Shown in pieces: positions 1 through 54,784 of a stretch of DNA of 54,784 bases. The stretch is from an uncultured Clostridia bacterium (GTDB lineage Bacteria; Bacillota; Clostridia; Christensenellales; Borkfalkiaceae), in NCBI GenBank assembly GCA_947625865.1, contig CANQQD010000010.1, forward strand, positions 1 through 54,784. Direction: 5' to 3'. The position numbers and the translations under genes were made by a program. Each line of letters starts with the position of its first letter. Position 1 is the stretch's first letter. Under the pieces are notes generated by a model. The model searched no databases, was not told the DNA's origin, and saw only the letters and a list, made by a program, of their open reading frames with translations.

Positions 1-54
1 GACTCTAGAAACGAACTCGCTATTTGCATATATTGAATTTAATACTTCTTCTAA

Positions 55-219
55 ATTCCCCACGAATATTTAACTAATGCGGAATACTTTATCATACCGT
101 TCGGGCTGGGCAACAAATACCGGCATCCTGGCGCAAATGTGATCGACGATTTAATCGGTTCAAAATTCAATTTTTACTGCGTAACGCAGCAGCGCGGATT
201 TACATACCGCATTTGCTGA
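55..219 (+). pseudogene. possible gene remnant at the window edge
   Basis: An open frame of about 54 codons with no good start ends at a TGA at 217-219. Its translation looks protein-like (it includes the stretch YFIIPFGLGNKYRHPG), but in-frame stops lie just upstream at 52-54 and 40-42. It could be the 3' end of a decayed gene or chance. I do not recognise the family. Confidence 0.2.
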
Positions 220-255
220 CGGCACGGCGGCGGAGCCGTATTTGAAAACGGCGAT

Positions 256-269
256 ACGTGTTGAGTTTT
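256..269 (+). repeat. copy 1 of the 14-bp word ACGTGTTGAGTTTT
   Basis: Perfect intergenic copy of a word that occurs six times in this window on either strand. It lies just upstream of the hairpin at 293-316. Confidence 0.6.
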
Positions 270-292
270 CACGCAGAAAAGACGGCAAACAG

Positions 293-316
293 AAAGACAG
301 GCGCATGCCTGTCTTT
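293..316. terminator. intrinsic terminator hairpin
   Basis: Perfect 10-bp stem AAAGACAGGC / GCCTGTCTTT with a GCAT loop, followed by a T. It can act in both directions. The rest of 320-485 holds an imperfect dyad around 355-410 (GGGGGCAACGGTT / AACCGTCGCCC) and no credible gene. Confidence 0.6.
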
Positions 317-485
317 TGCGCTTTATGCGGGCGGCGGAGTTTCCGGCAAAAAATAAGGCGGTGGGGGCAACGGTTGAATTGCGGTTGAACCGTCGCCCTT
401 GCCGCCCCTACAAATTGAAGTGGCCGAACAAATCACTGAAAAAACAGCCACATTTGCAGACAAAATAAACTGTTTTACGCAACAA

Positions 486-505
486 GGCGGGCGGCATTGC
501 CCGCC
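486..505 (-). terminator. hairpin after the first lipoprotein gene
   Basis: GGCGGGC / GCCCGCC stem lying just 3' of the stop of the minus-strand lipoprotein gene. The T-run after it is weak, so efficiency is uncertain. Confidence 0.4.
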
Positions 506-511
506 GCCCGT

Positions 512-1810
512 CTAAGTATTGGGGTTATAACCGCACTCTGTGCAGGCGCCGTCGGCGCCCCATATGTGCTCCCCATAATCATCCCGTTGGGTGCAACCGC
601 CGCCGGCTACGCACTGATGCCAATGGTGGGTTGCGTCATTCGACCATCTCGCGCCGTAAAAATCGTGCACGTGTATATCGGATTCCAGCGTGCAGGAAAC
701 TCCCGTTGCGGAATCTGTCTCTATGACTATATCCACCATGTCCCTGTCGAGAAGGTTGCAAGTAACCGTAAACGGAGTTCCCGCAGTCAACTCCTGCGAT
801 ATATTTATCTCCTCCGACGTACCTGCGGCGCGGTCGACCTCAAAGTAATGCAGTTTTACGGTAACCGTGCCCTCCGCCGTAAAGGTTAAGCTATATACGC
901 CCGCGGTTCTTACAACATAAACAATACCTGCGGAATTATCCTTTACGGCAGTAACCGTCTTTTGGGTGTGGGTATTGACATCGCTCCCCGTCTTTCCGCC
1001 CGTCACGGCCTCGAAATACTCGGCGTCGAGTTCGTCGCCGCAGACGGTGCACACGCGCGAAAATGAATAGGGCAACCGCTCCCAATCGCCGTAGGTATGT
1101 TCGCCGTCGGTTGCGTCGGGATCCTTCTGCCCGCAGACGCTGCATACGTGCGTGTGGCAATTCTGTCCTTTGACGGGCTGCCACTCGTAAACGTGCTCGC
1201 CCTTAAGAATAGTTTCCTCACGCGTGTAATTACAGTCTGTGCAAGTGAAGGTTTTTATGCCGTCGGTCCTGCAGGTTGCGGCAGTAGTAACCACGCCGCC
1301 GTCCCATTGATGGTAGACCTTTTCGGTCGTTTCGCCGCAGCCCTCCGTTTGACAGACTTTCCAGTGACCCTGATCGTCGGAAAGCCATTCGCCGTAAACG
1401 TGGTCCGTCTTATCTGTGGGCTCCGTTTTGGTGTAGCCGCAGACGCAAGTATATTTTATTAAGCCCTCGGTTTGGCAAGTTGCCGCGCTGACCACCGTGC
1501 CGCCGTCCCATTGGTGGGCCTCAACCTGCAAGCGCTCGGAAGTATGTTCGCACGAGGGCACGAGCCAGTGTTCCCCGTCGTTGTGCTGATATGTTGAGGA
1601 GGCGGGGTGCTCCGGTTTGGGGATAACCTCTTCCTTCTGTTCGCCGCAGAGCGTACAGGTATATTTCATTAAGCCCGCCTCTCCGCACGTAGCCGCCTTT
1701 TCCACCGTGCCGCCGTCCCAGTAATGCACACACTCCGCCGTCTGCGCGCAGGCCGTGAACGCGCCGAATGCCAGAAAGACGCACGCCGATAAAACCAATA
1801 ATCTCTTCAT
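512..1810 (-). CDS. lipoprotein with repeated Cys/His (CxxC) modules
   Basis: 432 residues. A lipoprotein-type signal peptide ends at about Cys21 (FTAC). Residues ~25-170 hold three copies of a roughly 48-residue module of the form H-x-WDGG-x-V-x3-ATC-x3-G-x3-YTC-x2-CG. Further CxxC pairs follow (CSVC, CTVC) and a last one near the C-terminus (CTEC). A beta-rich segment at ~285-385 separates them. Such modules are known from Firmicute surface proteins; zinc or structural metal binding is plausible but unproven. The start ATG at 1810 is preceded by AGAGGAAA. The gene lies 29 bp downstream of the collagen-like lipoprotein gene, so the two probably share a transcript and the same phase-variable promoter. 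A related Cys/His lipoprotein lies at 28474-29670. No enzyme function is visible. Confidence 0.8.
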   Translation of the reverse strand: MKRLLVLSACVFLAFGAFTACAQTAECVHYWDGGTVEKAATCGEAGLMKYTCTLCGEQKEEVIPKPEHPASSTYQHNDGEHWLVPSCEHTSERLQVEAHQWDGGTVVSAATCQTEGLIKYTCVCGYTKTEPTDKTDHVYGEWLSDDQGHWKVCQTEGCGETTEKVYHQWDGGVVTTAATCRTDGIKTFTCTDCNYTREETILKGEHVYEWQPVKGQNCHTHVCSVCGQKDPDATDGEHTYGDWERLPYSFSRVCTVCGDELDAEYFEAVTGGKTGSDVNTHTQKTVTAVKDNSAGIVYVVRTAGVYSLTFTAEGTVTVKLHYFEVDRAAGTSEEINISQELTAGTPFTVTCNLLDRDMVDIVIETDSATGVSCTLESDIHVHDFYGARWSNDATHHWHQCVAGGGCTQRDDYGEHIWGADGACTECGYNPNT

Positions 1811-1839
1811 TGTATTTAAGCTTTCCTCTTTGCGCGGCG

Positions 1840-2910
1840 TTACTCGGTAACCCTCTCGATTACGATGGTATAATTCGAAATATCGGTTGACATGTTACAG
1901 ATCTCCATGCTGCAATACAATACGCCCTGTTGACTGCCTTTTTGCAAGGTACAGCCCGTACCGCCGTCTATTTCTTCACTTGTCGCAAAGGTATTGCCCC
2001 AATAATAGCCTATGGAATCATTTCCGCCCGTGCCATAATTTTTATCTCTATCGGCGTCAGACGCATGTTCGCCCCAATTCCATCTATCCACAAAATCGGA
2101 CAAGTCTCTTTCGCCTTGATTGTCTTCTGCCGCAGGAGACGGATCATAAACGGAATAATTTAAGTGGTTTATAAATATATTGTCCAGTGCGGATTCGTCT
2201 TCGGTGTAAAGTTTAATTCGGAACCCCTTATATGAGGTATCCGCAGCGTCAACCCACACATAAAATTTAAAATAACGATGTCCGTCCATTGAAGTGCCGG
2301 TCGAATCGCATGGTATCGTTACGTCGTTTCTGCCGGTTTGAAGCAAATCGTCATAATTAATGCCGTTGCTCTGCGTAGTGGCGAAGGTGCCGTCGGAAAA
2401 TTCAACGACGTAATAATCTTCGGAAGTTTGATATACTCCCTTTACGGACACGCCGTTTTGGCCGTTTTGGCCGTTCTGACCTTCCGCACATACGCCCGTA
2501 TCAACACCGTCGATAAGCCAGTTGTGGCTTTCGGGGTCGATCGTGATCTCGGGCGCGTCGCCGTTGTCCCCATCATCGCCCTTGGGGCCGCGCAGACTTT
2601 CGAGCCACTCCTTTTCGGTGCCCTTAAAACCGTTTTCCTTTGCAATGTCGTAGGCGGACTTGCCGTCGGCGCCCGTCGCGCCCGTCGCGCCCCTCGCGCT
2701 TTCGAGAAGGGCGGCATACCATTCCTCATAGGACAGCGGCTGTTCGCCCGACTCCTCGGCATACGCCACATAGGCGTTATATACCGCCGCTATATCGGGG
2801 TTGAGATTGCCCGACGGGTTTTGCGACGTTTGGCAACCGGCGGCAAATGTTGCAGCCGCCGTTACGCAAAGCGCCATTACCGTAGTTACAAAAATTTTTA
2901 ATTTGTTCAT
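1840..2910 (-). CDS. lipoprotein with a short collagen-like region
   Basis: 356 residues. The signal peptide ends with an FAAGC lipobox (Cys at ~26). After a conserved-looking segment (YNAYVAYAEESG) comes a Gly-X-Y stretch (GATGATGADG), then an AYDIAKENGFKGTEKEWLESL element of the kind found beside collagen-like repeats in many gut Firmicute surface proteins, then more Gly-X-Y (GPKGDDGDNGD, GQNGQNGQNG). The C-terminal ~180 residues look like a beta-rich secreted domain of unknown type. ATG at 2910 has a good ribosome site (GGAGG, 6 nt away). It is the first gene left of the invertible promoter segment, so its expression probably depends on that segment's orientation. Function unknown; adhesion or surface variation is an inference. 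Confidence 0.85.
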   Translation of the reverse strand: MNKLKIFVTTVMALCVTAAATFAAGCQTSQNPSGNLNPDIAAVYNAYVAYAEESGEQPLSYEEWYAALLESARGATGATGADGKSAYDIAKENGFKGTEKEWLESLRGPKGDDGDNGDAPEITIDPESHNWLIDGVDTGVCAEGQNGQNGQNGVSVKGVYQTSEDYYVVEFSDGTFATTQSNGINYDDLLQTGRNDVTIPCDSTGTSMDGHRYFKFYVWVDAADTSYKGFRIKLYTEDESALDNIFINHLNYSVYDPSPAAEDNQGERDLSDFVDRWNWGEHASDADRDKNYGTGGNDSIGYYWGNTFATSEEIDGGTGCTLQKGSQQGVLYCSMEICNMSTDISNYTIVIERVTE

Positions 2911-3018
2911 GTTGATCCTCCAACCAAATATTTTTAAAAAGCGTTAAACCTTTTATTGCAGACAAAAACTTAATTTTTGCGTGTATAAATGTATATTTTT
3001 TTATTGCTTTTTTATAGC

Positions 3019-3049
3019 AAAAAGTTCATAGTATAACATAAACTATGAA
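3019..3049. repeat. left inverted repeat of an invertible segment
   Basis: 31-bp repeat matching the reverse complement of 3171-3201 at 28 of 31 positions, including a perfect 16-bp core (TAACATAAACTATGAA). It contains its own dyad: arms GTTCATAGT (3024-3032) and ACTATGAAC (3042-3050) around a 9-bp spacer. This is the shape of a tyrosine-recombinase crossover site. Read leftwards it could also fold as an AT-rich hairpin followed by T's. Confidence 0.8.
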
Positions 3050-3170
3050 CTTTTTTGCAATTTTTTTAGTTGTTGAGGAAAATTATGTATGTTTTACAAA
3101 ATTTTTGAAAAAGATTTTGTTTTTTGTTGACAATATTTCATCGAAGCATTATACTATGGGTGTATATTAA
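3050..3170. other. putative invertible promoter segment (OFF orientation)
   Basis: AT-rich 121-bp spacer between two inverted recombinase-type sites, holding one strong promoter (3127-3155) that points right. The lipoprotein genes lie to the left and a terminator (3203-3226) to the right. No convincing leftward promoter is present in this orientation. Inversion would place the promoter facing the lipoprotein genes with a leader of about 145 nt. The recombinase gene is 34 bp from the right repeat. Confidence 0.75.
3127..3155 (+). promoter_or_regulatory. consensus sigma-A promoter inside the invertible segment
   Basis: TTGACA, 17-bp spacer, TATACT. Predicted transcription start near 3162. It drives rightwards, against the recombinase gene, and its transcript would stop at the hairpin at 3203-3226. 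Confidence 0.8.
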
Positions 3171-3201
3171 TTCATAGTTTATGTTAAACAATGAATTTTT
3201 A
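3171..3201. repeat. right inverted repeat of the invertible segment
   Basis: Partner of 3019-3049. Arms TTCATAGT (3171-3178) and ACAATGAA (3188-3195) flank a 9-bp spacer that matches the left site's spacer, in opposite orientation, at 8 of 9 positions. Opposed spacers favour inversion over deletion. Confidence 0.8.
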
Positions 3202-3202
3202 T

Positions 3203-3226
3203 AAGGCGGGGCTTCCGCCTTTTTTT
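3203..3226 (+). terminator. intrinsic terminator right of the invertible segment
   Basis: AAGGCGG / CCGCCTT stem with a 5-nt loop followed by a run of T's, an efficient rightward terminator placed to stop the promoter at 3127-3155. Confidence 0.85.
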
Positions 3227-3234
3227 ATGCCGTT

Positions 3235-4140
3235 TTACTGTAAAATTCTGGCAACTTTATTCATCATCGCGCGCTTGTGCTCGGGCAGGCTGTGCGCATA
3301 CACGTTCAGCGTCACCGTCGCGCTCTTGTGCCCAAGGATCTCGGACAGGGTCTTTACGTCCATGCCGCACTCGAGCGCGCGCGTTGCAAAGGTGTGGCGC
3401 AGGCTGTGTATGCCCATGTGCGGCAAGCCGAGCTTTTTGAGGACCAGCGAAAAGGTGTTCTGGTAGGAACGCTTTGAGATCATTTTGCCGTCCTTGCCCG
3501 AGATGACGTATTCGCTCTTGCTTTCGGCCTTCAGCCGTCTGAGCACGCACATAAGTTTGCCCGGCAGGGGGATCCTGCGTATGGACGAGAAGGTCTTGGG
3601 GGCGTCGAGCAGCTTTTGGTAGCCCTGTTCGCCGTAAATGTCGCGGCAGGTGTTGCTGACCGTCATAACGCTGTTTTTGAAGTCGATATCGCTCCACTTC
3701 AACGCCATCAGCTCCCCCACCCGCACGCCCGTATAGAGGCAGACGATTATGCCGTATAGCTTGGGAGAGTTGGCTTTTGATATATAATTTTCCAAAAGCC
3801 GCTGGTTTTCCATGCTCAGACATAGTATGTCGCGGCGGCACCGGAGCCGGTATCTGCCGCGGGTCTTCAGCCGCGACTGCCGCACTTCGAGATCTTCGGC
3901 AAAGGTAATGGAACGCTTCACGACCGAGAGCACGCAGTTTACGGTGCCCGGGGAATACCGCCCCGCCAGCCCCGCCACAAACGTCTGTATGTGCCGCATC
4001 GACAGTTCGTCGAGCTCATAGTCGCCCAGTCCGGGCTCTACCTGACCGCTGATGATTGAGGCATAGCGTTCATACGTGCATTGTTTGACAGTGGGTTTTA
4101 CAAGATAAAGCCACTGCCTGAGCCATTCTTTGTACTTCAT
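3235..4140 (-). CDS. tyrosine recombinase, likely invertase of the adjacent segment
   Basis: 301 residues, full length for a small Xer/integrase-type enzyme. An N-terminal SAM-like core-binding domain (residues ~1-95) is followed by the catalytic domain with all key residues visible: Arg140 in TGVRVGEL, a beta-hairpin Lys near 182, HxxR at 245-248, His271 in LGHKS and the nucleophile Tyr281 in NVYAH. ATG at 4140 has GGAGG 9 nt upstream. The gene stands alone next to a pair of inverted recombinase-type sites and has no excisionase or phage neighbours, which argues for a dedicated DNA invertase rather than a prophage integrase. That role is inferred from context. Known tyrosine invertases of this type flip promoters of surface-molecule loci in gut bacteria. 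Confidence 0.9.
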   Translation of the reverse strand: MKYKEWLRQWLYLVKPTVKQCTYERYASIISGQVEPGLGDYELDELSMRHIQTFVAGLAGRYSPGTVNCVLSVVKRSITFAEDLEVRQSRLKTRGRYRLRCRRDILCLSMENQRLLENYISKANSPKLYGIIVCLYTGVRVGELMALKWSDIDFKNSVMTVSNTCRDIYGEQGYQKLLDAPKTFSSIRRIPLPGKLMCVLRRLKAESKSEYVISGKDGKMISKRSYQNTFSLVLKKLGLPHMGIHSLRHTFATRALECGMDVKTLSEILGHKSATVTLNVYAHSLPEHKRAMMNKVARILQ

Positions 4141-4200
4141 AATAATTCCTCCAAATACAAGTATTTATAGTTGCGGCCGCAATATTCAAAAAGCCGAAAA

Positions 4201-4224
4201 ACGGCAGGCCCGAAAGCCTGCCGT
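4201..4224 (-). terminator. terminator after the cation transporter gene
   Basis: ACGGCAGGC / GCCTGCCGT stem with a 6-nt loop. Read leftwards it is followed by TTTTCGGCTTTTT. Confidence 0.75.
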
Positions 4225-4267
4225 TATATGATATACCATATAATATATACGCGCGGAATTTTTTGCG

Positions 4268-5377
4268 TCAGCCCCGCTCCACGGTGACGGAGAGGGTGTA
4301 GCCGGGCGGTAAATTCAACACGTCCGCGATTTTTGAACAAATTTCGGCGTTGGAAAGCTTAAGGGAATATGGTGCGACTACGTCGAACACGAGTTGTGTT
4401 TTAACGCCGCGGACAAGGCGGAAATCGTGAGCTTCCAGCCCCTCCGCCACGGCGGGCAGAATGTTTTTTACCTTTTCCTCGAGGACGAGAGCCTCCTCGT
4501 CTTTGAGGTCCACGGGATCGAGGTGGACGGTGAGATCGACGCCGAATTTTTCAAAGACGCCGTGCTCCAGACCGTCCAATACGGCGTGCGCCGCAAGCGA
4601 GGGTATTGCCCCGTCCATCTCCACGTGCGCGGTGGCATAATATACCCCGCGGCCGTAATTTATGACTCGCAGATCGTGCACGCCGAGCACGCTGTCGCCC
4701 GCGAGCAGATATTCCCTTATCCCCTTGACGAGAGCCTCCTCGGGAGCCTGACCCAACAGCTCGGAGACGGCGGGCTTTAACACAGAAACGCCCTGCCATG
4801 CCACGAACAGCGCAACCGCGCAGCCTACGTAACCGTCGGCGGGAAGCCCCGCAAAACGGGAAATGAGCATGCCGGCTATGACGGCGAGCGTGACCGCACA
4901 GTCGGAGGCGCTGTCTACCGAGGCGGCGCGGAGGGTCTCCGACTGCAGCCTTTTGGAGACGACGTGAAGATAGACCGCCATTCCCGCCTTCACCGCAATG
5001 GAAGCGCCCGCTACGGCATATGCCGCAACGCTGTCCGGGGATAGCCCGCCCGTTATTATTTTTTCTATGGACTCGCGGAAGAGTTCCACGGCGAGGGCGA
5101 AAATTATAAAGCCAATGAGCATAGCCGCTATATACTCGGCGCGGCGGTGACCGTAGGGGTGCTCCTTGTCCGCCGGCTTTTCGGCCACGCGGAAGGACAC
5201 GAGCGACACTACGCCGCTGCCGCAGTCGCTCACGTTGTTGAAGCCGTCCACGAGCAAAGAAATGAGTCCGCACAGAAGTCCCGTAGCTATCTTTGCGCCC
5301 GCCAGAAGGATATTAAGTACTATGCACACCGCGCTTGCGGTCATTCCAGAGCGCGTGCGTCCGTTTTGTTTGGTCAT
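4268..5377 (-). CDS. cation diffusion facilitator family metal transporter
   Basis: 369 residues, normal for the family. Six hydrophobic segments lie in the N-terminal two thirds. The family signature HPYGHRRAEYIAAM is present, with the acidic metal-site residues DGFNNVSD before it and DSASD in a later helix; the second site has Asp where many homologues have His. A cytoplasmic domain of ~90 residues ends the protein. It exports divalent metals (Zn, Fe, Mn or similar) by proton antiport; the metal cannot be told from the sequence. I chose ATG 5377 because a TTGACT-17-TATAAT promoter ends exactly 6 bp upstream, so the mRNA should begin at the start codon. A longer upstream frame exists but would cross this promoter. 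Confidence 0.88.
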   Translation of the reverse strand: MTKQNGRTRSGMTASAVCIVLNILLAGAKIATGLLCGLISLLVDGFNNVSDCGSGVVSLVSFRVAEKPADKEHPYGHRRAEYIAAMLIGFIIFALAVELFRESIEKIITGGLSPDSVAAYAVAGASIAVKAGMAVYLHVVSKRLQSETLRAASVDSASDCAVTLAVIAGMLISRFAGLPADGYVGCAVALFVAWQGVSVLKPAVSELLGQAPEEALVKGIREYLLAGDSVLGVHDLRVINYGRGVYYATAHVEMDGAIPSLAAHAVLDGLEHGVFEKFGVDLTVHLDPVDLKDEEALVLEEKVKNILPAVAEGLEAHDFRLVRGVKTQLVFDVVAPYSLKLSNAEICSKIADVLNLPPGYTLSVTVERG

Positions 5378-5383
5378 AACATC

Positions 5384-5412
5384 ATTATACGGAGAAATAT
5401 AAAAAAAGTCAA
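5384..5412 (-). promoter_or_regulatory. promoter of a predicted leaderless mRNA (metal transporter)
   Basis: TTGACT (5412-5407), 17-bp spacer, TATAAT (5389-5384). The +1 position predicted 7 nt downstream is 5377, the A of the ATG. Confidence 0.75.
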
Positions 5413-5437
5413 TAGCCGACCGTTTTTGCCGCAGAGG

Positions 5438-5466
5438 TTGAAAAACGCGCAAAAGTGTGATAGAAT
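5438..5466 (+). promoter_or_regulatory. promoter of the Nudix-UPF0102 gene
   Basis: TTGAAA, 17-bp spacer ending TGTGA, TAGAAT. Predicted +1 is at about 5473, next to ATG 5472. The TGTGA before the -10 recurs at the promoters near 14886 and 29825. Confidence 0.7.
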
Positions 5467-5471
5467 GGTTT

Positions 5472-6203
5472 ATGGTGAAAATTATGGAAGTTGTGGCGGC
5501 ATACATCACGGACCCGTACGGTAAATTTTTGATTTGCCAGCGGGCGAAAAACAAGGTGCGCGGGCTGTTCTGGGAGTTCGCGGGCGGAAAGATAGAGGCG
5601 GGCGAAACGCCCGAGGAGGCGCTCGTGCGCGAGTGCCGCGAGGAGCTGGCGGTGGAGATAGAGACGGGCGAAAAGCTTGCCGAAGTCACCCACAGATATC
5701 CCGACGCAACGGTGCACCTCACGGTGCTGCGCGCGAGGATAGTGAAGGGCGAGCCGCAACTCTCGGTGCACGAGGCGATGAAGTGGATATACCCGTCGGA
5801 GATCAAAAATTACTGCTTCTGCCCCGCGGACACCGATATACTCAAAAAAATTATGAAAACGGACGGCAAAAAAAACAAGCGGCTGGGCGAAAAGGGCGAG
5901 AAACTGGCGGTAAAGCACCTGAAAAAGCTCGGCTACAAAATTCTGGAGCGGAACTATAAAAATGCCTTCGGAGAGGTGGATATAATAGCAAAACGCGGGG
6001 ACGTGTTGAGTTTTTGCGAGGTAAAGACGAGGCTGAACGACAATTTCGGCGCGCCCTCGGAGGCGGTGGACCGCAAAAAGCGCATGCGGTATATTAAGGC
6101 CGCGCAGAAGTTTGCGCAAGGCGGGGAGTATGTGATACGCTTCGATATAATCGAGGTCTACAGGGGGGAGATAAACTTTATTGAAAATGCGTTCGGGGCC
6201 TGA
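5472..6203 (+). CDS. fusion of a Nudix (MutT-like) hydrolase and a UPF0102/YraN protein
   Basis: About 243 residues. Residues ~1-125 form a MutT-like Nudix domain with a complete Nudix box (it starts at GGKIEAGETPEEA and carries the REC-REE helix), expected to hydrolyse oxidised or non-canonical nucleoside triphosphates. Residues ~135-243 form a UPF0102 (YraN) domain with RLGEKGEKLAVKHLKKLGY, the acidic GEVDIIA and the EVKTR core of a nuclease-like fold. YraN is usually a separate ~120-residue protein, so this is a real fusion without frameshift. The gene is divergent from the CDF transporter. No ribosome site precedes ATG 5472; the promoter position implies a leaderless mRNA. ATG 5484 is the alternative start. 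Joining nucleotide-pool cleaning to a putative nuclease suggests a DNA-maintenance role, which is inference. Confidence 0.88.
   Translation: MVKIMEVVAAYITDPYGKFLICQRAKNKVRGLFWEFAGGKIEAGETPEEALVRECREELAVEIETGEKLAEVTHRYPDATVHLTVLRARIVKGEPQLSVHEAMKWIYPSEIKNYCFCPADTDILKKIMKTDGKKNKRLGEKGEKLAVKHLKKLGYKILERNYKNAFGEVDIIAKRGDVLSFCEVKTRLNDNFGAPSEAVDRKKRMRYIKAAQKFAQGGEYVIRFDIIEVYRGEINFIENAFGA
6001..6014 (+). repeat. copy 2 of the 14-bp word ACGTGTTGAGTTTT
   Basis: Perfect copy inside the Nudix-UPF0102 coding sequence, where it is read as part of DVLSF. Confidence 0.6.
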
Positions 6204-6216
6204 ACGGAGAATTATA

Positions 6217-6254
6217 AAAAGCGGCGCGCCGTTTGAAAACGGCGCGCCGCTTTT
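6217..6254. terminator. bidirectional terminator between convergent genes
   Basis: Near-perfect stem of about 17 bp (AAAAGCGGCGCGCCGTT and its complement) with A's before and T's after, so it works for both the Nudix gene and the ArsB-like gene. Confidence 0.9.
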
Positions 6255-6282
6255 CGCGTAAAACGCAATACATATATCATTT

Positions 6283-7587
6283 TTACACAAAGAGCAGCGA
6301 TATAAACAGTCCGCCGAGGGCGGAAAAGAGGGCGGGCACAGCCACGCATACGCCTATTTTGAGGAAGTCCGCATAGCCGAATTTCAGCCCGTGCCTGTTC
6401 ACTATGGAGCCGAACATTATGCCGGCAAGCGCGCCCACGGGGGTGAGGAACGCGCCGAGGTTGGAGCCGATTATGGTTGCGAACACGGCGGGAAGCCCCT
6501 CGCCCGCGCCCGCTATCACCGAGGAATACAGCACGCTCATGGGGATATTGTTGATAACGTTGGCCGCAAGAAAGGAGGAAACGCCGTACACGAGCGCCGG
6601 CTGCGGGCTGTGCAGAAATACTCCTATCTTCTCCGTGACCCCCTTCTGCCCGGCAATTACTATCAATATGAACATCGACAGAACGAAGGGCACGAGCTGG
6701 TACGGGGCGCGCCTTATGCAGCCCAACAGCTCCGACGGCTTTTTGCGCCGCACCGCAGCCGCTATGGCGGAGATAGTGAACAGGCTGGCCACCGCGCAGA
6801 GGGACACGAGCCACATTTCAAGCCCGAAATATGAGCCGACGGCGAGCAAAAGGGTGCACACACCGAGGTGGACGACGCCCACCCAAAGCTGGAATTTATC
6901 GCGGACGTGCTCCACCGCCTCCTCTCCCTCCATGGGCAGAGCAAGCTTTTTGCGGAACATCAGGTATAGGCAAATAAAGGACGCAACGCCCGCAAACATC
7001 GTGGGAATGACGCTGAGCCTCGCGTAGCCCGCAAAATCCAGACCGTAGGCTGTGGCGAGATAAATATTTGTGGGGTTGCCTATTATAAGGGCCATGCTCC
7101 ACGTGTTCGCCGCAACGAACTCCGCAGCAAGGTAGGGCATCGGGTCTATCCGCGCGTGGCGGGCAAAATAACATATAAAGGGCGTAAACGAGAGAATTAT
7201 AACGTCGTTCGAGGTGAATACCGTCAGAACAGAAACGGTTATGTAGAGATATACAAACAGCTTTTTCTGACCGTGGTGCGCCATTTTCAGGGCTGCGCCC
7301 GCGAGGAACCTGAAAAAGCCGAGTTCGTCTAAAAATACCGAGAGCACTGTCATTGACAGAAACAGAACGAGTATTTTTACGGGATTGACCGCCGTGTCCG
7401 CTACGAGCGCCCTGCCCAACGCCGCGAAGTCGGGCTTGCATACAGCCATGGCGACGGCGGCGCCGAGCACGGCTATTATCCAATAGCTGTCTACCCTGAG
7501 CCCGCCTATTCTGATTTTCGGAAATAAAAGTATGCCGCAGATCATCAAAGCTATGGTCGCCGCACAGATGATTATGATTGCCGTCAT
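6283..7587 (-). CDS. ArsB/SLC13-type anion permease (ion transporter superfamily)
   Basis: 434 residues, polytopic, with about 10-12 hydrophobic segments and two inverted-topology halves. Conserved-looking elements include FTSNDVIILSFTPF and GNPTN in the first half and NNIPMSVL and GSNLGAFLTPVGALAG in the second, the pattern of the ArsB/CitMHS/NhaD group. Substrate is not predictable; arsenite, a dicarboxylate or Na+/H+ exchange are all possible, and no ars genes are adjacent. A possible promoter (TTGCTT-17-TAAAAT) lies about 35 bp upstream of ATG 7587. The gene stands alone, convergent with the Nudix fusion. Confidence 0.75.
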   Translation of the reverse strand: MTAIIIICAATIALMICGILLFPKIRIGGLRVDSYWIIAVLGAAVAMAVCKPDFAALGRALVADTAVNPVKILVLFLSMTVLSVFLDELGFFRFLAGAALKMAHHGQKKLFVYLYITVSVLTVFTSNDVIILSFTPFICYFARHARIDPMPYLAAEFVAANTWSMALIIGNPTNIYLATAYGLDFAGYARLSVIPTMFAGVASFICLYLMFRKKLALPMEGEEAVEHVRDKFQLWVGVVHLGVCTLLLAVGSYFGLEMWLVSLCAVASLFTISAIAAAVRRKKPSELLGCIRRAPYQLVPFVLSMFILIVIAGQKGVTEKIGVFLHSPQPALVYGVSSFLAANVINNIPMSVLYSSVIAGAGEGLPAVFATIIGSNLGAFLTPVGALAGIMFGSIVNRHGLKFGYADFLKIGVCVAVPALFSALGGLFISLLFV

Positions 7588-7775
7588 ATATAAACCGCCG
7601 ATACCTGAAAAATTTTATCACCGACGCTTTAAAAAAGCAACAAAAATCGACATACAAACAGACGGTAACGCAAAAACAGCGTAATCCGGCCGCGGCGGCG
7701 GGCATAAATTTTCGGGAGTGGAGACCCGCAGACGGGAATGTTAAGATTTTTCAAAGAAAATCACCGGCGTTTTCG

Positions 7776-7804
7776 TTGTTTTTTCCGGGCGTTTATGCTA
7801 TAAT
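7776..7804 (+). promoter_or_regulatory. promoter of the ECF S-component gene
   Basis: TTGTTT, 17-bp spacer, TATAAT with an extended TG (TGCTATAAT). The leader is about 25 nt with a GGGGG ribosome site. Confidence 0.7.
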
Positions 7805-7835
7805 GTAAAAGATTTTTCTTTTGGGGGATTTGGAT

Positions 7836-8405
7836 ATGCTGGATCTGGCTTTAGGCAGGAAGAGACCTGCCGTAAAGATAACGGTCAAAGCCACAATAGC
7901 CGTGCTGCTTGCGGTGATGGCTGTGGCTCTGCCGCAGCTTACTCACCTTGCGGGAGGCGCGGACGCGGGGGCGGTATATATGCCGATGTATATGCCCGCG
8001 CTGCTTGCCGGAATACTTTTGGGCTGGCAGTGGGGACTCGGCGTCGGGATAGCTTCGCCCGTTATAAGCTACGGCTTCACCACTCTTGCCTTAGGCGCGG
8101 CAATGCCCGCCCTTGCAAGGCTCCCCTATATGACGGCGGAGCTCGCCATATTCGGCGCGGTCGCGGGGCTGTTCTCCAAACGCGCGCAGCGTTCTCCCCT
8201 TATCTCTTTCCCCGCGGTGCTTTTAGCCCAGACTGCCGGAAGATCGTTCTACGTAATTTACAATCTCATTGCCGGCAAAACCATAGAATATCTCTGGAGT
8301 TCCGTCGTTGCGGGCATGACGGGGCTTTGGCTTCAGGCGATTATAGTGCCTGCGCTCGCCATACTTCTCTTTGCGGTGCTTAAACATGAACAAAAATCTG
8401 AATAA
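7836..8405 (+). CDS. ECF-type transporter substrate-binding (S) component
   Basis: About 189 residues, very hydrophobic, with five to six predicted helices, the size and layout of vitamin-uptake ECF S components. The motif of small residues in GILLGWQWGLGVGIASPVIS fits the shared interface with EcfT. The ligand is not clear: the next genes (DUF1893, bile salt hydrolase, PnuC) do not settle it. ATG 7836 follows GGGGG at a good distance; the in-frame TTG at 7821 is less likely. The energising EcfA/A'/T module is not in the window, as usual for group II ECF systems. Confidence 0.75.
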   Translation: MLDLALGRKRPAVKITVKATIAVLLAVMAVALPQLTHLAGGADAGAVYMPMYMPALLAGILLGWQWGLGVGIASPVISYGFTTLALGAAMPALARLPYMTAELAIFGAVAGLFSKRAQRSPLISFPAVLLAQTAGRSFYVIYNLIAGKTIEYLWSSVVAGMTGLWLQAIIVPALAILLFAVLKHEQKSE

Positions 8406-8796
8406 GGCAAAACAGCTTTTAAACGAGGGCGCCTCCCTCGTGATAGTCAACGGCGGCGGCACGCTCACATACAATGAGCACGGGATAAAAACGCTGCTCT
8501 CCCTGCAATCGGGGTCGCTCACGGGTTCGTTCGTGGCGGATAAAATAGTGGGCAAGGCGGCGGCTATGCTGCTCGTGCGCGGCGGGGCGATCGAGGTCTA
8601 TGCCGAAATCATCTCCGAGCCCGCCCTCGAGGTATTCAAAAAACACAGGGTGATCTGCCTCTACGGCACGCTCGTGCCAAACATTATAAACCGTGACAAA
8701 ACGGGTGTCTGCCCCATGGAACAGGCTGTTCTGAACGTCGGCGACATAGGGCGCGCATACGAGATATTGGTGGAAAAGACGGGCGGCGCAGTGTGA
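8386..8796 (+). CDS. DUF1893 protein (deaminase-like fold)
   Basis: About 136 residues overlapping the 3' end of the S-component gene by 20 bp, so the two are translationally linked. It has the DUF1893 features: ASLVIVNGGG near the N-terminus, VADKIVGKAAAMLLVRGGA in the middle, and a C-terminal segment with CPMEQAVL. Structures of this family resemble cytidine deaminases, but the biochemical role is unknown to me. Start ATG 8386 (MNKNLNK) is preferred over the upstream in-frame TTG. Confidence 0.8.
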   Translation: MNKNLNKAKQLLNEGASLVIVNGGGTLTYNEHGIKTLLSLQSGSLTGSFVADKIVGKAAAMLLVRGGAIEVYAEIISEPALEVFKKHRVICLYGTLVPNIINRDKTGVCPMEQAVLNVGDIGRAYEILVEKTGGAV

Positions 8797-8856
8797 CAAA
8801 GCCCGCGGTGCGGCTGTTTATGTGGGACCGCGCCGCTTTCCGGAAGGTAAAAAAAC

Positions 8857-8882
8857 GCGGCGGCGGAGAACTCCGCCGCCGC
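8857..8882. terminator. strong GC hairpin between DUF1893 and bile salt hydrolase genes
   Basis: 12-bp stem GCGGCGGCGGAG / CTCCGCCGCCGC with a very short loop and A's on its left. No T-run follows on the plus strand. It probably ends or attenuates the upstream transcript. A TATAAT at 8889-8894 without a clear -35 may start the next one. Confidence 0.5.
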
Positions 8883-8919
8883 ACCGTTTATAATAACGTT
8901 GCGGGGGAATAAATCAAAT

Positions 8920-9855
8920 ATGTGTACTGCAATCGGACTTAAAACAAGCAATAATTACTTTTTCGGGCGCACCCTCGACGTGTGCTCCGATAGCGGCGAG
9001 GAAACAGTTATTTCTCCCCGCAGCTACCCCCTGCAATTCAGGGCGGCGGAGACTCTCTTTTGCCACCGCGCCATAATAGGCACGGCGCAGGTAGTCGGGG
9101 GCGTTCCCCTCTACTACGACGCAATGAACGAGGACGGGCTGTGCATGGCGGGGCTCAATTTTCCCCAAAACGCCGTGTACCACCCCGTGGCAAAAAACAA
9201 GATAAATCTTGCGCCGTTCGAGATAATCTTATATATTTTGGGCAAGTGCAAAACGCTGGACGAGGCGCGGGCGGAGCTGAAAAATATAAATGTTGCCGAC
9301 ATCTCCTTTTCCGAGGGGCTTCCCCACACCCCGCTGCACTGGCTGATAGGCGACGGGACGGGAGAAATAGCGGTCGAGAGCGTCGGTGAGGGCCTTAAAG
9401 TCTACGACGATCCCGCCGGCGTGCTTACGAACAGCCCGACCTTCGAAAAACAGCTCTTCAACCTCAAAAACTATGCGCATCTTTCGCCCTATAACCCCCG
9501 CAGCGCGTTTACCGATAAGCTCGATTTAGCCCCGTACAGCCGCGGAATGGGCGCGCTCGGGCTGCCCGGCGACTGGTCATCGCCCTCGCGCTTCGTGAGA
9601 GCGGCGTTCGTAAAATTCAATCTCGTTCCCGAGCGCGGAGATTTCGGCACGGGCGACTTTTTTAATCTGCTCGGCTCGGTGCAGGTGCCCAACGGCTGCG
9701 TGGAGGGCGCAACGGGCTTCCAATATACCGTGTATTCCTGCTGCTGCGACACAAAAAACTTAACATATATCCGCAAAACATACTCGGGGAACAGTTCCGA
9801 AAGCGCGATCACCGCACAAAACCGGGAGGGAGACAAGATCTTTATCTGCAAATGA
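8920..9855 (+). CDS. bsh: bile salt hydrolase / choloylglycine hydrolase family
   Basis: 311 residues, normal length. An Ntn-hydrolase whose catalytic nucleophile is Cys2, exposed after Met removal (MCTAIGLK). Other family active-site residues are visible: Arg17 and Asp20 (GRTLD), Asn80 (AGLNFP), Asn171 (LTNSP) and Arg224 (SPSRFVRA). It should deconjugate glycine- or taurine-conjugated bile acids in the cytoplasm; a penicillin V acylase activity is the main alternative in this family. ATG 8920 is fixed by the need for Cys at position 2. The stop overlaps the pnuC start (ATGA). Its presence points to a gut habitat. Confidence 0.92.
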   Translation: MCTAIGLKTSNNYFFGRTLDVCSDSGEETVISPRSYPLQFRAAETLFCHRAIIGTAQVVGGVPLYYDAMNEDGLCMAGLNFPQNAVYHPVAKNKINLAPFEIILYILGKCKTLDEARAELKNINVADISFSEGLPHTPLHWLIGDGTGEIAVESVGEGLKVYDDPAGVLTNSPTFEKQLFNLKNYAHLSPYNPRSAFTDKLDLAPYSRGMGALGLPGDWSSPSRFVRAAFVKFNLVPERGDFGTGDFFNLLGSVQVPNGCVEGATGFQYTVYSCCCDTKNLTYIRKTYSGNSSESAITAQNREGDKIFICK

Positions 9856-10532
9856 AACTACGCAATCCGTTCCGCGGCTTTACAAAATTCGAGTGGTGCC
9901 TGTGGATAGGCTCGCTCGCCGCAATAATCACGGCGCACTTTGCCGTTCTGAGCACGGACTACGCCTCGCTTGCGGCGTCGCTCATCGGGGTGACCTCGCT
10001 GATATTCGCCGCCCGCGGCGACCCACTCGCGCCCTTGCTCATAATAATCTTTTCGGTGATCTATGCCATAGTTTCCTATTTCTTCGGATACTACGGCGAA
10101 ATGATGATCTACATTACCATGCAGGCGCCCGTTGCGGCGGCGTCGCTTTTCACGTGGCACAGGCACGCCGAGAAAAACACCGTAAAAACGGCTAAACCGA
10201 CCCTCAAAAAGGTGGGGATAATGCTCGTTGCGGACGCCGCCGTGACTACGGGATTTTACTTTTTGCTGAGATATTTCAACACCGCGAACCTCATACCCAG
10301 CACGATATCCGTTGCAACGAGCTTTGCCGCGCTGTTCTTTATGTGTCTCAGGCTGCCGCAGTACGCTCTTTTATTTATTCTGAACGATATCGTCATGATA
10401 GCGCTGTGGTCCCTCGCGCTCGCGCAGAACCTCGATTACATATCGCTCGTCGTGTGCTTTTCGATATTTTTGATAAACGACGCATACACCGCCGTAAGCT
10501 GGCTCCGCCGTTCGCGCAAGCGTAACGCTTGA
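9852..10532 (+). CDS. pnuC: PnuC-family nicotinamide riboside transporter
   Basis: 226 residues with seven to eight hydrophobic segments. The stretch YYGEMMIYITMQAPVAAASL and the Trp-rich positions fit PnuC, which takes up nicotinamide riboside or related pyridine ribosides by facilitated diffusion. It starts inside the bsh stop codon, so the two proteins are made together, an unexpected pairing. NAD synthesis genes (nadB, nadC, niaR) lie 0.7 kb away on the other strand. No NiaR-like dyad is visible ahead of this operon. The substrate could be another vitamin, since PnuC homologues such as PnuT and PnuX exist. Confidence 0.8.
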   Translation: MKLRNPFRGFTKFEWCLWIGSLAAIITAHFAVLSTDYASLAASLIGVTSLIFAARGDPLAPLLIIIFSVIYAIVSYFFGYYGEMMIYITMQAPVAAASLFTWHRHAEKNTVKTAKPTLKKVGIMLVADAAVTTGFYFLLRYFNTANLIPSTISVATSFAALFFMCLRLPQYALLFILNDIVMIALWSLALAQNLDYISLVVCFSIFLINDAYTAVSWLRRSRKRNA

Positions 10533-10606
10533 GCTTGATATCTTGATTGCGTTGCCGCTTGACAAGCAATTGCTCCCATCAAACGGCGACGTATCGCCGC
10601 TGCCAA

Positions 10607-10684
10607 GTATCTTAAATATGTTTGCGGTTGACCGGCAATTCCACATATCAAACGGGCAACGTGACGCGGCGTGTCGCCGCTGCC
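10607..10684 (+). repeat. 78-bp direct repeat, copy 1
   Basis: Nearly identical to 10713-10790 (one C/T difference). Starts at GTATCTTAAATA and ends at CGCCGCTGCC. It contains small palindromes such as GCGGCGTGTCGCCGC. The region 10540-10800 has no gene. Confidence 0.8.
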
Positions 10685-10712
10685 AAGTATCGCAACGTGA
10701 CGTTGCATCCGG

Positions 10713-10790
10713 GTATCTTAAATACGTTTGCGGTTGACCGGCAATTCCACATATCAAACGGGCAACGTGACGCGGCGTGTCGCCGCTGCC
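10713..10790 (+). repeat. 78-bp direct repeat, copy 2
   Basis: Second copy, 28 bp after the first. The GTATCTTAA signature links it to the array at 53.1-53.46 kb and to the island at 36.0-36.4 kb. Confidence 0.8.
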
Positions 10791-10816
10791 GAAATTTGTT
10801 GAAGTAAAATTAATAT

Positions 10817-10847
10817 AGCGCGGAGCCGCTATGGCTCCGCGCTTTTT
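10817..10847 (+). terminator. terminator of the bsh-pnuC transcript
   Basis: AGCGCGGAGCC / GGCTCCGCGCT stem followed by T's and GTGAAC, the same outer ending seen at the hairpins near 17012 and 38416. Confidence 0.8.
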
Positions 10848-10899
10848 GTGAACCTTTTTAAAAATAATAAACGTTGCAAGCAAAACCACTCTTTTGCGC

Positions 10900-11240
10900 T
10901 TAACTTGCAATTGCTCCCATCAAGCGGCGGGTCGCCCCCTTGCCATCTTCCGTCACCGACGGGGGAGGGTGCCCTGAAAGGGCGGGTGGGAGTATGGCTT
11001 TGGTTTTTTCCCTCCCCTCAGTCTCGCTTCGCTCGACAGCTCCCCCCCAGAGGAAGGAGCCAAGGTTTGGGGTGTGTTGCTCGACAACTGTCTCACACGG
11101 CGTAAGGACAACGCCGTGTGAGAAGGAGCCCCACAATCTCACGAAAAATTTTGCGCCTTATTATCTGAAATATTTACAATAATGTGCGCAAAGCGTCGCT
11201 TCGCTCGCGTGAGTGTGCGCAACCACACGAAAATTTTTGT
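10900..11240. repeat. mosaic repeat island 1
   Basis: Contains the CTTCCGTCACCGACGGGGGAG module with a GGTGGGAG end (about 10930-10990), the CCCCTCAGTCTCGCTTCGCTC module with GGAAGGAGCCAAGG (about 11020-11072), and a perfect hairpin TCTCACACGGCGT / ACGCCGTGTGAGA (11091-11123). No gene. Open frames here are products of the repeats. Confidence 0.75.
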
Positions 11241-11249
11241 GAAAAATTG

Positions 11250-11759
11250 TTATATCTCTATCAAAAACCCCGCCTCGCGGAGCTTTTTTTCTATTTCGTC
11301 CAGAGTTTTTTCGTCGTCGGCGGTGACGGTGTGATAGTGATAGCCGTCGGTCACGCTCATCAGCGGCTTGCTCGCGCCCGATTTCAGCGAGCGGTATAGC
11401 TCCTCCACGTGCGTGCGGTTGTACAGCCCGAGCCTTGCGGAAATTTTGCCGTACAGGCGGTGGTTGACGGATATATCCTCTATCCTTCCGCCCGCGCCGA
11501 TTATAAGATTCCCCTCGTCCACGATCTGCCCGAAGGTGTGGCGGCACTTGAATACCCTGCTCGCGCGCACCTTGGTATTCAGCACGTATCCGCGGTTTGT
11601 GGCGGTTATATCGTAGCCGCCCACTCTCAAAATGGCTATGTCCTGAACTATGACCTGCCGCGACACATTGAATTTTTCGGCGAGTATCCCCGCGGGAAGG
11701 GGACGCTCGGCGTTGCCTATAAGACTTAATATCTCCTCCCGCCGCGCTTCCGCCTTCAT
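11250..11759 (-). CDS. niaR: NiaR transcriptional repressor of NAD synthesis
   Basis: 169 residues. Residues ~1-60 are a winged HTH (HTH_11 type: REEILSLIG, LAEKFNVSRQVIVQDIAILR). Residues ~75-169 are a 3H domain with conserved His residues in CRHTFGQIV, VNHRLYG and GYHYHTV, which bind metal and the effector nicotinic acid in characterised homologues. It overlaps nadC by 4 bp and is the last gene of the nadB-nadC-niaR operon, an arrangement known from Firmicutes. It should repress its own operon through the dyad at 13972-13997. Confidence 0.9.
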   Translation of the reverse strand: MKAEARREEILSLIGNAERPLPAGILAEKFNVSRQVIVQDIAILRVGGYDITATNRGYVLNTKVRASRVFKCRHTFGQIVDEGNLIIGAGGRIEDISVNHRLYGKISARLGLYNRTHVEELYRSLKSGASKPLMSVTDGYHYHTVTADDEKTLDEIEKKLREAGFLIEI

Positions 11760-12622
11760 TGCTCTTCCCCGACGGGGTGCAGATTTTTAAGGGACAGATC
11801 GAGTATGGGCGCAGAGTGCGTCAACGCCCCGCTGGAGACAAAATCAACACCTGTTTCTATTATTCCGGATATGTTTTCCTTTGTTACGTTGCCGCTGCAC
11901 TCCGTTTGCGCGCGCCCGTCTATTATCCCTACCGCCTTCTTCATGTCGCTAACGCTCATGTTGTCGAGCATTATTATATCGGCGCCCGCCTCCACAGCCT
12001 CGCGCACCTGTTTGAGGTCCTCGACCTCGATCTCTATTTTCCTCACGAACGAGGCGTACTTCTTTGCCATGAGAATGGCGTTTTTAACGCCGCCCGCCGC
12101 GCCTATATGGTTGTCCTTTAAAAGTATTCCGTCGGAGAGGTTGCAGCGGTGGTTTTCGCCGCCGCCCACCTTTACGGCGTACTTTTCGAATATGCGCATG
12201 TTCGGGGTGGTTTTGCGGGTATCCAGAAGCTTTGTTTTGCTGCCCTTCAGAAGGTCGACCATCCTGCGGGTGTAGGTGGCGACGCCGCTCATTCGCTGGA
12301 GATAATTCAGCGCCACGCGCTCCCCGGACAGGAGCACGCGGATATCGCCCGTGACCTCGGCAAGAATCTGCCCCTTTTTCACCTCGTCGCCGTCCTTTAC
12401 GTAGGCTTTTACCTCCGTCCCGCCGTCCAGAATTTTAAAGGTGCGTTCGAACACCTCCAGACCGCAGATGACGCCGTCCTGCTTGCATATGAGCTGCACG
12501 GAGCCCTTTTTATATCCGGGCATTACGGCGTTGGTGCTCACGTCCTCGTTGGGGATATCCTCCTTTAAAGCCATTTTTATAAGTTCGTCGGCGTTAAGCA
12601 CAGCCGAAATGGGGTTTATCAT
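11756..12622 (-). CDS. nadC: nicotinate-nucleotide pyrophosphorylase (carboxylating)
   Basis: 288 residues, normal length. Converts quinolinate and PRPP to nicotinate mononucleotide, CO2 and PPi. Family motifs are clear: LLSGERVALNYLQRMSG, LDTRKTTPNMR, GGGENHRCNLSDGILLKDNHI and the barrel strand IMLDNMS. It overlaps the 3' end of nadB by 29 bp and its stop overlaps the niaR start, so the three genes are tightly coupled. Confidence 0.95.
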   Translation of the reverse strand: MINPISAVLNADELIKMALKEDIPNEDVSTNAVMPGYKKGSVQLICKQDGVICGLEVFERTFKILDGGTEVKAYVKDGDEVKKGQILAEVTGDIRVLLSGERVALNYLQRMSGVATYTRRMVDLLKGSKTKLLDTRKTTPNMRIFEKYAVKVGGGENHRCNLSDGILLKDNHIGAAGGVKNAILMAKKYASFVRKIEIEVEDLKQVREAVEAGADIIMLDNMSVSDMKKAVGIIDGRAQTECSGNVTKENISGIIETGVDFVSSGALTHSAPILDLSLKNLHPVGEEQ

Positions 12623-13919
12623 TTTCCGCCTCCTTTATAGCGTCTTTTACCGTCTGTCTGTAATTTTCAAGCAGCTTTTCGGGGTCCGAGTATTCCCCGA
12701 AATCAATTGCCGCCTCCGCGTTCTTCGCCGCCGCGGAGTCTGCGGGGGTGTATTTTGCCGATATGTCGAGCGCAGCCCTCTTTGCAAAGAGCAGGCTCTC
12801 CAAAAGCGAGTTGGAAGCCAGCCTGTTCGCGCCGTGCACGCCGTTGCAGCAGGTCTCGCCCACGGCGTAGAGCCGCTCCATTGTGGTCTTGCCCTCCAGA
12901 TCGCTCCGTATGCCGCCCATAAAGTAGTGCTGCGCGGGCACGACGGGTATGCACTCCGTGAACACGTCATACCCCTCCTTTGCGCATTTTTCCACTATGG
13001 ACGGGAAGTGCGCCCTGAGCTCTTCGCCCGGTATGGGGCGCATATCCAGCCAGACGAAGTCCGTTTTGTCCTTTTCCATCTGCCTGTATATAGCCGCCGT
13101 CACGACGTCGCGGGGCTGGAGCTCGTCGGTGAATCTTTTATAATTTTTGTCCAGCAGCACCGCACCCTCGCCGCGCACCGACTCGGAGATCAAAAAGCTC
13201 CTGCCCGCGCGGCTTTTGGTGTAGAGAGTCGTGGGGTGGATCTGTATATAATTGATATGGTCTATGGCTACGCCGTGCTTTAAACACACAGCCAGCCCGT
13301 CGCCCGTCAAAAGACGGAAGTTTGTGCTGTGCGTGAATATCCCGCCTATGCCGCCGCACGCAAGCACCGTATAGTCGGAAAACACGGGGAACACCCTGCG
13401 CGTTTTGTTATCCATGACCACAAGCCCGTAGCACTCGTTGCCGCTCTCTATGAGGTCGAGCATGGTGGTTTCGGGGATTATTGTCACGTTCTTCAGCTTT
13501 TGCACGCGGGCGAGCAGCTTTTCGGTTATCTCCTTGCCCGTGCAGTCCTCGTGAAAGCAAATGCGGCTTCTCGAATGTCCGCCCTCGCGCGTGACCGCCA
13601 GCGTGCCGTCCGGATTGCGGGCGAAGTCCACGCCTATGGAGACGAGCTCGTCCACTATCTCCTCGGAGGAGTTTATCATACATTCCACCGCGGCGGGGTC
13701 GTTCTCGGAGTGCCCCGCGCGCATTGTGTCGGCGAAGTAGCCCTCGAAGTCCTCCCTGCCCTGCAAGCGGCATATTCCGCCCTGCGCGAGATAGCTGTCC
13801 GAGCGGTCGGGCGTGTCCTTGCAGAGTACGGCGACCTGCTTATCCACGGGCAGGTGCAGCGCGCAGTTCAGGCCCGCAACACCCGTCCCCACAATCAATA
13901 CATCGTAAAAGTTTTTCAT
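12594..13919 (-). CDS. nadB: L-aspartate oxidase
   Basis: 441 residues. FAD-dependent oxidation of aspartate to iminoaspartate, the first step of de novo NAD synthesis. Dinucleotide-binding GTGVAGLNCAL at residues ~10-20, then SYLAQGGI, HSRSRICFHEDCTGKEI, IQIHPTT and LISESVRGEGAVLLD, all typical of the family. It is about 90-100 residues shorter than the E. coli enzyme, mainly at the C-terminal helical domain; short clostridial forms of this kind exist. nadA (quinolinate synthase), often in the same operon, is not in this window. The ATG at 13919 follows a leader of about 30 nt. Confidence 0.92.
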   Translation of the reverse strand: MKNFYDVLIVGTGVAGLNCALHLPVDKQVAVLCKDTPDRSDSYLAQGGICRLQGREDFEGYFADTMRAGHSENDPAAVECMINSSEEIVDELVSIGVDFARNPDGTLAVTREGGHSRSRICFHEDCTGKEITEKLLARVQKLKNVTIIPETTMLDLIESGNECYGLVVMDNKTRRVFPVFSDYTVLACGGIGGIFTHSTNFRLLTGDGLAVCLKHGVAIDHINYIQIHPTTLYTKSRAGRSFLISESVRGEGAVLLDKNYKRFTDELQPRDVVTAAIYRQMEKDKTDFVWLDMRPIPGEELRAHFPSIVEKCAKEGYDVFTECIPVVPAQHYFMGGIRSDLEGKTTMERLYAVGETCCNGVHGANRLASNSLLESLLFAKRAALDISAKYTPADSAAAKNAEAAIDFGEYSDPEKLLENYRQTVKDAIKEAENDKPHFGCA

Positions 13920-13956
13920 GGCGACTGCCCTGTTCTATAAAAAATAATTACCTGAA

Positions 13957-13985
13957 AGTATATAGTAAAGCTTTACACATGTCAA
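13957..13985 (-). promoter_or_regulatory. promoter of nadB-nadC-niaR
   Basis: TTGACA (13985-13980), 17-bp spacer, TATACT (13962-13957), a full sigma-A promoter overlapped by the dyad at 13972-13997. Confidence 0.8.
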
Positions 13986-13997
13986 GTCATATGTAAA
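13972..13997. promoter_or_regulatory. candidate NiaR operator
   Basis: Inverted repeat TTTACACATG / CATATGTAAA (one mismatch) with a 6-bp centre, covering the -35 box. Position and the niaR gene in the same operon suggest autorepression by nicotinate-bound NiaR. The match to a published NiaR motif was not checked. Confidence 0.6.
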
Positions 13998-14015
13998 CCC
14001 TTCGGACAAAATTAT

Positions 14016-14048
14016 TGCCCGCGGGCGGACTTTTTCCGCCCGCGGGCA
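14016..14048 (-). terminator. GC-rich terminator-like hairpin
   Basis: 13-bp stem TGCCCGCGGGCGG / CCGCCCGCGGGCA. Leftwards it is followed by ATAATTTT, so it probably ends the lipoprotein transcript before the nadB promoter. Confidence 0.65.
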
Positions 14049-14109
14049 TACTCACAGCCTTTAAAAGCTGTTTTTCGCGTTACGTTGCCCGAAAATGATA
14101 AAAATGCGC

Positions 14110-14751
14110 TTATGTGCCGTGGTCGGCGTCCAGCGCCTCACGGGGAACCTCTATGGAAACTTCGCCGTAGTCCAAGGTCAAGGTCGCCCCTCCCCACGAT
14201 ATTTTATTAACCTTTCCGTCCTTAAAGGAAATTTTATAAGTTTCGGTCTCCGCCCACTCCGTGCCGGGATTTTGAGTGAGTTTTGCGGAGTACGTATCAG
14301 ATGAGCTGTCGTAGACGAATGCCGCAAACAGATCCTCTATCTTCCCTTTTACCGTTGCAGCGCCCGCCGTTGCGGCGTATTCATAGCTTACGGGCAGAAT
14401 TTGCGACAGGGGGTACTGCGTTCCGATCTGCGCTATCGCCTCTCCGGCGGCGCCGTAATCCTGCGTATGTACGCTCCAATAGTACTCGCCCGTATCATAA
14501 TATTCGGAATACGTATATTTTTTTACGCTGCCGCCTTCCGCAACGGCGTACACTTCTTCCCTTTTGGTCTGAGGCGAGCCGTCCGCGACGCTTTCACTCT
14601 TTAAATATGCTTTGCCGCCGACATAATCTATAAGATATTCGGATCTGTACGTCGTCCCGCCCGACTCCTTTGCACCTCCGCACGCCGCAAAACCGAACGC
14701 AAACGCGAGCGCCAGCGCCGCTACCGCAAAAGAAATAATTGCCTTTTTCAT
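14110..14751 (-). CDS. small lipoprotein of unknown function
   Basis: 213 residues. Signal peptide with FAACGG lipobox (Cys at ~24). The rest (TYRSEYLIDYVGG, alternating polar beta-type residues) gives no recognisable domain. Codon use is like its neighbours. It stands alone between two hairpins and is divergent from the LRR lipoprotein gene. An extracytoplasmic binding or structural role is only a guess. Confidence 0.75.
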   Translation of the reverse strand: MKKAIISFAVAALALAFAFGFAACGGAKESGGTTYRSEYLIDYVGGKAYLKSESVADGSPQTKREEVYAVAEGGSVKKYTYSEYYDTGEYYWSVHTQDYGAAGEAIAQIGTQYPLSQILPVSYEYAATAGAATVKGKIEDLFAAFVYDSSSDTYSAKLTQNPGTEWAETETYKISFKDGKVNKISWGGATLTLDYGEVSIEVPREALDADHGT

Positions 14752-14857
14752 AAGTACTCCTTTTTACAACGATTATACAAAAAAGAAGGCTTGCTGTCAA
14801 CTCTGATTATAATGCGCACGCGCGGACAGTATATAATATATTTGCCCTCTCAATCGC

Positions 14858-14886
14858 TTGATAAAAGAAAATAAATGTGATATAAT
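14858..14886 (+). promoter_or_regulatory. promoter of the LRR lipoprotein gene
   Basis: TTGATA, 17-bp spacer ending TGTGA, TATAAT. The TGTGATATAAT block is shared with the MoxR-operon promoter. Confidence 0.75.
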
Positions 14887-14934
14887 AAAAATATTCAGGT
14901 AATTCAAATAATTATTCAGTTTGAGGAAGTATAA

Positions 14935-16359
14935 ATGAAACGCAAAATCATCACCGCGCTCCTTACGGGCGTAGCCGGACTTTGCCTCACCTTGGGGCTT
15001 GCCGCATGCGGCAGCGGCGGCGGAAACGCCGTACAGGGAAGCGACGTGCTCACGCCCGAACAGCTCGACCAGCTTGCGCACAAGACCGATCCGGACTATC
15101 CCGGCAATCCCGCCGATAATTCGGGGCTTACATTCCAAAAGAGCGAGGACGGCAGCTACTATACCGTCACCGGCATAAAGGAGGACGCGGAGCTCAAAGG
15201 GCTCGTTATTCCCAACTCCTTCGGCGACCTGCCCGTGACGGCAATTGCCGAGAACGCCTTCAACGGGCACACCGAGATAGAGAGCGTGAACATAGCGGGC
15301 AGCGTGACGACCATAGGCGACAGCGCGTTCAGCGCATGCACGGGCATAATGAGCGTGAGAATACCCGCGAGCGTGACTACTATAGGCAAGAGCGCGTTCA
15401 GAAGTTGCACCAATCTCAGGGCAATAATATTTGCCGAGGGCTGCACGCTTTCGGCGCTTGAGGACAGCGTGTTCGAGGGTTGCGTGGGACTTTCCGCATT
15501 TACCGTGCCCGACAGCGTAACCAAAATTTCCTATCACGCCTTTTATAACTGCTCCGCGCTTGCGGCGGTGGATATCGGCGCGGGCGTAAAGACGATAGGC
15601 GAGGGCGTGTTCCGGAGTTGCTCGGCGCTCTCCTCGGTAAATTTGCGCAGCGTTCAGACCATAGAGAGTTCGGCGTTTGCGGAGTGCTCGGCGTTAAAGC
15701 AGATAACCGTGCCCGACACCGTCGATTCGTTCGGCGAAAACGTATTTTTGCACTGCACGGCGCTTGAAAAAATGACTATTCCCTTTGTGGGAGCCACGAG
15801 GGAGCTTGCAAATCTCAAAACAACGGAGCCGTCCCGCGTCGAGACCGGGGGCGATAGCGGCATTGGCAGCGGAAGCGTGGAAAAATCGCACTTCGGATAT
15901 CTGTTCGGCGCGTCCGGGTATGCCGACAACGACCAGAAAAACGGAGACTTTGTGCCCGCTGTTCTCAAATATGTAAAGGTCACCGGCGGAAACAGGATCG
16001 CCGACAACGCGTTTATGCATATGTATAACCTTGAGACGGTCATTCTCGGCGACAGCATAACGATTATAGGGCACACCGCCTTTGGTTATTGCGAAGATAT
16101 TAAAGCCATGGTGCTGGGATCGGGGCTAACGAGTTTGGGAACAGCCGTTTTGGGATATTCTTCAAACGACGACGGCAGGGAACATAAAATTTTATACAAC
16201 GGCACCGCCGAAAGCTGGGCGTCGGTAACTATAGACCCCGGCTCTCCCGGCAATGCGGAATTTGGAAGCGGACACGTATATTTCTACAGCACGACCGAGC
16301 AGGACGCACAGCACTGGAGATATGTGGACGACATGCCCGAGGTTTACCGGGCAGCGTGA
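14935..16359 (+). CDS. BspA-type leucine-rich repeat lipoprotein
   Basis: 474 residues. Signal peptide with an LAACG lipobox (Cys at ~25). Residues ~75-290 carry about nine LRR_5 repeats of ~23 residues with the pattern ITxIGxxAFxxCxxLxxVxIPxSV, for example TTIGDSAFSACTGIMSVRIP. Two more repeats follow a linker at ~300-345 (IADNAFMHMYNLETVIL, IGHTAFGYCEDI), and the C-terminus has the LYNGTAESWASV type ending. Such proteins are surface-exposed, and some bind host matrix or other bacteria; no specific ligand can be read here. ATG 14935 has GAGGAA upstream. Confidence 0.9.
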   Translation: MKRKIITALLTGVAGLCLTLGLAACGSGGGNAVQGSDVLTPEQLDQLAHKTDPDYPGNPADNSGLTFQKSEDGSYYTVTGIKEDAELKGLVIPNSFGDLPVTAIAENAFNGHTEIESVNIAGSVTTIGDSAFSACTGIMSVRIPASVTTIGKSAFRSCTNLRAIIFAEGCTLSALEDSVFEGCVGLSAFTVPDSVTKISYHAFYNCSALAAVDIGAGVKTIGEGVFRSCSALSSVNLRSVQTIESSAFAECSALKQITVPDTVDSFGENVFLHCTALEKMTIPFVGATRELANLKTTEPSRVETGGDSGIGSGSVEKSHFGYLFGASGYADNDQKNGDFVPAVLKYVKVTGGNRIADNAFMHMYNLETVILGDSITIIGHTAFGYCEDIKAMVLGSGLTSLGTAVLGYSSNDDGREHKILYNGTAESWASVTIDPGSPGNAEFGSGHVYFYSTTEQDAQHWRYVDDMPEVYRAA

Positions 16360-17147
16360 CGCTTGCGGGTTGTCCTGCGGACAACGTTAAATACTCGCTG
16401 CGCTCGCGTTAAATACGCCTTGCAGCGCGTTAAATATGCTGCGCATTTTAAATATTTGCTGCGCAAATGTTAAATATCGGCTTCGCCGATGTGAAATATT
16501 GCACTTTGTGCAATGTTGTGGTGAAGATTATAAGAAATGGGTTTTTCTATACCCTCCACTCCTTGCCCTCTTCCGTCGCCGACGGGGGAGGGTGTCACGA
16601 AGTGACGGGTGGGAGCGCCGCCACAGGCTCTCTTCGCTCGCGTTAAATATGCTGCGCATTTTAAATATTTGCTGCGCAAATGTTAAATATCGGCTTCGCC
16701 GATGTGAAATATTGCACTTTGTGCAATGTTGTGGTGCAGATTATGAGAAATGGGTTTTTCTATACCCTCCGCTCCTTGCCCTCTTCCGTCGCCGACGGGG
16801 GAGGGTGTCACGAAGTGACGGGTGGGAGTATGCTTTTTGTTTTTTACTCCCCTCAGTCGCCTACGGCGACAGCTCCCCTCGCAAGCGAAGGGCGCCAAGG
16901 TTGGAGGGAGCGTTCGCAAGCTGTCTCACACGGCGTAAGGACACCGCCGTGTGAGAAACAGAGCCGCCAAAAATCACAAAAAATCGCGGAGCCCGCAATG
17001 GCTCCGCGATTTTTTGTGAACTTTGTTATTACGTAGTCTGCAAGCGGTTAGAAGCGAGCAGAACGAGGCGCGCGAGGATAACCTGAGGGAGTTTACTAAA
17101 TGGTAAATAACCGAAGGTTGCCGCAGCGCAACAATGTTATGCGACGC
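16360..17147. repeat. mosaic repeat island 2
   Basis: Two tandem copies (about 16425-16615 and 16648-16830) of a unit made of small hairpins (ATTTGCTGCGCAAAT, ATCGGCTTCGCCGAT, ATTGCACTTTGTGCAAT) and a CTTCCGTCGCCGACGGGGGAG module. Then come a CCCTCAGTCGC module, a TCTCACACGGCG hairpin (16924-16955), a terminator and a ~140-bp element (17027-17150) that ends at the neighbouring gene's stop codon. No gene seen. Confidence 0.75.
16976..17017. terminator. long perfect terminator hairpin
   Basis: Stem of about 20 bp, core TCGCGGAGCC / GGCTCCGCGA with flanking A and T runs and outer TCAC / GTGA pairs. Works in both directions. Confidence 0.8.
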
Positions 17148-18605
17148 TTATAATCCGCTTTCGGGAGGATAAGTCTGGTAGATTTCCCCGTTAAACACAT
17201 ACATAGCAACATTCAAGCCGTCGGCGTTTGTGCCCTCCACCTTTACCTTTATGGTGGTCTCGCCCGCCTCAAGGGCTATTTCCTGTTGGTTGACGTCGCC
17301 GTTGAACACATAATCATGTCCGTTCACCGTTATGGTCACCGTGCGCCCGCCCAGCGTTGCCGTGGTGAAGAAGAAGGTATAGGTATCCGCTTCGGTGATG
17401 CTTATTACGCCCGTGCATGACGTGGTGAATATGTTTGCCTGTACCTCGGGATAGTCCTGCTGGTCGTCTACGACATAGTAGGGGCTGAGCTTTATGGGAT
17501 GGGGAATGTCACTATCCGCCAGCTCAAAGGTGTGTTCGCCCGCGCCCGTTATCGTAAACACGAGCGGCTCGCCGTCCTCAGCCTCGAAATTGCCTATCTC
17601 TATCCCGCTTGCGGGCGCTACCACCGTCCTGCCCTTCAGGGCTATGGCGTAGCTGTCGCCCTCGCTGCCGACAATGGAGTGTATGCCCTTCTTTTGGGCT
17701 ATATACACGAGATGCATTACGGCTTCGCCGTCCTCTCCCGTCGCCGCAGGCACGGTTACGGTGTTTTCGCCCACAGCGAGCGTGTTTTCATCCGTCTTTT
17801 TAATTATTGTTACGGTCGCTCCGGGGTTAGCCTCGGTGATATACTCCCACGCGGCTACATATCCGTCGTCAACGGTGGTTTTTACGACATAGTTGCCTAC
17901 CCCTAAGTCAAATTCCGCCGTGCCCGTTCCCGCTGTAAGCGTGACCGTCCGGCTGCCGACCTCCGTCGAACCGCTGTAGATCTTTACCGTTACGCTGCCC
18001 GTGTAATCTGCGGGTGCGTTCACGGTCACGGGCAGGGGCGTTTTGTATTCGATGCCGTTTGAATGGACGCTGTCTAAAACGTCGTCCTTGCCCTCGGCAA
18101 CGACCGTGCATGTGTACAAGCCCGGGGCGAGCTTGGTGGAATCTATTTTGCTGCTCACGGTAGTTGCGCCGTAGCGCTTATACTTCGTTTCGCCTATATA
18201 GACCTGATAGTAGGACGCGCCTTCGACCTTTGCCCAGCTTATAGTGTCGTTGGAAAGGCTTATGACGGGCGCAGAAAGAACGGTAAGGGACAGGGCGTTG
18301 GACTCTCCGCTTATTGCGCCGCCCTCGCCCGTTGCCTTGACGGTGTAGGAATATTCACCGCCCGCAGACTGCGCTATCGTATAGGAGGGCTCCTCCACCG
18401 TTCCCACGGACGCGCCGTTTTCAAGCACCTCGTAGCCCGTGGCGCCCTCCACCGCTTCCCACTCGATAAGCCTGCCGTCATGGCTTATGACGGGAGAGGC
18501 GAGCGTGGGAGCGTTGTTATTGCCGCCGCATGCCGCAAGCCCCAAAGCCATGAGCGCGGCGCATACGGCGCTGAGAAAAATAATACTTGTTTTTTTGAAT
18601 TTCAT
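17148..18605 (-). CDS. lipoprotein with fibronectin-III-like domains
   Basis: 485 residues. Signal peptide with LAACGG lipobox. Residues ~35-110 and ~112-195 look like two FnIII-type modules (LIEWEAVEGATGYEVLENG and ISWAKVEGASYYQVYIG). The rest is Thr/Val-rich beta sequence with a late VTITVNGHDYVF segment. It is the last gene of the MoxR operon, 18 bp after the preceding lipoprotein gene. Its final codons (SGL-stop) coincide with the edge of a dispersed repeat, which may have supplied the present 3' end. Function unknown; likely exposed on the cell surface. Confidence 0.8.
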   Translation of the reverse strand: MKFKKTSIIFLSAVCAALMALGLAACGGNNNAPTLASPVISHDGRLIEWEAVEGATGYEVLENGASVGTVEEPSYTIAQSAGGEYSYTVKATGEGGAISGESNALSLTVLSAPVISLSNDTISWAKVEGASYYQVYIGETKYKRYGATTVSSKIDSTKLAPGLYTCTVVAEGKDDVLDSVHSNGIEYKTPLPVTVNAPADYTGSVTVKIYSGSTEVGSRTVTLTAGTGTAEFDLGVGNYVVKTTVDDGYVAAWEYITEANPGATVTIIKKTDENTLAVGENTVTVPAATGEDGEAVMHLVYIAQKKGIHSIVGSEGDSYAIALKGRTVVAPASGIEIGNFEAEDGEPLVFTITGAGEHTFELADSDIPHPIKLSPYYVVDDQQDYPEVQANIFTTSCTGVISITEADTYTFFFTTATLGGRTVTITVNGHDYVFNGDVNQQEIALEAGETTIKVKVEGTNADGLNVAMYVFNGEIYQTYPPESGL

Positions 18606-18623
18606 ATATTTACCTCTGTAGGT

Positions 18624-20090
18624 TTATTGATATATTCCGCAGGCGAACAGCCACATGTACTGCTCGGAGGCGTCCACGCCCATGATCTCGCCCACGCCGT
18701 CGCCGTCCTTGAAGAAGGGAGTTTGCGGCGAGTTCTTGGCGTATTCATACAAAAAGGTTTTCAGCTCCTCGTTCACGGGATGCGCGCCGTCGGAGTTGCA
18801 GTGACCTTCAGCCGTCTTTTCACCCGTGTCGTCGTAGCCCGTGTATTCGGAAATAAAGGAGTGATAGTCCTTGTAAAAGAACTCTGCGGTCTGATAGGTG
18901 CCGATGCCCAGCCTCAGGGGGAAGGAGTGCAGATGCCCCTCCCATTCGGGGTGGAAATAATCGCAGTGAAGGAAGGCGTCGTCCAGCGGCTCCTCGCCGA
19001 AGCCGGCATTGTAATACTCAAATATATATGTCGGCGTGGTGAGCTTAACGTAAACGGTGGCGCCGTCGTATTTTCCCGTTTCGGTGCTGTACATGTGATA
19101 AAAACCGTCGTCGCCGAGACCTATCTGCTTGCCGTAATCGTCGAGATTCACATTCGCTCCCGCAAAGCCGAAAAATTGGTCCCCCTCGTCAACGCCGTCC
19201 GCAAACGGTCCGTTGGCGGTTATTACGACCGTCTCGCCGTCGGGGTTGGTAGCCTCGCCCTGATAGGATATCGTAAAATCGACCGTGGCGGGATAGAGCT
19301 CCTCCGACACGCAGTCGGCATAGAGCCTGAACCACCATACGTTGCCCACATAATCCTTGGCGCAGTTGACCACCATTCTGAAATTCTTGGTGAACGTGGA
19401 AGCGGAGCCGCCGCTGTCACAGTCCTCGTAATCGGACATGTTGATGTAGGCTGAGGAGCCGGAATATCTTACTAACTTGGGGTTTATCTCGTTGGCGGAG
19501 ACGTCCACCCACGACTCGACGTAGTAGAGCCCGGGCTGCTTGGGGTCGAACCTGTACCAGAGCCCCTCGTCCTTTTTGCTTACCGTCGCGCGGTAGGTGC
19601 CCGTCTGCGTCATTACTATGGCGTCCTGATAGGGCTCGGTGCCCTTGCGCCCGCCGCTCGGACTGATTATGGGCAGGAGTTCTACGTTCACGTTCCTGCG
19701 GTTGTTGTTGGAATAGATGCCGTTGGGGTCGTAGGTGTAGCCCTTGGGGATATTGGAGAGAGTCACGCGGAAATCGCCGTCCATTCCCGAATGTGAAGCA
19801 ACGCCCAGCGTGTTGAACTCCGCCTCGTAGCTGTAGCCGTCGTCGCCGACCCAGCGCGCCCTTATATTCTGGTCGGGCGTGGGGGTGTAGGGCTTTCCGC
19901 CCTCGATGAGGCTCACCGTGAAGGTGTAGCCCTCCTCGGGAGTCTCGGGCCCGGGATCGGTGCCCGGGTCGTCCGGATTTACGTCCACGTCCGGATCGGT
20001 ATATATGGGCGGCGTATATACGCCGTTGCAGCCCGCGCAGAACACGGCTGCGAGAATTGCGCAAATAGTTATGACCAGAAGCTTTTTCAT
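18624..20090 (-). CDS. lipoprotein of the MoxR operon, unknown function
   Basis: 488 residues. Lipobox FCAGC (Cys at ~20), then an Asp/Pro-rich linker (TDPDVDVNPDDPGTDPG), then a beta-rich body. There are several acidic and aromatic patches (for example EWEGHLHSFPLRLG) but no family I recognise. It overlaps the upstream VWA gene by 4 bp, so its synthesis is coupled to that of the VWA protein. It could be an extracytoplasmic partner of the VWA domains. Confidence 0.75.
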   Translation of the reverse strand: MKKLLVITICAILAAVFCAGCNGVYTPPIYTDPDVDVNPDDPGTDPGPETPEEGYTFTVSLIEGGKPYTPTPDQNIRARWVGDDGYSYEAEFNTLGVASHSGMDGDFRVTLSNIPKGYTYDPNGIYSNNNRRNVNVELLPIISPSGGRKGTEPYQDAIVMTQTGTYRATVSKKDEGLWYRFDPKQPGLYYVESWVDVSANEINPKLVRYSGSSAYINMSDYEDCDSGGSASTFTKNFRMVVNCAKDYVGNVWWFRLYADCVSEELYPATVDFTISYQGEATNPDGETVVITANGPFADGVDEGDQFFGFAGANVNLDDYGKQIGLGDDGFYHMYSTETGKYDGATVYVKLTTPTYIFEYYNAGFGEEPLDDAFLHCDYFHPEWEGHLHSFPLRLGIGTYQTAEFFYKDYHSFISEYTGYDDTGEKTAEGHCNSDGAHPVNEELKTFLYEYAKNSPQTPFFKDGDGVGEIMGVDASEQYMWLFACGIYQ

Positions 20091-22879
20091 GTCTTTTCAC
20101 CTCCGCTCTTTCTGAAGGCGCCGAAGAAGCTTACGACATCGTTCCACTTGAGCTTGCGGACCACTATATCCGCCACATAGAGGGCAACGCAGATTATAAG
20201 AAGAGGTATTGTGAGCGCGATGGCGTAGGTGCCCATCTCCTGCTCCTTATTTACGAGCTCGAGCTCGCCGTTGACGCTGACCTCGCCCCTGCCGTTAAGC
20301 GCCCTGTAGAGCACCGACGGATCGTAGGAGGCAAATTCGTTGTATTCGTCCGTATAGGGTATGCTTATCCTTCTCGATACGGAGTAGGCCATGTCGTAGT
20401 AGTTGTAGGTTACCGAAATATCGTATTCGCCCGCTTCGGCGCTGGCGAAGTCATAGTAATAGTAGTATTGGTTGAACGCGAAGCTTTCATTTATTTTTTC
20501 GCCGCCCGGCTTGGTTATTTCCACCGTCGCCGTGGCGTTGAAGCGGGTGGTGGCGGGCACTAAGCGAACGCTCGTGTAGCCCTCCCCCTTCTCCACGCTG
20601 AACACGAAGGGATAATTGAATTTCTCTTCGGGAAGCCCCGTTTCGAGGACGTTGTTCAGGAATATCCCGTCCACGCCCGCGCTGCTCCAGTTCTTTACCC
20701 AATCGCCGGCAAATCTGCTCGTAAAGGAGTTGACCTTGCCGTTGCCGTAGTCCCAATAGCTGTAGAGGGGCACCGCCCTTGCCGAGGAGTTTTCGGTTTT
20801 TTTGTACTCCGCCTGCAAAACGGTGGTGGCGCTCGCCTTCTGCCTCGAAAGCATGAAGCCCGAGATCTGGGGGATAGCCCTTACGTCGATATCCCCGAGC
20901 ACCTCGTCCGAGCCGCGGTTCACGCGGACGTTGGATTCGCGCTCGGAGGAGAATTCCACCTCGTCGTCGGCTATCTGCGAGAAGAGCTCGTCGCTCAGGT
21001 TCTCGCTGTTGTCGGACTCATAGTAATTGCCGCCGCCCGCAGCCGCTATGGCTTCAAGCAACTGCCCGTGCTCGGCGAGACCGTTCTGCTTTCTGCCGAC
21101 GTCGAACACGGAGGTGGCTATCTGCGCGGCGTACATTTCGGTCACCACCTTTACGGGGTTGTTCTGGTGGCTCTCCTCCCTTTCGTCCTCGAAGGTCGCG
21201 CCGTCGGAAATCAGCATGACCTGCGTCTGGCTGTATGAGGGCACGAGATCCTTTATTACATCATACGCGCTTCTGAGTCCGCTTCCTATCATTGTGCCCT
21301 GCTGCACGGCGAGACCGTTTATGGCCTGCGTGACTATCGCCTGGTTGGAGGCGTCGGTGGGCTGGACGACGAGCCGCGCGTCGCCGTAGAACGTGACCAC
21401 GCAGATCTGGTCGCCCTCCGAGAGGAGCCCCGCAAGACGGGTGGCTACCTGTTTTGCCACGAAAAAGTGCGAGTTGTAATTCATGCTGTACGAGGAGTCG
21501 ATGACTATCGCATAGAGGCGGCTGTCGTCGCTCTTGCCGTACTGCACGGGGAGCATACTGCCGAGCGCGGCAAGATTTTCGTCGTCGCTCTCCTGTATGC
21601 CGAGGTTGCCGTAGGTCGTCAGCGTTTTACCGAAGGTGGATACGACCGTGTCGAGGTTGTTTATGAACTCGCCCGCGCTCAGAAAATCGGTTATGTCAAC
21701 GTCGGCGAGAATTATTTCGTCGTAGTTTGCAAGCTCCTCCACCGTCCACGGCACGTCCCTTACGTCTATATATCCGTTGTCCCTGTCCATTCCCGACAGG
21801 AAGTCGTATATGTGGACTTTGTCGTTGCCGGCATAGCTGTTCACAAGTTCGCCTTTCCTTTCGAGACGGATGTTTGAAGCGTTTTCATACAGATCTATAT
21901 TGCATCTGCCGCCGTATTTTTCGAGAATAGCCGTGGCCGTGCCCCAGTCGCCCGTGACGGCGAGGATATTAATGCTGTCCGAAACGACCTGTCTGAAGGT
22001 ATATGTGTTGTTCCTGTCGCTCTTGTCCTCGGGCGCGGAAAGGGTCAGCTCATAGTCGAAAACGCCCGCCGCGTCCGTGTCGAGGCGCACAGCCACCGCG
22101 TTTGCGCCCGCCGTGAGTTCGGGAGCGCTGCTGCGGCAGAGCTCGCCGTTCTTATAGAGGTTGAGCGTGGCTTCGTCCGTATCATAGCTGGACTCCACCG
22201 TGACCGTGGCTATCTCCTCCCTGCCCTTGTAGGCGGTGTTGGTATATTCCACGTCCGTTATCTGCACCTCGCGCACCTCTTCGGAGATGTTGTCGTCGAG
22301 GTATATGGCGTCCACGCGCACGTTCTGCGCTTCGAGGGCGTCCACCGCGCGGCGGATGGCATAGGTATCGCTCTGGTCGGTCTGCTTTGCGTCGGTTATG
22401 AGCACCACGCGCTTTATTACGCCGTCGTCGAACAGTTCGCCGGTGTATTCGAGGGCTTCGGCTATATTGGTCTGGCTGTTGTCGACCTGCGCCGTTTTGA
22501 CGCTGGGGATATCGGACTGCTTTACGGGCTCCGAAACTACCTCGCAGTCGTTGCCGAAGCACACGAGCCCAATCCTGGAATTTTTGGGGAGCTTTAAATT
22601 TTTGATATAGATATCCACCGTGTCGAGGTTCTTGTCCGCCGAATAGGATACGTCGGCGACCACATAGACCTGAGTCTCCGTCAAAACGGCTGTAAAGGTA
22701 GTGCCCGCCGCGGCAAAGGCGATGAGCACAGCCATAATAAGGTGCATGGCTATGGAAGCTATGTTATGGCCGTTTCTGTTCTCCTTCCGCACCGAGATGA
22801 AGAAGGGCACGAGGAATACGAGGGCGAGCGGAGCTGCAATGAGCAGCATCCAGACATTATCGAAGCTGATATTGTTCAT
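20087..22879 (-). CDS. large membrane protein with two VWA domains (BatA/BatB-like)
   Basis: About 930 residues. Two N-terminal membrane segments (residues ~8-28 and ~43-63) precede a first VWA-like domain with DVSYSA, then a central receiver-like segment, then a second VWA domain with the MIDAS motif DSSYSM at about residue 465. A C-terminal membrane helix (TYAIALTIPLLIICVALYVADIV) is followed by a short basic tail. VWA domains with MIDAS sites bind metal-dependent protein ligands and are regular partners of MoxR ATPases. ATG 22879 (MNNISFDN) has GGGGTG upstream and is preferred over 22906. It overlaps the upstream gene's 3' end by 23 bp. Two MIDAS-type domains in one chain is notable. Confidence 0.8.
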   Translation of the reverse strand: MNNISFDNVWMLLIAAPLALVFLVPFFISVRKENRNGHNIASIAMHLIMAVLIAFAAAGTTFTAVLTETQVYVVADVSYSADKNLDTVDIYIKNLKLPKNSRIGLVCFGNDCEVVSEPVKQSDIPSVKTAQVDNSQTNIAEALEYTGELFDDGVIKRVVLITDAKQTDQSDTYAIRRAVDALEAQNVRVDAIYLDDNISEEVREVQITDVEYTNTAYKGREEIATVTVESSYDTDEATLNLYKNGELCRSSAPELTAGANAVAVRLDTDAAGVFDYELTLSAPEDKSDRNNTYTFRQVVSDSINILAVTGDWGTATAILEKYGGRCNIDLYENASNIRLERKGELVNSYAGNDKVHIYDFLSGMDRDNGYIDVRDVPWTVEELANYDEIILADVDITDFLSAGEFINNLDTVVSTFGKTLTTYGNLGIQESDDENLAALGSMLPVQYGKSDDSRLYAIVIDSSYSMNYNSHFFVAKQVATRLAGLLSEGDQICVVTFYGDARLVVQPTDASNQAIVTQAINGLAVQQGTMIGSGLRSAYDVIKDLVPSYSQTQVMLISDGATFEDEREESHQNNPVKVVTEMYAAQIATSVFDVGRKQNGLAEHGQLLEAIAAAGGGNYYESDNSENLSDELFSQIADDEVEFSSERESNVRVNRGSDEVLGDIDVRAIPQISGFMLSRQKASATTVLQAEYKKTENSSARAVPLYSYWDYGNGKVNSFTSRFAGDWVKNWSSAGVDGIFLNNVLETGLPEEKFNYPFVFSVEKGEGYTSVRLVPATTRFNATATVEITKPGGEKINESFAFNQYYYYYDFASAEAGEYDISVTYNYYDMAYSVSRRISIPYTDEYNEFASYDPSVLYRALNGRGEVSVNGELELVNKEQEMGTYAIALTIPLLIICVALYVADIVVRKLKWNDVVSFFGAFRKSGGEKT

Positions 22880-24716
22880 AGCAATACACCCCGTAATCCG
22901 CCGCAACTACCACGGCGAGAATTATAAATATTATCATAAGATCGTCATATACGCCCGGCAGACCCCCGCTTTCGGGAGCGCCGGAGATGAGAAACGCCTC
23001 TTCCTCGGCGACAGGCGCGCGCTCCTCCTCGGGCAGAGCCGCAAACACGTTTATCTCGCGCTCGGTGCCGTCGGTCATGGTAAGATATATCTTGTATGCC
23101 CCGACCTCGGTGAGCTCGTACTCGCTCACCGTGGTATTGGTGTCGGGATAGCTCTCCTTGCCGAAAGGGGAAACTATTTTAATGCTGTTGCAACCCGCTA
23201 TCATGTTCACCTGAAGTATGTCGCCGCAGACATAGGACGTTGCGTCGACGACCTCGGGAAAGGAATAGTTCATGAGGTTGCTTATGAGAGTCACGCAGTC
23301 CATGGAGAGCGTGAACGACGCCGAATCGCGCATGCTGAAAGCGAGCACGACCTCGCGGTTGCCGTATGCGTTGGCGCCCGAAAATATGAGCGGGCTGCCG
23401 TCGCAGGTGGCGTATATGGTGAAGTCGCCGCCGCCCGTGCCCAGCTTTACATATTTTTTAATGAGAAAGTCCTTTTCCTTTACGCCCGAAAGCACCTTCT
23501 GCACAGTGGTCTTGGTGGACGTGGAATACTTTGCCGCGTCCCTCGCGTCGACGTCCGTCTGGAAGCTGAAATTCGCGCCCTCGGGGCTCTTGTCGGGATT
23601 TACAAACCACACCGCCGCGTCCCTCGGCGTTTTGTCGGGCACGGTGTTTTCGAATATATACAGCCCGTAGCCTATATTCCCGTCGTACGCCGCGTACTCC
23701 TCGGGCGTCATTACGTCGAGCTGGGTCGCGCCCGCCGCGGAGAGAGCCGCGCGCAGGTATATGGGACCGTCCGAAACGAGAAGAGTGCGGGACATGTTCT
23801 CGTGCTTTACGTTGTAAATCGTGACAGAGTTGTCAAGGGGGAGGTCGTCTGCGTCCCTTATCCTGAGCTCGAAGGAGGAGAAATCGTTCATCTCTATTCT
23901 GAAATCGAACGCCTGCTTCTTTCCGGGGACAAGGTCGACGGTTTTTTCGGCATATGCCTCGTCTTCGCCGTCGAAGCACAGCTCGACGGTGACCGTGGCT
24001 GCGCTGCCGTACGTGGCGGCATTGCCGTTGATCTCGAGATAGCCGTCGGCTTTAAAGGCATAATCCACGTCCGATATGGCGTAGTTTTCGGAGCCGCCGT
24101 TGACGTTTATTATGTTCACGTTGCTGCTCTCGGAGTATATTTTATCGGTCACGAGATAGGTCAGCGCGCGAGGGTTTTCGTTGAAGTACTTCTGAGCCTC
24201 CACGAGCGCGTCGCCAAGACCCACGGCTTTGAAGCCGCGCTCGAGTTCGTCCACCGCCTCTATGGCAAGCTCCTTGTCGTTGTAGCCCTCGAAGATGGTC
24301 TCGGTGGTGTTGCCCGCATAGATAAGGGTGTATGTGCTGCCCTTGACAGAGCTGCCTATAATATCCTTTATCTTCTCCCTGCCCGCGTCGAAGCGGGTGG
24401 AGCCGTCCTGCACTATGTTCATGCTGCCCGAGCCGTCCAGCACAAAGCAATACGCCTCGGCTGCGCCCGGCAGAGTGAATACGGGATGCGCCACGACGAG
24501 CGCTATCAGAATAACGGCGAGGATCTGGAGTATGAGGCTCAGAATACCCGTAAGCCTGTTTATGGGGATGCGGCGCCTTAAAAATCTTTCGCTGAGCGTC
24601 CAGAGATATGTGGAGGCTATCGTCTGCTCGGTGTATCTGTTCTTGATTATATATATCAATATCAGCACGGGTATGCCGAGGAGCGCCAGAAATCCCAAGG
24701 GATATAAAAAGGTCAT
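22857..24716 (-). CDS. BatA-like VWA membrane protein
   Basis: 619 residues. The N-terminal ~80 residues match the BatA N-terminal region (FLYPLGFLALLGIPVLILIYI, then a second helix LTGILSLILQILAVILIAL). A VWA domain follows with MIDAS motif DGSGSM at about residue 93. The long beta-rich middle ends in a C-terminal membrane helix (YDDLMIIFIILAVVVAADYGVY). Bat proteins act with MoxR and DUF58 proteins in envelope stress or complex assembly in other bacteria; the exact job is unknown. It overlaps the DUF58 gene by 4 bp. Confidence 0.85.
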   Translation of the reverse strand: MTFLYPLGFLALLGIPVLILIYIIKNRYTEQTIASTYLWTLSERFLRRRIPINRLTGILSLILQILAVILIALVVAHPVFTLPGAAEAYCFVLDGSGSMNIVQDGSTRFDAGREKIKDIIGSSVKGSTYTLIYAGNTTETIFEGYNDKELAIEAVDELERGFKAVGLGDALVEAQKYFNENPRALTYLVTDKIYSESSNVNIINVNGGSENYAISDVDYAFKADGYLEINGNAATYGSAATVTVELCFDGEDEAYAEKTVDLVPGKKQAFDFRIEMNDFSSFELRIRDADDLPLDNSVTIYNVKHENMSRTLLVSDGPIYLRAALSAAGATQLDVMTPEEYAAYDGNIGYGLYIFENTVPDKTPRDAAVWFVNPDKSPEGANFSFQTDVDARDAAKYSTSTKTTVQKVLSGVKEKDFLIKKYVKLGTGGGDFTIYATCDGSPLIFSGANAYGNREVVLAFSMRDSASFTLSMDCVTLISNLMNYSFPEVVDATSYVCGDILQVNMIAGCNSIKIVSPFGKESYPDTNTTVSEYELTEVGAYKIYLTMTDGTEREINVFAALPEEERAPVAEEEAFLISGAPESGGLPGVYDDLMIIFIILAVVVAADYGVYCYEQYQLR

Positions 24717-25597
24717 TTAAGTACCCCCGTGGATACGAGTTTATCCAAAAATATTTCGTCCAAAGGATCGGGAGAGGGCGCGAGAAGGTAGTAGCCGTTG
24801 CGCGAAAGGCACAGATCGCGGACCCTGCCCGTGGCATATTCGAGCGCCTGCTTATAAGCCCTCACTATCTCCTTGTTTATGTTCTTGCGGTAGAATCTGT
24901 TTGAATCCTCGCTGTCGAAGAAGTGCATCTTGCCGCGGACCTTGGGGTTCAGTTCCTCCCTCGAGAGCACCTGCACGCAGAGAATATCCCTCTTCTTGCC
25001 GGCAAGGTGGTCTATCGCCGCGGTGAAGTCGTTTTCGGTAAGAAAATCGGAAATTATTACGGAGAGCCCGTCGCCGTAGCCGACCGTGGTGGGAAGTATT
25101 GCCTCCGATATGTTGCACTCGCCGTCGAAAACTATGTTGTTCAGCTTACCTATGTTGTCGTAGTACGCCTCGCGCCCGAGCATGTTGGAGATGACCTCCT
25201 CCACGCGGTTGCCGCAGATGGCGTAAACGGACACCCTGTCCATCTCGCATACGGAAATATAGGCGAGGGCTGCGGCGATTTTAAGCGCCTGCTCATCCTT
25301 TTTGCCCTTGCCGTACGTCATTGAGCGGCTGGCGTCTATATATATGCGGGTGTGCACCTGACGCTCGTCGAGATAGAGCTTTAAGTACAGCTTTTCGAAG
25401 CGCGCGTAAACATTCCAGTCGATCTTGGTTATATCGTCGCCCGGCATATATTCGCGGTAGTCGGCAAAATCGCACGAGGACCCGAAGGTCTTGGACTGGT
25501 GATTTCCGCCGAAACGCCCCGCAACATTGTTTTTAAGGAGAGTCTGCAAAAGCTCTATCTTTCCCAGAAGCTCCTCGTTCACTACCAGAGAATTCAT
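24713..25597 (-). CDS. DUF58 protein
   Basis: 294 residues. The DUF58 signature YMPGDDITKIDWNVYARFEK lies at about residues 52-71 and an RIYIDASRSM segment (a VWA-like core) follows. It is usually encoded between moxR and VWA genes, exactly as here, and is thought to link the ATPase to the VWA proteins. It overlaps both neighbours (1 bp and 4 bp). Confidence 0.9.
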   Translation of the reverse strand: MNSLVVNEELLGKIELLQTLLKNNVAGRFGGNHQSKTFGSSCDFADYREYMPGDDITKIDWNVYARFEKLYLKLYLDERQVHTRIYIDASRSMTYGKGKKDEQALKIAAALAYISVCEMDRVSVYAICGNRVEEVISNMLGREAYYDNIGKLNNIVFDGECNISEAILPTTVGYGDGLSVIISDFLTENDFTAAIDHLAGKKRDILCVQVLSREELNPKVRGKMHFFDSEDSNRFYRKNINKEIVRAYKQALEYATGRVRDLCLSRNGYYLLAPSPDPLDEIFLDKLVSTGVLK

Positions 25598-26859
25598 TAT
25601 TTCGTTTCGCTTATTATCAGTTTTATTACGTCGTCGATGGTGAGTTTATCGGTTATAGCCGCATAATTCAGCTTTATCCTGTGTCTTAAAACGGGATATG
25701 CCAGCGCCTTTATGTCGGCATAGGATACGTTGTAGTTGCCGTTCATCAGCGCGCGCACCTTTGCGCAGGTGATGAGAGCCTGCGCCGCACGGGGCGAAGC
25801 GCCGTAGCGCACGTACTTTTTGGCGGAGGCGCAGCTCTTCTCCAGCTCGGGGTGGGTGTTGCTGACGAGATTTACCGTGTACTTGAGCACCTCGTCAATT
25901 ACGGGCACGCTCTTTGCAAGCTCGCGCATCTCGAGAATGGTGGCGCCGTCTATTACGGCGTCGGCTGTCTCGTCCATGGTTATCTGCGTCATGGATACTA
26001 TGTCGGCGAGATCCTCCTCGGAAGGGAAGCCTACGAGAAGTTTGAACATAAACCTGTCCATCTGCGCCTCGGGCAGGGGATATGTGCCGTCCTGCTCTAT
26101 GGGGTTCTCGGTGGCGAGCACGAAGAAGGGCTCGTCGAGCTTATATGTCTGTTTTGCCACGGTCACCTTGTGCTCCTGCATTACCTCGAGCATGGCGGAC
26201 TGGGTCTTGGGGGTGGCACGGTTTATTTCGTCGGCAAGCACGAGGTTGGCAAATATCGGTCCGCGCTGGAACACGGTGTTCATTTTGCCGCTCTCGTCCT
26301 TTTCTATAACGTTGGTGCCCGTCACGTCCGAGGGCATGAGGTCGGGGGTGAACTGTATGCGCGAGAAGGGCAGGCTCATGGTCTTGCCGAGGGCGCGCAC
26401 AAGCCTCGTTTTACCTACTCCGGGAACGCCCTCCAAAAGCACGTTGCCGCCCGCGACTATCGCGCAGAGCACGTTGTCCACAACGTCCTCCATGCCTACG
26501 ACGTCCTTTTTGAGCTCGCTCTTTAACCTCGTGACAGCCTCGCTGAATCTCTTTACCTTTTCCTCGTTCTCCGACTTTTCGCCGGCTTCAACGGGTCCGG
26601 CGGACGCTGTCTCCTCGGGAGCCGCGGACTCTTCGACTGCGGGTCCGTCAAAAGCTGCAGACTCTTCGCTTGCCGCAGGCTCTGTGAAAGCTGCAGACTC
26701 TTCGCTTGCCGCAGGCTCTGTGAAAGCTGCGGACTCTTCGCCTGCCGCGGGTTCGGCAAAAACTGCGTTCTCCCCGCTCTCCGCCTGTACGTTCTCGCTG
26801 CCGGTCACCTCTTCGGTGTTTTTCGTTGCGTCGTTTTTGGATTGTCCGAAAAATTTCAT
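25597..26859 (-). CDS. MoxR-family AAA ATPase with a repetitive N-terminal extension
   Basis: 420 residues. The MoxR core spans ~100-420: Walker A GVPGVGKTR, Walker B LVLADEINRATPKTQSAMLEVM, sensor FVLATENPIEQDGTYPLPEAQ and the arginine-finger segment. The first ~95 residues are an Ala/Glu/Ser-rich extension with two to three near-identical 12-residue repeats (AAFTEPAASEES), encoded by 36-bp tandem DNA repeats at about 26640-26760 whose number could vary. MoxR ATPases act as chaperones that remodel or load metal into partners carrying VWA domains. The extension is not usual for the family. Confidence 0.92.
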   Translation of the reverse strand: MKFFGQSKNDATKNTEEVTGSENVQAESGENAVFAEPAAGEESAAFTEPAASEESAAFTEPAASEESAAFDGPAVEESAAPEETASAGPVEAGEKSENEEKVKRFSEAVTRLKSELKKDVVGMEDVVDNVLCAIVAGGNVLLEGVPGVGKTRLVRALGKTMSLPFSRIQFTPDLMPSDVTGTNVIEKDESGKMNTVFQRGPIFANLVLADEINRATPKTQSAMLEVMQEHKVTVAKQTYKLDEPFFVLATENPIEQDGTYPLPEAQMDRFMFKLLVGFPSEEDLADIVSMTQITMDETADAVIDGATILEMRELAKSVPVIDEVLKYTVNLVSNTHPELEKSCASAKKYVRYGASPRAAQALITCAKVRALMNGNYNVSYADIKALAYPVLRHRIKLNYAAITDKLTIDDVIKLIISETK

Positions 26860-26879
26860 TTTGTTTTCCTCACTGTTTT

Positions 26880-28454
26880 TTATGAATTGCCGGCAGTTGT
26901 GCCGTATAAAATGTCGAAATAAAGCTTGACAGCCGCCTTCTGTTCGTCGGTCAGCTCGCCGCCGTCCAGATACTGGCGGACTATTGCGTAGTACTCGCCG
27001 AGCACGTCGCCGTACTTGCGGTAGGTGCCCGTGAACGGGTCGTATATCTCGTCCGCGGAGCCGTAGGTCATCTCGCCCCCGCCGCTGCCGCCCCCGCCGC
27101 TGCCGCTCGGGTCGTTGTCGTCGCCGCCTCCGCCTATGCCGCCTGTACCGCCGTCCGCGGGTCTGGTTACGGCGAGTTCGAGCTCAAAGCCGAGGCCGGG
27201 GAATATCTGGATCAGCGCGTTGCGGACAAATCTGCCCATCAAAAGGTTGTATGACTGCACGCTGAGTTCGTTTATAAAGTCTATCTTATAGATGCCGAAC
27301 GTGTCGTCGAGCCTGTTCTGGAGGGTGGTCATGTCGGGGGAACCGCTCGCGTCGGCCTCAAGCCGCTTTGTAAAATCGGAAACGAGCACGCCGAGCGCGC
27401 TGTTTTTAACGCCCTCGTCGGAGGCAAGCCCTGCGTTGAGAAGAGCGTCGACGGTCACGATTGTGACAATTGTCTCCGTGAGAAGTTCGCTTTCGGTCTT
27501 AACAGGCTCGCCCTCTTCCCCGCTTCCGTCGTCGGGAATAAATTCAGCCCTGAACAGGTTGTATTTGACCTTGAGCCCCGTATCGACCCCGTCGTACATC
27601 TTATCGTTATAAAAGGACACGGTGTCGTCGTAGCTCAACGCGTCGTAGTAGAGATAGGCGTCGCCGCCGCCCGAGATGGCTTCGGCAAAGTTTTTTACAT
27701 CGCCGTAATCGCCGCCCGAATACAGTCCCGCAACGGCTGTATATGTAGCCGCGCCCGCCATAGTCTCGCGGGAGATGGTCCTCACCTCCTCCACCGCCGA
27801 GCGCAGTTGTCCGTTGGTGAGTTGCCCGCCGAGCTTTCCGCCGAGCTCCTCCAGCCCGCCCACAACGGGGGCTTTGAGCTCCGCGGCGAGGTTGCTCCTG
27901 TTCACGTCGGAGATAAGCTGCTCCAGCCTTATGCGCTGCGCGCCCGTCACCTCTGCGGGGCGGTTCTCCTCGGGAATGTCGCCGTCCGCAGGAAGGATGC
28001 GCCCGGGCACGGCTATGCCCGCAACGGCTATGCCCGCGGACAGCACGAACGCCACGAGAGGCTTCCATATCCCGCCGAAGGTTACGGCGGGCACGGAAAT
28101 GCCCGAGAGCCTTGAGTAGGTATCGGCCCTCTGCATCTCAACTATGGTGCCGCTCTCGCCGCCGAAGGCAAGCGCGGTCTGGGCGCGCTCGTTCAGCCCG
28201 TATCTCTCGTCGAGGGAGCGCGCAACCTTTTTGTCGGTCGGCTTGATCAAAAGAAAAACCGATCCGCCCGCAAGCGCTGCCGCGCACACGCCGGCGAACA
28301 CATAATATAATATGCTTATATTGATCCCGCCGAGCTTGAAGCCGAGGAGCATGGCCCCCGCCGCCGCAAGCCCCGCCGCGATCCCGCAGAGCGCGCTTTT
28401 GATTATCGCGCCCAGCATATATTTCTTTTTCAGTCTTTTAAAATTTTCGTCCAT
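26880..28454 (-). CDS. membrane protein of the MoxR operon
   Basis: 524 residues. Two N-terminal membrane helices (~18-40 and ~47-67), a third at ~128-148 (PLVAFVLSAGIAVAGIAVPG), then a mostly helical soluble region. A Gly/Asp-rich low-complexity linker (GGTGGIGGGGDDNDPSG) sits near 455-485 and a short C-terminal domain closes the chain. The architecture resembles proteins often encoded with moxR/DUF58 operons, but I cannot assign a family firmly. Twenty bp separate it from the moxR gene. Confidence 0.7.
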   Translation of the reverse strand: MDENFKRLKKKYMLGAIIKSALCGIAAGLAAAGAMLLGFKLGGINISILYYVFAGVCAAALAGGSVFLLIKPTDKKVARSLDERYGLNERAQTALAFGGESGTIVEMQRADTYSRLSGISVPAVTFGGIWKPLVAFVLSAGIAVAGIAVPGRILPADGDIPEENRPAEVTGAQRIRLEQLISDVNRSNLAAELKAPVVGGLEELGGKLGGQLTNGQLRSAVEEVRTISRETMAGAATYTAVAGLYSGGDYGDVKNFAEAISGGGDAYLYYDALSYDDTVSFYNDKMYDGVDTGLKVKYNLFRAEFIPDDGSGEEGEPVKTESELLTETIVTIVTVDALLNAGLASDEGVKNSALGVLVSDFTKRLEADASGSPDMTTLQNRLDDTFGIYKIDFINELSVQSYNLLMGRFVRNALIQIFPGLGFELELAVTRPADGGTGGIGGGGDDNDPSGSGGGGSGGGEMTYGSADEIYDPFTGTYRKYGDVLGEYYAIVRQYLDGGELTDEQKAAVKLYFDILYGTTAGNS

Positions 28455-28473
28455 TTTATCCTCTTGGGGTCCG

Positions 28474-29670
28474 TCAGTCCCCGCGCTTTTTCTCTATATA
28501 CGCCGTCTCGCGGGAGAGCGAAACAGGGGCGGACGGAGCCTCTTCTCCGTACTTCAGCACCGTTACGCGCAGCTTTCTCTGCGCCCTCAGCGTTTCCTCT
28601 CCTCCGGAAATCGTATAATATTCGAACAAGAAGGTGTGTATGTTGTTATCCGGGTTTCTTGAATCGTAATTCTTTATGCCGAGAGTGAAGGGGGGATTCC
28701 CGCCCGAAAATCTGTACCCCGACACGGTGAGATCCAACGGCGTCGGTTGACCTGTAAACTCGTTTATGAGATATACCTTCATCACCGCTTCGCCTGCGGC
28801 GTAGGTCAGACTGGCGGAGGTGCCCTTTATATTCACCGCGTTATTGAATGATACGGTATAAGCGCGGCTGACGTTGTCGGGAACGGAATTCGGATATGTG
28901 TTCTCCGCCCAGAAATACGTTTCGAACACCGGCTTGCCCGTCTTTTTGTCTATCCCCTCCGTCTCGGTGACGGGAACCGATTGCCTGTCGCTGTTGCGGG
29001 AGGCGATTATTTTAAAGTCCACCGCGACCGTCTCGTTGGGAATAGCTTCGGTCTTTACCACAAAGCCGCACTCGCAGATATATCTTCTTACCCCATCGTT
29101 GAGCCCGGAGGGGGCTATTTCGTTCAGCCTTGCGTGCTCGGCGTCATTGTGGGGAACCAGCCCGTCGTGCCCGCCGCATACTTTGCACACATGATAGTGA
29201 CCCTCAGGCGTCGAGGTCCAATTCTCCTCAAAGTCGTGCTCTCCCGTCGCGGGGGTCACGCGGTTCTCCATGCTGCCGCAGACAGAGCAGAGCCATAATT
29301 CGTTGCCCTCTTTGTTGCAGGTGGCGGATTCGGTGACCATGAACAGCTTATAGTCGTGCCCGCCCGTCGCGGATATGGTATCGTTCTTGGTCGCGCCGCA
29401 GACCGTGCACACATATCTTCCCCAGCCGGGATTGCCGCAGGTGGGTTGCTCCTCTATCATATCCTCCACAAGTTCCCATTCGTGCGCGCCGGCGCTTCCC
29501 TTTGCCTCGCAGCCGGGATCGGTGCACTTGTGATAGTGCTCGGTGAAGGTGTGGGACCACTCCGCGGAATAATGGTGATCGGCAAGACCTTCGGGAACGC
29601 ACGCCGCCAGTCCCAGCGAAAGACAAACGGCAAATGCCGCCGAAAGCAAAACCATAATCGTTTTTCTCAT
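28474..29670 (-). CDS. lipoprotein with Cys/His (CxxC) modules, first gene of the MoxR operon
   Basis: 398 residues. Signal peptide with LAACVP lipobox (Cys at ~24). Residues ~30-200 carry repeated H/C modules: HYHKCTDPGCE, YVCTVCGATK, WLCSVCGS, YHVCKVCGG, YICECG. These are the same general module seen at 512-1810, with the same TxxATC-G-x-C-x2-CG logic. The C-terminal half is beta-rich. It is followed by seven genes on the same strand, so it may be the exposed sensor or ligand of the system; this is inference. Confidence 0.8.
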   Translation of the reverse strand: MRKTIMVLLSAAFAVCLSLGLAACVPEGLADHHYSAEWSHTFTEHYHKCTDPGCEAKGSAGAHEWELVEDMIEEQPTCGNPGWGRYVCTVCGATKNDTISATGGHDYKLFMVTESATCNKEGNELWLCSVCGSMENRVTPATGEHDFEENWTSTPEGHYHVCKVCGGHDGLVPHNDAEHARLNEIAPSGLNDGVRRYICECGFVVKTEAIPNETVAVDFKIIASRNSDRQSVPVTETEGIDKKTGKPVFETYFWAENTYPNSVPDNVSRAYTVSFNNAVNIKGTSASLTYAAGEAVMKVYLINEFTGQPTPLDLTVSGYRFSGGNPPFTLGIKNYDSRNPDNNIHTFLFEYYTISGGEETLRAQRKLRVTVLKYGEEAPSAPVSLSRETAYIEKKRGD

Positions 29671-29824
29671 ATATACCTCGTCCTGTTCCTACGAACTGTT
29701 AAAATTTTAAACATACAGCCACACAGTCCGTCTGATTTATAAATATTCTATGTAAAAATTTTACTGCGCATAAAATTATAAAAATTCTATTATTTTCCAG
29801 CGCAACGGTCGTATAATTATACAA

Positions 29825-29853
29825 ATTATATCACACTTTACGGTCCTATGCAA
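29825..29853 (-). promoter_or_regulatory. promoter of the eight-gene MoxR operon
   Basis: TTGCAT (29853-29848), 17-bp spacer ending TGTGA, TATAAT (29830-29825). The leader is about 148 nt and AT-rich, with GACGAGG ahead of ATG 29670. Confidence 0.75.
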
Positions 29854-29929
29854 GCAAATTGCCGTCCGTTTCGAATATTTGCGCGTATTTATTTCCTAAT
29901 TATATGAATTTTTATTATAGTAAAGGTCG

Positions 29930-30605
29930 GGAGCGCCGCGCTAATGCCCGCTGCGCTCGCGCCGTATACGCCTTGCGGCGCGTTAAATACTCGCTGCGCT
30001 CGCGCTAATGCTCGCTTTGCTCGCGTTAAATACTCGCTACGCTCGCGCTAATGCTCGCTTTGCTCGCGTTAAATACTCGCTGCGCTCGTGCGAAATATTT
30101 GCTGCGCAAATGTTAAATATCGGCTCCGCCGATGTGAAATATTTTGCTCCGCAAAATGTTGTGGTGAAAATTATAAGAAGTGGTTTTTCTGCACCCTACA
30201 CTCCCTGTCTCACACGGCGCAAGGAATAACGCCGTGTTCGGGCACCGTTCGCGCGGGACGTTTGCGCTCACTCTTTTCGCGCGGCAAAACAGCGCACTGT
30301 GCTGTTTTAAATACTCCGCGCTCGCCCTCTTCCGTCGCCGACGGGGGAGGGTGTCACGAAGTGACGGGTGGGAGAGGTCGTTTGCTTTTTATTATCCCCC
30401 CCCTCCCATCACCCGCTACGCGGGAGCTTCCCCCCCCCGTTGGGGGAAGAAGCCAAGGATAATTGCAATTACGAAGTCCCGCGGTGGGTAGAAGCGAGTT
30501 ATGCAAGGCGCGAGGATAACCTGAGGGAGTTTACATTGAAGTAAATGACCGAAGGTTGCCGCAGCGCAACACAGCAGAACGACGCTTATACACGCCGCTC
30601 GGTAG
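29930..30605. repeat. mosaic repeat island 3
   Basis: Left part (29940-30130) is an array of TTAAATACTCGCTGCGCTCGC-like and AATGCTCGCTTTGCTCGCG units; the same 43-bp unit recurs inverted at 54623-54784. Then come hairpins ATTTGCTGCGCAAAT and ATCGGCTCCGCCGAT, a CACACGGCG hairpin (about 30208-30238), a CTTCCGTCGCC module (30328-30374) and a ~140-bp element (30467-30605) that runs into the comF stop codon. No gene seen. Confidence 0.75.
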
Positions 30606-31320
30606 AATAGGGGACGGAGGCGGCGGTCACACAATACACCTCCTCAGCTCCCGCCTTTTTGAGACACTCCGCAACGGCGTTAAGGGTGGCTCCCGTCGTG
30701 GTCACGTCGTCCACGACGAGAATTTTTTTGCCCTTTACCGATCTGTCCGCCCTGAAGCAATGCCCGAGATTGGTTATGCGCTCCTCGCGCGAAAGCCCCT
30801 TCTGCGCCTTCGTTTCGGAATATTTTTCAAGCGCGCCGCCCATCAGCGGAATACCCGTCAGCCTCGAGAGTTCGCCCGCGAGCAATCCCGACTGGTTGTA
30901 GCCGCGGTCGCGCTCGGCTTTGCGGGTCATGGGCACGAACACGATGCCGTCGGGCTGCGGGAGCGCGGACAGCTTTTTTGCCATTTCCTCCGCGAGCCAG
31001 CGGTAAAGATAAGGGCGGCTCTTTTTGAAAAGTATGATAAGCTGCGCGGAAACTCCGCCGTACACGAGGGCGGAAACAGCTTTCGAATACACAGGCAGAT
31101 GAGCCTTACACTCAATACATATCTCGCTTTTGCTCGTTTTTCTGCCGCAGACAGGGCAGCTTTCGCCGTCGTTGAACTCTATTTTGCCGTAGCAATCGGG
31201 ACAGAATGACCTTCCGTCATAGATCTCTGTCCCGCACAGACGGCACAGGCGGTTTTCATGGGAGAGAGCGCCGCGGACGGCTTCCAAAAGCTTGCGGGCG
31301 CGAGGGTGTGAATTTTTCAT
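30586..31320 (-). CDS. comF: ComF family phosphoribosyltransferase-like protein
   Basis: About 244 residues, normal length. The N-terminal zinc-finger region has four CxxC pairs (CRLCG, CPDC, CPVCG, CIEC). The C-terminal phosphoribosyltransferase fold has the PRPP loop VVDDVTTTGATL. ComF works in DNA uptake and processing after transport in competent bacteria and may have other roles. ATG 31320 lies one base after the start predicted from the promoter at 31328-31356, so the mRNA should be leaderless; longer upstream frames cross the promoter. The last codons lie in a dispersed repeat. Confidence 0.9.
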   Translation of the reverse strand: MKNSHPRARKLLEAVRGALSHENRLCRLCGTEIYDGRSFCPDCYGKIEFNDGESCPVCGRKTSKSEICIECKAHLPVYSKAVSALVYGGVSAQLIILFKKSRPYLYRWLAEEMAKKLSALPQPDGIVFVPMTRKAERDRGYNQSGLLAGELSRLTGIPLMGGALEKYSETKAQKGLSREERITNLGHCFRADRSVKGKKILVVDDVTTTGATLNAVAECLKKAGAEEVYCVTAASVPYSTERRV

Positions 31321-31327
31321 GTACGCT

Positions 31328-31356
31328 ATTATAGCAAGCCCTCCGCTCCCCGTCAA
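31328..31356 (-). promoter_or_regulatory. promoter of comF, predicted leaderless
   Basis: TTGACG, 17-bp spacer, TATAAT. Predicted +1 at about 31321, next to ATG 31320. Confidence 0.75.
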
Positions 31357-31430
31357 TAGCGGGAATTTAAAAAAACGTTTTGCACATACTGCCTGTAAAC
31401 GGGCGGCGCATGCCGCCGGAGGTGCGATAG

Positions 31431-32450
31431 ATGAAAAAATTTTCGGCGGTTGCGGCTGCCGCGCTGTTGTGCGGGGCGCTGGCGCTCGCCGCCTGCGGCG
31501 GCGGCAAGCCAAACGGCGAGATCGCAGGCAATTACAGAGAGATAACGGCGGCTGAACTCAACGAAAAACTCAACACGTTCAACCAAAACGGACCCGAAAG
31601 CGGCTCCGACAAAGAGACATTCGGGCTTATGATCGAAGAGAGAATAGAGATACAGGCGGACACGCGCACGGGAGAGAATGAAAAAGCTCCGAAGCTCTTT
31701 GCGTGCGACCTCGTTTTAAGCGGCGAGACGCAGTACGTTGCGGCTTCCGGGGGCACGGACGGCGGGGAGAACAAAACGGGCGCAAAGGCGCGCTCGGGCC
31801 GTACGCTGAGCGGACGGATAGAAAAAAGCGAGGCGGCGGGCATAAACGACATAGCCGCTGACTACAAATTTACTGCCTTTTTAAAGGACGGGAACCTCTA
31901 CCTCTCCGTTCCGGACGCGGACGGGCTGCCGTTAAAGCTGCCCGAAAAGGGGAAATATATGCTGCCCGCGGACGTGCTTTCAAAATGCGTCCTCCCCATT
32001 CTTGCCGCAGCCGCCAAAACGAGCCTTGACGCGGAAGAGATTTTGAACGCATACGGGCTGAAGGCTTACGCGGACGAGAGCAGCGGTCTCAAGCTCAAAA
32101 TTTCCGCAGACAGCAATGCGTTCTACGCCGCCATTGCCGATATTTGCGGCTGTACGCTGAGCCGTGCGGAGAAATTAGCGTCATTCGACGAATTTGAGGC
32201 GGACCTCTATCTCGAGGCGGACGGCGGCGGAGCGTTCGTGCGCGCGGGACTTATATTGGATATAGACGGCAGTCTCTCCGTTACGGCGGGGAACAAAGCG
32301 GTGTACGGGGATATAAAAATCGAGGCGGACATAGCCGTAAAAAGATTCGCTGGCGAGGTGGTTACCCCGACGGACGAGGAGCTGAAGGAATATAAGAGCC
32401 TTTTTCCTGCGCAGACGGCAAAAATAAATTTTTCGGATATTAACGTATAA
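31431..32450 (+). CDS. lipoprotein of unknown function
   Basis: 339 residues. Signal peptide with LAACGG lipobox (Cys at ~22), good ribosome site (GGAGG) and ATG 31431. The mature part alternates acidic helices and beta strands (for example DLYLEADGGGAFVRAG) and has no family I recognise. It is followed 29 bp later by spoIIR, so it may be co-transcribed with a sporulation gene, which is unusual for a lipoprotein of this type. Confidence 0.7.
   Translation: MKKFSAVAAAALLCGALALAACGGGKPNGEIAGNYREITAAELNEKLNTFNQNGPESGSDKETFGLMIEERIEIQADTRTGENEKAPKLFACDLVLSGETQYVAASGGTDGGENKTGAKARSGRTLSGRIEKSEAAGINDIAADYKFTAFLKDGNLYLSVPDADGLPLKLPEKGKYMLPADVLSKCVLPILAAAAKTSLDAEEILNAYGLKAYADESSGLKLKISADSNAFYAAIADICGCTLSRAEKLASFDEFEADLYLEADGGGAFVRAGLILDIDGSLSVTAGNKAVYGDIKIEADIAVKRFAGEVVTPTDEELKEYKSLFPAQTAKINFSDINV
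31565..31578 (-). repeat. copy 3 of the 14-bp word (reads AAAACTCAACACGT on +)
   Basis: Perfect copy in the lipoprotein coding sequence, where it is read as KLNTF. Confidence 0.6.
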
Positions 32451-32479
32451 ATTCATTCACCGGCGGCAATAACCGCGGT

Positions 32480-33007
32480 ATGAAAAATTTTTGTATAGTT
32501 TTTTTTGTATTAATCATAATAATTGCAACGGCAGTTTGCGCGGCGGAGTTCTCTAAGCCGCAGACGGAGACGGAATACCTCAGAATACACGTGCGGGCAA
32601 ACTCCAACGGCGAAGCCGACCAGACGGTGAAATACGAGGTCAAAGACGAGGTGGTGAAATTTTTCACGCCCTACGCCGCAGAGTGCACCTCAAAGGAGAG
32701 GGCGGAGGAAATATTGACTTCCCTCCTCCCCGAAATAGAGGAGGTCTGCGACCGCGTGTTAAAGAAAAACGGCTTCGGCTATGCCTCGAGGGCGAGCCTC
32801 AAGAGGGAGAAGTTCCCCACGAGGGTGTACGGCGACCTCACTTTGGAGGAGGGCATATACGACGCGCTCATTATAGAGCTCGGCTCGGGCACGGGCGACA
32901 ACTGGTGGTGCGTGGTGTATCCGCCCCTCTGCTTTACCTCGGGCAACGGCAGCGTGCGCTACCGCTCGGCAATTTACGACATAGTGCGGAAATTTTTCGA
33001 TAAATGA
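32480..33007 (+). CDS. spoIIR: stage II sporulation protein R
   Basis: 175 residues. One N-terminal membrane or signal helix, then the SpoIIR signature LRIHVRANSNGEADQTVKYEVKDEVV and a C-terminal GDNWWCVVYPPLCF motif with conserved Trp and Cys residues. SpoIIR is made in the forespore under sigma-F and activates the protease SpoIIGA that matures sigma-E in the mother cell. It is somewhat shorter than the B. subtilis protein. No good ribosome site precedes ATG 32480. Confidence 0.92.
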   Translation: MKNFCIVFFVLIIIIATAVCAAEFSKPQTETEYLRIHVRANSNGEADQTVKYEVKDEVVKFFTPYAAECTSKERAEEILTSLLPEIEEVCDRVLKKNGFGYASRASLKREKFPTRVYGDLTLEEGIYDALIIELGSGTGDNWWCVVYPPLCFTSGNGSVRYRSAIYDIVRKFFDK

Positions 33008-33054
33008 CCGCTTGACATAGAAATACGCTCGCCGTTTGCGGGCAAGGAGGAAAA

Positions 33055-33795
33055 ATGAAAAAAGCACTTAAAATGGGTGTGGCGTGCGTTGCGGTTGCCG
33101 CAGTAGGCTGCGCCACCGCCCTGTTCCAGATGGGACACACAAGCGATGAAGTCGCTGCGCCCCCTTACGTTCAGACTGCTGTTTTGAAGCAGGGTGCAAG
33201 CGGCGGCGAAGTAAAGGAACTACAGAGGCGTTTGAAACAGTGGGGCTACTATTCGGGCGCGGTGGACGGCATTTACGGCAAAGCCACAGTCGAAGCCGTG
33301 AGGTATTTCCAGCGCAAGAACGGGCTCACCGCCGACGGCATAGCCGGCAAAGCCACCTTCGAGGCGCTGGGCATGAACGAGTCCGCAAAAGCCCTCGACA
33401 AGGGGGGCTCGGGCTCGTCGGGATCGTCGGGCTCGAATTACACCAATTCGGACACCTATCTTCTGGCAAAATGCATCTATGCCGAGGCGCGCGGGGAGAG
33501 CTACGAGGGACAGGTGGCTGTAGGCGCGGTAATTTTAAACCGCGTACGCTCCTCGAAGTTCCCCAACACGATCTCGGGAGTTATTTACCAGTCCAACGCA
33601 TTCACGGCTGTCACCGACGGGCAGATCAATCTTTCGCCCGACAAGACCGCAATGAACGCGGCGCAGGACGCCATCAACGGCTGGGACCCCACCTACGGTT
33701 GCCTTTATTACTACAACCCCGCGGTGGCTACGAGCAGTTGGATATTCGGCAGGGAGACGGTTACCACGATAGGTAAGCACGTCTTCGCAATTTAG
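33055..33795 (+). CDS. sleB: spore cortex-lytic enzyme SleB
   Basis: 246 residues. Signal peptide, then a PG_binding_1 domain (~45-105: GASGGEVKELQRRLKQWGYY, DGIYGKATVEAVRYFQ), a Gly/Ser linker, and a Hydrolase_2 lytic transglycosylase-like domain (~135-246) with the catalytic Glu in CIYAEARGES. It degrades spore cortex peptidoglycan during germination. GGAGG precedes ATG 33055. The gene pairs with ypeB 10 bp downstream, as in Bacillus. Confidence 0.95.
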   Translation: MKKALKMGVACVAVAAVGCATALFQMGHTSDEVAAPPYVQTAVLKQGASGGEVKELQRRLKQWGYYSGAVDGIYGKATVEAVRYFQRKNGLTADGIAGKATFEALGMNESAKALDKGGSGSSGSSGSNYTNSDTYLLAKCIYAEARGESYEGQVAVGAVILNRVRSSKFPNTISGVIYQSNAFTAVTDGQINLSPDKTAMNAAQDAINGWDPTYGCLYYYNPAVATSSWIFGRETVTTIGKHVFAI

Positions 33796-33805
33796 GGGGT
33801 AAGAT

Positions 33806-35683
33806 ATGGAGAAAAAACAAGCTTCAAGCGGCGCCGAAAAGGCGGAAAAACTGACACGGAAAAAGCCCGCAAAGAGCAGCGGAACAAAGAAAACAAGCAC
33901 AAAAGCCGTGACCGCAGGCTCGGCGGCTGACAAAAAAACTCAACACGTATCCGCAAAACAGCCCAAAAAGACGGCTAAGACGAGAGCGGTAAGCGACAAG
34001 CGCACGGCAAAAAAGGAAGCAAAAGAGCAAAAAAAGCTCGAGCAGGCGAAGCTGCGCGCAGAGAAAAAGCAGAAGAGACTTGAAAAGAAGCTCGACGCAA
34101 AGCAAAAGAGGCTGGACAGGATAGCCGCTCTAAAGGAAAAGCGCGCCGAAAGAAAGGAGGCGCGCAGAGAGAGAAAGGAAATGCTCAGGCATGAGACCAA
34201 AGAAGCGAGGATCGAGCGCAAGAGAGCCGAAAAGCAAGCCCGCATAGAGGCTAAGGTGGCAAAGCGCGAGGCGGCTGCGGCCGAGAGACAGGCACGGCGC
34301 GAACACCGCCTGAAGGTGCGCGCCGAAAAGCGCGCCGCCAAAAACGAAAAGAGGCACGCGCCCGGCTTCGGCGGCTGGCTTGCCGCGGTCATAAGCTTAG
34401 GCGTGATAACCCTTGCCCTCGGCACGATGCTTTCCTTCGGCTGGATGTACACGGGCGGGATGCAGGCGGACATGGCCTCCATCCATACGGAGAGCCTGTA
34501 TGAGCTCAATTCCGTGATAGATAATCTCGACACCAATCTTTCCAAAGCCCGCGTCGCCAACACGAGAAACGAGCAGGTAAAGCTTTTATCGGATATAGCC
34601 GTCGAAAGCGAGATGGCCGAAACGATTTTAGAGCGCTTCCCCATAGAGTCGCAGCTCACGCAGAATATGACGTCGTTCGTGAACAAGATGGGCGACAGCG
34701 CGCAGGGTATGCTTTATTCGGTGGCGGGCGGCAAGAGCCTGACCGACAGCCAGATAGCAACTCTCAACTATATGTACGAGACGAATAAGCAGCTCAAGGA
34801 GACGGTGAACGGACTTGCCTCCTCCGCGGGTCAGGGCGACATACTCGAAATGCTCCGCGGAAATACGGGCGGGATAATATACGTCGCGTTCGACGATATT
34901 GAAAACACTCCCGTTGAGGTGCCCGCCGAAATACACGACGGTCCCTTTGCGGAAAATACCGATAAGGTCAGCGCAAAGAACATCGAGGGCGCAGAGGAAA
35001 TAACCGCGGCGAAAGCCGAGGAACTGGCGCAGAAATACTTTGCGGACTACGGCGTGACGGGCGTCAGCTGCACAGGCGAGGTAAACGCGCAGCAGTTGCA
35101 GTGCTATAACGTCACGATCTCCACCGACGACGGCGACATGTGGGCGCAGCTCTCGAAGCTCGGCGGCAAGGTGGTGGAATTCAACAGCTACAAGGATTGC
35201 TCGGACAAGAACTTCTCCGTGGAGAGGTGCACGGCGATCGCGGAGGACTTCCTCTCCGACCTCGGATTCAACGGCATGAAAGCCGTCTGGACGAGCGAAA
35301 ACGGCACCACGTGTAACCTTAACTTTGCATACGTGGACGACGGAGTGATAGTTTACAGCGATATGGTCAAGGTAAAGGTGTGCGAAGAGCGCGGCATCGT
35401 GACGGGTATGGAAGCTATGAGCTATGTTCTGAACCATACGGACAGAAATATACCCTCGGCAAGCCTTTCCAAGTCCGAAGCCAGAGAAAAACTCAATACG
35501 AACCTCGAAATAAAGACCTCGCGGCTTACGCTGATACCCGTTGACGGCGGCGAGAGGCTCGCATGGGAGTTCTACGGAATATACGGCGACAACGACTATT
35601 ATGTGTACGTTGACGCAAAGACCGGTCAGGAGATACAGCTCTTCACCGTGATCGGAACCGCGCAGGGCCGCGCCCTAATGTAG
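33806..35683 (+). CDS. ypeB: germination protein YpeB with a long basic N-terminal extension
   Basis: 625 residues. Residues ~188-212 are the single membrane helix (WLAAVISLGVITLALGTMLSFG), followed by the YpeB region and two PepSY-like domains near the C-terminus (LSDLGFNGMKAVW; LAWEFYGIYGDNDYYVYVDAKTG). YpeB is needed for SleB localisation and stability in the spore. The unusual part is the first ~185 residues: an extremely Lys/Arg/Ala/Glu-rich, probably coiled-coil segment that would lie in the spore core and could contact DNA or other acidic partners. Ordinary YpeB proteins are about 450 residues and start near the membrane helix. Confidence 0.88.
   Translation: MEKKQASSGAEKAEKLTRKKPAKSSGTKKTSTKAVTAGSAADKKTQHVSAKQPKKTAKTRAVSDKRTAKKEAKEQKKLEQAKLRAEKKQKRLEKKLDAKQKRLDRIAALKEKRAERKEARRERKEMLRHETKEARIERKRAEKQARIEAKVAKREAAAAERQARREHRLKVRAEKRAAKNEKRHAPGFGGWLAAVISLGVITLALGTMLSFGWMYTGGMQADMASIHTESLYELNSVIDNLDTNLSKARVANTRNEQVKLLSDIAVESEMAETILERFPIESQLTQNMTSFVNKMGDSAQGMLYSVAGGKSLTDSQIATLNYMYETNKQLKETVNGLASSAGQGDILEMLRGNTGGIIYVAFDDIENTPVEVPAEIHDGPFAENTDKVSAKNIEGAEEITAAKAEELAQKYFADYGVTGVSCTGEVNAQQLQCYNVTISTDDGDMWAQLSKLGGKVVEFNSYKDCSDKNFSVERCTAIAEDFLSDLGFNGMKAVWTSENGTTCNLNFAYVDDGVIVYSDMVKVKVCEERGIVTGMEAMSYVLNHTDRNIPSASLSKSEAREKLNTNLEIKTSRLTLIPVDGGERLAWEFYGIYGDNDYYVYVDAKTGQEIQLFTVIGTAQGRALM
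33935..33948 (-). repeat. copy 4 of the 14-bp word (reads AAAACTCAACACGT on +)
   Basis: Perfect copy inside the ypeB extension, where it is read as KTQHV, a different frame from copies 3 and 5. Confidence 0.6.
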
Positions 35684-36383
35684 GACAACGTTAAATACTC
35701 GCTCCGCTCGCGCAGTATACGCCTTCGGCGTGTTAAATACTCGCTCCGCTCGTGGTAAATATTTGCTGCGCAAATGTTAAATATCGGCTGCGCCGATGTG
35801 AAATATTTTGCTCCGCAAAATGTTGAGGTGAAGATTAAAGAAGTGGTTTTTCTGCACCCTACACTCCTTGCACTCTTCCGTCGCCAAGTCACAGGGTTCC
35901 CGAAAATTGCAGCATAGCGAAATTTTTGGGAAGAGGAGCCGCAACATGGCAAACTTGCCGTTTGCGCGTAGAGCAAACGGCTTAAAGCCTAAGTTTGCGG
36001 CGACGAGGGAGGGTGTCACGAAGTGACGGGTGGGAGTACCGTCGCATGCGAGTTTCTTAATTAAATTACCGCTTGAGCGGCGGGTCGCCGCAGACGGGTT
36101 TCTTAATTGCTTAACCGTTTGACGAGCTTATGCTCTCGTCAAGCGTAAGCGTAACGCTTGAGCGGAGTGCCTCCGCACGCGAGTTTCTTAATTAAATTAC
36201 CGCTTGAGCGGCGGGTCGCCGCAGACGGGTTTCTTAATTAAATTACCGCTTGACTTGCTTTATCGGCTCGTCAAGCGGTTTGTTTTTAAGATACTTGGCT
36301 GCAGCGTCACGCTGCCAAGCGGTTTTGTTTTTAAGATACTTGGATGCAACGTCACGTTGCTGCGGCGACACGCTGCTGCAACG
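35684..36383. repeat. mosaic repeat island 4
   Basis: Hairpin units (CGCCTTCGGCGTG, ATTTGCTGCGCAAAT, ATCGGCTGCGCCGAT, TTTTGCTCCGCAAAA), then a CTTCCGTCGCC module interrupted by a 125-bp insert (35880-36004). Then come repeated GTTTCTTAATTAAATTACCGC and GCGGCGGGTCGCCGC segments and two GTTTTTAAGATACTTGG repeats up to the degV stop. No gene seen. Confidence 0.75.
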
Positions 36384-37199
36384 TCACTTTGTCGAGTATA
36401 CTATGCCTGCGGCGTTGGGACCTATGTGCGCGCCGATAACGGGACATATATTGCACTTTTCGGTATATTTTACGCCGAGCTTCGATGAAAGCGTCACGGC
36501 GTTGGAGTCAGTCATTGAATATAAAAGATACACGGGCTTCGAATAGTCGATTTTGCTCCTTTCCACCATTCCGCAGATATAATCGAAGCTCCTCGACATA
36601 CTTATCTGCTTTGAGAGCAACGCCACCTCGCCGCGGTCGTTGACGGTGACCACGGGCTTGATATGCAACGCCGAGCCGAGCGTTGCCGCCGCCCTCGAGA
36701 TCCTGCCGCCCTTCGCAAGATACGTAAGAGTGTCCGGCACCGCGCACAGCTTGATTTTTTGGCGGTACGTGTTGAGTTTTTCAATTACCTCCGCCGCGCT
36801 CCTCTCGCGGTTTTCAAGCGCCTCCAGAACAAGCATTTTCAGCATGACCGTGGTACACTTCGTGTCGCAGACGTACACGTTTTTATGTTTTTCCGCCACC
36901 TCCGCACACCTCTGGTATGAGCCAGAGAGCGCCGAGGATATGGGCAGTATGAGCACCTCGTCCGCCCTTGCAAGCCCGCGCTCCACCGCCTCCTCTATTT
37001 GCCCGTAATTGAGTTGCGCAGTGTGCGGAAATTCGCGGGACGTTTTGAGTTTTTCATAAAATTCGTCGGTTTTTATGTCTATCCCGTCGCGGTATTCCTC
37101 GCCGCCGAATATTATGGTGAGCGGCATTACCTCAAGATACGGGTCTTTGCCCTCCCCGGGCAGAATGTTGCTTGATGAATCGGTTATTACGGATAACAT
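36384..37199 (-). CDS. DegV family fatty-acid-binding protein
   Basis: 271 residues, normal length. N-terminal DSSSNI and the HTAQLNYGQIEEA, ISSALSGSYQ, CTTVMLKMLVLEAL and LTYLAKGGRISRAAATLG motifs match DegV proteins, which bind a fatty acid and can act as FakB subunits supplying acyl groups to the FakA kinase. No fakA is in the window. ATG 37199 has AGAGGAG 5 nt upstream; a longer upstream frame lacks support. The 3' end abuts a repeat island. Confidence 0.92.
   Translation of the reverse strand: MLSVITDSSSNILPGEGKDPYLEVMPLTIIFGGEEYRDGIDIKTDEFYEKLKTSREFPHTAQLNYGQIEEAVERGLARADEVLILPISSALSGSYQRCAEVAEKHKNVYVCDTKCTTVMLKMLVLEALENRERSAAEVIEKLNTYRQKIKLCAVPDTLTYLAKGGRISRAAATLGSALHIKPVVTVNDRGEVALLSKQISMSRSFDYICGMVERSKIDYSKPVYLLYSMTDSNAVTLSSKLGVKYTEKCNICPVIGAHIGPNAAGIVYSTK
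36767..36780 (+). repeat. copy 5 of the 14-bp word ACGTGTTGAGTTTT
   Basis: Perfect copy inside degV; on the coding strand it is read as KLNTY. Confidence 0.6.
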
Positions 37200-37329
37200 T
37201 ATATCTCCTCTGCGCGGCGGCAAGCCGCGGCCAAGACCACTGCAAGCGCGGAATCCTCCACACCCGCCGTTACCACAAAGTATAACCGCGAAACGCCCCG
37301 CAGTCAAGCATTTGCGGGGCGATATTCAA

Positions 37330-38440
37330 CATTTTTATTAAATTTGTCGATAAGTGTAGGTTGTCCGCCGGGCAGAATGCTCGCTGTGCGCCACTCTCCT
37401 TGCCCTCTTCCGTCGCCAAGTCACAGGGTTCCCGAAAATTGCAGCATAGCGAAATTTTTGGGAAGAGGAGCCGCAACATGGCAAACTTGCCGTTTGCGCG
37501 TAGAGCAAACGGCTTAAAGCCTAAGTTTGCGGCGACGAGGGAGGGTGTCACGAAGTGACGGGTGGGAGAGGTAGCTCTCTTTTTATTACCCCTCCCATCA
37601 CCCGCTACGCGGGAGCTTCCCCCCCCCATTGGGGGAAGAAGCCAAGGTTGGGGGTAGCGGGTCTACCCTTGCCCTCTTCCGTCACCGACGGGGGAGGGTG
37701 CCCTGAAAGGGCGGGTGGGAGAGCGTTGCTCTTACGAAGTCTGCAAGCGCGCTCCCCCCTATTCTGTCATTCTGAGGAGGGTGTAGCCCGACGAAGAATC
37801 TGTCGCGTAGCGACTTTTGGTTTTTCGTCTTATCCAACCTCGACCAGTCCACGAGGGGACGAGCGCGGATTTCTCAAAACAGCACAGTGCGCTGTTTTGC
37901 CGCGCGAGATGAGCGAGCGCATTCGTCCGCGCGAGCGGTGTCGTACCGAAGGCGACAGCCTTACCGAACACGGCGTTGTCCTTACGCCGTGTGAGAACTT
38001 TCACTCAATCGCCCGCTTTCAGCGGGCCTCATATCGTTCTGCCGTTTCCCAAAGGGAACCATCGGCAGAGCAGCAGGCAAAGCCCTCGCACAAAATGACA
38101 TGGTTTAATAAGCGGAGCAATTGTTTACACTCCCCTCAGTCTCGCTTCGCCCGACAGCTCCCCTCGCACGCGAAGGGAGCCAAGGTTGAGGGGTGCTTTT
38201 GCGGGAGCCGCAGTTACGAAGTTAGCAAGCGCACAGATACGAGCAGAACGAGGCGCCTGCGGCTTTTGCGAAAGGAGTTTACTTAAACGTAAATGTCGTA
38301 CCGAAGGCGACAGCCTTACTGAGCAAAAACGCAAAGGCAACAATGTTATGCGAAGTATATCCGCGCTTGGCGGGAGCTGAACAAAAAAGCAGACATCGCC
38401 GAATGTCTGCTTTTTTGTGAACATTTCCAAATAATTTACG
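37330..38440. repeat. mosaic repeat island 5
   Basis: CTTCCGTCGCC module with the same 125-bp insert (37412-37536), a CCCATCACCCGCTACGCGGGAGC module, a second CTTCCGTCACCGACGGGGG module (37675-37725), a TGTCATTCTGAGGAGG / GAAGAATCTGTCGCG module (37765-37850), an inverted AAACAGCACAGTGCGCTGTTT segment, a CACACGGCG hairpin (about 37985-38003) and a ~140-bp element (38213-38376). Open frames of up to 243 codons arise here from the repeats and are not credible genes. Confidence 0.75.
38383..38416. terminator. bidirectional terminator
   Basis: Perfect AAAAAAGCAGACAT / ATGTCTGCTTTTTT stem with a 6-nt loop. From here to 38621 only a degenerate hairpin (about 38570-38617) and unique AT-rich sequence are seen, and no gene. 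Confidence 0.85.
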
Positions 38441-38621
38441 TTGCAAGCAGGGTTCCCCTGCGTAGCAAGCCCCAATTTGCGAACCCTTTCGCCTCAGCGG
38501 GGTGAATTGCCGCGATTATATTATATGTGCGCACTTATAAATCGCGGCAAGTGGGGCAGAGCCCCACAATCTCACGAAAAATCGCAGGGCGCGCAACCGC
38601 CCGAGATTTTTGTGAATACTT

Positions 38622-39566
38622 TTAATAATATGTTACCACCACCTGCTCTGGCTGCTCCGCCCTCTCCACCTTTTCGGCTACAAGCACGGGACCCTTGGCA
38701 CGGTAGACGGAATTATATTCATAAATTATCCTTGCGGTCACCGTGAGCCAGTCCCGCGTCTTTATGTTAGATGTGTCTCCGACACGCGTAGCAAATCCGT
38801 CGTAGGCTATGTCCGCCTCGCAGCAGGTCATTATGTGCCTGCCTAAAACTATATATCCCTGCGGCACCTTTTTGGAGAGCGCGGCCATTCCCTTGAATTT
38901 TACCCGCTTTCCTACGTAGTCCATGGTATTTTCAGCCATGTCGCGGTAGAACCACGCAAAGTCTCTGTCCTCTATTTCAATGAGCTCCGCGTTTTTATCG
39001 AAGGGCATCGGATCCTCTATGTCGTCAAACTCGGCCTTCCCGCCCACGAACTCGTAGACTATGTCCGGCCGGCGGGAGACGCCGCGGACGATCTTGTGGA
39101 ACTCCGTCTTGTCCATCTGCGGCTTGAAGCGGTTGAATACCACCATCTGCGTCATTTGTATTTTATCGAACACGAGCTGCCGCATGTTTTTGTTGTAATT
39201 CAAAAACGTGCCAGCGTCGAAAAAGGTCATCATCTGGTTAATGACCCAGCTCTCGGGCATGGCGTCGAAGAACTGCTGCAAAAGCCATGTGCCGTTGTAC
39301 TCCACAATGACGCGCTGCGGGTTGTGCTTACGGGTGAGCATCTCGAGATTTTCGTTCGTCAGCTCCTCTGCGCCGCCGAGCGTGACCACTACCACGTTTT
39401 TAACCTGAAAGGCGTGCGGGTCGTACTCCTCCTCGCCCTCCTCGCAGACTAAAAGCATGGTCTTTTCGCCGTTCTCCATGCGCGGGTCTTCAAGCGTTTC
39501 CTGTATGAACCTTGTCTTGCCCGACTCCAGAAAGCCGAGGAACAGATAGACGGAAATTTCGTCCAT
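38622..39566 (-). CDS. CobW/P47K-type GTPase-like protein
   Basis: 314 residues. Walker A at the N-terminus (FLGFLESGKTR) and a CobW-like P-loop domain (~1-175), then a C-terminal domain of ~120 residues (WLTVTARIIYEYN) resembling an OB-fold region found in some membrane-protein partners of CobW genes. It lacks the CxCC metal motif of COG0523, so a canonical metallochaperone role is doubtful. It is 34 bp downstream of a true COG0523 gene and surely co-transcribed. Function unknown beyond that. Confidence 0.8.
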   Translation of the reverse strand: MDEISVYLFLGFLESGKTRFIQETLEDPRMENGEKTMLLVCEEGEEEYDPHAFQVKNVVVVTLGGAEELTNENLEMLTRKHNPQRVIVEYNGTWLLQQFFDAMPESWVINQMMTFFDAGTFLNYNKNMRQLVFDKIQMTQMVVFNRFKPQMDKTEFHKIVRGVSRRPDIVYEFVGGKAEFDDIEDPMPFDKNAELIEIEDRDFAWFYRDMAENTMDYVGKRVKFKGMAALSKKVPQGYIVLGRHIMTCCEADIAYDGFATRVGDTSNIKTRDWLTVTARIIYEYNSVYRAKGPVLVAEKVERAEQPEQVVVTYY

Positions 39567-39600
39567 AATTTTACCTTAAAATAACAATATGTATTGCGAT

Positions 39601-40716
39601 TTAAACTCCGAACAGCTCCTTGAGCTCCTCTTCGTCGATCTTCGAGCCTATTACGCACAGCCTGCCCGTGTATGCGGCTGCGCCGTCGCGGACGTCCGTT
39701 TCTCCGGGCACGTAGTCGAAGTGTATCCACTTGCCGTTATCTCCCGCAACTATGCCCTTCGCGCGCAGTATTGTGCCGAAACGCACCGCGTCGGAGAGCT
39801 GCGAAAGCATATCCTTTAGCCCGTCCTTTGAAAAGGTCTTGCCCGTCTCCACGCCCCAGCTCGTGAACACCTCGTCCGCGTGATGATGATGGTGGTGTTC
39901 GTGTTCGTGCTCGTGCTCGTGCTCATGCTCGTGCTCGTGGTCATGGTGGCAGCACTCATCCTCATCGCCCTCGTCGTGGTCATGGTGGTGATGGTGGCAG
40001 CACTCGTCCTCGTCATCCTCGTCGTGGTCATGGTGGTGATGGTGGCAGCACTCGTCCTCGTCATCCTCGTCGTGGTCGTCGTGGACGCTGTGCATGAGCT
40101 CTTCAAGCTCGCTCTCCAGCGTATCGGCATGCTCCATTGCGGCGAGAATATCCTTGCCGGAAAGCTCGTTCCAGGGGGTGGTGACTATTGTCGCCGCGGC
40201 GTTGCGTCCGCGCACAAGCTCCACCGCCTGAGCCAGCTTTTCGGGGGAAGCCACGTCGGCGTGCGAGAAGATTATACAAGCCGCCGTCTCTATCTGGTCG
40301 TTGAAAAACTCGCCGAAGTTTTTCATATACATTCTGCACTTGTTCGCGTCGACTACCGCCGAGAACGTGTTTATTTTTGCGTCCGTAAGCCCCGCCTGTG
40401 CCACGGCGCGTATTACGTCGGAGAGCTTGCCCACGCCAGAGGGCTCTATGAGTATCCTGTCGGGTGCGTATTCGGCCTGCACCTTTTTCAACGCCTTTGC
40501 AAAATCGCCGACGAGCGAACAGCAGATGCAGCCCGAGTTGAGCTCGTTTATCTTTATGCCCGCCTCGGCGAGAAATCCGCCGTCGACGCCTATTTCGCCG
40601 AATTCGTTTTCGATCAGAACGAGCTTTTCGCCCGCATAAGCCTCCTTTATCAGCTTTTTAATGAGCGTCGTTTTGCCCGCGCCCAAAAAGCCCGAAAATA
40701 TATCTATCTTTGTCAT
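39601..40716 (-). CDS. COG0523 (CobW family) metal-insertion GTPase with a His-rich loop
   Basis: About 371 residues. Walker A GFLGAGKTT, the metal-binding CxCC motif in NSGCICCSL, IEPSGVGK and a C-terminal CobW_C domain. Between the domains (~215-290) lies a repetitive metal-binding loop: three units of the type DEDECCHHHHHDHDE followed by alternating His-Glu and poly-His. Family members deliver zinc, cobalt or nitrile-hydratase iron; a loop of this kind usually goes with zinc or nickel. ATG 40716 (MTKIDIF) has GGAGG upstream and a TTGACT-17-TAAAAT promoter ahead. A zinc-starvation role is plausible, but no Zur site was identified. Confidence 0.9.
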   Translation of the reverse strand: MTKIDIFSGFLGAGKTTLIKKLIKEAYAGEKLVLIENEFGEIGVDGGFLAEAGIKINELNSGCICCSLVGDFAKALKKVQAEYAPDRILIEPSGVGKLSDVIRAVAQAGLTDAKINTFSAVVDANKCRMYMKNFGEFFNDQIETAACIIFSHADVASPEKLAQAVELVRGRNAAATIVTTPWNELSGKDILAAMEHADTLESELEELMHSVHDDHDEDDEDECCHHHHHDHDEDDEDECCHHHHHDHDEGDEDECCHHDHEHEHEHEHEHEHEHHHHHHADEVFTSWGVETGKTFSKDGLKDMLSQLSDAVRFGTILRAKGIVAGDNGKWIHFDYVPGETDVRDGAAAYTGRLCVIGSKIDEEELKELFGV

Positions 40717-40753
40717 ACCTTGCCTCCAAGTCAGCTTTTGATTTTCAACAGTT

Positions 40754-40782
40754 ATTTTATACCCTTTTTTATGCTTAGTCAA
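40754..40782 (-). promoter_or_regulatory. promoter of the CobW-pair operon
   Basis: TTGACT, 17-bp spacer, TAAAAT. The leader is about 30 nt. Confidence 0.7.
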
Positions 40783-40789
40783 CCAAAGA

Positions 40790-40811
40790 GTCCCGCGAAA
40801 TTTCGCGGGAC
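40790..40811 (-). terminator. palindromic terminator after the DUF2188 gene
   Basis: GTCCCGCGAAA / TTTCGCGGGAC palindrome; a TCTTT follows leftwards. Confidence 0.65.
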
Positions 40812-40836
40812 CCCTTATAAAATATTTTATTCTATA

Positions 40837-41676
40837 TCAATATGTAAGCTTGCGGAAGGAGCCGTCCTTCTTGTGGATCATTATGTTGGCTTCCTGGTTC
40901 TCCGCCAGAGGCTTACAGTACTCTATCGCCTCCGCCTGCGTATTGAAAAGCTTTATGGCTTTTTCGGCGCCTGCCGCCTTTACCTGCCACATACCGTCCG
41001 ACTTTCTAAGGGATATGTGATATACCTTTGTAGCCGGCTTTGCGGGAGCGGGCTGCTCTTTTGCCGCGGGCGCGGGTTGGGTTTTTGCCGCAGGTGCGGG
41101 CTTAGCCGCAGGTGCGGGCTTTGCCGCAGGTGCGGGTTTTGCCGCAGGCGCGGGCTTAGCCGCAGGAGCGGGTTTAACTTCCTTCTTTACGGGAGCGGGC
41201 TGCACTTTTGCGGGCTCCTTCTTTTCGGGCTGGGCCTTTTCGGGCTGTTTCTTCTCTTTCACTGTTTCCTCCTTTGCCGCCGTGCTGCTCACAGACTTGC
41301 TCTGCGCCTTTGCGGGGGCGGGCTTTTCTTCCTGTTTTCCGTCCTTCATAACCACGACAACCGGCTCGGCATGCTCCTCACCGGGCTCCGCGGGTTTCTC
41401 TTCCTTTACTTCGGCGGACTTTTCCCGGGGCGCGGGCGTTTCGGCGGGCTTTTCCTCCTTCACCGTGACCGCGGAATTTTCCATCTTCTCCGCGCTGTCC
41501 TTGCCGACGTTCACATATATCGTGGGCTCCGCCTTGCCCTCATCCTTGCCGTTATGCTTGCGCTTGTTTACCACAGCGAGAACCACAATAATAATCAGCA
41601 GCACGACGAGCACAAGAATAATGGTGAGCCATGCCCAGTTCTGAAGGCCTAAAGTTACTTTCGTTAACCAACCCAT
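40837..41676 (-). CDS. membrane-anchored protein with Ala/Pro/Lys repeats and a DUF2188 domain
   Basis: 279 residues. One N-terminal membrane helix (WLTIILVLVVLLIIIVVLAV), a Lys-rich turn, a long Glu/Lys/Ala/Pro low-complexity stalk (~40-215) with five KPAPAA repeats, and a C-terminal DUF2188 domain (~220-279: YHISLRKSDGMWQVKAAGAEKA, then the KKDGSFRKL end). DUF2188 is a small domain of unknown function. The stalk would space it from the membrane; which side depends on topology, and the positive residues after the helix suggest the stalk is cytoplasmic. ATG 41676 (MGWLTK) has GAGAGG upstream. Confidence 0.75.
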   Translation of the reverse strand: MGWLTKVTLGLQNWAWLTIILVLVVLLIIIVVLAVVNKRKHNGKDEGKAEPTIYVNVGKDSAEKMENSAVTVKEEKPAETPAPREKSAEVKEEKPAEPGEEHAEPVVVVMKDGKQEEKPAPAKAQSKSVSSTAAKEETVKEKKQPEKAQPEKKEPAKVQPAPVKKEVKPAPAAKPAPAAKPAPAAKPAPAAKPAPAAKTQPAPAAKEQPAPAKPATKVYHISLRKSDGMWQVKAAGAEKAIKLFNTQAEAIEYCKPLAENQEANIMIHKKDGSFRKLTY

Positions 41677-41789
41677 TGGAATTTTACCTCTCAAGTAAAT
41701 TATTCTAAGTATATTATATTTCTATTATATAACCTTTTTGCGGCGAAATCAATAGTATATTGCTTTTTTTTGCAAAATTTTTTTCGGCG

Positions 41790-41987
41790 TCATTTGCAGC
41801 CCGGGCAGCCCTCGCAGCGTCCCGAGCACCTCTTTTGCGGCTTGCCCGTAGCCGAATACACCGTGCCGCACCACACTCTTTCGGCGGGTCTTTTGCACTC
41901 GGGGCAGAGCACTTCGTCGGCGTGGTTTTTCACCAATTCCTCGAACGTTTTATTGCAAAATGTGCACCTGTATTGCAAAATAGGCAT
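41790..41987 (-). CDS. FmdB-type zinc-ribbon protein
   Basis: 65 residues. Starts MPILQYRCTFC; the ribbon has CxxC (CTFC) and CPEC pairs, and the Cys-rich tail (CSGRCEGCPGCK) adds more. FmdB-like proteins are small putative regulators of unknown target. It lies directly after corA (2 bp apart), so it is probably on the same attenuated transcript. Confidence 0.8.
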   Translation of the reverse strand: MPILQYRCTFCNKTFEELVKNHADEVLCPECKRPAERVWCGTVYSATGKPQKRCSGRCEGCPGCK

Positions 41988-41989
41988 TT

Positions 41990-42988
41990 TCAGTCCCTCT
42001 TATCCTTCTTTTTGCGCCGCCTGCCTATGCCGCCCGAACGGCGGAAAGGCGAGCCCTTCAGAATGAGCACGGCTATGAGCACTGTCAAAACGGCGGTGCA
42101 GGCAATGACCAGCCAGAACCAGCCCGTCTGCCAGAACATAACTCCGCTTTGGAAAGGCACCGGCATGTTCATTCCCCAAAAGCCCGCTATCATTGTGGGC
42201 ACAGCAAGCAGTATGGTGATTATGGTAAGCTTGCGCATCGTGTTGTTTGAGTTGTTGGAGATCACCGAACCGTAGGCGTCCATCGTGACCGAGAGAATGT
42301 TTTTGTAGATATTACAGGTCTCTGTCGCCTGCCGCGTTTCTATTGACACGTCCTCGGACAGGTCGGACAGTTCCTCGCGGTTTGCCACCGCCTCCGCCCG
42401 CGAAAGCTTTACGTGCACACGGTCGTTTGCGGAAAGGGACGTCGAAAAATATACCAGCGCGTTCTGCAGATCGAGCAGCTGGATTATCTCGGCATTGCGC
42501 ATTGTGCGCTCCATTTCCGCCTGTATGCGGTGGTTTTTTCTGTCTATCTGCTTCAGACAGTACAAAAATCTCTTGGCGTTGCCGAGCATAAAAATCAATG
42601 TGAACTGCACGGGATCGAGACAGTTTACCCGCTCCCTGCCCGTAATTATGTCCTTGAGCACGGTGTTGCCCTTCAGGCACACGGTGATTATTGCGGACTT
42701 ATTATAGATAATGCCGAGGGGCAGGGTGGTGTAGCTGTCGCCGCTCGCACCCTCCTCTATGACAGGACAGTCTATTATGAACATGCTGCAGCCGTCGTCG
42801 AACTCGGCGCGCGCGCTCTCCTCCTCATCCAGCGCAGCCTTTATCATATCCTCGCCCACGCCCGTAAAGAGGGATACCTCCTCGCACTCGTCGTCGGTGG
42901 GGTTGACCATATCCACCCAGCAGCCATTGGCGTAGGCTGTGGTCTGCCTCAGTTTGCCGCCCTCGCCGTTTACGAAATATTTTACCAT
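41990..42988 (-). CDS. corA: CorA family Mg2+/divalent metal transporter
   Basis: 332 residues, normal length. Soluble N-terminal domain of ~250 residues, a long helix, then two membrane helices; the first (IITILLAVPTMIAGFWGMN) ends with the family's GMN selectivity motif followed by MPVPF. It forms pentameric channels for Mg2+ (or Co2+/Ni2+). ATG 42988 follows GAGGTG. Its 5' leader carries a terminator hairpin and a small reading frame, and there is no promoter between that hairpin and the gene, so expression depends on read-through. Confidence 0.92.
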   Translation of the reverse strand: MVKYFVNGEGGKLRQTTAYANGCWVDMVNPTDDECEEVSLFTGVGEDMIKAALDEEESARAEFDDGCSMFIIDCPVIEEGASGDSYTTLPLGIIYNKSAIITVCLKGNTVLKDIITGRERVNCLDPVQFTLIFMLGNAKRFLYCLKQIDRKNHRIQAEMERTMRNAEIIQLLDLQNALVYFSTSLSANDRVHVKLSRAEAVANREELSDLSEDVSIETRQATETCNIYKNILSVTMDAYGSVISNNSNNTMRKLTIITILLAVPTMIAGFWGMNMPVPFQSGVMFWQTGWFWLVIACTAVLTVLIAVLILKGSPFRRSGGIGRRRKKKDKRD

Positions 42989-43010
42989 TCTGCACCTCGC
43001 TTTTTACGGA

Positions 43011-43024
43011 AAAACTCAACACGT
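43011..43024 (-). repeat. copy 6 of the 14-bp word (reads AAAACTCAACACGT on +)
   Basis: Perfect intergenic copy in the corA leader, between the attenuator hairpin and the start codon. Confidence 0.6.
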
Positions 43025-43041
43025 TCCCGTAAAAAATAAAA

Positions 43042-43072
43042 AAATTTGCACGGAAGCGATCCGTGCAAATTT
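43042..43072 (-). terminator. attenuator terminator in the corA leader
   Basis: Perfect 13-bp stem (AAATTTGCACGGA and complement) with a 5-nt loop, followed leftwards by TTTTTTTATTTTTT. It lies 54 bp upstream of corA with no promoter after it. The segment GATCCGTAC at 43099-43091 can pair with GCACGGATC in the stem (43066-43058; 8 of 9, 7 contiguous) to form an antiterminator. Confidence 0.75.
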
Positions 43073-43104
43073 ACTTACAAGGCTTCTTTTGTACGGATCG
43101 GTTT

Positions 43105-43137
43105 TTAAGTTTTGGTTTGATTACTTGGATCTTCCAT
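43105..43137 (-). CDS. putative 10-residue leader peptide ahead of corA (mgtL-like)
   Basis: ATG to TAA encoding MEDPSNQTKT, with a modest ribosome site (CGGAA, 6 nt before ATG). The stop is 6 bp upstream of the antiterminator segment, so a ribosome finishing translation would cover that segment and let the terminator form. An early acidic/proline stretch (E-D-P) resembles the start of the enterobacterial MgtL peptide, MEPDP, where low Mg2+ makes ribosomes abort. Seen: frame, hairpin and pairing. Inferred: Mg2+ control. A TATAAT at 43185-43180, without a good -35, may be the promoter. Confidence 0.5.
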   Translation of the reverse strand: MEDPSNQTKT

Positions 43138-43211
43138 AATTATTTCCGAAATTTCGATTTTCAATAACAATTATATATCATTATATTTTGTTTGGCAAGT
43201 TTTTTGTGCCG

Positions 43212-44663
43212 TCAAATGAGAATTTTACCCCCGAGGAAGGAGGCTATAAGTCCCTCCATGTCCTTGCTGCACGGGGTGAACGCCGAGATAAGCCCCTCCG
43301 CCGGCGCGATTTTGCCCGAGTATTTTTCGAAATAGCTTCTTAAGCAGGACTTGAAATTCCCGTCGCCCACCGCCTTTCTCAGCATGTCGAACATTATGAG
43401 CGACTTGTTGTAGGCTATGTTCGTATATTCGAATTCCCCCGAAAATGCGCCGAGATTTCTCGTCATCGTTGTATCCACCGAGCCGTTCAGCTGGTTATAT
43501 ACCGAGAAAAACGCCCTGTATGCGCGTGTTGCCGAATCGACTATCGCCGTACGCGTGTAGCCGTAGTCCGGGTTGTTCTCGAAGAACATCAGCGTGGAGT
43601 ACTCCGCAAGCCCCTCGTCCTGCCAGCCGCAGGTGAGTTGGTCGCTGCCGACCATGGCATACCACCACTGGTGCGCCGTTTCGTGGACCACGGTGTACAC
43701 CGCATCGTTTATCTCCTGTCCCTCGGCTATCATTGAGAGGGCGGGATATTCCATTCCGCCGTAGCAAAAGCCCGTTTCTACAACGGAATAGGTGGGATAT
43801 ATGTACTTTCCGAAGGTCTCCGAAAAATATCTGAGGCTCTCCGCCGCCGCCTTGAGCCCCGCTTCGGCGTTGCCCCCGTCAACGTAATAATACATTACTT
43901 CCACGCCGTCCACATTCTCGCTCTTTGTTTGGAGTTTCTCCGAGAGCACAAGGGCAAAATCGCGCGCATTTGTCAATACATATTGAGTTTTCCGACGTCC
44001 GTCGGCAACGGAGGAGCTCTGTTCGGCGCCGCTGGAGACGATTTGGAAGCTCTCCGGGACGTCTGCCGTCACGCTGTAGTTTGCGCACTCCGAAACAAAG
44101 GGGTCGCCGCACACATAATAGGGACACTCAACAAAGCCTGCGGAGGTGTAGGCGCAGAGCACGGGATAGAAATTGCCGAGGTTCACGCAATTTTCCGTTA
44201 TGCCCGTGCGGTGGTTGATCTTCGCGAGGGCAAGGGTGTAATCTATGTTTATCTGCACGCTCTGGCCGGGATAAACGGGCTCGTTTAAGGTTACGATAAG
44301 AATATTTTCGTCCTCGCCGCCCACGCTCCAGCTTGCGCAGTTTTCGACTGCGGAAATTTCCATTTTACCGTAGCTCTCACCCGCATAATACGCGCGGGCT
44401 TTAAAGCTGTCGGACACGGGCTTGTAGCTTGCGCCCTCCCTGAACGCGTTGCCGTAGAGATTGAATTTCAGCTCCGACAGCTCGTTTTCGTAGGAATTAT
44501 AAAATGTGAACTCCTCTCTTCCCGAAAGCGTCCCCGCCTCGCTGTCGTAGCTTACCGATATATCATAGGCGGAGCACGGCTCCTTTTTCGCCGAGCACGC
44601 GGCAAGCGCAGCCGTGCCGAGGATAAAACAGATGGCAATTGCCAAGCATAATAATTTTTTCAC
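43212..44663 (-). CDS. M1-type metallopeptidase lipoprotein
   Basis: 483 residues. Lipobox LAACS (Cys at ~23). Residues ~30-220 are an M1-like beta domain, then the gluzincin catalytic domain: GGMEYPAL in place of the usual GAMEN exopeptidase loop, zinc motif HETAHQWW (~332-339) and the third ligand Glu in EGLAEYST. A conserved-looking Tyr lies in NIAYNKSLIMFDML. Shorter than classic M1 aminopeptidases (no C-terminal superhelical domain). It probably trims peptides outside the cell. It is divergent from the nitrilase-like gene and upstream of corA. Confidence 0.88.
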   Translation of the reverse strand: MKKLLCLAIAICFILGTAALAACSAKKEPCSAYDISVSYDSEAGTLSGREEFTFYNSYENELSELKFNLYGNAFREGASYKPVSDSFKARAYYAGESYGKMEISAVENCASWSVGGEDENILIVTLNEPVYPGQSVQINIDYTLALAKINHRTGITENCVNLGNFYPVLCAYTSAGFVECPYYVCGDPFVSECANYSVTADVPESFQIVSSGAEQSSSVADGRRKTQYVLTNARDFALVLSEKLQTKSENVDGVEVMYYYVDGGNAEAGLKAAAESLRYFSETFGKYIYPTYSVVETGFCYGGMEYPALSMIAEGQEINDAVYTVVHETAHQWWYAMVGSDQLTCGWQDEGLAEYSTLMFFENNPDYGYTRTAIVDSATRAYRAFFSVYNQLNGSVDTTMTRNLGAFSGEFEYTNIAYNKSLIMFDMLRKAVGDGNFKSCLRSYFEKYSGKIAPAEGLISAFTPCSKDMEGLIASFLGGKILI

Positions 44664-44718
44664 ATGACACCTCTCAACTGCAATATTCTATGCACGGAAT
44701 TTTACGCATAAAACTTTT

Positions 44719-44748
44719 TTAACATATTTCGCGCGGAGAAAATACAAT
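44719..44748 (+). promoter_or_regulatory. promoter of the nitrilase-like gene, predicted leaderless
   Basis: TTAACA, 18-bp spacer, TACAAT; predicted +1 at about 44755, adjacent to ATG 44756. No ribosome site precedes the ATG. Confidence 0.55.
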
Positions 44749-44755
44749 GTAGAGT

Positions 44756-45415
44756 ATGGTGTTCAGCGTGGTTTGCGAGGGAGAAGCGGAGAATTTCCCG
44801 CTGCCCGAGTGCGATTTGGCGGTGTTCGGGTTCGGGGGGCTCGGCGAGGTAGACTTCGAAAAGGAGCTTACGGGCGACAGCGAAAAGTTCGAAAAGGCGG
44901 CAAGGCTCTCGCAGAAGTACGGCTGCGGGGTGGTCTGCGGCTGTAAAACAATAAGCCGCGGGCTTGTAAGGAAGTCCGTGGCTGTTGCCGACCGCGGCAA
45001 GTTGCTCGGCATTTCCGACATGAACCATGTTCTGGACGGCGAGCAATTCAAAAGCGGCGTCGGGCTGGGGTTTTACAGGGTGAACGGCTGCAAGATAGGG
45101 CTTTGCATAGAAAACGATCTGCTCTTCCCCGACACTTTCGGAGCGCTCTCGCTCTGCGGCTGCAACGCCGTCGTGGTTATTTTGGAGGAGATAAGGGACA
45201 ATATACCCCCTCTTCTGATCCGCGCGTATTCATACCTCTACGGTGTGCCGATAATTATGTGCGCGGGAAGGACGGCGTACTTTGCCGACGTTTCGGGGGC
45301 GATTGCCACGTCCGTGCAGGACGTCAGCCTGTTCGAAATCACCGGAAGGAACCGCTATCATATCGTCACCACCCGCACCCGCGGCATCTCCAACGAGGAA
45401 AAGTCCGACTATTAG
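44756..45415 (+). CDS. nitrilase-superfamily-like protein without the catalytic Cys
   Basis: 219 residues, shorter than the usual ~260-300. The segment CKIGLCIENDLLFPDTF aligns with the family's KIGLxICYDxxFPE, but the nucleophile position holds Glu instead of Cys. A basic residue is present near CGCKTIS, where the catalytic Lys would be further along. It is probably a non-catalytic homologue, perhaps binding an amide-like ligand, or a decaying gene. The reading frame is intact and codon use is normal. The 3' end opens directly into a repeat island. Confidence 0.65.
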   Translation: MVFSVVCEGEAENFPLPECDLAVFGFGGLGEVDFEKELTGDSEKFEKAARLSQKYGCGVVCGCKTISRGLVRKSVAVADRGKLLGISDMNHVLDGEQFKSGVGLGFYRVNGCKIGLCIENDLLFPDTFGALSLCGCNAVVVILEEIRDNIPPLLIRAYSYLYGVPIIMCAGRTAYFADVSGAIATSVQDVSLFEITGRNRYHIVTTRTRGISNEEKSDY

Positions 45416-46770
45416 CAAGCGTAACGCTTGACCCCAGTATCTTTATTGCGTTAGCTCTTAACGAATGTTAGCTCACGTCAAGCGGCGGCGTGTCGCCGCG
45501 GGCGGGTTGTCCGTCGGACAACATAAATACTCGCTGCGCTCGTGTTAAATATGCTGCGCATTTTAAATATCGGCTCCGCCGATGTGAAATATTGCACTGC
45601 GTGCAATGTTGTGGTAAAGATTATCAGAAGTGCCCCTCGCCATCTTCCGTCGCCAAGCCACAGGGTTCCCGAAAATTGCAGCATAGCGAAATTTTTGGGA
45701 AGAGGAGCCGCAACGTGGCAAATTTGCCGTTTGCTCTTCGCGCAAACGGCTTAAAGCCTAAGTTTGCGGCGACGAGGCGGCGTGTCGCCGCAAGCGTATC
45801 GCTTGACCCCAGTATCTTTATTGCGTTAGCTCTTAACAAGGTTACCACACGTCAAACAGCGTATCGCTGCTATCTTCCCTTGCCCTCTTCCGTGTTAACG
45901 GGGGAGGGTGTCACGAAGTGACGGGTGGGAGCACGGGTTCCGTTTTTCCTCCCCTCAGTCTCGCTTTGCTCGACAGCTGTCTCACACGGCGCAAGGAATA
46001 ACGCCGTGTTCGGGCACAGTAACACGATTGCGCCAAAGGCGAACAATCGCTATTCCGTCGCTTCGCTCCTTACGCGCGGGACGTTTGCGCTCACTCATCT
46101 CGCGCGGCAAAACAGCGCTACTAGGCTGTTTTGAGAATTCCGCGCTCTCTCAAAAGGTGTAAGGACAACACCTTTTTCGGGCACCGTTCGCGCCTTGCGC
46201 TATGCGCTCACTCATCTCGCGCGGCAAAACAGCGCTACTAGGCTGTTTTGAGAATTCCGCGCTCGTCCCCCCATTGGGGAAAGAAGCCAAGGTTTGGGGG
46301 GTGCGCTCCCCCTCTCTGTCATTCTGCGCGTGCTTGCTCTTCCCCCTCACTGTCATTCTGCGCGAGGGCTTTGCCCGACGCCCTGCCGAGGGTTCCCCTT
46401 TGGGAAACGGCAGAGGCGTTAGCCGAAGAATCTGTCGCGTAGCGACTTTGGGTTTGGCGTTTCAAACAGCCTCGACCAGTCCACGAGGGGATTATTTCGG
46501 TCAATCGCCCGCTTTCAGCGGGTCTCATATCGCTCTGCCGTTTCCCGTAAACGGGAACCCTCGGCAGGGCGTCGGGCAAAGCCCTCGCTCAAAATGACAA
46601 GGCTTAATGGGCAAAGCAATTATTTGTTATTACGAAGTCCTGCGGCGGGTAGAAGCGAGCAGAACGAGGAGCGTGCGGCTTTGCGACGGGGAGTGTACAT
46701 AGACGTACATGACCTGAGCAAAACGTAAGCGCGACAATGTTATGCGACGCTTATACACGCCGCCCGGTAG
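45416..46770. repeat. mosaic repeat island 6
   Basis: Holds GCGTAACGCTTGACCCCAGTAT modules (two copies), small hairpins, a CTTCCGTCGCC module with the 125-bp insert (45649-45773), a plain module (about 45890-45930), CACACGGCG and AAAAGGTGT hairpins (45978-46013, 46148-46178), two copies of a CGCGCGGCAAAACAGCGCTAC segment, a GAAGAATCTGTCGCG module and a ~140-bp element (46624-46770). No credible gene. Confidence 0.75.
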
Positions 46771-46808
46771 AGTGAAAGAGAGAGGGGTGAACCCCTCTCT
46801 CTTTCACT
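46771..46808 (-). terminator. terminator overlapping the parB stop codon
   Basis: 17-bp perfect stem AGTGAAAGAGAGAGGGG / CCCCTCTCTCTTTCACT with a 4-nt loop; the parB TGA (46806-46804) lies inside the stem. Confidence 0.75.
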
Positions 46809-47712
46809 GCTTTCCTATAATATCGAGTATCTCGGAGATCCTCTCCAGATCGTCGCGCGAATAATAATCTATATAGATGCGCCCCTTGGTGTCGGTGCCT
46901 ATGAGACTGACCTTCGTGCGGAAGGCAAACCTCATTCTCTCGACGAGTTGCTTCAGCTCCACCGACGCGAGCGCGCGCTTCTTTTTCTTCTTCTCCTCCA
47001 AAACCTCGGGCGGAATGTTATAGGCGCGCACCTTTTTTTCGAGCTCGCGCACCGAATATTGGTTCTTTATGGTGTCCTGCGCAAACTCGAGCTGATCCTC
47101 CGCAGGCAGCGGAACGATAGTCCTCGCATGCCCCGCCGACAGCCTGCCCTCGGCGACCATCATCATGACCTCGGGGCAGAGATTCAAAAGTCTCAACGTG
47201 TTTGCGACGGCCGGTCTGGACTTGCCGATACGCTCGGCAAGCTCGTCCTGCGTGAGCTTATAATCGACCATCAACTGCTTCATTGCCGTGGCGGCCTCTA
47301 TGGGATTCAGATCCTCGCGCTGGAGATTTTCGATCAGCGAGATCTCTTTTATCTCCCTGTCCGAATACTTCCTTATGACAACGGGTATCGTAGCCTTGTT
47401 CGCCAGCTTGCATGCGCGGAATCTGCGCTCGCCGGCAATTACCATGTATGTACCGTCGCCGTTGTCGTTCACGACTATGGGCATTATCACGCCGTGCTTT
47501 TTTATCGAATCGGCGAGTTCCTTCAGCGACTGCTCGTCAAAGTTCTTGCGGGGCTGGTTGGGATTTGCAAAGATCTTGCTAAGCTCCATCTCCTCGGCGT
47601 TCTTTCTCTCCTCCTCGGTAAACTCAAAGGCGTGGTGCCTGTACGCCTCCTCGTATGCCGCGCCCGTCTCCTTCATCAAATCGTTCAATCCTTTTCCCAA
47701 TCCTCTTGCCAT
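46804..47712 (-). CDS. parB: chromosome-partitioning protein ParB (Spo0J)
   Basis: 302 residues, normal length. N-terminal GLGKGLNDLM tag that contacts ParA, NPNQPRKNFDE, the CTP-binding/parS-clamp motif GERRFRACK, an HTH region (LTQDELAERIGKSRPAVANTLRLL) and a C-terminal dimerisation segment. It binds parS sites near the origin, loads SMC and stimulates ParA. ATG 47712 (MARGLGKG) has AGAGG upstream; the longer frame is spurious. It is separated from parA by an extra gene, which is not the usual layout. Confidence 0.95.
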   Translation of the reverse strand: MARGLGKGLNDLMKETGAAYEEAYRHHAFEFTEEERKNAEEMELSKIFANPNQPRKNFDEQSLKELADSIKKHGVIMPIVVNDNGDGTYMVIAGERRFRACKLANKATIPVVIRKYSDREIKEISLIENLQREDLNPIEAATAMKQLMVDYKLTQDELAERIGKSRPAVANTLRLLNLCPEVMMMVAEGRLSAGHARTIVPLPAEDQLEFAQDTIKNQYSVRELEKKVRAYNIPPEVLEEKKKKKRALASVELKQLVERMRFAFRTKVSLIGTDTKGRIYIDYYSRDDLERISEILDIIGKQ

Positions 47713-47792
47713 AATTTTACCTCTTTTCTGTTTTATTGGTGTAATATTTTTCTTTGCGCCCTCAAAATTTTTTATGCGCCTGATGTTAAATT

Positions 47793-48815
47793 TTATTTTT
47801 CTGCGCTTAAATCGCAGTGAAATCCCTCGTGGGTGCACGAAGAAAACACACATCTGTGCGCCCTATAAAAAGCTAAATCCTCAAGAAGGCGCATATCATA
47901 ATCGCTTTCCAGTCCTTTGAGCCAGCCTATGCTTTCGGCGTTCAATTCAAAGTACAGCGTTTTTGCAAGCTGCCCCGAAGCCGTGCAGTGCCAAACAAAG
48001 CCCGTCTCTATTCTTTTTAAAGCTCCCTTAAGCGGAGCGTAGTACTCAAGCCCGAGTTCCCAGTCGTTGGGGCGGGTTTCCGTATTTTCCTTCATCCTGC
48101 CGAGGGAAAACAGGCACGCGCCCTCAAAGTCGACCGCGCCGTACGCCTGCCGCAGCCCCTCGTATTTTGAGTACTTTACGTTTCCCCTTCCAAATTCGTC
48201 GCCGAAAAACACATGTCCGCCGTGCTCCTCCATAAGCTTTACGCGGGCGGAGGCAAAGCGCGCGTATTCCTCTTTGATCTCCCTATAGAGCATATCGAAG
48301 GGCGGCAACTCCCTTCTTTGACCCTCTGTAAGGCGTTGGTACGCCGCCAGAGCCGACTTTTTTGCATCCTCTTCGATCCCTTTTGCGGCTTCCGCGGCTT
48401 CGCTCTCTCCCAATTTATATATCCCGTAGGGGTGCTCCCCGTCATATTTATTAAAAGGCGCAGTCAGCGAAAATTCGTCGGCTATGGGCAAATATTTTTC
48501 AAGCAGCCCCGCCATATCGATATTTTTGAACCGCTCGTCGGCAAGATATTCCTCATAGGTTTTAAAGTCCCCTGCGGAAATGATTTTTATTTCCCCGCCG
48601 TCTTGCCTTGTTATAGCCTTTAAAACCCGCCCAAAGCTCTTATACACGGCTTTTTTGCCGCCGCATGACACGTTGAAGGAACTCGCCCGCGTTTCAAACG
48701 CCCCGTCTGTAAATTTTACGCTTATCTCCGGCTCGATCCTGTAGGTTTTTCCGTCCGCCTCAACCGTCGCGGCAACGAATTTCTCCTCCAAAAGCCGTCT
48801 CAGTTCTTCCGTCAT
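47793..48815 (-). CDS. unknown protein encoded between parA and parB
   Basis: 340 residues, soluble, rich in Lys/Glu, no signal or membrane segment. Visible features are a basic/acidic helical stretch at ~135-200 and aromatic motifs (YGIYKLGES, FVWHCTASGQ, the Cys-containing CVFSSCTHEGFHC near the end). I recognise no family. It overlaps parA by 4 bp and precedes parB by 80 bp, so it is co-expressed with the segregation system. Confidence 0.7.
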   Translation of the reverse strand: MTEELRRLLEEKFVAATVEADGKTYRIEPEISVKFTDGAFETRASSFNVSCGGKKAVYKSFGRVLKAITRQDGGEIKIISAGDFKTYEEYLADERFKNIDMAGLLEKYLPIADEFSLTAPFNKYDGEHPYGIYKLGESEAAEAAKGIEEDAKKSALAAYQRLTEGQRRELPPFDMLYREIKEEYARFASARVKLMEEHGGHVFFGDEFGRGNVKYSKYEGLRQAYGAVDFEGACLFSLGRMKENTETRPNDWELGLEYYAPLKGALKRIETGFVWHCTASGQLAKTLYFELNAESIGWLKGLESDYDMRLLEDLAFYRAHRCVFSSCTHEGFHCDLSAEK

Positions 48816-49576
48816 TCCTGCCTCGATAAAAATTCCTCGGTCAAGGCCTTATAGGCACGCGCGCCTACGCACTTGGGGTCGTAGAGCATTATGGGCTCCC
48901 CGTGCGAGGGCGCCTCGGCGAGCCTTATGTTGCGTGGAATTATTATCTCGTAAACCTTTCCCTTAAAGAATTTTTTAATTTCCATCGCTATCTGCTTTGC
49001 GATTATCGCCCTGCCGTCGTAGAGGGTTATCACCACTCCCTCTATCTTTAAGGCGGGGTTCAGGTGCTGCTTGACCATGCTTATGGTATTCATGAGCTGG
49101 CTCACCCCCTCGAGGGCGTAATACTCCGCCTGCAGCGGAATGATTACCGAGTCCGAAGCCACCCACGCGTTGATGGTCAAAAGCCCCAAAGAGGGCGGGC
49201 AGTCTATAAATATGTAGTCGTAATCGTCCCTTATTTTTGCCAGCGCGTCCTTTAGTATTTTCTCGCGGGAGCGTTTATAGACCAGATCCACCTCTGCGCC
49301 CGTCAGATCGACGTTTGCGGGCAGAATATCCAGAAGCTTGACCTGCGTCGTCAGGATATTCTGCGCAACCGTTTCGTCCTCGACCAGAACGTTATAGGTA
49401 GATTTTTTTAGCGCTGACTTGGAAAAGCCCAGCCCCGTGGTTGCGTTGCCCTGCGAATCAATATCCACCAACAGCACCCTTTTGCCCATATCGGCACAGT
49501 ACGCAGCCATGTTCACGGCGGTGGTGGTTTTGCCCACGCCGCCCTTTTTGTTTGAAAAAGCTATAATTTTACCCAT
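48812..49576 (-). CDS. parA: ParA (Soj) chromosome-partitioning ATPase
   Basis: 254 residues. Deviant Walker A KKGGVGKTT (residues ~10-18), IDCPPSLGLLT Walker B region and DNA-binding basic residues typical of chromosomal ParA. With ParB it moves origins and can regulate DnaA. A parS-like sequence (49589-49604) lies just upstream of its start, and ftsH ends 50 bp before it, so ftsH-parA-unknown-parB is probably one transcription unit. Confidence 0.95.
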   Translation of the reverse strand: MGKIIAFSNKKGGVGKTTTAVNMAAYCADMGKRVLLVDIDSQGNATTGLGFSKSALKKSTYNVLVEDETVAQNILTTQVKLLDILPANVDLTGAEVDLVYKRSREKILKDALAKIRDDYDYIFIDCPPSLGLLTINAWVASDSVIIPLQAEYYALEGVSQLMNTISMVKQHLNPALKIEGVVITLYDGRAIIAKQIAMEIKKFFKGKVYEIIIPRNIRLAEAPSHGEPIMLYDPKCVGARAYKALTEEFLSRQE

Positions 49577-49588
49577 ATCTCACCTGAA

Positions 49589-49604
49589 AGTTTCACGAGA
49601 AACA
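49589..49604. promoter_or_regulatory. parS-like site 1
   Basis: AGTTTCACGAGAAACA, 14 of 16 matches to the parS consensus TGTTTCACGTGAAACA. It lies between ftsH and parA. Confidence 0.7.
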
Positions 49605-49625
49605 TTTTATCTTCGCGGGCTTTCG

Positions 49626-51782
49626 TCAGCTTTTATCCCCGTCTTCCGCGGGACCGCCGCCGTTTGAGCCGTCGTTGTTCTCAACTGCCTTGGGAAGGGA
49701 CGCCTCTATCTCGGACGAAAAATCTCTGTTCACGGCGTCGGGAGTTGAGGGAGTTGAGGGCTTTTCGCTCTTTTCCTCATAGCGTTTGAAGGGATTTTCC
49801 TTGTTCTTCGAGTCGTTTTCGTCCATGTAGGCTATCACCTCCGAGTAGCTCTTGCCCTCCATGAGGAGATCCACCTCTTCGGTGTATATTGTCTCGCGCT
49901 CTATAAGAACGCGCGCCATATTGTCTAAGATCGCTCTGTTTTCGGTGAGAAGCTTGGTCGCGCGTGCATGCGCGGTTTCTATAATGGATTTCATCTCCGC
50001 GTCGATGGCTCTTGCCGTCTCCTCGGAGTAGGCGTTGTGCGTCTCCATGTCTTTGCCGAGGAACACCGTTTGAGAGTTGGAGCCGTATGTTACAAGCCCC
50101 AGTTTGTCGCTCATGCCCCATTCGGTTACCATGCGCTTCGCATTTTCTGTGACCCTCTCTAAATCGTTGGACGCGCCCGTCGTAATGTCCTTTATTACTA
50201 TTTCCTCTGCGACCCTGCCGCCGAGCATCATGCATATAACGTCGTTGAGCTTCGCCTTGGAGAGGTGCATGTCGTCGCTGTCTGGACGGGTCATCGTGTA
50301 GCCCGCGGCGTTCCCGCGGGGGATTATTGTGACCTCCTGCACGGGATCGCAGTTCTCGCAGAGCCTTGCGAGTATCGCGTGACCCGATTCGTGGTAGGCG
50401 GTGATACGCTTGTCGCTCTCGGTGACGACCCAACTCTTCTTCTGGGGACCCATCAGAACCTTGTTTATGCCCTCATAGAGCTCGGTGTTGGTTATGAATT
50501 TTTTGCCGGCGCGCGCCGCCAAAATTGCCGCCTCGTTTAAAAGATTGGCGAGGTCTGCGCCCGAGAAGCCTGCCGTCATTCTGGCTACCGTCTTGAAATT
50601 TACGTCGGGTGCGAGCGGCTTGTTTCTGGAGTGTACCTTCAGTATCTGCTCCCTGCCCTTCACGTCGGGAAGGTTTACATATATCTGTCTGTCGAATCTG
50701 CCCGGACGCATAAGCGCGGGGTCGAGAATGTCTGCGCGGTTTGTAGCCGCCATTATTATTATACCCTCGTTGGACTCGAAGCCGTCCATCTGCACGAGGA
50801 TCTGGTTTAAGGTCTGCTCCCTCTCGTCGTTGCCGCCGCCGAGACCTGCGCCACGCTGGCGGCCCACGGCGTCTATTTCGTCGATAAAGATTATGCAGGG
50901 CTGGTTTTTCTTAGCCATATCAAATAGGTCGCGCACACGCGACGCGCCCACGCCCACATACATTTCTACGAAATCCGAGCCCGAAACCGAGAAGAAGGGC
51001 ACGCCGGCTTCCCCGGCGACCGCCTTTGCAAACAGCGTTTTACCTGTTCCGGGAGGGCCGACCAAGAGCACGCCCTTGGGCACGCGCGCCCCCAAATCGG
51101 AGAATTTTTTGGGCTGGCGCAGAAATTCTACTATCTCCGCAAGCTCAACTTTCTCCTCCTCTGCGCCCGCAACGTCGGTAAAGCGCACGCGGATGTTCGT
51201 TGTAACGCTCGCCTTGGATTTTGCAAAGCTTGCGATGCCGCCCCTGCCGCCCATGGTCGAGCGGATGAGGAAGAAGAATATAACGCATACGAGCACGAGC
51301 GAACCTATAGTGAGCGCAGTGGACCACCAGCTGCCCGAATTGGGATTTTCAAAGCTGAGCGCAACCCCGTAGCCCATCCATTTTTGCAGGATCGCGTCGT
51401 CCTTGAGGCTCTCCGAGGAGAACACCGAGGGACCGTAGCAGGTGTATTGCTGGACCCAGCCCTTATCGGGATCGAGGCGCGAACCCGTATATTTGTAGGC
51501 GTCGAACTGTATGCGCTTAATGGCTATCAGCTCTTCGGTTTTGCCGTCCTCCGTTTCCTTTATCCATTTATTATCCTTGATTTGGTAGCCCTCGGGAACT
51601 CCGTTCACGTCGGTGGCTTTGCCGTCGTCGTCGAAGTATCTGGCGTTTTCAACGTATTCCTGAAATACGTTGTAATCGACGGAAATAGCCCGGGGCATCA
51701 TATTCATCACAAGAGTGACCACCACGGCGATGACGAGCGCAAGGATTATCACCCACATCACCATTTTGCCTTTTCTGCTCAA
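49626..51782 (-). CDS. ftsH: ATP-dependent zinc metalloprotease FtsH
   Basis: 718 residues. Two membrane helices (~8-28 and ~158-175) flank an extracellular domain; AAA domain with Walker A GPPGTGKT (242-249), Walker [12 protein letters not shown] and the second region of homology ([20 protein letters not shown]); protease domain with zinc motif HESGH (464-468). It degrades membrane and regulatory proteins. The start is a TTG (51782) with GGAG 7 nt upstream. It sits next to the origin-like region, where parAB neighbours are more often gidA/gidB or jag. Confidence 0.96.
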
Positions 51783-51830
51783 AATATTACTCCTTTCCTT
51801 TATTTTGGTCTATATAATAAGATATTATCA

Positions 51831-51859
51831 ATTTTATCATACATTCGCGCGCTTTTCAA
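51831..51859 (-). promoter_or_regulatory. promoter of ftsH
   Basis: TTGAAA, 17-bp spacer, TAAAAT. The leader is about 40 nt and ends in AGGAG. Confidence 0.7.
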
Positions 51860-52001
51860 GCATTTCAAAGCCCCAAAAGCCGTTTATCACACAATTTTTA
51901 TTTATCAACCACATTCGCAAAATTGCCCGTTAATTGTTCGTAAAACACAAAAGCGGCGAGGAAATTTTTCGTTGCGCCCACCCCAAAACACCCTCAAAAA
52001 A

Positions 52002-52017
52002 TGTTTAACGTGAAACT
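52002..52017. promoter_or_regulatory. parS-like site 2
   Basis: TGTTTAACGTGAAACT, 14 of 16 matches to parS. Confidence 0.65.
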
Positions 52018-52044
52018 TACCGCCAAATAAATTCGCCTTAAAAA

Positions 52045-52060
52045 AGTTTCACGTGGAACG
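52045..52060. promoter_or_regulatory. parS-like site 3
   Basis: AGTTTCACGTGGAACG, 13 of 16 matches to parS, 27 bp after site 2. Confidence 0.65.
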
Positions 52061-52340
52061 TTAAGCGCGACAGAATGGGCATTTTTGGGTACTGTGGATA
52101 AATTTTTGGCTTTTTCTGCTTTTTGCGGGCAGAAAAATTGTGGATTTCTTTGCATTTAGTGCACAAAATGTGGATAGTTTTTCGTTGGTTTTGACCGTCC
52201 TTTTATGCTTGCGCGCGCATTTCTATTATTTTGTGTAGATTTGTGGATAAAATTCTTTGCTTTTTGCCGCTTTAAGCCTTCTTTCCTCTTGTGGAATTGT
52301 TATTTGAATGTGGATGAAATGTTGATAATTTTTTGAAGAT
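52061..52340. other. candidate replication origin (DnaA-box cluster)
   Basis: AT-rich, gene-free. Perfect DnaA boxes TGTGGATAA at 52093-52101 and 52242-52250; single-mismatch boxes at 52169-52177 (TGTGGATAG), 52309-52317 (TGTGGATGA) and 52320-52328 (TGTTGATAA); weaker ones at 52139 and 52290. All point the same way. parS-like sites lie next to it and genes on both sides are transcribed away from it. The stretch 52341-52567 has no gene and holds the leader of yyaC. Confidence 0.75.
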
Positions 52341-52567
52341 GGGAAATTTTGCACCCGAGCAGAAGGACTTGCGCTTGGGTAGCCATGGCGCATAAATTTT
52401 TTGGGGGGCGCGTAACAATTTTTATCTTCACCCTCCTGCGGCTTTTTTAAAGCTTCGGAGGCTTGCCAAAACCTAAGCGCAGGGAAAATTCATAATATGG
52501 TAGAGCGGGATTTCTGCTTACGGATAATTTTAAGCTTTCCTGTCAATAAACCTTGAGAGGTTTATTT

Positions 52568-53155
52568 ATGGACTATTCGTTTAATCTATATAATTCGCTG
52601 GCGGCGGACGGCATCTGTCTGTCATTAAAAAAGAACGTCGCCGGCTCGGAGTTTGCTCCCGTCGTACTGTGCATCGGGAGCGATCTGTCGGTGGGCGACA
52701 GTTTGGGTCCTGTCACCGGCACAAAGCTTAAGGAAAAGCTCGCCGGTCTGAGCTGCTATGTGTACGGTACGCTTTCAAAGCCCATAACCGCGCATGAAGT
52801 GAAGTATATGAACGAGTTTTTAAAGCTCACCCACCCCGGCTGTCCGGTCATTGCCGTCGACGCGGCCGTCGGGCTCGCGGGGGACATCGGACTTATCAAA
52901 ATCGCAAAGCGCGCCATAAAGCCGGGCAGCGGCGCAAACAAAAAACTCTCGAAGGTCGGGGATATTTCCATTATGGGAATTGTCGCCGAGCGCTCCGTGT
53001 TCAATTACTCGCTGTTTTCGGCAACGCGGCTGAATATCATATATAAAATGTCCGAAATAATCGCCGAAGGCATTGCAAACTTCCTCCAGGCGGAGTGGCT
53101 CCGCGGCCAAGTTTCTTGCGGAGTGGCTCCGCTGCCAAGTATCTTAATTACTTAA
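52568..53155 (+). CDS. yyaC: YyaC-family sporulation protein
   Basis: About 195 residues. Matches YyaC, a relative of the GPR spore protease fold: PVVLCIGSDLSVGDSLGPVTG, VYGTLSKPITAHEV, VIAVDAAVG and PGSGANKKLSKVGDISIMGIV. In Bacillus yyaC lies beside spo0J (parB), so the position supports an origin-proximal location. ATG 52568 has GAGAGG upstream. The last ~20 residues (from about WLRGQ) are encoded by the beginning of a repeat island and are probably not part of the ancestral protein. Confidence 0.9.
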   Translation: MDYSFNLYNSLAADGICLSLKKNVAGSEFAPVVLCIGSDLSVGDSLGPVTGTKLKEKLAGLSCYVYGTLSKPITAHEVKYMNEFLKLTHPGCPVIAVDAAVGLAGDIGLIKIAKRAIKPGSGANKKLSKVGDISIMGIVAERSVFNYSLFSATRLNIIYKMSEIIAEGIANFLQAEWLRGQVSCGVAPLPSILIT

Positions 53156-53465
53156 TCTCATGACACACTTTTGCGCTATTCAAGCGGCAGGCGTTCCGCT
53201 TGACCATAGTATCTTAATTACGTTGGCTCTTAACACACTTTTGCGCTATTCAAGCGGCAAGCGTTCCGCTTGACCTTAGTATCTTAATTGTGTTGGCTCT
53301 TGACAAATCTTTGCGCTCTTCAAACATAGCGGCAAGCGTTCCGCTTGACCATAGTATCTTAATTGCTTAATCTCATGACACACTTTTGCGCTATTCAAGC
53401 GGCAGGCGTTCCGCTTGACCATAGTATCTTAATTGCGTTAGCTCTTGACAAACTTTATCTCAAAT
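53100..53465 (+). repeat. array of about five ~70-80-bp repeat units
   Basis: Each unit has AAGCGGCAAGCGTTCCGCTT (a palindrome), GACCATAGTATCTTAATT and a GCTCTTAACACACTTTTGCGCTATTC-like stretch. Units differ by a few bases. The GTATCTTAA part also occurs near 10607, 10713 and 45440. Confidence 0.8.
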
Positions 53466-53472
53466 CAAAAAA

Positions 53473-53507
53473 CCGCTTGAAAGGTTGCCCCGGTCAAGCG
53501 GCTTTTA
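53473..53507 (+). terminator. terminator at the end of the array
   Basis: CCGCTTGA / TCAAGCGG stem followed by CTTTTAATTTTTT. Probably ends the yyaC transcript. Confidence 0.65.
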
Positions 53508-53529
53508 ATTTTTTAAATAATTACAGCGC

Positions 53530-54620
53530 CGGTTAAGTCCTGTCATTCCGCGTGGGGGAGGAGCACCGTCGTACCGAACGCGTAAGCGTTACGCCCAGCC
53601 GGGGATTCCCGCTTGCGGGAAACGGCAAAATCGCAGAGCGCGGAGTAATTCCCTCGTGGATTGGGCGAAGTTCGATGAAACGCCAAACCGAAAGTCGCTG
53701 CGCGACAGATTCTTCGTCGGGCTACGCCTTCTCTCGCCAAAGGCGAGGGCGCTGCCCTCCTCAGAATGACAGAGGGGAGGGAACTGTCAATCAGCACATT
53801 CCCACCTTGGCTCCTTCCTTTGGGGGGACGAGCGAGGCATTTCATAGCACAGCACTGTGCGCTGTGCGTGCCGTGTGAGGCCGTTTGCGGCCGCTACCCT
53901 GCCGAGGGTTCCCTCTGGGAAACGGCAGAGCGAGAAGAGCCTGCGCAAAGAGAAAGGCGCAGGCGGTGCCCGAAAAAGGTGTTGTCCTTACACCTTTTGA
54001 GAGAGCGTGGATTTCTCAAAACAGCCTAGTAGCGCTGTTTTGCCGCGCGAGATGAGTGAGCGCAAACGTCCCGCACGTAAGGAGCGAAGCGACGGAATAG
54101 CGATTGTTCGCCTTTGGCGCAATCGTGTTACTGTGCCCGAACACGGCGTTATTCCTTGCGCCGTGTGAGAAAGCTGTCAATCAGCACATTCCCACCTTGG
54201 CTCCTTCCTTTGGGGGGACTGTCGAGCGAAGCGAGACTGAGGGGAGGGGTAATAAAAAGCAAACGACCTCTCCCACCCGTCACTTCGTGACACCCTCCCT
54301 CGTCGCCGCAAACTTAGGCTTTAAGCCGTTTGCGCGAAGAGCAAACGGCAAGTTTGCCACGTTGCGGCTCCTCTTCCCAAAAATTTCGCTATGCTACAAT
54401 TTTCGGGAACCCTATGACTTGGCGACGGAAGAGGGCGAGGAAAAGCGGTGACGGAAGATGGCGAGGGGGTGCACACCCACCTGTCATTCTGAGGAGGGCG
54501 CAGACCGACGAAGAATCTGTGCCTGTGGCACTTCTCAAATCTTCACCACAACATTGCACAAAGTGCAATATTTCACACCGGCGGAGCCGATATTTAACAT
54601 TTGCGCAGCAAATATTTCGC
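53530..54620. repeat. mosaic repeat island 7
   Basis: Same modules as the other islands, mostly in reverse orientation: a GAAGAATCTGTC / GACAGATTCTTC module (about 53680-53780), hairpins AAAAGGTGT (53969-54003) and CACACGGCG (about 54138-54170), an AAACAGCCTAGTAGCGCTGTTT segment, the 125-bp insert inside a CCGTCGCC module (54302-54426) and small hairpins up to 54620. No credible gene. Confidence 0.75.
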
Positions 54621-54622
54621 AC

Positions 54623-54784
54623 GAGCGTAGCGAGTATTTAACGCGAGCAAAGCGAGCATTAGCGCGAGCGTAGCGAGTATTTAACGCGAGCAAAGCGAGC
54701 ATTAGCGCGAGCGTAGCGAGTATTTAACGCGAGCAAAGCGAGCATTAGCGCGAGCGTAGCGAGTATTTAACGCGAGCAAAGCGA
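54623..54784. repeat. 43-bp tandem repeat running off the window
   Basis: About 3.8 near-perfect copies of a 43-bp unit that begins GAGCGTAGCGAGTATTTAAC and ends GCGAGCATTAGCGC. The array continues beyond the window. The same unit, inverted, is at about 29985-30085. Confidence 0.85.

Follow-up and report, generated by a model that had tools for sequence, protein, structure and literature searches.

The locus and its parts

A tyrosine recombinase gene and two putative lipoprotein genes of an uncultured bacterium of the Borkfalkiaceae (Clostridia) are separated by a short segment bounded by inverted repeats, which raises the question of whether the recombinase flips this segment and thereby turns the lipoproteins on and off. 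We analyzed the whole stretch of DNA in which the locus lies, 54,784 nucleotides in length (hereafter, the window), together with related loci from other genomes. The features concerned are the following.

512-1810, minus strand: lipoprotein 2 (432 aa; 26 Cys, 21 His), putative second gene of the operon
1840-2910, minus strand: lipoprotein 1 (356 aa; three short Gly-X-Y runs), putative first gene under the switch
3019-3049, no strand: candidate lipoprotein-proximal recombination site, an imperfect dyad
3022-3050, minus strand: hairpin at the lipoprotein-proximal site, terminator-like toward the lipoproteins
3050-3170, no strand: candidate invertible segment (121 bp), homologous, in inverted orientation, to the inner segments of two related loci (L042 and L041)
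3127-3155, plus strand: sigma-70-type promoter TTGACA-17-TATACT, in the OFF orientation, away from the lipoproteins
3171-3201, no strand: candidate recombinase-proximal recombination site, inverted relative to 3019-3049 (27/31)
3203-3227, plus strand: predicted intrinsic terminator (AAGGCGGGGCTTCCGCCTT + TTTTTATG at 3203-3221), facing the OFF promoter just outside the right site
3235-4140, minus strand: tyrosine recombinase (301 aa; PF00589 and PF14659), complete

The original prediction had described two 31-bp inverted repeats, identical at 28 of 31 positions and each with the arm-spacer-arm shape of a tyrosine recombinase site, which enclose a single consensus promoter aimed away from the lipoprotein genes and into a terminator, with a complete recombinase gene adjoining. 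This layout was recovered, with the identity of the repeats recounted as 27/31. The repeat scan places the arms at 3020-3049 and 3171-3200 (27/30 complementary, 121 bp apart), and the complementarity over 3019-3049 and 3171-3201 is 27/31. The left arm forms a dyad of its own (3019-3035 and 3039-3055, 94% complementary over 17 nt) around a spacer that we read as about TAACATA. All four mismatches (of 31 bp) between the two sites fall within the outer half of the site, while the spacer and the segment-side half are identical in both. Allowing up to three mismatches, neither the rest of the window nor the rest of the 1.76-Mb genome holds a further copy of the site, which at this tolerance is likewise absent from all of 100 window shuffles. 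A repeat scan of the whole window (arms of at least 15, separation 60-400 bp, score at least 14) returned a single other repeat of this class, an unrelated GC-rich pair at 46351-46401 and 46549-46599 (48/51 bp, 147 bp apart) that is possibly an intergenic repeat element.

The promoter matches the consensus at 11 of 12 positions and is the best of six found in 2700-4400 (shuffle mean 2.2). The terminator-like hairpin downstream of it, on the same strand, scores 10.7 facing the OFF promoter and 0 in the reverse direction; taken by itself, the terminator scan of the window (one found vs a shuffle mean of 2.5) is not above chance, so the weight given to this terminator comes from the related loci described below. 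The hairpin at the lipoprotein-proximal site scores 10.4 toward the lipoproteins in the present orientation vs 5.2 after an in silico flip. No Rfam match was obtained in positions 1-8000 of the window.

The recombinase gene is intact and its stop codon lies 33 bp from the right site. Pfam recognizes only PF14659 and PF00589 in the protein, with no match to an N-terminal arm-type DNA-binding domain. The closest solved structures to its catalytic domain are PDB 6emy and 6emz (6emy at E = 6e-20, residues 130-297), deposited as "Int protein" and, we presume, the Tn1549 integrase. The residues around R, HxxR, H, and Y, which we take to be catalytic, align with both structures. A recombinase 80% identical to that of the window (P0122) is known as a protein only, and searches of viral contigs gave neither a confirmed relative of the recombinase nor an exact match to the site. 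The genome of the window also carries a truncated paralogue of 222 aa, 45% identical (L002:1501-2190; contig C1:162641-163306), that stands before another lipoprotein-like gene; no strong inverted repeat was found downstream of it, and this locus is possibly a decayed switch.

The two lipoprotein genes lie on the same strand, 29 bp apart, with GGAGG upstream of the first. Both N-termini are lipobox-like (AAGC in lipoprotein 1, FTAC in lipoprotein 2), from which surface exposure of both proteins is predicted. The Cys/His-rich character proposed for the second is borne out by its composition (26 Cys and 21 His), but "collagen-like" proved a weak label for the first, whose 12 Gly-X-Y triplets amount to three runs of four and which has no Pfam match, the collagen repeat included; a match to Pfam Collagen was obtained for the output of one related locus (L048). 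At E ≤ 0.001, lipoprotein 1 shows similarity to 205 proteins, and at least five of the 120 listed, besides itself, align over the full length with 44-66% identity. At 1e-15 it has matches in 5/131 genomes of the family, all partial except the window's own, and the 130 other family genomes yielded no full-length relative. Lipoprotein 2 has a relative at 75% identity. One relative of each protein, P0005 (lipoprotein 1) and P0242 (lipoprotein 2), shares the same value for the longest contig, 36845 bases, an agreement suggesting that the two genes are also found together elsewhere; in a similar way, 5290 bases is given for both the lipoprotein 1 relative P0004 and the recombinase P0126, suggesting that these two also occur together. 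The AlphaFold model of lipoprotein 1 (14 sequences) is poor (mean pLDDT 57.8, pTM 0.50) and Foldseek gave no match for it at E ≤ 0.001, so no function is drawn from its structure.

On this basis we consider that the locus is probably a phase-variation switch, now OFF, in which the recombinase flips the 121-bp promoter segment that controls the lipoproteins (probability about 0.86, from the DNA sequence of the locus and its relatives). The enzyme encoded at 3235-4140 would act on both inverted sites and flip the segment together with its promoter. In the OFF state the promoter would fire into the terminator at 3203-3221 and yield at most a stub of ~60 nt; once flipped (ON), it would have its -10 box 154 bp ahead of the start codon of lipoprotein 1 and would drive both lipoprotein genes as one operon. 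The lipoprotein-proximal hairpin could provide a second lock, being terminator-like toward the lipoproteins in OFF and weaker in ON. From this arrangement we infer that this recombinase catalyzes the inversion, that the strain still undergoes it, and that the switch acts on the lipoproteins.

Related loci in opposite orientations

A segment that flips is expected in both orientations, and the original prediction had suggested that related genomes be searched for the ON state. As our genome collection holds one genome per species, orientations were compared between related species. The two closest relatives with readable DNA both proved to carry the promoter outward (ON), with inner segments inverted relative to that of the window. 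The first, L042 (the same contig as L007, refetched), encodes a recombinase 65% identical to the window's and has 26-bp perfect inverted repeats, 122 bp apart, with the promoter toward a 920-aa lipoprotein. Its inner segment aligns with that of the window at 31.8 inverted (0/1000 dinucleotide shuffles) and 15.5 direct (150/1000). The second, L041, has a recombinase 70% identical and the same architecture; here the values are weaker, 24.0 inverted (7/1000 shuffles) and 12.0 direct (203/1000), and the coupling of switch to lipoprotein is less certain because ~900 bp without a called gene separate the switch from the first lipoprotein gene. The downstream flanks of the window align with those of L042 and L041 at 14.9 and 16.8 direct and at 11.0 and 14.0 inverted, and are too diverged to prove that the loci are orthologous.

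Five other pairs of relatives also have homologous inner segments in opposite orientations. In three of these the right flanks are collinear while the inner segments are inverted: L055/L067 (flanks 137.1 direct vs 14.1 inverted; inner segments 55.8 inverted vs 9.5 direct), L111/L138 (189.3 vs 13.3; 34.0 vs 9.0), and L075/L107 (69.6 vs 10.8; 96.0 vs 16.5). In L047/L053 the inner segments are inverted to each other and the flanks do not align, and the two copies L088 and L107 within one genome (G355) are in opposite orientations, judged on inner segments. Assembly error seems an unlikely cause of such opposite orientations because the segments are short enough for reads or read pairs to span. 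L047 and L053 each offer two alternative right arms per left arm (+180 and +232 in L047; +183 and +234 in L053), suggesting that these loci have three recombination sites.

The locus in the window could nevertheless be a formerly active switch that has become locked OFF in this lineage, and the imperfect match of its sites (27/31) as well as the truncated 222-aa paralogue, with no strong inverted repeat found downstream, would both fit such a fate. However, the recombinase is intact with its catalytic residues aligned, the spacer and the segment-side half are the same in both sites, and imperfect repeats also occur at loci seen in opposite orientations (25/27 in L055 and 20/21 in L067). We thus regard a locked switch as unlikely, although it is the strongest of the competing explanations.

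A recurrent geometry

At E ≤ 1e-30, relatives of the recombinase occur in 130/398 genomes of the family (12/18 genera), and at E ≤ 1e-60 in 83/396 genomes of the order (33/142 genera); in a class-wide sample only 6/391 genomes had matches at E ≤ 1e-60, three of them outside the order. We examined 141 loci, all from the same order: the window, 100 loci of the family (the best 100 of at least ~150 listed matches, taken in E-value order), and 40 loci from other families, selected to cover a range of families and with preference given to those with downstream flank. Loci with less than 400 bp of flank (6/101 in the family set with the window, 6/40 in the other families) were left out of the eligible counts. 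A repeat score of at least 13 was found downstream of the recombinase in 50/95 loci of the family set and window, vs 8/98 in the upstream control; in shuffled background for this set (n = 1900) the 99.5% quantile of the score is 12 and the maximum 14. In the other families the count is 15/34 loci, vs 0/38 upstream.

By a looser rule (repeat score at least 13, or at least 11 plus a promoter), 78/141 loci are positive, and 54/132 are classified negative despite enough flank. Over the 78 positives the median distance is 33 bp from the recombinase stop to the site and 125 bp between sites, and in the 65 loci with a promoter of at least 9/12 a median of 17 bp separates the -10 box from the arm. A promoter stands in the matching place in 65/78 positive loci, a count that is partly circular because some loci (score 11-13) were admitted for having a promoter of at least 9; a correctly placed promoter of at least 10/12 is present in 55/78 positives vs 6.0% of shuffled segments. 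The recombinase of the window belongs to a clade of seven members (support 99%) in which the switch is present in 7/7, five ON and two OFF.

Having the recombinase does not guarantee a detectable switch, as the 54/132 negatives are spread over the recombinase tree without clear clustering (37 changes vs a shuffled mean of 40.9; 60/500 shuffles reach a value this low); L122, L110, and L121, with internal stops, were left out of the tree. Since the negatives form no separate clade, some may hold repeats missed by the scan. Other negative loci lie in different contexts. Three recombinase relatives without a detected repeat (L051:3153-4304, L063:1051-2112, and L072:1125-2159) stand just upstream of a reverse transcriptase (Pfam RVT_1), and the small ORF that follows RVT_1 at these loci presumably resembles the accessory protein of diversity-generating retroelements.

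Switch state, terminators, and site specificity

Among positives with a clear promoter, 49 are OFF, 15 ON, and 1 undecided, and after collapsing recombinases at least 90% identical, 40 are OFF, 14 ON, and 1 undecided (two-sided binomial p = 0.0005). The ON label is clustered on the tree (13 changes vs a shuffled mean of 16.3; 1/500 shuffles reach a value this low), with ON loci concentrated in the window's set of seven, where five are ON. This clustering points to a likely clade-wide bias beyond free flipping; free, fast flipping alone does not predict it, and it counts against the switch reading.

Terminators could be compared in 73/78 positives, those with sites too close to the stop being left out. 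Between the site and the recombinase stop, a terminator score of at least 8 faces the OFF promoter in 53/73 loci, vs 28/73 when this interval is read the other way and 16/73 on the output side; because the loci are related, the p values of these comparisons (6e-9 and 3e-8) overstate the evidence. When 63 loci were flipped in silico (undecided states also left out), the hairpin of the output-side site was stronger in the OFF orientation in 16/63 and stronger in ON in 4/63. A state-dependent output-side terminator had been considered as a general rule and was reduced to a minor feature, as score 8 is reached in 12/63 loci in the OFF configuration and 4/63 in ON.

These hairpins bear on another possible mode of control, in which transcription arrives from the recombinase gene or from further upstream and the main effect of inversion is to create or destroy a terminator at the site next to the lipoproteins. 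The fall of the window's hairpin from 10.4 to 5.2 on flipping and the bias of 16/63 vs 4/63 loci agree with it, and C. difficile cwpV, in the available text describing it, has its promoter outside the segment and a proposed OFF-only terminator (PMC2784873). In the window, however, a strong promoter lies inside the segment (an extra upstream promoter is possible), a promoter takes a similar place in 65/78 positives, and its direction is what changes; the output-side terminator, moreover, reaches score 8 in just 12/63 loci in OFF and 4/63 in ON. Control of this type is improbable here, slightly more so than a locked switch.

It is less probable still that the OFF promoter makes a product of its own, a small RNA with a regulatory effect on the recombinase or on other genes. 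Such a stub would be a discrete transcript, and OFF is the commoner state in assemblies (40 vs 14 after dereplication), but in the window its transcription is expected to stop at the terminator, short of the recombinase stop codon, and positions 1-8000 contain no Rfam match. Least credible of all, and disfavored, is that the repeats are mere terminators or a chance palindrome without recombination: dyads with A/T tracts are indeed present in their arms, which can fold into terminators, but this explains neither the presence of two inverted copies at a distance of 121 bp, nor the recurrence of that geometry in 78/141 loci, nor the inverted inner segments between collinear flanks.

Returning to the invertible promoter, the more alike two recombinases are among the 78 loci, the more alike their sites tend to be (Mantel rho 0.32, 0/500 permutations), and three loci of one genome (L044, L047, and L052 of G113) have differing sites. 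These observations fit recombinase-specific sites, although the enzymes may still cross-react.

Genes placed behind the putative switch

Among the 69 positives with a downstream gene, 40 outputs have a signal-peptide-like start and 28 a lipobox, vs 15 and 7 among 43 negatives (Fisher p = 0.02 and 0.007). The calls were made by our own simple rules, according to which some 4 in 10 outputs of positive loci would not be secreted. A Pfam scan of 10 outputs matched 7: Listeria-Bacteroides repeats in three (two also with leucine-rich repeats), collagen in L048, DUF6273 in L043, an ABC transporter in L073, and a LytTR regulator in L067. Genes for ABC transporter ATPases follow the switch in L109, L111, L138, and L073 (by Pfam for L073, by N-terminal resemblance for the other three); L111 and L138, both before ABC transporter genes, are among the pairs with mutually inverted inner segments.

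PADLOC was run on 10 hand-picked defense-like outputs and gave some match for 10/10, weak in L149 (4e-6). At least four outputs, with their neighbors, are restriction-modification systems with both activities matched in PADLOC:

L089, 2652-4545: type II restriction-modification after the switch
L178, 2677-4826: type II restriction-modification after the switch
L162, 2640-6689: type II with helicase after the switch
L155, 2638-6590: type III after the switch, the restriction subunit being the weakest match (2.5e-14)

In all four (4/4) the module lies directly upstream and its better promoter is OFF.

Relation to known systems

That tyrosine recombinases can invert promoters is well established, with well-studied cases in Bacteroidales, Enterobacteria, and C. 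difficile, and the mechanism proposed here is that of an inverton with an adjacent tyrosine recombinase. E. coli fimS with FimB-FimE and the invertible promoters of Bacteroides have a promoter in the segment, a tyrosine recombinase, and a surface structure as output, in other hosts and presumably with different recombinase families. They share the promoter-in-segment design with the window, while at window-type loci a terminator usually stands against the OFF promoter. The enzyme of the window, whose closest solved catalytic-domain relative is the presumed Tn1549 integrase, differs from that integrase in ending beside a promoter segment and not at an element end, and has no match to an arm-binding domain. 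In the Vpma/Xer1 system of Mycoplasma several lipoprotein genes are rearranged, unlike the window, where one promoter segment before a fixed operon would be flipped. What is common to both, from the available text on Vpma, is that site-specific recombination varies surface lipoproteins (PMC2268961).

The nearest published match found is a group of Clostridia invertons, group 139, that a study of a defined gut community tied to group 35 of the tyrosine recombinases (Jin et al. 2025, PMC11892184). According to the available text of that article, 32/33 invertons of the group are in Clostridia, orientation shifts in reads were seen for two, and co-evolution of invertases and sites is suggested (PMC11892184). 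It resembles the window in its short inverted-repeat segment, nearby recombinase, and clostridial hosts. The two named hosts, Clostridium sp. D5 and Intestinimonas (PMC11892184), are cultured, unlike that of the window, whose recombinase relatives (E ≤ 1e-60) are concentrated in its own order; group 139/35 was compared by description, and the word lipoprotein is absent from the main text of that article. For C. difficile cwpV, the available texts describe a short segment flipped by RecV, a surface protein as output, and a proposed OFF-side termination (PMC2784873, PMC5903667). The window shares with cwpV the tyrosine recombinase, the short segment, and a predicted surface output, and differs in having its promoter inside the segment rather than outside and its recombinase 33 bp away.

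Our literature search found no paper joining Borkfalkiaceae with phase variation or Christensenellales with invertons; it covered few subscription papers, and we claim no absence from print. What may be new is the family picture, i.e., the fixed geometry, the terminator against the OFF promoter, and the use before surface proteins and restriction-modification systems.

A possible plug-in switch of one Clostridia order

Taken as a whole, we somewhat favor the view that the window holds one copy of a standardized plug-in switch that recurs across one Clostridia order known mostly from metagenomes. Such a module would consist of the recombinase, ~33 bp, a site, ~125 bp with a promoter, a second site, and usually a terminator that silences the OFF promoter. 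Each recombinase would have its own diverged site, so that several switches in one genome could flip independently, OFF would be the usual state, and the outputs would range over surface lipoproteins, other surface proteins, transporters, a regulator, and complete restriction-modification systems.

These findings place a compact recurrent invertible promoter in another Clostridia order and show related loci in opposite states, from sequence alone. If the sites are recombinase-specific, the loci would supply dozens of diverged recombinase-site pairs for specificity tests and for DNA inversion tools. With switches standing before whole restriction-modification systems, phase-variable phage defense by promoter inversion becomes directly testable. 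If the plug-in reading is true, both the surface make-up and the DNA defense of these bacteria would vary cell by cell through one mechanism.
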